Source: Methanothrix sp.
GTDB taxonomy: Archaea; Halobacteriota; Methanosarcinia; Methanotrichales; Methanotrichaceae
DNA: 50,880 nucleotides
Assembly: GCA_025361645.1 (NCBI GenBank)
Contig: JANYKI010000104.1
Span: 1-50,880, forward strand
Direction: 5' to 3'
Below are positions 1 through 50,880 of this stretch, piece by piece. The notes below the pieces were generated by a model. It worked only from the letters and a program-made list of their open reading frames with translations, was not told where the DNA came from and ran no database searches. A program made the position numbers and the translations under genes. The first letter of the stretch is position 1, and each line of letters opens with the position of its first letter.

Positions 1-104
1 CGTCTATAATCACCGCCATTAGTTTTAGTTATGGTATCATCAACTAATTATATTTTGCGGTCGTATTCTTAATGGAAAATTCAACGTATTGAGCATGTTC
101 GCAT

Positions 105-701
105 TTAGTACTCGAATTGAATATCATCCAGATAAATAGTCCATGAGGCGCTGTTATCATCTGAAGGCACCATGATAACGGCCCCAAAACCCGTTATTAT
201 ATGGCTTAGGTTTTCGCCCTCTAATGGAATTTCATACTTCGTCCATTTTTCCGATAATCCCTTTTGGACTCCTTTCTTGATAGCGGGATATAATGAATCT
301 CTATAAGTGCCGCCCATACCTCCAACCATAAAATTCGCCCATTCGCTCCCTTCCTTTCCCCTCGCAAAGAATGATATCCTTTTTGCACCCGTCAGGTCCC
401 TTCCATCCGGATCTTCCCCCCAATTATTCTTCGGGTACTGCCACAGAACAATTGCGAAATTATTTGCATTAGATGTAGGTCTTCTGTAGTCAATCCTTAT
501 GCAATTGTCTCCCGAATGGGGATTCTCTCTTGATGCTTCATCGATTGAAATATCGCTAACATCGCCCAGCGATCCCGTCGGATAGAAGAGCTTATCGACA
601 GGGGCATAGTCTTGTCCTTCAACCATAATGATACCGGCGAAAAGCAATCCAAAAAGACCGATTACCAGAATTTTTTGATTTGAGGTTAGCTTACGATTCA
701 T
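105..701 (-). CDS. Exported beta-sandwich (carbohydrate-binding-like) protein
   Basis: This 198-residue protein is not a family I can name with certainty. Residues about 10-28 are a hydrophobic segment after a basic N-terminus (MNRKLTSNQK), so it is probably secreted or anchored by its N-terminus. The rest is rich in beta-type sequence and ends in TIYLDDIQFEY, the kind of final strand seen in galactose-binding-like and CBM-like jelly-roll domains, with a preceding WTKYEIPLEG strand. The role is therefore probably extracellular sugar or surface-polymer binding (inference). It is transcribed alone, downstream of the ribosomal operon terminator, from its own TATA element. No catalytic residues are evident. 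Confidence 0.6.
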   Translation of the reverse strand: MNRKLTSNQKILVIGLFGLLFAGIIMVEGQDYAPVDKLFYPTGSLGDVSDISIDEASRENPHSGDNCIRIDYRRPTSNANNFAIVLWQYPKNNWGEDPDGRDLTGAKRISFFARGKEGSEWANFMVGGMGGTYRDSLYPAIKKGVQKGLSEKWTKYEIPLEGENLSHIITGFGAVIMVPSDDNSASWTIYLDDIQFEY

Positions 702-736
702 GGAAACACCCTATTGATATCTGTGTAAGGGTAGCA

Positions 737-750
737 TATATATTTTACAT
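737..750 (-). promoter_or_regulatory. TATA box for the exported beta-sandwich gene
   Basis: On the minus strand an AT-rich AAAATATATATGC element lies about 40 bases before the start codon at 701, a plausible archaeal TATA box leaving a short leader that contains a GGGTG stretch just before ATG. It lies downstream of the terminator of the S7 operon, supporting independent transcription. Confidence 0.45.
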
Positions 751-757
751 AGATGCA

Positions 758-799
758 TCGCAAAAATAGAACGAATAGGCGCTTCTTCCCCGCGCCTAT
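758..799 (-). terminator. Terminator of the rpoH-rps7 operon
   Basis: On the minus strand, about 20 bases after the rps7 stop, a perfect 8-bp stem ATAGGCGC/GCGCCTAT (775-799) with a nine-base loop is followed by a T-rich stretch (TTCTATTTTTG). This is a classical stem plus U-tract arrangement and marks the end of the transcription/ribosome operon. Confidence 0.65.
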
Positions 800-819
800 C
801 TTTCTCGCGAAAATCAGTT

Positions 820-1377
820 TTATCTCGCCGCTTTTGCCACGCGCTCCACACTGTCTCTGTGGTTGATGGCGTAGCTCTTGACATCACGGTTGGCTGCGGA
901 TATGATCTCGTCCGCCAGAGCGGCGTCAGCCTTCTTGGCCTTCTTAAAGGAGGCATTATATGCGCCCTTGGTCAGGAACATGAGAGCTGTGTCCACGCGC
1001 CTCTGAGGAGATGTATCCACGGCTTTGGGCACAGTTATGCCGCCGTACTTGAGTCGAACAACCTCTTCACGAGGGCCCGCATTGGCTATGGCCTTGGCCA
1101 GAACGGATAACGGATTCTCCTTGGTCTTCCTGGCAACGATGTCAAACGCTTTCTCGACTATGCCGTAGGCCTTGAGCTTCTTGCCCGTGTTCTTCTCCGT
1201 CCTCATCATCTTGTTTACCAGGCGCTCCACGATGTGCTGCTCAGACTTCTTGAACTGCTGCTTGGCATGCTTGCCGCCGGAATGAATGACGGACTTGGAT
1301 GCCAGGTTCATATAGCCCTTTACGCTTGGGTCTGTAACCTCGACCTCAGCCGGATCCCACTTGCCGAATAGCTTCAT
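820..1377 (-). CDS. rps7: 30S ribosomal protein S7
   Basis: Archaeal uS7, 185 residues, the usual archaeal length and longer than bacterial S7. It binds the 3' major domain of 16S rRNA and nucleates assembly of the small-subunit head. The conserved stretch containing [18 protein letters not shown] and the C-terminal region ending [13 protein letters not shown] are typical. It starts at ATG six bases after the S12 stop and is the last gene of the operon; a terminator follows directly. In many euryarchaea EF-2 and EF-1 alpha genes come next, but here the neighbour is an unrelated secreted protein. Confidence 0.96.
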
Positions 1378-1382
1378 TTAAA

Positions 1383-1811
1383 TCATCTCACCGGCTTTTC
1401 CTTTCTCCCCCGCACAAGCTCCAGAAGGGAGACATTATTGACAGCGATAACCTTGAATCTGACTCCAGGGATATCTCCCATGGATCGTCCCTGACGCCCG
1501 CCGATACGATCGACAGTGACCTCGTCATGTTCATCTATGAATCCGATGGCTCCATCGCCCGGAGCAAAAGCCGTAACCTGACGACCATTTTTGATGAGCT
1601 GTATGCGCACAGCTTTTCTTATGGCTGAGTTGGGCTGCTTAGCCTCAATTCCGACCTTCTCGAGAACTATTCCCCTTCCCATGGGCGCTCCGCCCAGGGG
1701 GTCAGCCTTCATCTTGCTCCCCGACATCCTTCGGATATACTTAGGATCGCTCCACCGGAGCGCTTTCCTATCACTCTCCAGTTTCCTGGCGGCATAGATT
1801 CCATTTCCCAT
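1383..1811 (-). CDS. rps12: 30S ribosomal protein S12
   Basis: Archaeal uS12, 142 residues, located at the decoding centre. The near-universal [12 protein letters not shown] stretch (residues about 58-69) and the [17 protein letters not shown] segment are intact. The start ATG is preceded by an AGGTGA Shine-Dalgarno element at good spacing (AGGTGAAATAAAATG). It lies between nusA and rps7 in the standard archaeal order and is surely co-transcribed with them. Confidence 0.97.
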
Positions 1812-1844
1812 TTTATTTCACCTTGAGTAAATCGCAACAATTCG

Positions 1845-2276
1845 CTATTGAATTATGATATCATCAACGCCGTGATGCCTCTGCGCAAGCATCTTGGCTT
1901 TTAATATGTTTCGGCCATCTCTGCCGATGGCAATGCCTTTGTCTTTATTTGCTACCTCTACATAAGCCAATCGCTTATTATTCTTGTCCACGACCGTGAC
2001 ATTCTTTATGGCCGCCGGCTGGAAGAGGTTCTCCAAAAATTCCTTTACATCGTCACTGAACTCGACGATCTCGATCTGCTTTCCTACCGACTTCTTAACC
2101 CGGTTGATGTTCGAGCCCTTTCGGCCTATGGCTGCGCCCATATCTCCTTTTTTTATGACAAAAATGATGCGTTCGTTCTCCGCATCCACGACGCAATCCC
2201 TGGCCATGCCGCCAGTCAAGCTCTCGAACAAAGCAATATATCTGATTCCTTCGGTGGTGAGCTTAAACTCACTCAT
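1845..2276 (-). CDS. nusA: Archaeal NusA-like KH-domain transcription factor
   Basis: A 143-residue protein with two KH RNA-binding modules and nothing else: GAAIGRKGSNINRVKK (residues about 47-62) and GIAIGRDGRNILKAK (about 115-129) are the GxxG loops. Archaeal NusA lacks the N-terminal RNAP-binding and S1 domains of bacterial NusA; it is thought to act in transcription elongation/termination or rRNA synthesis. Its ATG overlaps the rpl30e stop in an ATGA, indicating translational coupling. Confidence 0.93.
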   Translation of the reverse strand: MSEFKLTTEGIRYIALFESLTGGMARDCVVDAENERIIFVIKKGDMGAAIGRKGSNINRVKKSVGKQIEIVEFSDDVKEFLENLFQPAAIKNVTVVDKNNKRLAYVEVANKDKGIAIGRDGRNILKAKMLAQRHHGVDDIIIQ

Positions 2277-2581
2277 GCCTCAACACCCCGGATCTCGCGC
2301 TGCAGTGCCATTATCTCCGAGTCGCCTGGCTCGATGATGGCCAAGGCGGCCACGGAGAAGGGTTTCCCGCAGGCAGATCCGAGGTCCTTGCCTAACCCCT
2401 GGTAACCGTAGACTGGGACGTCCACGGTCTCCAGCTTCATCCTTACATCCGCAGGACAATCTACCGCGAACACTATGAGTTTAGCCTGTCCGCCAAGTCC
2501 TGTTTCAACGGTCCTATTCGATCCTAGCACCACTTTTCCGGTTCTGATGGAACTTCTTAGAGCTCTATCTACGTTTATCAT
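2273..2581 (-). CDS. rpl30e: 50S ribosomal protein L30e
   Basis: The L7Ae/L30e-fold protein of the archaeal large subunit, 102 residues from the chosen start. An open frame extends upstream to 2632 into rpoA2, but the internal ATG at 2581 gives the expected N-terminus (MINVDRALRSS), sits about eight bases after a GAGGT Shine-Dalgarno element, and leaves a ten-base gap after rpoA2. The conserved GKVVLGSNRT and AIIEPGDSEIM segments are present. The position between RNA polymerase A'' and NusA is the conserved euryarchaeal arrangement. Confidence 0.93.
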   Translation of the reverse strand: MINVDRALRSSIRTGKVVLGSNRTVETGLGGQAKLIVFAVDCPADVRMKLETVDVPVYGYQGLGKDLGSACGKPFSVAALAIIEPGDSEIMALQREIRGVEA

Positions 2582-2591
2582 CGTTATTACC

Positions 2592-6355
<3,764 letters not shown>

Positions 6356-6363
6356 ATTTCCAC

Positions 6364-8196
6364 CTAAACCGCGTCTTCCAGGATCAGTCGCGGCGCTACA
6401 CCTAATGATTTGATCTCGTCGAGCAGCAGCTTGAAGGCATAGCTCATCTCCACGGGGTAGATCTCAGTATCTGCGCCGCAGGTCGGGCAAAAGTCCGCAT
6501 TTCTGCGTCGATCGTGGATAGCGATCATGCCACAGTGGGTGCAAACAAGCTCAGTCACTTTATCCGACTCATCTACCAGACGTTCTTTGAGAGCCAGTGC
6601 CGCGCCATGAGCTATGAGCACATCTCTCTCCATCTCACCAAATCTCAGGCCACCCTCGCGAGCACGGCCTTCTGTTGGTTGACGGGTCAAGACCTGGACA
6701 GGTCCCCGGGATCGGGCATGCATTTTGCCAGTGACCATGTGATAGAGCTTCTGATAGAGGATCACTCCCACGAAGAGATCTGCCATGATCTGTTCTCCCG
6801 TGGATCCATTGTAAAGTATTTCGCGACCGGTATGGGAGAAACCGAACTTCTTCAACGCGCCGCGCAAATCCGGCTCGTTTTCGCCCAAAAAGGCGGTGGC
6901 ATCAACGAATCTGCCCTCTAGAGATCCGACCTTTCCACCGATCATCTCCAGGACGTGGCCCACAGTCATACGGGAGGGGATGGCATGAGGATTAAGCAGC
7001 AGGTCGGGCACTATTCCCGATTCCGTGAAGGGCATATCCTCCTGGGGCACAATCAATCCTATCACGCCTTTTTGGCCGTGTCGGGAGGCGAATTTGTCTC
7101 CCAATTCCGGAATGCGCTGGTCCCGGCTCTTGACCTTGGCCAGGCGGTTGCCGTTGGAGGACTCGGTGAGGATGACCATATCCACCACACCCATCTCATT
7201 GGAACGCATGGTTACAGATGTCTCGCGCCTCTGCTGGGGGGTCAGGCCGAACTCAGAAGGCTCCTCCAAAAATCGGGGGGGACTGGTCTTGCCGATGAGC
7301 ACATCATTGGGACCCACATAGGCATTAGGGTTCACAAGCCCGTCTGAGTCCAGCTGATCATAAGCCTCACTGCCTCGCGCACCCCGAACTTCTACGTCAG
7401 GAATCTCGAACTTGTCCTCCTGGCCGCCTGGATATTTTCGCTCCTCGGCTTCTGAGACGCGAAAGAAGTGGCTGCGAGCCAAGCCGCGCTGGATGGAGCC
7501 GCGGTTCATGACCAAAGCATCTTCAATGTTATATCCTTCATAGGCCAGCACGGCGACTACGAAATTTTGTCCTGCCGGCCTCTCTTCAAAGCCCACGGCA
7601 GCCGAGGTCTTGGTCCTGACTATGCCTCTTTGCGGACTGTTCAGGTAATGGCCGCGTGTATCAGGCCTTAGCCTCATATTGGCGGTGGACATTCCCAGGC
7701 ATTGCTTGACCATTCCTGCGCCCATGGTATTTCTGGGGCTGGCGTTATGCTCCGGATAGGGCACAAGGCCCGCTGCGATGCCCAAAATCAGCGAAGGATC
7801 CAGCTCCAGATGAGTGTGATCGGGTTTGATATCTTCTTCCCAGATGGCAATGAGGGTGTTCTCCTCTTCCTCAGCATCCAGATACTCCACCAGGCCGCCT
7901 GAGACAAGATCGGCAAAGGTCATCTCGCCGTTCTCTATCTTAGTTACATGCTCCTCAGTGACCTGCGCCTTTCCTTTCTCCACCACAATGAGCGGCCTTC
8001 TGGCTCGACCGGAGTCGTTGTTCATGAAGATCTCATTGGTGTCCTCGAAATAGACCACATTCATCTGGCTGCTGATGCTGCCGGAACGCCGCAGGCGACG
8101 CAAATTCATGACCAATGTTTTGGGGTCATCATGATGACCTACGATCTCGCCGTTTACGTAAATTCGCGCGCCACTAATCAAGGCTTCAGCCAACAT
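6364..8196 (-). CDS. rpoB1: DNA-directed RNA polymerase subunit B'
   Basis: The C-terminal portion of the second-largest subunit, encoded separately as in most methanogens and haloarchaea; about 610 residues. It shows [16 protein letters not shown], the [10 protein letters not shown] segment near the active site and the C-terminal zinc ribbon CTHCG...CPTCG. The frame opens at GTG (8202) and ATG (8196); the ATG is chosen because AGGTGG lies just upstream. It overlaps the end of rpoB2 by about eleven bases, so coupling is likely. Confidence 0.96.
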
Positions 8197-9676
8197 TACC
8201 ACCTACCGAAATCACGCCTAAATCCACCAATATCTTTTTGATGTTAACTGAATCGTCTGCACCCTTGGATAGCTCCACACCCTGGGCGAAGTTCTTTACC
8301 AGGCCACAGTTTGGCCCTTCCGGAGTCTCGCAGGGACAGATGCGACCCCACTGGGTAGCATGCAGATCTCGGGCCTCGAAGTGCGGTTGTGACCGGGAGA
8401 GGGGCGAGATCACGCGACGCAGATGAGAGAGCGAGGCCATATAGTCTGTGCGATCCAGGAGTTGAGAGACGCCTGTTCTCCCCCCGACCCAGTTTCCTGT
8501 GGCCAGGGGATGAATCATTCTCTCGGTGAGGACGTCCGCGCGAACCGTGGTCACCACATTAAGATCTCTGTTTCTCATGCTGGCCCTCTCCAGCTGGTAT
8601 TTTATGTCTCTTGTCAAGCGGTTGAAGGCCACACGGAAGAGATCCTCCATCAGATCACCGGAGAGCTTCAGCCTCTTGTTGGAGTAATGATCCTTATCGT
8701 CCTCTCCGCGTCGTTCCAGTGCCAGCTCGAAGCAGGCTTCGGCCATGCGAGAGAGGAAGAGCGCCTTTGAATAGCGATCCTTCTCTTCCACGCCGATATG
8801 CGGCAGAAGGTACCTATCCAGGACATAGGTCGCCCTCTTTTTCTGGTATTCCTTGGCCTGGCCGGCGGCTACGCGCGCGCCGATCTTCTCCAGGGCCTCA
8901 TCGTTGGTCGAGACCTCGGCTTCCTCCAGGTTTTCCAGCATGAACTTGATGATCTCCGGATTGTCTGAGACGGATTTCACAATATCCATATCTGTATCCA
9001 TGCCGAGAGAGCGAAGCAGTGTCACGAAGTTAAGCCGTCCCGAGACGGAGGGGAAGGATACCTCCAGGATGGAACGACGGCCGCGCTCTACAATGACCAG
9101 GGAGCGATAGCCCTGTCTCTGGCTGAAGACCTTGGCCACCTCGATGTTCTCATCATAGCGCTGGTTGTATTCGACCAGGATTTTGTTTGGCGCCAGGTCC
9201 TCCAGCGTCATGATGACGCGTTCTGAGCCGTTGACCACGAAATAGCCGCCCGGGTCCGATGGGTCCTCACCATAAGCGATCATCTCTTCTGCCGTGAGGC
9301 CGGAAAGGTTGCAGATCTTGGAGTTGAGCATGATGGGCAGTGTACCTATGTCCGCCTCCACCAGATCCTTCTCAGTCTCGCCCTCCACTATGGTCATCTC
9401 CAGCTTGATGGGAGAGGCATAGGTCAAATTGCGAAGCCTGGCGTCATTGGGGTAGAGCCTTTCGATGGAGCCGTCCGCTTCGCGCACCATGGGCTTCGCC
9501 ACCCGGATTTTGCCCAGCTTGACATAGGTATTCTCGATATTGGTCTCGATGATATTCACTTCATCGATGACCTTCTGCAGGCCCTTATCTATAAAATCAT
9601 TGAATGAGTTTATATGATGGTGCACCAACTTGTCCCTGGTAAAATAGGAGCTATAAAGAACATTTCTATCGAGCAA
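8186..9676 (-). CDS. rpoB2: DNA-directed RNA polymerase subunit B''
   Basis: The N-terminal portion of the second-largest subunit, 496 residues, comprising protrusion and lobe. Recognisable segments are [24 protein letters not shown] and the final [23 protein letters not shown], which is the fork-loop region just before the split point. The start is a TTG at 9676 preceded by AAAGGTGGTCTT, a strong Shine-Dalgarno at proper spacing. The split into B'' and B' is a lineage marker found in methanogens and haloarchaea. Confidence 0.96.
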
Positions 9677-9686
9677 AAGACCACCT

Positions 9687-9923
9687 TTAATCGATTACCA
9701 GCCGGTAAAAGATCGAATGCTTAGCTGTAGCACTTTTTCGGATTACCTTGATGACATCGCCAACTTTCGCTTCAATCTCTTTGGCCGCAGGGTCATTTAC
9801 GTGAATTTTAGGTAGCTGTGGAGCTACAATGTTGAACCCCTTCAGCACCTCGGCACTCTCTTCCGGCGTGAGCAGCACATGTTCCGGAACCATTTCATGA
9901 TCTTTTACGGCAAACTTGGTCAC
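9687..9923 (-). CDS. rpoH: DNA-directed RNA polymerase subunit H
   Basis: The small archaeal subunit H (homologue of the C-terminal domain of eukaryotic Rpb5), which contacts downstream DNA. The open frame reaches back to 10022 through the tRNA gene, but that part is not protein. The GTG at 9923 gives 78 residues, the normal length, and follows GGTGG at proper distance. Conserved EHVLLTPEESAEVL, LPKIHVNDPAA and GDVIKVIRKS are present. First protein gene of the polymerase operon, about 50 bases after tRNA-Lys. Confidence 0.93.
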   Translation of the reverse strand: MTKFAVKDHEMVPEHVLLTPEESAEVLKGFNIVAPQLPKIHVNDPAAKEIEAKVGDVIKVIRKSATAKHSIFYRLVID

Positions 9924-9975
9924 TCGAACCACCTTGTTGGAGAAGGAGCAGCAAACAGGCCAGGAAACTCCAAAC

Positions 9976-10065
9976 GGGCTCGGGGGGATTTGAACCCTCG
10001 ACCACCTGGTATCTTCACACAAAAATTTAAAAGCCAGACGCTCTGCCTAACTGAGCTACGAGCCC
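9976..10065 (-). tRNA. tRNA-Lys (UUU) with a 17-nt intron
   Basis: On the minus strand a perfect seven-base acceptor stem GGGCTCG/CGAGCCC encloses a D arm (GCTC...GAGC), an anticodon stem TCTGG/CCAGG, anticodon TTT and the T loop TTCAAAT. Seventeen bases (about 10011-10027) interrupt the anticodon loop after position 37, the canonical archaeal intron site removed by the bulge-helix-bulge endonuclease. The T stem has an apparent A-C mismatch at its second pair. CCA is not encoded. The gene lies just upstream of rpoH, so shared transcription is possible. Confidence 0.88.
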
Positions 10066-10145
10066 CCGCTGCCTGACATGCTTCAAGCCTTTCATGCTGC
10101 ACTGAGTGAGGAATAAAAGCATCCCACATAAAAGCTTTTTCCTTT

Positions 10146-10167
10146 GTGGGACTTAGACAAGTCCCAC
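10146..10167 (-). terminator. Stem-loop at the leuB stop codon
   Basis: A perfect nine-base inverted repeat (GTGGGACTT/AAGTCCCAC) with a four-base loop sits exactly at the leuB stop codon, the TAA being formed in the loop and 3' arm. No long U tract follows, so it may be a transcript-stabilising or factor-dependent 3' end rather than a simple intrinsic terminator. Confidence 0.5.
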
Positions 10168-11280
10168 TAGGCGAGCTATCTCCGAGCCAACCTCGGAAGT
10201 GGTCGAGCTTCCTCCTAAGTCATAGGTCTTTATTCTGCCTTCAAATAAGTTCCGCTCAATGGCAGAGACTATATCTGCGGCCGCTTTGGGCTGGCCCAGA
10301 TGCTCCAGCAAGAGCGCCCCTGACCAGATGGTGGCGACAGGGTTGACCTTGTTCAGTCCCTTGTATTTGGGTGCTGAGCCATGAATGGGCTCGAACATGC
10401 TGGTGCCCTCCGGATTCAGATTCGCGCCGGGCGCAAGGCCGAGACCTCCCTGAATCATGGCCCCCAGGTCAGTGATAATATCTCCGAACATGTTGGGAGC
10501 GACGACGACATCAAACCACTCCGGGTTCTTGACAAACCACATGGTAATGGCATCCACGAAGTTGAAGTCATGTTTGACCTCTGGATAGCCCTTGGCAACA
10601 TCCAGGAAGACCTCGCGCCAAAAGCCATAGATGTCGGTTAACACATTGGCCTTGTCCACGGAAGCGACAAGGTGACGGGGGCGCGAAGCAGCCAGATCGA
10701 AGGCATATTTTATGACCCGCTTAGAGCCCTCGCGACTGACTTCGCCGATCTGATAGCCGATCTCATCGCTATCGGTATCGATATCCAGGCCGAATTTTAT
10801 ATTGTAAAGCTTTCGCTTGATTTCAAAATCGGCGTGGCTCTTGCCCCGGCGTGCGCGACTGCCTATGCCGATGTAAAAGTCCTCCGTATTCTCGCGAACC
10901 ACCACGAAATCGATGTCCTTGGGAGTCTTATCCTTAAGGGGCGTCCAGACGCCCTCCAGGAGCTTAACGGGCCGCAAATTCACATACTGATCAAAGTAGA
11001 AGCGCATGGCGAGCAATACGCCCTTCTCCAGGATGCCCGGCTTCACGCGCGGGTCGCCGATGGCACCCAGGTAGATGGCAGGAAAGCGCCCCAGATCTTT
11101 TAGGGTCTCTTCGCTCACCAATTCTCCGGTCTTCAGGTAGTGCTCCGCCCCAAGAGAGTATTCCGTCCAATCCAAAGAGAAGTTGTATTTGTCTGCTGCT
11201 GCCTGCAAAACTTTTTGGCCCTCGGCTATGATCTCCGGGCCTATGCCGTCACCTGGGATAACTGGTACCTTATAATTCAT
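10153..11280 (-). CDS. leuB: 3-isopropylmalate dehydrogenase family protein
   Basis: A 375-residue isocitrate/isopropylmalate dehydrogenase-family enzyme catalysing NAD-dependent oxidative decarboxylation of a beta-hydroxyacid. It has the N-terminal GDGIGPE loop (residues 10-16), [14 protein letters not shown] in the active site, [18 protein letters not shown] and the [14 protein letters not shown] nucleotide-binding region. Its ATG overlaps the leuD stop (ATGA). In methanogens, paralogues of this pair act in leucine synthesis or in the 2-oxosuberate route to coenzyme B (AksF/AksE); sequence by eye does not separate these. Leucine is the default assignment. Confidence 0.85.
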
Positions 11281-11807
11281 GTCGTCACCTTGGCCACCTG
11301 TCGCCTGGTATATTCCACGAGTCCGCCCGCATCAACAATCTCCTGGAGAAAATCGGGAAGAGGTGTAGTTTTGTAGTGTTCCCTGCGAGATATGTTGTGA
11401 ATCACTCCACCGATCATGTCTATCTCTATTTCTGCACCATCGGCGATCTTATCTTCCTCAGAGCAGATAAACAGAGGCAGGCCGATGTTGATGGAGTTTC
11501 TAAAGAATATTCTGGCAAAGGATTTGGCAACTACCGCTTTCACTCCTGCCCCCTTCATAGCTATTGGAGCATGCTCTCGGGAAGATCCGCAACCGAAGTT
11601 CTCCCCTGCCACAACATAGTCGCCCGAAGCTACCATTTTTGCCATCTCCGGGCGAACGCCCTCGAAGAGATGAGCTGCCAGCTCCCGCGAATCATTGATA
11701 ACCAGATAACGCCCGGGAATGATGGCATCCGTATCTATATCGTTTCCAAACTTCCAAGCTCTGCCCGCCAAAAAACTCAACTCCATATCGGTGGACTGTA
11801 TTCTCAT
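11277..11807 (-). CDS. leuD: 3-isopropylmalate dehydratase small subunit (LeuD/HacB type)
   Basis: Small (swivelling-domain) subunit of the isopropylmalate isomerase/homoaconitase family, 176 residues from ATG at 11807; a second ATG seven codons later (MELSFLAG) is an alternative. [15 protein letters not shown] and the substrate-loop motif [14 protein letters not shown] are clear. The catalytic large subunit, which carries the iron-sulfur cluster, is not in the window. Forms a two-gene unit with the overlapping leuB. It could serve leucine or coenzyme B precursor synthesis. Confidence 0.87.
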
Positions 11808-11821
11808 GATTATGAGGTATA

Positions 11822-12095
11822 GTGAACTCCTCCCGCGGCCTGAAGGCCGGGGCTTCCCTGCTGTTTCCTCGTTGTTGTGCCGTCATAGCCCTCTGGCATC
11901 GGGGCACGTTTTGCGGGAATTTTCGGTTTCCGTTTCATTGGCCCAAACGTACGTCAGATTCGCGATGCAGAGGTTCAGATCTCGTCGGACAGGTTCGGGG
12001 TGTTCCCTCCCTACTTTATGGGGCCGTCTAGCGACTCCAAAAATCTCTCCTAGAGAGAAGTAATCGATCATCCAAGTAGCGCTTGTTGCCTGCAT
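11822..12095 (-). pseudogene. Probable degraded C-terminal remnant of an IS1341-type tnpB
   Basis: Minus-strand frames here join only with a frameshift: one covers 12095-11883 (ending SRKTCPDARGL) and the next continues with RGNSREAPAFRPREEF to about 11820. This tail, arginine-rich and ending at a GAAGCCCC...GGCC hairpin, resembles the C-terminus and 3' boundary of IS200/IS605-family TnpB genes. No transposase catalytic residues or zinc finger remain, so this would be a decayed end only. The call rests on pattern memory, not an alignment. The segment could also be plain intergenic DNA. Confidence 0.35.
11826..11858 (-). mobile_element. tnpB-type 3'-end hairpin (copy 1)
   Basis: On the minus strand GGGAAGCCCCGGCCTTCAGG is followed by CCGCGGGAGGAG. 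The GAAGCCCC plus hairpin with TTCA loop is the form typical of IS605/IS1341 right ends and of TnpB guide-RNA scaffolds. It sits immediately upstream of leuD. Confidence 0.4.
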
Positions 12096-12183
12096 GGAAT
12101 CATGTCTTGGTTAAGTGGAGGGAATGATGAGATATATAGTTGATCTGTGCGGAGCAAATGTAATTATGGCAAAGGACTCCGCT

Positions 12184-12222
12184 TTCATCCCCACCCTGAA
12201 GGATGGGACTTCCCGCTTCGCC
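12184..12222 (-). mobile_element. tnpB-type 3'-end hairpin (copy 2)
   Basis: On the minus strand GGGAAGTCCCATCCTTCAGG continues into GTGGGGATGAAAG. It forms a seven-base stem with one mismatch around a TTCA loop. It has the same layout and orientation as the hairpin about 350 bases away at 11826. No tnpB open frame is attached. Confidence 0.4.
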
Positions 12223-12295
12223 CTTCGAAATCCTACAATTTAAAGTAATGCACGAAAAATACAATACAGCCAAAAAATAATAAAATCACAACAGC

Positions 12296-12341
12296 ACCTT
12301 TTATTACCGGATAAGGGAATGGGACCTGAAACAGCTAGGTG
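12296..12341 (+). promoter_or_regulatory. Promoter and ribosome site of the fwdDBAC operon
   Basis: A TATA-like CTTTTATTA at about 12298-12306 follows an A-rich tract, and a GGTGAT Shine-Dalgarno element at 12338-12343 precedes the TTG start at 12349 by about six bases. This spacing favours the TTG over the ATG twelve bases later. Confidence 0.4.
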
Positions 12342-12348
12342 ATGCGAA

Positions 12349-12723
12349 TTGTTGGCGACCATGATCTCCGGGCGCACTTTAGCCCAAGGGGCGGGATGCG
12401 AGAGCAAAATGTCTCCTGATTTCTTTAAAGCAGTAGCCATATGCCATTTATCTGAAAAGGATTTTAAATCGCTGGGGTTGTCCGAGGGACGGAATGTTTT
12501 ACTCAAAAACGAGTTTGGCCAGGTAGTGCTCACGGCAAAGAAGGATGCCGGGCTGCCGGATAGTATGGTATTCATACCCATGGGACCCTGGGCCAATGTA
12601 TTAGTGGGAACGGAGACAGGAGGATGCGGCACGCCCCATTTTAAAGGATTAGAGGTGGAAGTGGCCGCGACAAATTCACCGGTTCTTAATATTCGCGAGC
12701 TTTTCTCCGGCCTGGGGGCATGA
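12349..12723 (+). CDS. fwdD: Formylmethanofuran dehydrogenase subunit D
   Basis: The molybdopterin-dinucleotide-binding beta-barrel subunit, 124 residues, which completes the tungsten/molybdenum site together with FwdB. ISGRTLAQGAG near the N-terminus, the internal EGRNVLLKNEFGQVVL barrel strand and MGPWANVLV...GCGTPHFKG are typical. The TTG start is preferred: it follows GGTGAT at good spacing and gives four residues before MISGRT, matching the family N-terminus. First gene of fwdDBAC; only three bases separate it from fwdB. Confidence 0.9.
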   Translation: MLATMISGRTLAQGAGCESKMSPDFFKAVAICHLSEKDFKSLGLSEGRNVLLKNEFGQVVLTAKKDAGLPDSMVFIPMGPWANVLVGTETGGCGTPHFKGLEVEVAATNSPVLNIRELFSGLGA

Positions 12724-12726
12724 GTA

Positions 12727-14046
12727 ATGTCTGAAGCTATTATGATAAAAGATGCCGTATGCTCTTTTTGCGGCTGCCTGTGCGACGATATTAATGTGGA
12801 GGTGGAAGACGGAAAGATTCAGAGGGTCAGGCACGCCTGCCGTCTGGGCTCCAGCAAAATCATGGGTCACGCGCGAATCGAAAGCCCCATGATTCGAAAG
12901 AACGGCGTGCTGGTGGCGGTAAGCTTCCAGGAAGCATACGACAAAGCCGCGAAGATCCTCCTAGCGGCAGCCAAACCCCTCCTGTACGGCTGGGCATCCA
13001 CGTCATGCGAGGCTGCCAAGAAGGGCATACTCCTGGCGGAGGAGGTAGGCGGCGTGCTCGACTCCACAGCCACGGTCTGCCACGGGCCGTCCGTGATAGG
13101 CATCGAGGAGAAGGGGCTACCCGGAGCAACTTTGGGCCAGGTAAAGAACCGGGCCGACACCATTGTCTTTTGGGGCTGCAATCCCGCGGAAGCTCACCCC
13201 AGACATTCTCTGCGCTACTCTTCCAATTCCTGCGGTAAATTCACGCAAGAGGGGCGCGAGGGCCGAAAGATCATCGTAGTAGATGTCCGCGAGACCAGGA
13301 CCTCCAAGAATGCTGACAAATTCATACGGATCAGCCCCGGCTCTGATTATGAGGTGATATCGGCGCTACGCATGCTTGTAGCCGGAAAAGGTGACAGCGT
13401 GCTTGACGAGGTGGGGGGCGTCCTCAAGGCCGATCTGGCCGATATTGCGGCTACACTGAAAGCTGCCAAGTTCGGGGCGGTCTTCTTTGGTCTGGGCATC
13501 ACTCACAGCCGGGGCCGGTACAAGAACATAGATAACGCCCTCTCCCTGGTGGCGGAGCTGAACAGCCATAGCAAATTTGTGATTATGCCCATGCGCGGAC
13601 ACTATAATGTAGGTGGAATCGGGCAGGTTCTGGCCTGGTCTTCCGGCTATCCCATGTCTGTAGACTTCACCAGGGGCGGGCCCTATTTCAATCCAGGCGA
13701 GACGTCTGCCTGCGATCTGCTGGCCCGAAGAGATGTCGATGCGGCGCTGATCATAGCCGCAGATGCCGTGTCCAACTTCCCTCGCGCCACAGCAAAAGCC
13801 CTCGCAGGTATCCCGGTCATTCAGATCGATCCTTATGAGAATCCTACGACGCTCCTCTCCGATGTGGTGATTCCATGCGCCATTGCCGGAGTGGAGGTGG
13901 AGGGCACAGCCTATCGCATGGACGGCCTGGCTTTGCGCCTCCGAAAGATGGTGGACAGTAGCTTTCCCAGCGATGAAGATATCCTGATGGGAATACTGGA
14001 GAGCGTGCATAAGCAGCGCCAAATGACGGCAAACGAGGGGGCTTAA
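12727..14046 (+). CDS. fwdB: Formylmethanofuran dehydrogenase subunit B (Mo/W catalytic subunit)
   Basis: Catalytic molybdopterin oxidoreductase subunit, 439 residues, reducing CO2 to formate in the first step of methanogenesis (or running in reverse in methylotrophic/aceticlastic metabolism). Cysteines 12, 15, 19 and 38 (CSFCGCLCDD...ACRLG) fit the [4Fe-4S] site, and Cys118 in TVCHGP is the expected metal ligand; it is cysteine, not selenocysteine. Whether the metal is tungsten (Fwd) or molybdenum (Fmd) cannot be told by eye. It is coupled to fwdD and fwdA. Confidence 0.94.
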   Translation: MSEAIMIKDAVCSFCGCLCDDINVEVEDGKIQRVRHACRLGSSKIMGHARIESPMIRKNGVLVAVSFQEAYDKAAKILLAAAKPLLYGWASTSCEAAKKGILLAEEVGGVLDSTATVCHGPSVIGIEEKGLPGATLGQVKNRADTIVFWGCNPAEAHPRHSLRYSSNSCGKFTQEGREGRKIIVVDVRETRTSKNADKFIRISPGSDYEVISALRMLVAGKGDSVLDEVGGVLKADLADIAATLKAAKFGAVFFGLGITHSRGRYKNIDNALSLVAELNSHSKFVIMPMRGHYNVGGIGQVLAWSSGYPMSVDFTRGGPYFNPGETSACDLLARRDVDAALIIAADAVSNFPRATAKALAGIPVIQIDPYENPTTLLSDVVIPCAIAGVEVEGTAYRMDGLALRLRKMVDSSFPSDEDILMGILESVHKQRQMTANEGA

Positions 14047-14050
14047 AGAG

Positions 14051-15757
14051 ATGATAATCAAAGGCGGAATTGTCTACGATCCGGCAAACGGCATCTATGG
14101 CGATGAGATGGACCTTTTTATTGATCAGGGCAGAATGGCCATGCAGGCCAAAGGAGAAGAGATAGATGCACGCGGCCTTTTAGTCATGCCGGGCGGCGTG
14201 GACGCACACTCCCACATTGCCGGCAAGAAGGTGAACACCGGCCGGATTATGAGGCCCGATGATGCACGACTGGGCACCGAGCCGCGAACGGCCGTCTGCC
14301 GGCCCTCGACTGGCTATACCGTTCCCAACTGCTATGCCATGGGCTACCGCTATGCCCGCATGGGCTACACCACCGCTTTCGAGGCGGCAACGCCCATCCT
14401 TGAGGCGCGCCATACCCATGAAGAGCTGGAGGAGATCCCCATCATCGACAAGGGGGCACTCACGCTGTTTGGCAACAACTGGCAAGTCATGGAGTGTGTG
14501 CGCGACAAAGACCTCACAAAGCTGGCCGCTTACGTGGCCTGGGGCCTGCGGGCCGCGCGCGGCTACGGCGTGAAGATTGTCAATCCCGGCGGAGGCGAGG
14601 CCTGGGGCTTTGGAGGCAATGTCAAGAGCCAGAATGATATTGTGCCAAACTTCGATGTAACGCCGGCGGAGATCATCGTGGGCCTGGCAAAGGCCAATGA
14701 GATGCTAAACCTTCCTCACTCCATTCATCTGCACTTCAATAACCTGGGAAAGCCCGGCAACTACACCACGGCTATCGAGACACTGGATCTGCTAAAGGAC
14801 ATCAAGCCCAGCCGCATGAGACAGGTCGTGCATGTGGCGCACATGCAGTTTTCCGCCTACGGAGGAACAAGCTGGCGGGACTTCGAGTCCAAGGCTTCCG
14901 TCATTGCCGACTACTTCAATTGCCACAACCACGCCACCATGGATATGGGGCAGCTGCTCTTTGGCAGCGCCACCACCATGACCGCTGATGCGCCCCTTGA
15001 GTACGGTAATGCCCGTCTCACTCATAATAAGTGGTCCAATCACGATATCGAGCTGGAGGAGTCAAGCGGTGTCGTGCCCATGACATACTTTAGAAAGATG
15101 CTGGTCAATGCCGTACAGTGGGCCATTGGCCTGGAGCTGGCTCTGCTGGTCAAAGATCCCTGGAAGGTGCTCATGACCACGGACCATCCCAACGGCAGCC
15201 CCTTTGTTAACTATCCTGAGGTCATTACATTGCTTATGAGCAAACCCAAGAGGGATGCGGAGATGGCCACGCTGCATGAGCAGGTCCCCAAGCGCACCAC
15301 ACTTGCCGGCATCGAGAGGGAGCTGGACTGGACGGACATCGCCATCATGACCCGCGCGGCGCCGGCGCGTGTCCTGGGATTGGATGACAAGGGACACCTG
15401 GGGCCGGGCGCTGACGGGGATGTGTCCATCTACAACCTGCGGCCTCTGGAAGTGGACACGAGCCTGGATCATGTCCTGGTTAAGAAAGCCCTGGCTAATG
15501 CCAAGTACACCATAAAGGGAGGAGTCGTCGTATCCAAAGAGGGCCAGATCCTGGCTACGCCGCCAGGCAGGACCTTCTGGGTGGATGCGGCTGTGCCGCA
15601 GGTGGACACTGACCGGCTCATGATTGATTTGGAGGAGAAGTTCGCCAAGTACTACAGCATTCAGATCGCCAACTATGCGGTGCAGGATGCATATCTCCCC
15701 CATGCGAAAGTAATTCGGGCGGGCCTTCTCATCGAGCCACTCCCGGAGGTGGCTTAG
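14051..15757 (+). CDS. fwdA: Formylmethanofuran dehydrogenase subunit A (amidohydrolase)
   Basis: A 568-residue metal-dependent amidohydrolase that condenses formate, delivered through an internal tunnel from FwdB, with methanofuran. His53 and His55 in GVDAHSHIAG are the first metal ligands, Lys175 in GYGVKIVNPG is the candidate carboxylated lysine, and MTTDHPNGSP supplies the late aspartate. It starts four bases after the fwdB stop and ends right before fwdC. A 466-residue antisense frame over this region is a GC-driven shadow. Confidence 0.95.
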   Translation: MIIKGGIVYDPANGIYGDEMDLFIDQGRMAMQAKGEEIDARGLLVMPGGVDAHSHIAGKKVNTGRIMRPDDARLGTEPRTAVCRPSTGYTVPNCYAMGYRYARMGYTTAFEAATPILEARHTHEELEEIPIIDKGALTLFGNNWQVMECVRDKDLTKLAAYVAWGLRAARGYGVKIVNPGGGEAWGFGGNVKSQNDIVPNFDVTPAEIIVGLAKANEMLNLPHSIHLHFNNLGKPGNYTTAIETLDLLKDIKPSRMRQVVHVAHMQFSAYGGTSWRDFESKASVIADYFNCHNHATMDMGQLLFGSATTMTADAPLEYGNARLTHNKWSNHDIELEESSGVVPMTYFRKMLVNAVQWAIGLELALLVKDPWKVLMTTDHPNGSPFVNYPEVITLLMSKPKRDAEMATLHEQVPKRTTLAGIERELDWTDIAIMTRAAPARVLGLDDKGHLGPGADGDVSIYNLRPLEVDTSLDHVLVKKALANAKYTIKGGVVVSKEGQILATPPGRTFWVDAAVPQVDTDRLMIDLEEKFAKYYSIQIANYAVQDAYLPHAKVIRAGLLIEPLPEVA

Positions 15758-16528
15758 ATGAGGACTATCACCATTACACCCAAGAAAGCATTCCGCATTT
15801 CCGTAGAGGCGGAAAACATATCTCCCGACAAATTTGCGTCCCTGAATATTGAACAGATAAAGAGCCTGACCGTCTGGCAGGGAAATCGCAAAATTATGCT
15901 CTCCGATCTCTTCACAGTAGAAGGCGATGATGCTCCGGCTAAAGCAGAGGAGACGACCATCAGGCTTGCGGGCGACTTCTTCCAGGTAAAGAGGATAGGA
16001 GAAGGCATGACTGCAGGGGTGGTCGAGGTGCAGGGAAGCATAGGGATGCACGCCGGCAACAACATGTTGGGTGGCCTTTTGAGCATTGCCGGAAATGCCG
16101 ACGACTGGCTGGCCAGAGAGATGCGCGGCGGCAAGGTTGTCGTCATGGGAAATGCCGGAAACTACGTAGGCGGCGGATACCGGGGCGAGAAGTGCGGCAT
16201 GCGCGGCGGAGAGATAGAGGTTAAGGGCAGCGCTGGAGCATACCTGGGCGAGCACCTGTGTGGGGGCAGCATTCGCATCGGCGGCGATGCGGGCGACTTT
16301 GCCGGAGCTGCCAATCAGGGCGGCACAATCTTCATCGGCGGCAGCACCTACCTGCCCGGCGCGGAGATGAGCAAAGGAACTATAACTGTAAAAGGAGAGG
16401 CCAAGGTTCTGCCCAGCTTCCTGAAGACCGAAATCGTAGAGGTTGATGGCCAGGCCTTCCAAAAGTATGCAGGTGACCTGGTAGATAGCGGCAAAGGCGA
16501 GCTTCTGGTGGGCATGGGGTCATCTTGA
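15758..16528 (+). CDS. fwdC: Formylmethanofuran dehydrogenase subunit C
   Basis: A 256-residue beta-helix subunit related to the C-terminal domain of glutamate synthase; it packs against FwdA and FwdB as scaffold. The second half is an array of short glycine repeats (GGKVVVMGNAGNYVGGGY, GGEIEVKGSAGAYLG, GGSIRIGGDAGDFAGA), each one coil of the helix. It directly abuts fwdA with no gap. The polyferredoxin subunits F and G are not in this operon, so electron-donor subunits must be encoded elsewhere. Confidence 0.94.
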   Translation: MRTITITPKKAFRISVEAENISPDKFASLNIEQIKSLTVWQGNRKIMLSDLFTVEGDDAPAKAEETTIRLAGDFFQVKRIGEGMTAGVVEVQGSIGMHAGNNMLGGLLSIAGNADDWLAREMRGGKVVVMGNAGNYVGGGYRGEKCGMRGGEIEVKGSAGAYLGEHLCGGSIRIGGDAGDFAGAANQGGTIFIGGSTYLPGAEMSKGTITVKGEAKVLPSFLKTEIVEVDGQAFQKYAGDLVDSGKGELLVGMGSS

Positions 16529-16585
16529 TAAATCGGGATGGAAATATGAGAGAACAAAGCAATTATTTTGAGGTGCTCTGACTTG

Positions 16586-17728
16586 ATGGATCGCAGCAAG
16601 GTTTTAGAGGTCTTGAGGGGATACGACCTCGATGATCTGCGAATCGGGATGATTGCATCCCATTCTGCCCTGGATACGGCAGACGGCGCAGTGGAGGAGA
16701 ATTTCAGGACGCTGGCGGTGTGCCAGGAGGGGCGAGAGAAGCCTTATGTCAAGTACTTCCGCGCCAACCGGGACAAATCGGGCAGGATTGTAAACGGCAT
16801 GATCGACGAGGTCATGATGCTCAAAAAGTTCTCGCAGATTTTAGAGCAGGAGAATCAGGATATTCTCAAGGAGAAGAACACTCTTTTCGTGCCCAACCGG
16901 TCGTTTACCTCTTACTGCGGTATTGATGCCGTGGAGGATCAGTTCCAGGTGCCTCTCCTGGGCTCGCGAAACTTGCTTCGTTCTGAGGAGCGCGGCGACA
17001 AGAGGGACTATTACTGGATACTGGAGAAGGCGGGGCTGCCTTATCCCGAGCCCATAGAGGCGGAGGATATCAATCAGCTGGTCATGGTCAAGCTGCCTCA
17101 TGCCGTAAAAACCCTGGAGAGGGGATTTTTCACAGCCGCCTCCTACGAGGAGTACTGCCAGAAGGCCGATACCCTTTTGCGCCAGAATGTGATCGATCAG
17201 GACGGAATTGAGCTGGCCAGAATTGAGCGCTACATCATAGGGCCCGTTTTTAATTTGGACTTCTTTTACTCGCCCATCAGCAAGGCAATCGAGCTGATCG
17301 GCATAGACTGGCGCTTCGAAACATCTTTAGACGGGCACTGCCGACTGCCCGCTCCCCAGCAGCTCACCCTCAACGATCGGCAGATCAACCCTGAGTATAC
17401 GGTCTGCGGTCATAACTCCGCCACCCTTCGCGAGTCGCTTTTGGAGAAGGCCTTCGTGCTGGCCGAGAAGTATGTGGAAGCGACGCAGGAGTACTATTCT
17501 CCCGGCATCATCGGGCCCTTCTGTCTGCAGACCTGTGTGGACAAGGACCTCAACTTCTACATCTACGACGTCGCTCCGCGCATCGGCGGCGGCACCAATG
17601 TGCACATGGCCGTCGGGCATCCCTATGGAAATGCCCTCTGGCGCACCAACATGTCCACGGGACGCAGGCTGGCGCGCGAGGTGCGCATAGCCCTGGAGAA
17701 CGACTGCCTGGAAAAGATTGTGACTTAA
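16586..17728 (+). CDS. purP: 5-formaminoimidazole-4-carboxamide ribonucleotide synthetase (PurP)
   Basis: An ATP-grasp ligase that in archaea uses free formate to formylate AICAR in purine synthesis, replacing folate-dependent PurH. The 380 residues show an N-terminal DLRIGMIASHSALDTADGA segment, LLGSRNLLRSEER, and the ATP-grasp end YDVAPRIGGGTNVHM. The ATG at 16586 is chosen over an upstream TTG because GAGGTG lies ten bases before it. It follows fwdC by 57 bases, so formate-handling enzymes are clustered. Paralogues of PurP exist whose exact substrate is unsure. Confidence 0.88.
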   Translation: MDRSKVLEVLRGYDLDDLRIGMIASHSALDTADGAVEENFRTLAVCQEGREKPYVKYFRANRDKSGRIVNGMIDEVMMLKKFSQILEQENQDILKEKNTLFVPNRSFTSYCGIDAVEDQFQVPLLGSRNLLRSEERGDKRDYYWILEKAGLPYPEPIEAEDINQLVMVKLPHAVKTLERGFFTAASYEEYCQKADTLLRQNVIDQDGIELARIERYIIGPVFNLDFFYSPISKAIELIGIDWRFETSLDGHCRLPAPQQLTLNDRQINPEYTVCGHNSATLRESLLEKAFVLAEKYVEATQEYYSPGIIGPFCLQTCVDKDLNFYIYDVAPRIGGGTNVHMAVGHPYGNALWRTNMSTGRRLAREVRIALENDCLEKIVT

Positions 17729-18144
17729 TGACTGGTACGATAGAACTGGGCGGAATAGAAGTTCCCAAGAAGCTCAACCGCACGGCCAAGAAGCTGGCTG
17801 CGGCGGGCGAGAAGCTGGTGCAGATCGCTCCGGCTATCTTGGAAAGCAAGGCATCCCAGCAGATGCTGGCCATCGCCAGGATGGGCATGCTGGACAAGGT
17901 GCTGGGCTATCTGGTGACCACGGACAAGAATGTGCACTTTGTCAGGCCGGGCATCGCCTGGGACAGCGTGCAGACCGTGCCCCTGGATGTAATCAATGAT
18001 GTGGTGTACGAGAACGAGTTTCACAACAACACTCTGAAGATCAAGGTGGGGGAACGGGCGGAGAAGATCATCTTCTACGACGACATGGACGGCATCAAGT
18101 TCTATCAATATATCAAGCATATTAAGTTCTGTTCAGGAAGATAA
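17728..18144 (+). CDS. Small PH-like domain protein
   Basis: A 138-residue protein with a helical N-terminal half (KKLNRTAKKLAAAGEKL) followed by a region whose strand pattern fits a bacterial/archaeal PH-like fold: KNVHFVRPGIAWDSVQTVPLD, NTLKIKVGERAEKIIFYD and a final helix GIKFYQYIKHI. Such domains often sense membranes or partner proteins, but no function can be assigned. Its ATG shares one base with the purP stop (TAATG), so it is translationally coupled to purP. Its 3' end overlaps the convergent vapC by 23 bases. Confidence 0.7.
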   Translation: MTGTIELGGIEVPKKLNRTAKKLAAAGEKLVQIAPAILESKASQQMLAIARMGMLDKVLGYLVTTDKNVHFVRPGIAWDSVQTVPLDVINDVVYENEFHNNTLKIKVGERAEKIIFYDDMDGIKFYQYIKHIKFCSGR

Positions 18145-18502
18145 CGTCATCTTGTCCTTTGAAGTCGCTGTCCCCGGTCAACACGCTGGCGGCTTCACGC
18201 CTTGCCGTAGCGTAGACGATTGAGTCTCCCAATCCCCATTTGAGCCTATGCCTGATCCTGGCGGCTTCGACTGCGATCTCTTCATCCACATCGATCAGGA
18301 GGCAGCGCTCTTTCATGGCGGCCTTCTTCTCTTCAGCGATTCTTTCATCGTAAACGTGGAGGATCCAGCGATAGACCTCCGCCAGATTGACTGTGCTGAT
18401 TATGAGGTCCTGGTCGTCATCCAGATAGCCCATGACCACCTTCCCTGCGTCACTGCCCTGGAAAAACTCGATCCAAGCCCAGGAGTCAATCAAAACGGTC
18501 AA
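18122..18502 (-). CDS. vapC: VapC-type PIN-domain toxin
   Basis: A 126-residue PIN-domain ribonuclease. The four acidic residues are in place: Asp6 (VLIDSWAW), Glu42 (NLAEVYRW), Asp93 (GLGDSIVYATA) and Asp111 (LTGDSDF). The open frame runs back to 18613, but the family N-terminus begins at the TTG at 18502, which overlaps the antitoxin gene by 17 bases; this coupling is usual for vapBC. VapC toxins cut tRNA or rRNA and are held inactive by the bound antitoxin. Its end overlaps the convergent PH-like gene. Confidence 0.85.
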   Translation of the reverse strand: MTVLIDSWAWIEFFQGSDAGKVVMGYLDDDQDLIISTVNLAEVYRWILHVYDERIAEEKKAAMKERCLLIDVDEEIAVEAARIRHRLKWGLGDSIVYATARREAASVLTGDSDFKGQDDVIFLNRT

Positions 18503-18680
18503 TCTCTTCCCTCCGGAAGGATTCAAGCTTGGGCAGGCTGCCAAAATGCGATTTATCCATGCGCTTTGCCTTTTTGAAGAGGTAGCGGATGACCTCGTCA
18601 TAAGACTTGGCATCGATTTCCTTCTTCAGCCGGTCAAGCATCTGCTGAACATCGTCTTTGACCTGGATAGTAGTAGACAT
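18486..18680 (-). CDS. vapB: VapB-type antitoxin
   Basis: A 64-residue protein starting MSTTIQVKDDVQQMLDRLKK, a ribbon-helix-helix type DNA-binding N-terminus, with a basic/acidic C-terminal tail (SFRREEIDRFD) fitted to bind the toxin groove. It precedes and overlaps the PIN toxin. It likely represses its own promoter, which would lie in the AT-rich 46 bases before the start (TTATAAGTTTATAAT, shared with the divergent TudS-like gene). Confidence 0.82.
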   Translation of the reverse strand: MSTTIQVKDDVQQMLDRLKKEIDAKSYDEVIRYLFKKAKRMDKSHFGSLPKLESFRREEIDRFD

Positions 18681-18726
18681 GCTATAGCATTAAGTTATTA
18701 TAAGTTTATAATCTTATTGACTTGAG

Positions 18727-19245
18727 ATGACATCCACCACAAAACCGGGCGAAAGTAGGGATAAAGGCTGCACCCAGGAAGAGAAAGAGATCACCGTCGC
18801 GGCCCACTGCCTGCTTAACCCTCTGACGCGAGTGAAGGGGCTCGCACCAGTGCCTTTTCGGCCCGAGGGCCCCACGGTTCAGCTTCCTTGCCCGGAGGCG
18901 CTCTACCTGGGCCTGGAGCGCTGGGCTGTTACCCGAAACCAGCTCGACGTGCCCCAGTTCCGCCGCTTCTGCCGCGACTTGATCGAAGACTACGTGGACC
19001 TCTTAGAGATGCTGGCCCGAGAGGGCGCGCGCCTCTGCATCGTGGGAGTGGCGGGCAGCCCCAGTTGCGGCGTTATTACTACGAGCAGCGGCTACACGGG
19101 CGGACTGCCGTGCGTAGCCGAGCACGCGCGCGTGGCCGGGCGGGGAGTGTTCATGGAGGAACTGCTGGAGGAACTGGAGCGGCGAAATGTTCCGTTCCAA
19201 TCTGAAGAGGTCGGCAAGAAAGAAGACACTGGCAGCGATTCCTGA
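18727..19245 (+). CDS. TudS-related putative desulfidase (DUF523-like)
   Basis: A 172-residue protein of the TudS-related (DUF523/CD3072-like) group. Cys28 (AHCLLNP), Cys55 (LPCPEAL) and Cys114 (SPSCGV) are spaced like the three cluster ligands of thiouracil desulfidase TudS, which binds a [4Fe-4S] cluster whose free iron takes sulfur from thiolated uracil. Substrate here is unknown. It stands alone, divergent from vapBC and facing the HEPN gene. A second, broken copy lies at 29341-29590, about 10 kb away, so the two copies flank the accessory island. Confidence 0.75.
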   Translation: MTSTTKPGESRDKGCTQEEKEITVAAHCLLNPLTRVKGLAPVPFRPEGPTVQLPCPEALYLGLERWAVTRNQLDVPQFRRFCRDLIEDYVDLLEMLAREGARLCIVGVAGSPSCGVITTSSGYTGGLPCVAEHARVAGRGVFMEELLEELERRNVPFQSEEVGKKEDTGSDS

Positions 19246-19270
19246 GCGGAGGAGGGGGTTCAAACGGGAT

Positions 19271-20746
19271 TTAGATCAGTTCCGTTCGCTCAAATTTTAA
19301 ATCCTTGCTGCTAATATATATTCCATGATAATCAAAAAATTTCAGGAATATTTTATCGAGGAAGTCTACCAGGAAGAAATATTCGTATTTGGGTCCCTGC
19401 AAAGGTTTACAAACGGCCTTTTGCTTATCCGTTGCAGTCTCACAATAGAATTTTCCGGTATGGATTAGGCTATCTCTGCAATATATAAATAGCGAAAGAT
19501 CCTCTCGTGGTATAAAGTTTATAGATCTGCAAAGGCTATTAACTGCTTGTCTAAAAGACACTCGATTGAGACATGCGAGTCTCTTTTGATTGCTCTTGCA
19601 ACATAGCCTGTCTAAGGTACTGTCTTCTATCTGACTGCTTAGAGTTTCGCGAATCCCTTTGCATAATGGATCAAGAAACGTTTCAAAACGTTCATTTTCC
19701 ATAATATACTCTTTTATAGAGGCATCGGACGTTGTTAGGAACACATCCTTGAGCATTTCCATAGCTACTGCAAGTTTAACACCTCTTGTCTGGAGGTAAT
19801 TACCTTCGGCTTTGCCCTCAAGGTATGCATCAATAACGCCTCGATTTAAATTATACGAATCTCGCCTCTTCAGATAAATTGGATATGCATTTTCAATAAA
19901 ATTCTTAAATTCATTTCGTCCCTGTATGCGATGGTCAATGACAGGTGTCGGGCAATATGGCCTTGTGATTCTAGAAGAATGCGTTCGAGAAATCAATTTA
20001 CCTTCATAGTTATAGAGATTGTAGTAGATCCACTGAATTTTAGTTCCCCTTGCGATCGATAATAAGTAGCATAAATTATCAATCATTTTTAATATTATTT
20101 CTAAATCTTTGCAATCAGATAGTGTTGTTTCGATCTCACAAGTTACATCTGTATCTTTTAAGGTTCGAAGGCGCATCGTTATTTTATCATATTCACTCAG
20201 TTTTTTGATATTTAGAGTGGTACCTCCTTCAATATTTATTGGCAGAACGGAAAAGTTACGGCTGCAAACGTTTTTTCCATCTGAAATAGTATCTCCTTCT
20301 GTCCCTGAAAACTCGAAGTTCGTTATTCCAAAATTTATTTTGCTAACGTTATCTCCCCCCACCATCTGAACTGATATATGTCTCCAGAGAATTGACTCCC
20401 AAGATCCTGACCGGCCTGGTGGAATTTCTGGCAAATAATTAATTTTATTTATAGCGTTATTTGCTGTAACTTTATAACCTTCTAATGTTGTCCCCTCGAA
20501 ACGAGATTCTGAAAGATCTGGTAGAAATTGAACAGATGAAAAATCACAAAGTATGATGACATCACCATTATTTAATTGTCCCGCTTCAAACTGGCAGTCC
20601 AATTTATATTCTCCCTTTAGAGTCAGTTCTCCATGACCATAGTATTGTGCGATGCAAGTCCCATAGTGCGTTAATAGGCTGCGATTAGGATCAGGGCTTC
20701 CGTTATCTTCCGATATATTTTGGTTGGGACTCAGTGAGATAATCAT
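19271..20746 (-). CDS. HEPN-domain (ApeA-like) putative defence RNase
   Basis: A 491-residue protein with a beta-rich N-terminal half (LTLKGEYKLDCQFEAG and later strands) and a helical C-terminal half carrying the HEPN signature R-x4-H in CRDSLIHTG (Arg424, His429). This layout, including the middle YLLSIARGTKI helix, fits the ApeA-like HEPN group of antiphage RNases. Function is inferred from architecture. The ATG at 20746 is used; an in-frame TTG at 20791 would add 15 residues, and neither has a clear Shine-Dalgarno. AT-rich relative to its repeat-laden surroundings. Confidence 0.6.
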   Translation of the reverse strand: MIISLSPNQNISEDNGSPDPNRSLLTHYGTCIAQYYGHGELTLKGEYKLDCQFEAGQLNNGDVIILCDFSSVQFLPDLSESRFEGTTLEGYKVTANNAINKINYLPEIPPGRSGSWESILWRHISVQMVGGDNVSKINFGITNFEFSGTEGDTISDGKNVCSRNFSVLPINIEGGTTLNIKKLSEYDKITMRLRTLKDTDVTCEIETTLSDCKDLEIILKMIDNLCYLLSIARGTKIQWIYYNLYNYEGKLISRTHSSRITRPYCPTPVIDHRIQGRNEFKNFIENAYPIYLKRRDSYNLNRGVIDAYLEGKAEGNYLQTRGVKLAVAMEMLKDVFLTTSDASIKEYIMENERFETFLDPLCKGIRETLSSQIEDSTLDRLCCKSNQKRLACLNRVSFRQAVNSLCRSINFIPREDLSLFIYCRDSLIHTGKFYCETATDKQKAVCKPLQGPKYEYFFLVDFLDKIFLKFFDYHGIYISSKDLKFERTELI

Positions 20747-20860
20747 ATGCTGTCGAGATTTATTGGAAGAATAAATGCTTGTTGGTCTCAATTACTAAGA
20801 TAACAACTGATAAATAATAGTTCAGAACTCACTTTATCGAATGACACATCTCATGGAGCT

Positions 20861-21120
20861 CCGAACTGGAGCGCCTGCCCTGAAGTGAGGGCCGGCCCGG
20901 TGGGCAGCCCACGAGCGGACCAGCGACGGTCAAGAGATTATCATGCACTTTTAGGATAGGGTAATGGGTCAAATGTCCCTGACAAAAAGTCTTTGTGCGT
21001 CCTTTGTGAGCTTCGTGATCTTTGTGGTTGGGTTCGTTCGTCGTCGCTTTGCAGATAGCAGCTAATAGTAACCGAAGACTTGAAAGTTGCATGGAGACCG
21101 CGCCAGCAGAAATAATGCTC
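20861..21120 (+). repeat. Composite island repeat, copy A
   Basis: It consists of a GC-rich module (CCGGCCCGGTGGGCAGCCCA, then CGAGCGGACCAGCGACGGTC; 20861-20946) followed by an AT-richer module (TTTTAGGATAGGGTAATGGG to GCATGGAGACC, 20949-21100). Copies recur across 20.8-29.3 kb between gene modules. Frames through it are broken between copies, so it is non-coding. Together with copies B and C it forms a head-to-tail array with a period near 315 bases. Confidence 0.8.
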
Positions 21121-21420
21121 ACCTGGCCTCCTGCGCCCGTACCGAGTGCGCAGGCGGGCCCCGAGCCCGAGAGACACTCTGGTGCGAGGCCCGGCCCGGA
21201 GGAGCAGCCCGCCCTCGCCAAGGTAGCCCACGGGCGGGCCAGCGACAGTCAAGGAATGGTCATGCGCTTTTAGGATAGGGTAATGGGTCAAATGTCCCCA
21301 CAAATGTCTTTGTGCGTCCTTTGTAAGCTTCGTGATCTTTGTGGTTGGATTCGTTTGCTGCCGGTCAGCAAAACTGGGGATAATAGTAACCACAGACGGA
21401 ATGCTGCTTGCAGACCATCG
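21121..21420 (+). repeat. Composite island repeat, copy B
   Basis: GC module (CCGAGCCCGAGAGACACTCT, then AGGCCCGGCCCGGAGGAGCA) to about 21260, then the AT module starting TTTTAGGATAGGG at 21268. It differs from copy A mainly at the far end, where the sequence TAATAGTAACCACAGACGGA replaces TAATAGTAACCGAAGACTTG; copy F shares that variant. Confidence 0.8.
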
Positions 21421-21530
21421 AGCCGAAACATCGCTTATCCGGCCACCCCCGCCCAGACGCGAGCGCGCGCTGCCGGGCCCCCGAGCCAGAGCGGCACCGC
21501 CAGGAGCGAGGGGCCGGCCCCGGAGATGAT
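21421..21530 (+). repeat. Composite island repeat, copy C (GC module only)
   Basis: GC-rich segment with CCACCCCCGCCCAGACGCGA and CCGAGCCAGAGCGGCACCGC. It lies directly before the Fic gene and closes the A-B-C tandem array. Confidence 0.7.
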
Positions 21531-21580
21531 CGATGCTCTAGAAAATGAGAAATAGTTTGCAGACTAACTAAAAGATCATA

Positions 21581-22706
21581 ATGGAGCCATACATCCCCGA
21601 TCATCTGCCCCTCAAGTCCATTGATTGGCTGAGCCACATCAAAAAGATGAGCCATGCGACCATAGCCATTGCTCGGTACGACGGCATTCTTCAGGGAATG
21701 CCCAACCCCCAGGTTCTCCTCTCACCAATGCAGACACGAGAAGCGGTGATTTCTTCAAGAATAGAGGGAACACAGGCATCGCTTGAAGAGGTCCTTCAGT
21801 ACGAAGCGGAGGTCAGTTATGCTACAGAGCAGGATCGCGAAAAAGATACGGCAATAGTCCAAGATATCCACGAGGTCCTCAATTATCGGCAGGCAATGAT
21901 GCATGCCATGAACTCATTGGAGAAGCGCCCGCTTGGCATCAACATGATACGAGACTTGCATCGTATCCTTCTTTCCGGCGTCAGGGGCAGATACAAGAAT
22001 CCCGGAGAAATCCGCCATACACAAAACTGGATTGCGCCTCCTGGAACTCCCATGGAAAAAGCGACATTTATTCCACCAGAGCCTTCAATGATAATGGATG
22101 CGCTCTCTAACTGGGAGGAGTACATGCATAGTACCGAGAAGAACGATCTCGTGCAACTGGCGGTTCTCAAGGCCCAGTTTGAGATGATCCATCCCTTTTC
22201 GGATGGCAATGGTCGCATCGGAAGGATGCTCGTGCCGCTCATCCTCTACAAAAAGAGAATCTTATCCAGTCCCATGTTTTACATCAGCGGCTACCTTGAA
22301 AGCAATCGAGATATTTACTACGAAAGGCTCAGGGCTGTATCCACGGAAAAGGACTGGGACAGCTGGATTTCCTTCTTTCTTCAAGCAGTTGCAGAGCAGG
22401 CAAGCGAGAACAGCCAGAAGGCCATAATGATCCTGGCACTATATGATAAGATGAAAAAAACAGGTGCCGGAGATTACGCATTCTCAGTATTCCATCCAGA
22501 TCATCGATGCCATCTTTTCTCGTCCGATTTTCAAATCAAGCGATTTTGCAGAGAAGTCAGGTATTCCAAAAGGCACAGCTCGTAGGCTGGCGCAAGACCT
22601 CAATGCCAATGGTATTTTGGAGGTCAAGCGGGAGAGATCCGGGAGGCGACCGGCAATCTACGTGTTCTCTCATCTGATTGACATCGTCGAGAAGAATATC
22701 ATCTAA
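21581..22706 (+). pseudogene. Fic-domain AMP-transferase, split by one extra A
   Basis: The first frame (21581-22585) holds a complete Fic core: catalytic HPFSDGNGRIGR at residues 204-215 and an N-terminal inhibitory motif S58-x3-E62-G63 (SSRIEG), so it is a self-inhibited class II Fic protein. After the seven-A run at 22454-22460 the frame is lost. The frame from 22464 carries the expected C-terminal winged helix (PIFKSSDFAEKSGIPKGTARRLAQDL in shortened form). With six A's the two join into 374 residues. Fic enzymes transfer AMP to target proteins. Either the C-terminal domain is lost in vivo or the extra A is a sequencing error. Confidence 0.8.
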
Positions 22707-22728
22707 CGTGACAATGGACAACAATTAG

Positions 22729-22795
22729 TTTATGACTCACAAACAATGGGTTCATGAGTCATAAAGGCTTTTATGTACAATATATGAGTCATAAA
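22729..22795. repeat. Inverted/direct TGAGTCATAAA repeats after the Fic gene
   Basis: TTTATGACTCA (22729-22739) is followed by its exact inverse TGAGTCATAAA at 22755-22765 and again at 22785-22795. The first pair can form an 11-bp stem with a 15-base loop. It could be a terminator-like structure or a binding site. Confidence 0.6.
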
Positions 22796-22840
22796 CCAAG
22801 GGACTTTTGAGGCCAGTTCCTTCTTTCCACGGTTTTTGCT

Positions 22841-22992
22841 CCACATGCCGCCCACCCGGCCTCCCCCGCCCGATGGGCAAGCCCGCCCTCGCCAAGGCAG
22901 CCCACGAGCTGGCCAGCGACGGTCAAGTGATTGTCATGCCTTCGCGGCTTCGCGCCTTCGCGTGAGACGTTAGTAGTATGGTTATAATTATC
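22841..22992 (+). repeat. Island repeat, copy D (variant tail)
   Basis: GC module (GCCCGCCCTCGCCAAGGCAG, then CCCACGAGCTGGCCAGCGAC) followed not by the usual AT module but by a CTTCGCGGCTTCGCGCCTTC tail and TTAGTAGTATGGTTATAATT. Copy F has the same tail, so this is a second repeat subtype. Confidence 0.7.
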
Positions 22993-23070
22993 AGCTAATA
23001 TTAATAACAAACCGAAGACATTGCTTTCCTAACCAGCACCCGAAAACTCCCCTCGCCAGAGGTATGCGCC

Positions 23071-23236
23071 TACTGGGTCAACAGGCCCGACCGGCCACGC
23101 ACGCCCGGACACAAGCGCACAGACGAGCCTCCGAGCCCGAGCGGCACTCCGGAAGCGAGGCCCGGCCCGGTTGGCAGCCCACTGCCGCCAAGGCCCCAGG
23201 TAGCCCACGAGCCGGGCCTGCGGCGGTCAAGGAAGA
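23071..23236 (+). repeat. Island repeat, copy E (GC module only)
   Basis: Contains CCGAGCCCGAGCGGCACTCC, GAGGCCCGGCCCGG and TAGCCCACGAGCCGGGC. It ends at the 3' end of the second vapC. Open frames through it are repeat-driven and not counted as genes. Confidence 0.7.
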
Positions 23237-23240
23237 TAGA

Positions 23241-23663
23241 TTATCTTGCCCCAAGCCAGCTCTCCGGGGTCATGGTTGCCACAGCCGAAGGGCAGCGACT
23301 CAGCATCTCCCGGTCCCAAGTGATCAAGGTTGCACCAAATGCCTCTGCTACTGCAACGTATACAGCATCAGCACCCCTTAGCCGATGCAGGATAGCAATT
23401 TTCGCCGCCTTCCTGGCAAGCGTTAGATCAAGCGGGATCAGATTCATGCCAGGAAAATCTTCTAAGATCGCAACAAGTTCTTCTGCCAAGGAAGGGTTCC
23501 CCGTCTGCCTGGCGATGGCGGCTGCACATTCAGCCAGCGCAAGAGTAGGGCAATAAACTTCCAATGATTGTACACTTCTTAGAAAATTCCTGCTTATGAG
23601 ATAACTGGATTCATAGGATCGAGCTGAAGAGACAAAAACGCTGGCGTCGATGGTCCACCTCAT
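23241..23663 (-). CDS. vapC: PIN-domain toxin (second VapC-type)
   Basis: A 140-residue PIN ribonuclease with Asp6 (WTIDASVF), Glu45 (LALAECAAA), Asp99 (RGADAVYVAVAEA) and Asp117 (ITWDREML), all four metal-site acids present. The sequence differs clearly from the VapC at 18122-18502, so it is not a recent duplicate. Its ATG overlaps the stop of the upstream antitoxin (ATGA). The 3' end touches repeat copy E. Confidence 0.85.
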   Translation of the reverse strand: MRWTIDASVFVSSARSYESSYLISRNFLRSVQSLEVYCPTLALAECAAAIARQTGNPSLAEELVAILEDFPGMNLIPLDLTLARKAAKIAILHRLRGADAVYVAVAEAFGATLITWDREMLSRCPSAVATMTPESWLGAR

Positions 23664-23920
23664 CGGCGCATCTCCGACAAGACCTCCACGGCAGTTTTTT
23701 CTCCTTTCCAGTCCCGGCTTACCTTCTGTGCCAGCGCATCCATTCGATCATCCCAGTTGCCTGCCTGCTTCTTCTTGGTTTTTCCAGGCTGAAGCGAAAC
23801 GAGAAGAGCTACAGGACAGCCTTCCGACCCGATCAAGGTGATTGATGCTCCGAGAGGTAGGCCATTTAGCAACTCCTCTAAATTGCTTTCAGCCATCTTT
23901 ATGGGCAAAGCTTCAGACAT
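23660..23920 (-). CDS. vapB: Antitoxin partner of PIN toxin
   Basis: An 86-residue protein (from ATG at 23920; an upstream TTG at 23929 is less likely). MAESNLEELLNGLPLGASITLIG with PVALLVSLQPG resembles the Phd/YefM-like fold, in which a short beta sheet and helix bind DNA. The charged C-terminal part (RMDALAQKVSRDWKGEKTAV shortened) would thread into the toxin. It is coupled to the PIN gene by a four-base overlap. Family assignment is tentative; its role as the antitoxin follows from position. Confidence 0.7.
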   Translation of the reverse strand: MSEALPIKMAESNLEELLNGLPLGASITLIGSEGCPVALLVSLQPGKTKKKQAGNWDDRMDALAQKVSRDWKGEKTAVEVLSEMRR

Positions 23921-24000
23921 AAGACTCAACTCTATTTATTATTTGTAGCGGATCCTAGGATGCATCTTGGACATAATATTATAAAGCATCTTCGCCGACA

Positions 24001-24186
24001 TTCTGCTGCAAAAAGAGGATGATAGTAACCACAGACGGAACGCTACTTGAAGACCATCGAGCCGAAACACTGCCCACCCGTCAAGGCCCTCAGGCAGCCC
24101 ACGAGCATGCCAGCAGCAATCAAGTGATTGTCATGCCTTCGCGTGAGCCGTTAGTAGTATGGTTATAACTATCAGCTAATATTACC
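24001..24186 (+). repeat. Island repeat, copy F
   Basis: Begins inside the AT module (GATAGTAACCACAGACGGAA), passes a short GC module (GGCCCTCAGGCAGCCCACGA) and ends with the CTTCGCGTGAG tail and GTATGGTTATAACTATCAGC, as in copy D. It fills the gap between the PIN pair and relBE. Confidence 0.7.
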
Positions 24187-24258
24187 TTCACCTCATCTAT
24201 TTAAACCAAGAAGAATACAATAACTTCGTAATGCGCAAACGTGCGTCCAGGTGAATCT

Positions 24259-24453
24259 ATGGCAGGCATATCCGACGAGCAATACATAATCGATGCTAAA
24301 GGCAATAGAAAAGGAGTTATTCTTTCCATAGAACGCTATGAGCAGATGACTGAGGATCTTCACGATCTGGCAGTCGTTGCTGAGCGTAGGAATGAACAGA
24401 CCATTAGCTTAGAAGAGATGAAGCGAAGGCTGAAGCAAGATGGCATCGTTTAG
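24259..24453 (+). CDS. RelB/Phd-like antitoxin
   Basis: A 64-residue small protein starting MAGISDEQYIIDAKGNRKGV, with SIERYEQMTEDLHDLAVV, the usual Phd/YefM-like antitoxin pattern, and a charged tail (EEMKRRLKQDGIV). ATG at 24259 is preferred over GTG at 24241 because AGGTGA precedes it by six bases. It overlaps the RelE toxin gene by 14 bases, so the toxin is made only with its antitoxin. It probably autorepresses. Confidence 0.82.
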   Translation: MAGISDEQYIIDAKGNRKGVILSIERYEQMTEDLHDLAVVAERRNEQTISLEEMKRRLKQDGIV

Positions 24454-24706
24454 AATTGACTTCAAGCCGTCCGTAGAAAAAGACCTGCGTCGCCTGCCTG
24501 CTGATATAATCTCTCGATCGATGGAAAAAATTGAGAACCTTGAATCCGAGCCATTTCCCCCTCAATCGATCAAGGTATCTGGATCAGAAAGACTCCATCG
24601 TCTTCGGGTTGGCGATTATCGGATAATTTATGAGGTTGACGCAGTGAAAAAGGTGATTACGATTCATTACATCCGTCCTCGCAGCATTGTGTATCGTAAT
24701 TTATAG
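24440..24706 (+). CDS. relE: RelE/ParE-family toxin
   Basis: An 88-residue toxin of the RelE/ParE superfamily. FKPSVEKDLRRLP at the N-terminus, SGSERLHRLRVGDYRIIYEVD in the middle and the final ITIHYIRPRSIVYRNL match the compact alpha/beta fold. Basic residues in LHRLRVGDYR and the late Arg/Tyr are those expected for ribosome-dependent mRNA cutting in RelE-like members; ParE-like gyrase poisoning cannot be excluded. Overlaps its antitoxin. Confidence 0.87.
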   Translation: MASFRIDFKPSVEKDLRRLPADIISRSMEKIENLESEPFPPQSIKVSGSERLHRLRVGDYRIIYEVDAVKKVITIHYIRPRSIVYRNL

Positions 24707-24780
24707 AAATCTTGTGATTCACGGCAAGCCCTTTCGGATATAATTTGCGCAGAAAAATCTTCTCAGTTCGTCCCCCCTAC

Positions 24781-25229
24781 CTCAGTTCTGGCCCGACCGG
24801 CCTCCTGCGCCCGCACACGAACGCGCACATGCGAGCCCCCGAGCCCCAGCAGCACTCCAGAGCGATGCCCCGGCCCGGTGGGCTAGCCCGCCCCCACCAA
24901 GGCAGCCACGAGCGGGCCAGCGGCGGTCAAGCGCTTATCATGCACTTTTAGGATAGGGTAATGGGCCAAATGTCCCCACAAAAGTCTTTGTGCGTCCTTT
25001 GTGAGCTTCGTGATCTTTGTGGTTGGATTCGTTCGTCGTCGCTTTGCAGATAGCAGCTAATAGTAACCGAAGACATGGAAGTTGCATGGAGACCAGTCCT
25101 TGCAGGAATATTGCTCATCAGGCTTCCCCCGCCCGCACCCGAGCACGCGCAGCCGGGCCCCCGAGCCCGAGCGGCACCCCGATGCGAGGCCCGGCTCCGG
25201 TGGACTAGCCCGCTGCCGCCAAAGCCCGG
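24781..25229 (+). repeat. Island repeat, copy G (GC-AT-GC)
   Basis: The fullest copy: GC module (24786-24935, with CCGAGCCCCAGCAGCACTCC), AT module (24945-25100, TTTTAGGATAGGGTAATGGG onward, nearly identical to copy A), and a second GC module (25115-25229, CCGAGCCCGAGCGGCACCCC). It ends a few bases before the operator cluster of the AbiE-like operon. Confidence 0.8.
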
Positions 25230-25233
25230 CAAG

Positions 25234-25312
25234 CTATCACTGATACCCTTATCTACCTATCACAAAATACTGATATCACCTATCACTGATAGATTTATAA
25301 ACTGATCAGTGA
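25234..25312 (+). promoter_or_regulatory. Operator cluster and TATA box of the AbiE-like operon
   Basis: Half-sites CTATCAC and TGATA(G) recur: CTATCACTGATA at 25234-25245, CTATCAC-7-TGATA at 25257-25275 and CTATCACTGATAG at 25280-25292, plus TGATATCA at 25271 and the palindrome ACTGATCAGT at 25301-25310. A TTTATAAA TATA box lies at about 25294-25301, about 30 bases before the start codon. The half-sites resemble the tet operator core. Autorepression by the AbiEi-like protein is the simplest reading. Confidence 0.6.
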
Positions 25313-25327
25313 ATAACGATATGAAAT

Positions 25328-26344
25328 ATGACGAAGATCTCTCCCTACGACTCTGATCTGATCACCCTTCTCCGCACACAGCTTGGATTCGGTGAGCATG
25401 CGATAATAAGGCAAGAGAGCACGCTCAGTGACATCTATCCCCTTCAGTTTGACCTGATCATCGAAGACGGCAGCAAAACGTATGTAGTCGAACTCAAACG
25501 GATCGTGCGTCTCGACGAACTCTCGCAACTCGGACTGCTAAGACTGCTCATGAATGCGAGCTGCACCAGCACCGACAATATCGAATTCATCATCGCCGGA
25601 AAACTGATAACAAAGGACGTTGCGAAGGCCGCAGAAAAGATCGGCATCAGATTCATCAAGCTGCCAGCCGGTGCGAACATGGAAGAGGCCCATGATAAGC
25701 CCGGCAACATGCCTGTAAAGCTTACATCTCCCAAGTCCTGGCAGGTTATCTCATATCTCCTCAAAGTGAAGGCGTCTTCCATCCGACAGATCGCAATCGG
25801 ATCTGGGGTCTCCTACGGTTGGACTCACGCGGTCGTGCGGACTCTTGCTGCAAGGGGAATCGTATCAGATACAGGAGGCCATGCAGAGATTACCGATATC
25901 AACAAACTTCTCAACGGGATCGCATGGGAGCGTCCGTTCGAGAGGCTCTTGGCCCAGGAGATTCGAATAGCTGCCAATAGCCCAGTTGCGCTCGCACAGG
26001 AAATCTGCCTCGTATGCGATGAGCAGCAAATTCCATGCGCTTTTACCAGTTTTACTGCAGGCGAGATTTACACCGGCTACAGCGCAAGGCATGATTCAGC
26101 ATACCTGTATCTTGAAAAGAAAAACATCGCTGAGCTTACTGGAATGTTTGACGTGCATAGCGATGGAGGAATCATCACACGGATCTATACACCCGAACGT
26201 GATGTGTTCAAGGATCGCCGGATATTTTCCACGCAGGGCGTCTGGCTTGTCTCTCCTGCACAATCGCTCCTCGACTGCGCGGGCCTCGGATATGCAGGCC
26301 GCGATTTAACTCAAAAGCTGGTGGAAATCTATGACCAATTATAG
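25328..26344 (+). CDS. AbiEi-like antitoxin/regulator with N-terminal PD-(D/E)XK nuclease-like domain
   Basis: A 338-residue protein. Residues about 1-110 look like a PD-(D/E)XK nuclease fold: Asp42 in QFDLIIEDG and Glu55-x-Lys57 in YVVELKR, then a helix with LSQLGLLRLL. Residues about 133-195 form a winged helix (VISYLLKVKASSIRQIAIGS), and the C-terminal half matches the AbiEi antitoxin type (GEIYTGYSARHDSAYLYLEK). AbiEi proteins repress their operon and neutralise AbiEii. ATG at 25328 is just behind the TATA/operator cluster. It overlaps the nucleotidyltransferase by 14 bases. The nuclease domain is the unusual part. Confidence 0.68.
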   Translation: MTKISPYDSDLITLLRTQLGFGEHAIIRQESTLSDIYPLQFDLIIEDGSKTYVVELKRIVRLDELSQLGLLRLLMNASCTSTDNIEFIIAGKLITKDVAKAAEKIGIRFIKLPAGANMEEAHDKPGNMPVKLTSPKSWQVISYLLKVKASSIRQIAIGSGVSYGWTHAVVRTLAARGIVSDTGGHAEITDINKLLNGIAWERPFERLLAQEIRIAANSPVALAQEICLVCDEQQIPCAFTSFTAGEIYTGYSARHDSAYLYLEKKNIAELTGMFDVHSDGGIITRIYTPERDVFKDRRIFSTQGVWLVSPAQSLLDCAGLGYAGRDLTQKLVEIYDQL

Positions 26345-27086
26345 CGCCCAACAAACGGTCATCAGTGCATCGCGAGAAGAGCTGATCGAGATATTTCGGT
26401 GGGTGCATGCCAGGGAGAAGAATGAGAAATATCCTATCACTGTACTCGTCGGCGGCTGGGCGGTATACAGCTACAACAAATGGTATGGATCGGTAGATAT
26501 CGATCTCGTCACCAACAGCAAAACCCGGCAGAGTCTTGTGTGGTACCTGAGGAATGAGCGCGGATTTGTTCCTCAGCGGGATGAGATGGCCCCTACTACC
26601 ATTGCGAAAAATGCTCACGAAGGAAAGATCCTGATCGATTTCGGATCGCGTGAGGATCTCTACTTGTTTGAAGGTAGGGACGAGGAATGCCCGTTCTCAC
26701 TCCTGGACGGTCGCACTGCGGCACGAGATATCGGTACTGGTTTTCCAGTTGTTGTCCCGGAAAGGACACTGCTTATGATTTTCAAGCTTAAGGCAGCATG
26801 GGACCGGTCATTCCGGATACAGAACGGAACATCGAGTGACGAGGAATGGGAGCAAGGAAAGCTGCGCAAGGACCGTGCTGATATTCTCGCACTCCTTGAC
26901 CCTGCGGCAGGGGGAACGGAGACTGATATTCTATATTTAGGTGAGCGGCTCCATGAGTATCCATTCCTTGTGGAAATGCTGCGGGAGATCCCCGACGATA
27001 ACGATGCAATCAGCATGTATCGCAGGATGAATCCAAAGGATGTCCGGGATTCTATTGAGGGGCTGCTCCAACTCGTGCTAGACTAA
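26331..27086 (+). CDS. AbiEii-like nucleotidyltransferase toxin
   Basis: A 251-residue member of the polymerase-beta-type nucleotidyltransferases. GG41-42 in LVGGWAVYSYNKWYGS followed by Asp56 and Asp58 (VDIDLV) is the catalytic GG...DxD motif, and Asp103 (ILIDFGSRED) is a candidate third acid. FKLKAAWDR and KDRADILALL resemble motifs of AbiEii, where nucleotides are added to tRNA to stop growth. It overlaps the AbiEi-like gene, as in type IV toxin-antitoxin operons. It could alternatively be a MNT-like transferase. Confidence 0.72.
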   Translation: MTNYSAQQTVISASREELIEIFRWVHAREKNEKYPITVLVGGWAVYSYNKWYGSVDIDLVTNSKTRQSLVWYLRNERGFVPQRDEMAPTTIAKNAHEGKILIDFGSREDLYLFEGRDEECPFSLLDGRTAARDIGTGFPVVVPERTLLMIFKLKAAWDRSFRIQNGTSSDEEWEQGKLRKDRADILALLDPAAGGTETDILYLGERLHEYPFLVEMLREIPDDNDAISMYRRMNPKDVRDSIEGLLQLVLD

Positions 27087-27130
27087 ATAAAATGAGTTTC
27101 GTTAAAAGGATTCCTGTCTTCATACCGATC

Positions 27131-27282
27131 TCTTGCCAGCCCTCACCCGCAGCTCATCCGGCCTCCTGCGCCCGCACACGAGCACACAGACGAGCCCCCG
27201 AGCCCGAGCGGCACCGCCTGGAGCAAGGCATGGCCCGGGAGGGCAGCCCGCCTCCGCCAAAGAGCTTCTTGCTTATCATCGA
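27131..27282 (+). repeat. Island repeat, copy H (GC module only)
   Basis: GC module with CCTCCTGCGCCCGCACACGA, CCGAGCCCGAGCGGCACCGC and GGGCAGCCCGCCTCCGCCAA. It lies between the AbiE-like operon and the convergent C45 peptidase. Confidence 0.7.
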
Positions 27283-27323
27283 GCCGCACGCTCTCCCGCG
27301 CCATTAGCCGCAACTGCAAAAGG

Positions 27324-28571
27324 CTATAATTGATGCCCAGAAAGTCCCGCCTCACCTTCCTCCTGGAAGAATAGATTCAGGTCCACCTCTATCCAGTCCT
27401 GCACCCCTGGAATTCTGACATAGATCTCTAGATCTTCCGGTACCGCTACCACCTGGTAGCTTGTGGGAAGCTCTTCCGTTTGAAGCGCCCCTCCTTCCGA
27501 CAGAGGACGGCTCATGATATCCATCATGATATCAGGCGTAAGCTTTCCTTTCTGCATCTGTGCCAGGGTGAGGAGATTACGGCTACGCTCCTCAGTCCGA
27601 ATGGGATCGTTTATGCCAGGGACAGGCGTCTCGAAGCCCCATTCCGGGTTTTGGAAGTGGTTGGTTGAGACGAGAAGGCCATCTTTGTCGAGAGTTCTCC
27701 TCTTCAGATCGAAGGGCGTCCACTCGTAGGATCGGGCCCCTCTCTCATCTGCCACGTTCACAATGCATCCGTCCGATGGCCTGGCGGAGCGAAGCCTCCC
27801 ATCGATCTCCTCAAGGCTGGCTGAGTCCTCAAGGAATGTGAGGAGAAGAATGGGCGTTGTTACCGTATTCGTAGTGAAGATGCTCTCAGATGTGTCACCG
27901 TTGGTCTCCAGGAAGATTCCCCTCTGGTTCATGCCGGTGTTCAGATAGATAGACCCTGTGTAATGGACACTTGCCACAGGGATGCTTCCGTCCTCGGGGT
28001 TAAAAACCACTACTACTATGTACTGGCGCATCTTATCGCTCCAGTCGTAGTTCCTCCCAAAGACCAGTGGCCCATTGGATGTATAATTGCCCCAGACAGC
28101 CATCGCAGAGCAGCCATGGGCAGAGAGTAGGTAGATCTGCAGGCAATTTATGACTAAGAGATCATTCAGTCCAAGACCAGATGTTTCTGCCATTCCCAGG
28201 ATGATTTCTTTGTACCTCTGAGGGTAGAGCTGGAAGGACCTGTTGCCAAAATTTAGGAGTTGATCGCGAGTGGGAGCTTCGGATTTTCCAAAGTCACGGC
28301 TCATGTTATCGTAGATCTGATTCAAGTCCTCTTTGAGAAGATAGCCGTACTGCCTTCCCATCTCTCTATAGCTTCCGTGAAGCTCAAGCACCTTCAGGGA
28401 TTCGAGTTGAAAGAGATGGCCGCCCTCAAAAGCTGCCACAGAGGAGACAGAGATTGAGTTATTTTTCAGATCTGCAGCCAGAGATGATGAGCAGAGCAGC
28501 AAAACTACAAGGGCCAAAGCTCCCTTAAGTGGTAAAGAGTGGCCTACGACTACGTGTTTCCGTGTGAACAT
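27324..28571 (-). CDS. Secreted C45-family Ntn hydrolase (acyl-CoA:6-APA-like)
   Basis: A 415-residue exported protein. The N-terminus has a basic patch and a hydrophobic stretch (ALALVVLLLCSSSLAA), so it is exported. The C45-family core follows: LHGSYREMGRQYG, then the nucleophile context AHGCSAMAVWG with Cys154, GPLVFGRNYDWS and the late GSIYLNTGMNQRGIFLETN. The family self-cleaves before the cysteine and acts as acyltransferase or amidase; the substrate here is unknown. It stands alone and is convergent with the AbiE-like operon. Confidence 0.82.
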   Translation of the reverse strand: MFTRKHVVVGHSLPLKGALALVVLLLCSSSLAADLKNNSISVSSVAAFEGGHLFQLESLKVLELHGSYREMGRQYGYLLKEDLNQIYDNMSRDFGKSEAPTRDQLLNFGNRSFQLYPQRYKEIILGMAETSGLGLNDLLVINCLQIYLLSAHGCSAMAVWGNYTSNGPLVFGRNYDWSDKMRQYIVVVVFNPEDGSIPVASVHYTGSIYLNTGMNQRGIFLETNGDTSESIFTTNTVTTPILLLTFLEDSASLEEIDGRLRSARPSDGCIVNVADERGARSYEWTPFDLKRRTLDKDGLLVSTNHFQNPEWGFETPVPGINDPIRTEERSRNLLTLAQMQKGKLTPDIMMDIMSRPLSEGGALQTEELPTSYQVVAVPEDLEIYVRIPGVQDWIEVDLNLFFQEEGEAGLSGHQL

Positions 28572-28604
28572 CCTAAAATCTCCGTTGTGCGTTTGAAGTT
28601 GGTC

Positions 28605-28760
28605 TTAGAGGTTGCCTTTGAGCAACAGGTAAACGAAATAGACCACAATTGCGAAGAATGCCAATCCGCCCAGGAACCACATGGTTTTCCAGAGGAAAGC
28701 AACGATTATGACTGCAAGAACCAACAAAAGCAAGTTCTTAATACTTCTCTCGATAGCCAT
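28605..28760 (-). CDS. Small membrane protein, 51 residues
   Basis: A complete short frame MAIERSIKNLLLLVLAVIIV... ending LLLKGNL-stop. Residues about 8-24 and 28-48 are hydrophobic, giving two membrane helices with an FLWKTMWFLGG turn. Codon use is coherent and the charged N-terminus is typical of a small membrane protein. It is 33 bases beyond the start of the C45 gene, on the same strand, so they may be co-transcribed. No function is recognised. Confidence 0.6.
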   Translation of the reverse strand: MAIERSIKNLLLLVLAVIIVAFLWKTMWFLGGLAFFAIVVYFVYLLLKGNL

Positions 28761-28916
28761 GTCTTAAATGAGGTCATCTTCCAATAAAACCGTTTCGACA
28801 GAAGAATCGCCACCCCAAATGAAGATTCGGGACACTCACAAGAAACGATAACTATAACAGGATTACACTCTGATTGACTGAGGTGATAAACAACGGACAA
28901 AATCGATTTTGAGATC

Positions 28917-29147
28917 ATGAAAGCAATAGCTGACCTCAAGGTTCCCTACCCAAAAGCAGATAGGATCAATTCTTTAGTAAAAATTGATCCTGAAGAACTT
29001 GGGGCACGCCTGGGGGTCTTGGAGATGCAAGGATATGTCAAGAACCAAAGCGAAACGGAAACGGTGGGTTCTAGCCTCCCCAACGATGTATGTGCGAGCG
29101 GGCTAACTAATCTGGGGAGGCGGGCTTTGGCGGGACCGAGATGGTAA
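28917..29147 (+). CDS. Small winged-helix-like protein
   Basis: A 76-residue frame, MKAIADLKVPYPKADRI..., with a segment LGARLGVLEMQGYVKNQSE that reads as recognition helix plus wing of a winged-helix domain, and a final LTNLGRRALAG typical of such small regulators. The stop lies right where repeat copy I begins, so the C-terminus may have been truncated or altered by the repeat. No clear Shine-Dalgarno. It may be real or a remnant. Confidence 0.4.
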   Translation: MKAIADLKVPYPKADRINSLVKIDPEELGARLGVLEMQGYVKNQSETETVGSSLPNDVCASGLTNLGRRALAGPRW

Positions 29148-37797: not shown

Positions 37798-38421
37798 ATG
37801 AATAATATTAGTGCGACCTTCAATAGGATTTTCGTCCGAAATCTTGACGGCTCAGACCTGATGGAGATCTTCTTCGTCACAGCAGTTGCATCAATTCTGG
37901 CCATACGAGGCTTCTTGCATCTTACGGGCTATCCCCAGTTCAGCCCAGGAAACCTGCACATAGCTCATGTGCTGGTGGGCGGGCTCTTTATGCTGCTGGC
38001 CATGATAATGTTTCAGGCTTTTACCGGTCGAGCCGCCAGGTCCATGGCTGCACTTTTAGGCGGATTTGGTTTTGGAGCTTTCATAGACGAGGTTGGCAAG
38101 TTCATCACCGCAGATAACGATTACTTCTTCAAGCCAAGCGTGGCCATTATCTTCATTATCATCTATTTCCTCATGGAGCGCATCAACTGCTCCCCCTGGT
38201 TGTCGGACAAGGAACGGCTGGTAAACGTCCTCGAACTTACCAAGGAGGCAGTGACACAGGATCTTAGATCTGAAGATCAGCAAAGAGCCCTGAGCCTCTT
38301 GAATGAGGCCGATCCTAAAAATCCGGTGACAATCGCCCTCTGCGAGCTGATGAAAAATATTGAATCCATACCTGCCCAGGGGCCGGATACCTGGACAAGA
38401 ATCAAAAGGCGGGGCCAGTAA
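37798..38421 (+). CDS. Multi-helix membrane protein, N-terminal part
   Basis: A 207-residue product with four or so hydrophobic helices (MEIFFVTAVASILAIRGFL, VGGLFMLLAMIMF, GGFGFGAFIDEVGKF, SVAIIFIIIYFLM) and a soluble tail with a helical LTKEAVTQDLRSEDQQRALSL section. The motif FGFGAFIDEVGKFITADNDYFF is striking and likely defines a family I recall as one longer protein. After RIKRRGQ a stop appears because of the four-G run at 38411-38414; the next gene carries the missing rest. Function unknown. Confidence 0.65.
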   Translation: MNNISATFNRIFVRNLDGSDLMEIFFVTAVASILAIRGFLHLTGYPQFSPGNLHIAHVLVGGLFMLLAMIMFQAFTGRAARSMAALLGGFGFGAFIDEVGKFITADNDYFFKPSVAIIFIIIYFLMERINCSPWLSDKERLVNVLELTKEAVTQDLRSEDQQRALSLLNEADPKNPVTIALCELMKNIESIPAQGPDTWTRIKRRGQ

Positions 38422-38818
38422 CGCCTATGCACGCATTGTGAGAAAGCCCTGGTTTACCAGAGCCGTGATGGCGTTATTTATCACCATCTCGCTTTTTTCT
38501 CTGCTTATCAACTCCCTGGAAATTATCCAACTATTTGTCCCCAAGTTGCAGCTTCCGCCATTAACCTTGAGTGAGTTAGGAGGGACGCTCTTTGCATTGC
38601 TGGCCAGCGCTTATGTAGCGGCGGGGGTTCTCAGGATGCAAAGCGACAGGCTCAGGGCCTACCGGCTGTTCAAGACCTCCATCCTCATTCAGATCTTCCT
38701 GGTGGACATCTTCATTTTCCTGGATATGGAGTTTGCCGGCCTCATAAAGCTGGCAATCGATATCACAGTTCTCCTGACTCTGAGATATATGATCGACCAG
38801 GAGACGGTTCGTCATTGA
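38360..38818 (+). CDS. Membrane protein, C-terminal part of the split gene
   Basis: A 152-residue frame starting at TTG 38360 but read as protein from about SNAYARIVRKPWF (38415) onward, with helices AVMALFITISLFSLLINSL, LGGTLFALLASAYVAAGVL and ILIQIFLVDIFIFL. Deleting one G at 38411-38414 joins it in frame to the previous gene to give ...RIKRRASNAYARIVRKPW. It overlaps the upstream gene, so either the pair is one gene with a frameshift or two coupled genes. Its end overlaps the convergent permease gene by seven bases. Confidence 0.55.
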   Translation: MNPYLPRGRIPGQESKGGASNAYARIVRKPWFTRAVMALFITISLFSLLINSLEIIQLFVPKLQLPPLTLSELGGTLFALLASAYVAAGVLRMQSDRLRAYRLFKTSILIQIFLVDIFIFLDMEFAGLIKLAIDITVLLTLRYMIDQETVRH

Positions 38819-40008
38819 TTTGGCTTCGATCCAACCGCTGGTGCAACAAGGGTATCTTCCATGATCTTTCCGTAAATATAACGGAATATCAATTTTCCCG
38901 TGGCTATCATCGGGGTAGCCAAAAGCGCTCCCATTATGCCGAATGCCTCGGCACCGGCGATGACACCGATCAACACTATCAGGGGAGGGAGATCGACAGC
39001 ATCACCCATGATCTTTGGCACCAGGAATTGATTTTCCAGCATCTGGACAAGCGTATAAAAACCAATAATCACCAGCGTAAAACTCAGGTGGCTGAATGCC
39101 AGATGCGTTGATCCAAATAAGAGGGCGATCAAAACCGCCGGAACAGCCGCCAGAACCGGGCCGACATTGGGGATCAACTCCATGAATCCGGCAATGACGC
39201 CCAGGAAAAATGCCTGTGGCAATCCCAGAATAAAGCCTCCCACCCAGGTGACCAGGCCTACTATCAGCATGAGATGAATTTGACCACGCAGGAAACCTGT
39301 CCAGGTCATGTGGATATTCCCAAACAGCAGGGAAAGCTCCGGTCCATGGCCCGGTGGAATCAAGTCCGAAAACCAATTCTTGAACTCACCAGCGGTGAGA
39401 GTCATTTGAAGCGCCATCAGCAGCGTGAACAATACCGAAGCTAACCCTGAAAATGTCGGTCCCAAAAATCCTGCCACGGCACCCATTGCCCTTCCAAGCC
39501 GGCTGCTCAAGTCGGCAACCGACATTTGCATGGCTGGAACTGGGGTCTGGGCTGATGATGTAGAATAATTCAGAGCCGTCAACAGGGAATCAAGAGCCGG
39601 GTTCAATACGCTTGCCAGCCACTGGTGGGCTTGCAGATCAGTTGAAACGGATTGTACAATCTGGCTCAATCTCTGTATAATCAGACTTGGATCAATTTGT
39701 AGAGCAAAATTGGCTGCCTCCACAAGCGGTTGGATCAAAAGCAAGGGAACTACCAGCAGCATGGCCACCACGAACAAATAGGTAATTACAATCGCCAGAT
39801 TTTTATTCATCCGCAGACGCCCGGCCAAAAACCTGATAATTGGATCAACTAATAAGGCCAATAGTGCGGCAGATATCACCAAAGGAATGGCCGATCGCCC
39901 AATGTACACCACGAACAGCCCAGCCAAAAGCAGGACCACGCCCATAATATAACGGGCGGGTTCACTCCAACGGTTACCGGCAGACGCTTGCACCGAATCC
40001 ACAGTCAT
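38812..40008 (-). CDS. AI-2E family transporter (PerM/YdiK type)
   Basis: A 398-residue membrane protein. N-terminal helices (YIMGVVLLLAGLFVVYIGRS, IPLVISAALLALLVDP, NLAIVITYLFVVAMLLVVPLL), a soluble loop (about 95-190), then the conserved GLPQAFFLGVIAGFMELIPNVGP segment and LVPKIMGDAVDLPPLIVLIGVIAG near the end define the family, which includes AI-2 exporters and sodium/proton antiporters. Substrate not assignable. Stands alone on the minus strand. Confidence 0.9.
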   Translation of the reverse strand: MTVDSVQASAGNRWSEPARYIMGVVLLLAGLFVVYIGRSAIPLVISAALLALLVDPIIRFLAGRLRMNKNLAIVITYLFVVAMLLVVPLLLIQPLVEAANFALQIDPSLIIQRLSQIVQSVSTDLQAHQWLASVLNPALDSLLTALNYSTSSAQTPVPAMQMSVADLSSRLGRAMGAVAGFLGPTFSGLASVLFTLLMALQMTLTAGEFKNWFSDLIPPGHGPELSLLFGNIHMTWTGFLRGQIHLMLIVGLVTWVGGFILGLPQAFFLGVIAGFMELIPNVGPVLAAVPAVLIALLFGSTHLAFSHLSFTLVIIGFYTLVQMLENQFLVPKIMGDAVDLPPLIVLIGVIAGAEAFGIMGALLATPMIATGKLIFRYIYGKIMEDTLVAPAVGSKPNQ

Positions 40009-40052
40009 AACAAATGAATTGCTGGTTTTGGAAGATAACCTTTGTGCCGAAT

Positions 40053-40529
40053 TTACTGCAAATAGTTGTCTATGCTGACCAGCTTCTCCACATCGCTCTT
40101 GCTGATGCTCGACTCCCGGACGACCTTCTCCTGCACCTCGATGGGAGCGCGACTCCTCAGAGCCAGGGCCAGGCAGTCAGAGGGCCTGGCATCTATCTCG
40201 CTCTGTCGGCTCTCGCTCTTGATGGTGATGCGAGCATAGTAGATGCCTGCATCCAGATCATCGATGAGCACATTGGTGATGCTGGCGGAAAGGCATTCCA
40301 GGACGGAGATGAAGAGATCATGGGTCATGGGCCGGGGCGACAGCTCCCCGGAAAGGGCATGATGAATGGATACGGCCTCGGACAGCCCCACAAAGATGGG
40401 CACGATCCTCGCCATCTCATCCTCCAGGAGGACCACAGGTACAGGCGCGCTTCCTTCTGATTCGGCGATGTAGACTCCTTTTACCCTGACAGGAACTGGT
40501 GCCACCATGACATTATCTTCTATTGCCAT
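40053..40529 (-). CDS. Bifunctional nuclease (BFN/DUF151) domain protein
   Basis: A 158-residue protein made of one BFN domain. VVLLEDEMARIVPIFVGLSEAVSIHHAL in the first half and ARITIKSESRQSEIDARPSDCLALALRSRAPI in the second are the family's core; ARPSDCLALALR is its signature. Members show RNase and DNase activity in plants and bacteria; the archaeal role is not known. GGAG precedes the ATG by nine bases. It lies between ileS and the AI-2E transporter. Confidence 0.87.
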   Translation of the reverse strand: MAIEDNVMVAPVPVRVKGVYIAESEGSAPVPVVLLEDEMARIVPIFVGLSEAVSIHHALSGELSPRPMTHDLFISVLECLSASITNVLIDDLDAGIYYARITIKSESRQSEIDARPSDCLALALRSRAPIEVQEKVVRESSISKSDVEKLVSIDNYLQ

Positions 40530-40575
40530 ATTATAAAACTCCGTCCATCTAAATTTATCTCCGGCTCATTCCCGT

Positions 40576-43500
40576 TTATACTGCCCGATCTATGCCGATT
40601 CTCACACAGACTCCCTCGATATCCCAGTCTTTAACCAGCTTGCCCTGTAGTTCCAGGCCTAGGCCCAACTGGAAATTTGCAGCTCGAACCTCGCCGGCAA
40701 TATGCTCTTTCTTTTGCAGGGCTAAGTCAAGGATCGGCTTGCTCTCGATATCGACAATGGCCCGGATCTGATCTTCCACGCGCAGATCCAGCTCTTTTCT
40801 CATGTCCTGGATGCGGCGAATGATCTCTCGGGCATACCCTTCCGCCTCCAGTTCGGGTGTGAGGGTGATGTCCACGAAGACAAATCCTCGGGAAAACTCT
40901 GCGGCAGGCAGATTTTGCGACGGCAATTCCTTGATCGCCACCATATCGGCGGTTATCCTGTACTCCATTCCTCTGAAAGATATGGTCGCTTCGCCTTCAT
41001 CCAGTTGCCTCTTAACCTCTGTGGGGTCGGCGGCGGCTATGGCCTCGACGACATTCTTGGCTTCGCCCTTGTAGACCGGACCTATCTTCTTATGAACAGG
41101 GGCGATCTCCAGGTCCATCTTTGGCTTTTCTCCGGCAGCTAGCACGGTTATCTTCTTGGAGTTGGTCTGGCCCTTAAGGACATTTTCCAGGCCGCCCAGG
41201 TCCACGGTCTCCTTGGCCGGAGCTATCAAGATTTCTGAGACAGGCCAGCGCAATTTGCGGCCTCCTTTCTGGCGGGCATTGGAAGCGGCCATGGAAACCT
41301 CCCTTACCAGTGCCATGCTCTCTTCCAGATGCTTGTCTATTCGCGCCGCATCGGCTTTGGGCCACTGGCACATGTGTACCGACTGCGGTGCACCCTCGTC
41401 CAGGCCTTTCACCAGATTCTGGTAGATGGACTCCGCGATGAAGGGCGTGAACGGAGCCATGAGCTTTGAGAGTTTAACTAAAACCTCATAGATGGTGGCG
41501 TAGGCGGCGAGCTTGTCCGGATTATCCTGCTCAATCCAGGTGCGGGGCCGCACCAGCTGGATGTACCAGCGAGAGAGATCTTCCAGTATGAAGTCGGAGA
41601 TGGAGCGAACAATGCGATGCAACTGGTAGACCTCCATCTCTTTTGTGACGTCCTCAATCAGGCTGTTTACCCGGGACAAAATCCAGCGATCCTCGGGGCG
41701 TAGATTGCTCTCGTACCTGGACAGATCCGCCTTGCCGGCATCGAACTTATCCAGGACCATGTAGGGCAAGGCAAAGCGATAAGCATTCCAGAAGATGTTG
41801 AGCATGCGGCTGGTGTTCTCCACAGCATCCCAGGAGAAGTGCAGATCCTCCCAGGGGGCATTGGCTCCCAGCACATAAAAGCGCAGGATGTCGGCACCAA
41901 ACTTCTGCACAACCTCCTCCGGTTGGACGATGTTGCCTATGCTCTTGGACATCTTCCTGCCCTGGTCGTCCAAGGTAAAGCCGTGCATGAGGACGCTCTT
42001 GTAAGGCGCTCTGCCAAAGGAGACCATGGCGGCCCCCAGTTGAGAGTAGAACCAGCCGCGCGTCTGGTCATGCCCTTCCGTGATGAAATCAGCCGGCCAC
42101 CATTCACTGAATTCTTCTTCGTGGCTGGGGAAGCGTAAAGTGGCCCAGGAGGCTACGGCGCTGTCAAACCAGACATCAAAGACATCCGGCGAGCGCACCA
42201 TTTTGCCGCCGCAGGGGCAGTCTAAAAAGATATGGTCCACATCCGGCCGGTGCAGATCAGCCAGCTTCTGACCGCTTCTCTCCTCGAGCTCAGCAGCCGT
42301 GCCGATCACCTCCAAATGGCCGCAGGCCGGGCAGGTCCAGATGGGCAGAGGAATTCCCCAGTATCTCTGCCGGGAGATGCACCAGTCGCGGGCATTCTTG
42401 ATCCAGTCCGAGAAGCGAGCCGATCCTGCCCACTCCGGATACCAGGTTATGCGCGAGACCTCTTCGAGCATTTTGTCTCGCAGATCGGATATTCGCAAAA
42501 ACCACTGGCTAGTGGCGATGAAGATGATAGGCGTCTTGCAACGCCAGCAATGGCCGTAGCGGTGCGCTAACCGTCCCTGGGACAACAGTTTACCCTGTTC
42601 AACCAGATCGACGATAACTTCGCTATCCGCCTCCTTGACATACAGGCCCTGATACTTCGCGCCGGCTTCCGCCGTGTAGCATCCGTCTCCGCCCACAGGG
42701 CAGAAGATCTCCATATGATGTTTCATTCCCAGCTCGTAGTCCTCGAGACCGTGGCCGGGGGCGATGTGCACGCAGCCGGTGTTCTCTGCCGTCACGAAGT
42801 CTGCGGCATAAACCCTGTGCAAAATATCTTTTTGCCGGGGGACCATGCCGCCCAGGGGGTGACTGTATGTGAGCTCCTGCATTTGCTCTGCGGATAGGGC
42901 ACAAAGCAGCTCAAAGTCTTGATAGCGACCGATCTTGAGCACGGACTCGACCAGGTCCGAGGCCATGATGAGGATCTCGGCCTTTCCATCCTTCCGGGCT
43001 CGCACTTTGGAATATTGGAAGGTGGGGTTGACTGCCACGGCCACGTTGGCGGGAATGGTCCAGGGCGTGGTGGTCCAGATGACAATGTAGGTATTCTCTT
43101 CGCCAAGCACGGGGAACTTGACATAGATGGAGTAGTCGGTCTCATCCCAGTACTCCACCTCGGAGTCGGCAATGGCCGTCTGGCAACGCGGGCACCAGTT
43201 GACCACCCGCAAACCTCTTTCCAGGAGGTTATTCTCATGCGCCTTTTTTAGAGTCCACCAGGCCGCCTCCAGATACTCGTTCTTGAGCGTCATGTAGGGA
43301 TCTTCCCAGTCCAGCCAGGCCCCCAGGATCTTGAACTGAGCCGTCATGTCGTCCTTCTGGCGCAGCGCGAACTCCTTGCACCTCTGTATGAACTTATCGA
43401 CGCCATAAGTCTCGATATCCTTCTTGTTTCTAAAGCCGAAGGACTCCTCTACCTTGACCTCGATGGGCAGGCCGTGCATATCCCAGCCTGCCCTGTCCTT

Positions 43501-43737
43501 GACCTCAAAGCAGTTCATGGACTTGTAGCGCAGAACCGAGTCTTTGATCACCTTGTTCCAGGCGGTGCCCAGGTGAATGCGCCCCGTGGTGTAGGGCGGT
43601 CCGTCCACGAAGAAGAACTTCTTGCCGCCCACGCGAAGCTTCCTAACCGTGCGGTAGGTTTGCTCCTTTTCCCACAACAATCTGATCTGGTTCTCTAGAT
43701 CCTCTGCATTATACTGCCCAGCTACCTCGGTGATCAC
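40576..43737 (-). CDS. ileS: Isoleucyl-tRNA synthetase
   Basis: A 1053-residue class I synthetase charging tRNA-Ile. The HIGH-like motif is HLGT at 55-58 (GRIHLGTAWNKVIKD), usual in the archaeal/eukaryal group. KMSKS occurs in DDQGRKMSKSIGN at about residue 594. The editing domain (WTTTPWTIPANVAVA, GHGLEDYELG) is present. CWRCKTP and CPACGH supply zinc ligands, and the C-terminal anticodon region is complete. GTG start at 43737 follows GGAGGATTTCCT, a strong Shine-Dalgarno. Divergent from rfcS. Confidence 0.97.
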   Translation of the reverse strand: MITEVAGQYNAEDLENQIRLLWEKEQTYRTVRKLRVGGKKFFFVDGPPYTTGRIHLGTAWNKVIKDSVLRYKSMNCFEVKDRAGWDMHGLPIEVKVEESFGFRNKKDIETYGVDKFIQRCKEFALRQKDDMTAQFKILGAWLDWEDPYMTLKNEYLEAAWWTLKKAHENNLLERGLRVVNWCPRCQTAIADSEVEYWDETDYSIYVKFPVLGEENTYIVIWTTTPWTIPANVAVAVNPTFQYSKVRARKDGKAEILIMASDLVESVLKIGRYQDFELLCALSAEQMQELTYSHPLGGMVPRQKDILHRVYAADFVTAENTGCVHIAPGHGLEDYELGMKHHMEIFCPVGGDGCYTAEAGAKYQGLYVKEADSEVIVDLVEQGKLLSQGRLAHRYGHCWRCKTPIIFIATSQWFLRISDLRDKMLEEVSRITWYPEWAGSARFSDWIKNARDWCISRQRYWGIPLPIWTCPACGHLEVIGTAAELEERSGQKLADLHRPDVDHIFLDCPCGGKMVRSPDVFDVWFDSAVASWATLRFPSHEEEFSEWWPADFITEGHDQTRGWFYSQLGAAMVSFGRAPYKSVLMHGFTLDDQGRKMSKSIGNIVQPEEVVQKFGADILRFYVLGANAPWEDLHFSWDAVENTSRMLNIFWNAYRFALPYMVLDKFDAGKADLSRYESNLRPEDRWILSRVNSLIEDVTKEMEVYQLHRIVRSISDFILEDLSRWYIQLVRPRTWIEQDNPDKLAAYATIYEVLVKLSKLMAPFTPFIAESIYQNLVKGLDEGAPQSVHMCQWPKADAARIDKHLEESMALVREVSMAASNARQKGGRKLRWPVSEILIAPAKETVDLGGLENVLKGQTNSKKITVLAAGEKPKMDLEIAPVHKKIGPVYKGEAKNVVEAIAAADPTEVKRQLDEGEATISFRGMEYRITADMVAIKELPSQNLPAAEFSRGFVFVDITLTPELEAEGYAREIIRRIQDMRKELDLRVEDQIRAIVDIESKPILDLALQKKEHIAGEVRAANFQLGLGLELQGKLVKDWDIEGVCVRIGIDRAV

Positions 43738-43817
43738 AGGAAATCCTCCAAAAAACGATTGCCATCATGTTACACATCTATATTTAGCCTTTGTTGCCTT
43801 GCAGCAATATTGATATA

Positions 43818-44807
43818 ATGACAGCACGAACCATTTCTCAGGAGGAGTTATTTATTAAAGAGGAGATCTGGATCGAGAAGTACCGGCCCGAAAAGCTGGA
43901 CGACATTGTGGGCCAGGACGAGATAATTCGCCGTCTCAAGTCCTATGTAAAGACCAGAAACCTGCCGCATCTTATGTTCTCCGGGCCGCCGGGCGTGGGC
44001 AAGACGGCGGCCTCCATCTCCATCGTCAAAGAGATCTTTGGCGAGACCTGGAGAAACAATTTCATCGAGCTGAATGCCAGCGATGAGCGGGGCATAGACA
44101 TCATCCGTCACAAGGTCAAGGACTTTGCCCGCATGGCACCGCTCGGGGTAGCCGATTTTAAAGTTATATTTCTGGACGAGGCTGATGCCCTGACCAACGA
44201 CGCTCAGAGCGCTCTGCGGCGCACTATGGAGCGTTACTCGGCCACAACCAGGTTCATACTATCCTGCAACTATTCCTCCAAGATCATTGAGCCCATCCAG
44301 TCTCGCTGTGCCGTCTACCGCTTCAAGCCCCTCTCGGCGGCGGCCGTCAAGAAGCGCATCAAATTCATCGCCGATGAAGAAAAGCTGATAGTATCGGACG
44401 AGGGTCTGTCCGCCATTGAATATGTTGCAGGCGGAGATATGCGAAAAGCCATCAATGCTCTGCAGGCGGCTGCACTTTTGGACGATAAGGTAGACGAGGA
44501 GACGATCTACCAGATCACATCCACCGCCAAGCCACAGGAAATTCGAGATTTCATAAAGACAGCTCTTTCCGGAGACTTCGTGGGGGCGCGGGCGGCATTG
44601 GACGATCTGCTGCTCTCCAAAGGGCTCTCCGGCCAGGACGTGGTGGTCCAGATTCACCGGGCCATGCTGGACCTGGATATACCTGACAGGGACAAAGTCA
44701 GACTGATCGACCGCATCGGAGAGATCGATTTTCGCATGACGGAAGGCGCTAACGAGAGAATTCAGCTGGAAGCCCTGCTGGCATACTTTGCCCTGAGCGC
44801 TTCTTAG
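43818..44807 (+). CDS. rfcS: Replication factor C small subunit
   Basis: The AAA+ clamp-loader subunit, 329 residues from ATG 43818 (an earlier TTG at 43791 is unlikely). Walker A GPPGVGKT at 56-63, Walker B DEAD at 120-123 and the arginine-finger motif SRC at 162-164 (PIQSRCAVYRF) are intact. With the large subunit it loads PCNA on primed DNA. The start lies behind GATATAATG and a TATA-like ATATTTAG region shared with the divergent ileS. It converges with the histidine-kinase gene with two bases between them. Confidence 0.96.
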   Translation: MTARTISQEELFIKEEIWIEKYRPEKLDDIVGQDEIIRRLKSYVKTRNLPHLMFSGPPGVGKTAASISIVKEIFGETWRNNFIELNASDERGIDIIRHKVKDFARMAPLGVADFKVIFLDEADALTNDAQSALRRTMERYSATTRFILSCNYSSKIIEPIQSRCAVYRFKPLSAAAVKKRIKFIADEEKLIVSDEGLSAIEYVAGGDMRKAINALQAAALLDDKVDEETIYQITSTAKPQEIRDFIKTALSGDFVGARAALDDLLLSKGLSGQDVVVQIHRAMLDLDIPDRDKVRLIDRIGEIDFRMTEGANERIQLEALLAYFALSAS

Positions 44808-44809
44808 CA

Positions 44810-47800
44810 TTAGGGCTTGCAGCCGTCTTTCTGCGTTTCGTCTGGATCGACTGACCGGCTGCGCTCTACGGCAGCCTGTAGATCTTCTATTCGCACCGGT
44901 TTTGAGACATAATCGTTCATGCCCGCCTCCAGGCATTCCTCTCGATCGCCTTTCATGGCGTGGGCCGTCATGGCAATGATGTAGGGCTGGCGGCCCGGCA
45001 TGCGACGAATGCATTTCGTAGCTTCAAGGCCGTCCATCTCCGGCATCAGCACGTCCATGAGCACCACGTCGTAAGGATGGCTTTGCAGTGCGCCTAAAAC
45101 CTCTTTGCCGTTGGCTGCGATATCCGCTCTATAGCCCAGACGCTCCAGCATGCGTGTTGCCACCTTCTGGTTGACGGCGTTGTCCTCTGCTAGCAATATG
45201 CAAAGGTGCTTTTTCGCAACATGTTCCAGGCCAAAAGCAGGCAGGAAGAACTCTCCTTGCAACTCTGCCGGGGATAGGTCAGAAGAGGCTTTAGCAGAAA
45301 TTGTGAAGTAGAAGACAGATCCCTTTCCAGACGCGCTTTCTGCCCAAATTCTTCCACCCATCAGCTCGGCCAGATTCCGGCTTATGGCCAGACCCAATCC
45401 CGTACCGCCGTACTTGCGGGTGGTGGAGGCATCCACCTGGCTGAAGGATTGAAAGAGGCGGCTCATGCGATCGTTGCTTATGCCGATGCCGGTATCCTTG
45501 ACCGCAAACATAATCTCATATTTTTCGTCTTTGGGTAGGGAGGACACGCTGACAGAAATATTTCCTGTTTCTGTAAATTTGACGGCATTGCCGAGCAGGT
45601 TGACCAGAATTTGCTTGAGCCTGGTCAAGTCTCCCAAAAGCCGGCGAGGGACAGTCGGATCTATCTTAGAGCTGAGCTTAAGACCCTTCTCAGCGACCGC
45701 CGAAGATACCATATTCACAGATGCATCCAGGCATTGCTGCAGATCAAAGGGCTCATTTTCTAAATCCAGCATTCCTCCCTCTATCTTGGAGAAGTCCAGG
45801 ATATCGCTTATCACAGCCAAAAGAGCGTCCCCGCTGCTGCGGATGGTTTCAATGTAATCTCGCTGCTCCGAATCGATATTTGTATTAAGAAGAATACCGG
45901 TAAGGCCGATGACTGCATTCATAGGCGTGCGAATCTCGTGGCTCATATTGGCTAAAAAGACGGACTTGGCCTTTGTGGCCGACTCGGCACGCTCTTTGGC
46001 CAGGCGCAGATCCTGCTCCACTTTTTTTCGCTCGGTAAGATCGATGGAGACGCCCACAAATCCCATGCTTCTTCCTAGCTGATCTTTAAGCACATTGAAT
46101 ACATAAGAAGCCGGAAACAAGCTGCCATCCTTTCTCTGCACAATGAGTTCGCTTTCTCGATAGCCGTAGCGCATAATATCTTCGATTACACCTTTGATGA
46201 GACTGTGTAACCCCTCCGGCACAATGGTCTGTGCAATGTTCTTGCCGAGCACCTCATCTGCCTTCCACAAATAGAGCTCCTCTGAGAAATGGTTCCAGTA
46301 GATTATCCGGCCTTCGAGATCTGTGGCAATTACGGCGTTTCTGACCTGATCAAGCAAAGAAGCCTGAAAGATTACCTGGCTCTCGGCTTCTTTTCTTTCA
46401 GTTATGTCCTGGCCCTGAGCGATGGTGGCCACTACATTTTTGCCGGTTTCATCAAAGACGGTAGCCGAGTTCCATAGTACGGTTCGAACCACTCCGTCCT
46501 TTCTCAGAATGGGGATCTCAACCGCGTCCCAGTGCTCGCCGGAGAGGGTCTTTTCGATGTAAGCCGAAGACGCGACTCTACTTACCTCCGGAAAGAGAAT
46601 GTCCAGATGACGACCCATGACATCTTCAGCTAGGTAGCCGGTCAGTCGCTCAAAGGCATGATTGAACCGGGAAATCCTGAAGGAGGGGTCCCCGACGATA
46701 ATGGGGGCATTGGCATGTCCGATGAGATTCTCCAGATAGTCCCTTGTTTCGCGCAGGTCATGCACTGCTTTCTTGAGCCTCTCCGAAGAGCGCTTGTTCT
46801 CAGTCAGGTCATTGCCGATGCAGAGGATCTCCATGATTTCGCCGTTATCATTTTGTATGGGTCTATTGGTCCAGGAGATCCATACCCTCTCGTCATTAGA
46901 GCGCATATTCTCGTTTACATTCGCTTCATACGCTTCGGGATTCTTTGCAATGCATTCAATCATCTTTCGCAGATCCCTGCCCTCAGAATCCATAGCGGGA
47001 ACAATGGTGCCTACTACATTGCGACCAATGATCTTTGCTCGCCGGTAGCCGAAGAAATCCTCCGCATATTTATTAATGAATGTGATTTTGCCGAATGTGT
47101 CCATTCTCATAATGATGCTGCTGGCGCTCTCCACCAGCTCGCGATACTTTTTTTCGCCTTCTCTTAAGGCTGCTTGCGTCTCCCCCCGGTCCAATGATGC
47201 GCCGATGGCCCCAGCGATCGTCATCAAGATGGATACCTCGTCCCAGGTCCATGTCCGTTCGCTTTTCAGATCATCAAAGCCTATGAATCCCCAGAACCGA
47301 TCTTTTATAAAGAGGGGGACCATCAAAAAGGAGCGCACATTTAGCCGTTCCAAAAGCACTCTCGCCTGCGGGGGCTGATCCCGGGTAAATCCCTTAAGGG
47401 GCATGCCGGATGCAAGGGTTTCATACCAGAAGATAGGGATGTTGTGAGGTAGACTGTGGGAAAAAGGGGGGCCTCTTTCTGGCTTGAAGCTCTCATTGAA
47501 CCAGTCGTAGCTCAATTTGCACAGATGCTCCCTGGCTACCGTATCATAACACTCATAGATATAAACCCGGTCCACATCTGCCGAACACCCCAGGATCTCC
47601 AAAGCTTGATTTAGGGCAGGGTCCAAATCGCTCGTGATCAGTAACTGGTTTGTGGCTAAAGCTGCACCAGCCAATATTCTGTCCCTTTTACGTAGATCGT
47701 CTTTGGGCGTGCTTTTCAGGATGACCAAAAAACCGCCTGGCTGTGTATCACTCGGCATAGGTGAGATGGAATAATAGAGGAGCCTGCCGTTTAGTCTGAT

Positions 47801-47977
47801 ATTTCCGCAGGCAATCTGGCCAGAATCGATCAGGATTTGGCGGCAGATCTCATGGCAATCAGATCCTTCCTGCCATCCCGTCAGTTCCTTTGCCGCAGAA
47901 TTCATGTAAAGGACGGCCCCGGTCAGGTCACAAAGGCAGATCGCCTCATGCATGACTTCCAGGGCGGATCGAAACAT
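44810..47977 (-). CDS. Hybrid sensor histidine kinase (PAS, GAF, PAS x3, HisKA, HATPase, REC)
   Basis: A 1055-residue soluble sensor. Order: an N-terminal PAS (about 1-75), a GAF domain (about 97-270), three further PAS domains (about 278-650), HisKA with the phosphorylated His near 680 ([14 protein letters not shown]), HATPase with N box [19 protein letters not shown] and [10 protein letters not shown], and a C-terminal receiver with phospho-acceptor Asp near 974 ([13 protein letters not shown]). There is no membrane segment, so it senses cytosolic ligands or redox state. Follows the cyclase gene by 19 bases; its response partner is not nearby. Confidence 0.94.
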
Positions 47978-47996
47978 ATGCAGTTGGTCCGTATCA

Positions 47997-48668
47997 TCAC
48001 CTTACTAAGACAGCTCGCACCGGAGAGGCTTCTGCATCCTTTACGCTCAGGGGAAGGCAGATGAGGCTGTATCTGCCGCAAGGAACAGCCGCAAGATCGA
48101 TGCCTTCCAGGATGAGAATATCATTTTCCAGAAGAGTGCGATGCACCGGCATTGAGTCGTCCCCATATTTATCTACGGAGAGGTAGTCGATCCCCACCAG
48201 GCTGACCTCTGCGGCAACACAAAGATGGGCTACATCCAACGAAAGGTAGACAAACTCTTCCGAGAAGGCGGCTTGATGCATGAGATGCTTTTCGGAATTG
48301 CCGGTCTTAAAGAGCAGAGCCTGCCCTTTATCAATTTTACAGTCAGGCAAGCTGGACGGCAGGACCGGCCCCTCTCCGAAGACGGAGATGACCTCAGCCG
48401 GGATGATGAAGCGCTTCAGGGAATACTGTTCCTGGGCTCCTCCGCTCTTTAATAGATGGGATGGGAAATCCAGATGAGTGCCGGCATGTGAGCAGAAGGC
48501 TAAGGCAGATAAACTATAGTCATTCCCTTCATCCAACCTTGCCATCCACTCCCGAAAGTACGGCCGATCTCCGGGATAGGCGGGCGCCGTGTTTAACGGC
48601 GCACTTATATCGTAAACTTCCTTAAAATCCAAAATATTGTTAAGGATGATTTTAGATACAGGAGGCAT
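47997..48668 (-). CDS. Cyclase family (kynurenine formamidase-like) metalloenzyme
   Basis: A 223-residue member of the cyclase/KynB family. The metal motif HxGTHxDxPxH appears as HAGTHLDFPSH (about residues 60-70), and LVGIDYLSVDKYGDDSMPVHRTLL is the second conserved region. The natural substrate in methanogens is unknown (formamidase-like amide hydrolysis is the closest match). Leaderless start behind a TATA box. Shares an operon with the hybrid kinase. Confidence 0.83.
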   Translation of the reverse strand: MPPVSKIILNNILDFKEVYDISAPLNTAPAYPGDRPYFREWMARLDEGNDYSLSALAFCSHAGTHLDFPSHLLKSGGAQEQYSLKRFIIPAEVISVFGEGPVLPSSLPDCKIDKGQALLFKTGNSEKHLMHQAAFSEEFVYLSLDVAHLCVAAEVSLVGIDYLSVDKYGDDSMPVHRTLLENDILILEGIDLAAVPCGRYSLICLPLSVKDAEASPVRAVLVR

Positions 48669-48689
48669 GGGACGAAACCTTTTTTCATA

Positions 48690-48700
48690 CTATTTAAATG
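48690..48700 (-). promoter_or_regulatory. TATA box of the cyclase-family gene
   Basis: CATTTAAATA on the minus strand is centred about 27 bases before the ATG at 48668, the distance expected for a leaderless archaeal transcript. Confidence 0.5.
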
Positions 48701-48749
48701 GACTTCATTCAGGATCGGCATCTTCTAATGCCTACTTTCTGCCGCAAAG

Positions 48750-48760
48750 ACTTATAATCC
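48750..48760 (+). promoter_or_regulatory. TATA box of the DUF2892 gene
   Basis: ACTTATAATCC is centred about 26 bases before the ATG at 48782; transcription would begin at or near the start codon. Confidence 0.5.
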
Positions 48761-48781
48761 CAAACAAATACAGTCGTCCCC

Positions 48782-49384
48782 ATGAAGAACCTGGGCACCA
48801 TGGACCGGCTTTTGAGGGTAATTCTGGCAGAGATATGCATCCTTGTAGCCTTCTTTTGGGTAACTACGGAGTGGCAGATCCCCCTTTACCTGATCGCCGG
48901 AGTGATGCTGCTTCAGGCGGCCACGGCTACTTGTAGCATCTACAACTTGTTGGGCTGGAACAGATGCGAGATCGTCCGGCGCAAGGACAAGAATCTCATG
49001 ACGGCCTTTGTTGTCGTAGCCCTGCTTCTCGCCGCGGCGGGTAGCTATGCCAGCGCTGTGCTGACCAAGGACATCTTTCTGGAGGATTTAGGCATTGTAA
49101 ACGAGTCCTATAACCAGGCGCTGCATTCCATGGATCTGGGTGGGAGAGATAATGCAACGATGCACTACGGAGAGTTGGAGAGCGCCTTTGCGGCTTTTTC
49201 TAAAAAGTACAGCAAATACAAGCCGCTGACGATCAAGTTCGACGGTAATTTTACGATTGAGATGAACAACATATCTGCGGCGATATCCCAATCGAAGGTA
49301 GATATCCTGCAAGGCAATCTCACGCGCGGCCAGGAGGTACTGAAGAAAGCGAAGCCTGATATTCAAAAGATGCAGGATCGATAA
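48782..49384 (+). CDS. DUF2892-type membrane protein with extracytoplasmic helical tail
   Basis: A 200-residue protein. Residues 1-60 match DUF2892 (MKNLGTMDRLLRVILAEICIL, then a second helix LYLIAGVMLLQAATATCSIYNLLG with WNRC), followed by a third membrane helix (LMTAFVVVALLLAAAGSYAS). The remaining about 110 residues are helical and polar (ESYNQALHSMDLGGRDNATM, SKKYSKYKPLTIKFDG), likely outside the membrane. Function unknown. It is transcribed alone. Confidence 0.75.
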   Translation: MKNLGTMDRLLRVILAEICILVAFFWVTTEWQIPLYLIAGVMLLQAATATCSIYNLLGWNRCEIVRRKDKNLMTAFVVVALLLAAAGSYASAVLTKDIFLEDLGIVNESYNQALHSMDLGGRDNATMHYGELESAFAAFSKKYSKYKPLTIKFDGNFTIEMNNISAAISQSKVDILQGNLTRGQEVLKKAKPDIQKMQDR

Positions 49385-49420
49385 AAAAAGGCTTGTTAGC
49401 CCTCCCTGGGAGTGGCCATT

Positions 49421-49705
49421 TTATTTTCTGTCAAGGACCTTGATCAGGTGATAGCCGAACTGGGTCTTCACCGGCCCCAGGATCTTGCCCTTCTCGCCCT
49501 CGAAGGCGGCCTTCTCAAACTCCAGGGCCATTTTGCCCTTGCCAAACCAGCCCAGGTCGCCGCTGTTTTTGCCGGAAGGGCACAGCGAGTATTTGCGAGC
49601 CATCTCGGCAAAGTTTTCCTGGCCCGTGGCCAGCTTTTCTGCAACCTCGATTGCTTTTTTTCCCGTCTTGCACAGAATGTGAGCGGCATGCACTTCTTTT
49701 ACCAT
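49421..49705 (-). CDS. Parvulin-type peptidyl-prolyl isomerase
   Basis: A 94-residue single-domain parvulin: VHAAHILCKTGKKAIEVAEKL, EMARKYSLCPSGKNSGDLGWFGKGKM and KTQFGYHLIKVLDRK form the complete fold, with the His in AHIL and the final YHLI at the active site. It has no signal peptide, so it is cytosolic and helps fold proteins by proline isomerisation. 32 bases downstream of the ywbE-like gene on the same strand. Confidence 0.93.
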   Translation of the reverse strand: MVKEVHAAHILCKTGKKAIEVAEKLATGQENFAEMARKYSLCPSGKNSGDLGWFGKGKMALEFEKAAFEGEKGKILGPVKTQFGYHLIKVLDRK

Positions 49706-49737
49706 AGGCAGGATGTGGAAATCGGAGAGATAAAAAG

Positions 49738-49932
49738 CTATTCGATGATCTCCTGCACCCGGCCCACCTGGCCGTCCGCCAGCCTCACCTTGATGCCGTG
49801 CGGATGGGTTGGGGAACTGGTCAGCAGCTCTTTGACGATGCCACGTGTTCTTTTGCCGGTGCGCTGGTCGTTCTTGAGGACGACGTCCACGGTAAGGCCG
49901 GGGCGGATGTCTTTCCGATGTTGTCCGTTCAT
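49738..49932 (-). CDS. YwbE family protein
   Basis: A 64-residue protein of the YwbE family: MNGQHRKDIRPGLTVDVVLK, RTGKRTRGIVKELLTSSPTHPHGIKVRL and GQVGRVQEI. The family is a small conserved KOW-like beta-barrel of unknown function in bacteria and archaea. It is likely translated together with the parvulin gene. Confidence 0.88.
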   Translation of the reverse strand: MNGQHRKDIRPGLTVDVVLKNDQRTGKRTRGIVKELLTSSPTHPHGIKVRLADGQVGRVQEIIE

Positions 49933-49989
49933 GGTTATCCTTCCCGGCGTCGCCCTGCTATTTTTGTCTTGCGCAGCAATCTCCGGATT

Positions 49990-50775
49990 CTAATGCCAGG
50001 TTAACGAGACACCACCGAGATACAAAATAGCGATCATCACCGGCTGATGGACCAGATAGATGGCCAGCGAGTTATAGCCCAGGAATGCGAGCGAACGCAC
50101 AAAAGACGACCCGGCAAGATCCGGCACCGGAATCCTGCGCCGGTAGCCGGGATAGAGCCGATCTCCCAGCCCCATACCCACCAGAATCACCCCGAACCAG
50201 GGAAAGACGGGAAAGTAATCCACCGAATAGAAGCCCGGCGGCGCCAGCCCCAGCCAGAGCAGCCAGGGAAAGCCGATGCTAATGTTCTGTAAATATATTC
50301 CTACTAATATAAATAATAATCCAAAAATGAGGTTCGCCTTGTGCAGCCGTAGAAATGGATAGGCCAGCAGCAGCGAGAGGCCGATGAGGTGCAGCACTCC
50401 GAAGACGATGAAGGCCCTTCCGATGAAGATATAGGTGACGAGAGTAATGCCCAGGGCCAGGCCCAATATCCAGGCACTCCTCTTCAAAAGCCGCAGGCGA
50501 AACCGATCTTCCTGCCCCAAGAGCTGTGCCCGGGAGTGGCTCAGAGTGAGAGAGAGGCCGACGAGGAGGAGAAAGAGCGAGGCGGTAAAGCGGGCCACCG
50601 CCAGCCAGAAGCCGGAGGATACATCAATATCGTAGACTGCAAAATAGTTGAGATCAAAGACCAGATGGTAGAGAACCATGAGGACGATTGCCCCGCCTCG
50701 CAGCAAATCCACCTCCCAGAAACGGACCGTCGGGCTCTCGACCAATTCACCATCATTTTTCATTCCCTTGTCCAT
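49990..50775 (-). CDS. DUF1624 / heparan N-acetyltransferase-like membrane protein
   Basis: A protein of about 261 residues with seven or so membrane helices. RFWEVDLLRGGAIVLMVLYHLVFDL is the hallmark N-terminus, followed by FTASLFLLLVGLSLTLSHSR and a late LGYNSLAIYLVHQPVMIAIL. The family is related to HGSNAT-like acetyltransferases; no substrate is known. The frame continues to 50856, but the ATG at 50775 follows AAGGA four bases before it and gives a usual N-terminus; the ATG at 50763 is also possible. Confidence 0.82.
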   Translation of the reverse strand: MDKGMKNDGELVESPTVRFWEVDLLRGGAIVLMVLYHLVFDLNYFAVYDIDVSSGFWLAVARFTASLFLLLVGLSLTLSHSRAQLLGQEDRFRLRLLKRSAWILGLALGITLVTYIFIGRAFIVFGVLHLIGLSLLLAYPFLRLHKANLIFGLLFILVGIYLQNISIGFPWLLWLGLAPPGFYSVDYFPVFPWFGVILVGMGLGDRLYPGYRRRIPVPDLAGSSFVRSLAFLGYNSLAIYLVHQPVMIAILYLGGVSLTWH

Positions 50776-50880
50776 TCGTTCCTTAAAGCTGCGCTCTCTT
50801 TTTTGACATCCACCTTCTGGTTTTTGTACATTCCTCTGTACTTCGATGGGTCCCAATCTACGTTCCCATCACAAACAAGA

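Follow-up and report, generated by a model that had tools for sequence, protein, structure and literature searches.

We describe a gene pair of Methanothrix sp. (GCA_025361645.1, contig JANYKI010000104.1) that, with a probability we put at about 0.74, represents an autoregulated AbiE-like type IV toxin-antitoxin (TA) module of the COG4861-COG4849 (AbiEi_2 - AbiEii) branch, whose NucS-like domain is kept mainly for binding. The assignment is drawn from sequence. The window analyzed is the whole contig, 50,880 bases of a 2.43 Mb genome. AbiE systems are among the commonest phage-defense modules. In the proposed mechanism the toxin would transfer nucleotides to RNA, probably to tRNA acceptor ends, and this transfer would stop growth; the C-terminal domain of the regulator would neutralize the toxin, possibly by inducing phosphorylation of S54; the winged helix would bind the TATCACTGATA sites, block access of TBP/TFB and so repress the operon; and the NucS-like domain would act mainly as a nucleic-acid-binding or dimerization module. 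The interest of the pair is in the role of this N-terminal domain and in the conserved operator, not in a new arrangement.

Gene organization and genomic neighborhood

The upstream gene (25328..26344, + strand) encodes a three-domain antitoxin/regulator of 338 aa, defined by its ORF, 42 full-length relatives and a profile match to bacterial AbiEi_2-type antitoxins. The downstream gene (26331..27086, + strand) encodes a predicted AbiEii-like nucleotidyltransferase (NTase) toxin of 251 aa, recognized by G41G42, S54, D56, D58, D103, K152 and K180-D181-x-x-D184. The two ORFs bear out the 14-nt gene overlap reported in an earlier note on this DNA, and its placement of the pair among TA modules also held, with a PIN toxin at 23241-23663 (- strand) on the upstream side and a RelB-like/ParE pair at 24241-24706 (+ strand). 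In the alignment of 42 full-length archaeal relatives of the regulator (24-74% identical), residues 1-120 evolve fast, residues 131-200 are the most conserved and residues 201-338 form a third region; mean conservation of the N-terminal domain is the lowest of the three (0.42 vs. 0.61 and 0.55 for the other two domains).

The region directly upstream (21581-24706) is a small TA cluster that comprises a Fic/DOC protein, the PIN-domain toxin with an unrecognized partner, and RelB-like/ParE. A dispersed repeat, rich in G+C and about 50-105 nt long, lies between genes at 23091, 24799, 25121, 27158 and 29305 (window 22842-29353), and copies of it stand immediately before and after the AbiE-like pair. 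Farther along, the product of 29649-31109 (486 aa) has a matrixin (M10) metalloprotease domain, here in an archaeal genome.

The N-terminal domain has a NucS-like fold

Sequence comparison and structure modeling showed that residues 1-120 (25328..25687, + strand; D42, E55, K57, and Q67) form a PD-(D/E)XK-fold domain of the NucS/EndoMS kind. Asp42, Glu55 and Lys57 do occupy these positions in the regulator, and four lines of evidence agree with the PD-(D/E)XK-like domain proposed earlier. A Pfam search gave no match for the N-terminal region of the window regulator; among the 42 relatives, Pfam NucS_C matches 19 (best 2.7e-6). The family profile retrieved NucS (2vld; E 1.4e-4) and EndoMS (2.2e-3) from the PDB, and in P. 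abyssi NucS the residues aligned with E55 and K57 are E174 and K176, which belong to its conserved nuclease motif; their equivalents in T. kodakarensis EndoMS, E179 and K181, are catalytic (PMC7343888). When profiles were compared with each other, archaeal NucS matched the N-terminal domain at a probability of 94%, with D42 on the catalytic Asp of NucS and Q67 on a NucS Gln, and unrelated pairings used as a control gave 0.1% or less. The fold search suggested for residues 1-115 returned NucS/EndoMS for all of the top five PDB matches of the N-terminal domain, then largely other PD-(D/E)XK enzymes, and did not point to an unrelated fold.

The AlphaFold2 model, built from three sequences (window, L002, and L003), has an alpha-beta-beta-beta-alpha-beta-alpha-beta core in the N-terminal domain (pLDDT around 70-80 over the better parts), which includes the PD-(D/E)XK core alpha-beta-beta-beta-alpha-beta, in which strand 2 carries the D and strand 3 the E-x-K. 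This full-length model is good for the N-domain core only: the C-terminal domain is of low confidence, as is the winged-helix region (helix-helix-helix-strand-strand). A model of the isolated N-terminal domain was poor (pLDDT 42) and was discarded. The domain thus modeled shares with the C-terminal domain of NucS/EndoMS the fold, the D-x(12)-E-x-K layout and a Q further along, but differs from it in being fused to a winged helix and an AbiEi domain and in having often lost the triad. When the full NucS/EndoMS architecture was sought in the regulator, the NucS N-terminal domain was absent and the C-terminal-type domain alone was found.

The regulator matches bacterial AbiEi_2-type antitoxins end to end

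The winged-helix DNA-binding domain (25718..25927, + strand; about residues 131-200) contains the invariant S162-Y163-x-W165, and HVO_A0114/TrmB/MarR-type HTH matches in family members support its assignment. It is followed by the AbiEi-type C-terminal domain (25928..26341, + strand; about residues 201-338). PF09952 (AbiEi_2) gave nothing above cut-off for the window regulator and one match in the phylum, the diverged relative L045 at 9.8e-10. Through L045 we reached bacterial antitoxins encoded on plasmids, 350-390 aa long, many of them annotated 'type IV toxin-antitoxin system AbiEi family antitoxin'. Nearly all of these AbiEi_2-type antitoxins are encoded directly 5' of an AbiEii-type gene. 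The whole archaeal regulator aligns with them end to end (99.1%, E 5.2e-19, 322 columns), and the winged helix plus C-terminal domain matches the bacterial AbiEi_2 C-terminal domain at 98.6% (E 1.3e-15); the HTH and AbiEi_2 matches substantiate the winged helix and AbiEi domain named by the earlier note. The unannotated N-terminal 130-150 residues of the bacterial antitoxins match NucS at 93.8% and the archaeal N-terminal domain at 91.8%.

The search for homologs of the same three-domain order next to AbiEii genes was therefore successful, in plasmid-borne bacterial loci. The bacterial branch has the N-terminal domain too, and the archaeal pair does not show the new arrangement that had been supposed; the three-domain design is already common in bacteria, and what is newly found here is the operator. 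COG4861 regulators have already been paired with COG4849 NTases by Dy et al. (PMC3985639). By homology we assign the pair to the AbiEi_2/COG4861-type AbiE modules, of which it is a predicted archaeal representative. No description of a PD-(D/E)XK domain in AbiEi was found in the literature searched, which covers subscription journals thinly and is thus weak evidence; the nuclease-fold domain in AbiEi_2-type antitoxins has apparently been little noticed.

The predicted toxin carries AbiEii motifs I-IV

Thirty-two relatives were counted as having a toxin partner, one of which (L027) is shortened by an in-frame stop. G41, G42, S54, D56, D58, D103, K152, R159, R162, K177, K180, D181, and D184 are invariant in 32/32 partners, and this includes the GG...DxD core recognized earlier in the second gene (GG at 41-42, D56-I-D58). 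In terms of the AbiEii motifs defined previously (PMC3985639), motifs I and II (hG[G/S]-x(n)-DhD) are present, but the spacing is x13 instead of x15 and the motif II arginine is absent; motifs III (KLxAaxxR) and IV (+DxxD) are found as K152-L-K-A-A-W-D-R159, with the aromatic shifted by one position, and K180-D-R-A-D184. No curated Pfam threshold is reached by the window toxin, for which DUF6036 scored 0.12 and PF08843 gave no match. PF08843 matches 16 of the 32 partners (best 2.9e-5), and the miss is an effect of the detection threshold, not a biological feature. The toxin was assigned by its motifs because direct comparison of its profile with AbiEii sets gave weak matches (2.3% and 0.9%). 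These motifs and the end-to-end match of the regulator uphold the AbiE-like type IV pair first proposed. S54 precedes the first of the catalytic aspartates (D56) by two residues, just as the phospho-acceptor T39 precedes D41 in the T-x-D of MenT1 (PMC11375011), and neutralization through S54 phosphorylation is accordingly a possibility.

Role of the N-terminal domain and alternative explanations

D42 ranks first in conservation among the 120 N-domain positions, E55 10th and K57 34th (n = 42). The conservation of D42/E55/K57 expected by the earlier note was borne out for D42, with 39 D and 3 E among the 42 relatives, and not for the full triad, which is intact in 22 of the 42 archaeal relatives (D/E exchange allowed) and broken in 12 of the 32 with a toxin partner. 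On a tree built without the N-terminal domain, the triad changed at least 12 times, and 8 of the changes are forced by well-supported branches. In bacterial relatives, read off the alignment, D...E-x-K is intact in 11/18 and broken in 7/18. The broken triads in toxin pairs indicate that catalysis is dispensable for the shared function, and the N-terminal domain is predicted to be catalytically optional. Because its fold is kept in 42/42 relatives and the triad has been lost repeatedly, we infer that it is mainly a nucleic-acid-binding or dimerization module; a point against this is that D42 ranks first, more than a structural role by itself would account for.

These repeated losses, and the broken triads among the bacterial relatives, make it improbable that the N-terminal domain is an active nuclease cutting DNA or RNA (e.g., phage DNA or toxin-altered tRNA), even if only in the lineage of the window. 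The idea that the regulator possibly cuts nucleic acid survives for the window protein, in which D42/E55/K57 and Q67 are intact, so that residual catalysis is possible there, and not as a general property. The ranks of D42 and E55 also favor it, and 7/8 Methanothrix-group relatives keep the triad, the exception (L009, D-D-R) adjoining a broken toxin gene. Triad loss was commoner where the toxin had been lost (Fisher p 0.03), but on independent pairs there was no significant link (median p 0.5), and the proposal that one tracks the other was dropped. We consider it quite unlikely that AbiEi_2-type antitoxins with D42/E55/K57 are enzymes cleaving nucleic acid, such as toxin-modified tRNA or invading DNA, with triad-less lineages having become pure repressors; if this were true, one protein would repress, neutralize and cut. 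A possible, if doubtful, role for the NucS-like domain is in neutralization instead of DNA binding, through contact with the toxin or with the toxin's tRNA substrate. Retention of the fold despite triad loss and the low conservation of the domain, as expected of an interface, are consistent with this role, but in characterized AbiE the C-terminal domain alone suffices for antitoxicity (PMC3985639), and shorter relatives without the N-terminal domain (L045 and L054) also adjoin NTases.

Could the pair instead be an ordinary transcriptional regulator beside a metabolic NTase? The position of the NTase under the curated family cut-offs would fit, as would the toxin-less regulators L050-L053, which in some genomes adjoin the same housekeeping genes as if adopted for another task. 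This is nevertheless very unlikely in view of the match of the regulator, over its whole length, to proteins annotated AbiEi and encoded beside AbiEii, the several pseudogenized toxins among the relatives and a patchy distribution (the regulator is present in 7 of 50 genomes searched within the order of the window). Among 393 genomes, each of the 29 strong toxin matches follows directly on a regulator gene, and nine regulators lack an intact toxin (five with the toxin missing or broken, four diverged and solitary). That the regulator is sometimes alone and strong toxin matches never are is the asymmetry predicted by a TA pair.

In L002/L004 the regulator is intact and the toxin missing; in L009, the sole Methanothrix-group member with an altered triad, the regulator is intact and the toxin pseudogenized. 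L050-L053 form a diverged regulator branch with E55 changed to Gly in 4/4, and L052 and L053 have identical neighbors, a peroxiredoxin-like and a GMP-synthase glutaminase-like gene; the branch looks like an antitoxin recruited as a stable chromosomal regulator. Searches of viral contigs, of plasmids (with the window's own two proteins) and with PADLOC returned no relatives of the pair.

Comparison with known systems

The AbiEi_2 (PF09952) - AbiEii pairs of bacteria have the regulator upstream of the NTase with genes slightly overlapping or abutting, as here, and the homology of the plasmid examples includes the PD-(D/E)XK-like N-terminal domain. The archaeal pair differs from them in its hosts, in its own conserved operator and in a toxin too diverged for Pfam cut-offs. 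Rv0837c-Rv0836c of M. tuberculosis is another of these COG4861-COG4849 pairs; the likeness drawn here is to the bacterial plasmid examples. The type IV AbiE systems of Streptococcus and Lactococcus (AbiEi COG5340 - AbiEii COG2253) share the winged helix plus antitoxin domain and NTase motifs I-IV; their AbiEi has two domains, whereas the archaeal regulator has the extra NucS-like domain. MenA-MenT of M. tuberculosis likewise has an NTase with S/T-x-D by the catalytic aspartates, T39 of MenT1 standing in the place of S54 (PMC11375011), but its antitoxins MenA1 and MenA3, as described there, are without such an N-terminal domain. How COG4861-type antitoxins neutralize the NTase has been stated as an open question (PMC11375011), and a NucS-like domain in many of them makes this question directly testable.

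Promoter and operator array

Four unstranded operator sites precede the regulator gene. Site 1 (TATCACTGATA, 25235..25245) is an exact TATCASTGATA aligned with the promoters of relatives; site 2 (25258..25275), an 18-nt dyad TATCAC-N6-CTGATA, is kept in the promoter alignment of eight close relatives; and site 3 (TATCACTGATA, 25281..25291) is kept upstream of 36/41 testable relatives. A putative TATA box, assigned by consensus (TTTATAAA, 25294..25301, + strand), lies between sites 3 and 4, and relatives have an A+T box at the same place (TTTATATA and similar). Site 4 (GATCAGTGAATAACGATA, 25304..25321), identified in the promoter alignment, is degenerate; in relatives it is of the TATCAC-TATATA-GTGATA type. 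The eight promoters share the operator array, and the DNA farther upstream is unrelated. As in characterized AbiE (PMC3985639), the sequence thus has an inverted-repeat operator at the pair's own promoter.

Across the phylum, an exact TATCASTGATA occurs near the start in 36/41 testable relatives (0.009 expected from base composition), and 27 relatives have two or more sites, most often 43 nt apart. The operator stays near-identical even at roughly 33-43% protein identity. In the whole 2.43 Mb genome there are two copies, both in the promoter of the pair. The double site was found in 23 of 386 genomes, and a reversed control pattern in none; by coordinates, 22 of the 23 are directly upstream of the regulator. 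TATCASTGATA was not found in the bacterial AbiEi_2-type loci; it is absent from the toxin-less branch L050-L053, and L049 has one mismatch. The conservation of the operator and its restriction to the promoter of the regulator strongly suggest that the operon is autoregulated by a winged helix of fixed DNA specificity, and the operator gives a convenient means of locating such modules in archaea and studying them. At one locus (L139; G157:C56:30416-30469) the full array, with two TATCASTGATA and further sites, adjoins neither a regulator nor a toxin gene, and the nearest same-orientation gene looks like ilvD; this array is either what a deleted module left behind or an operator that has been captured.
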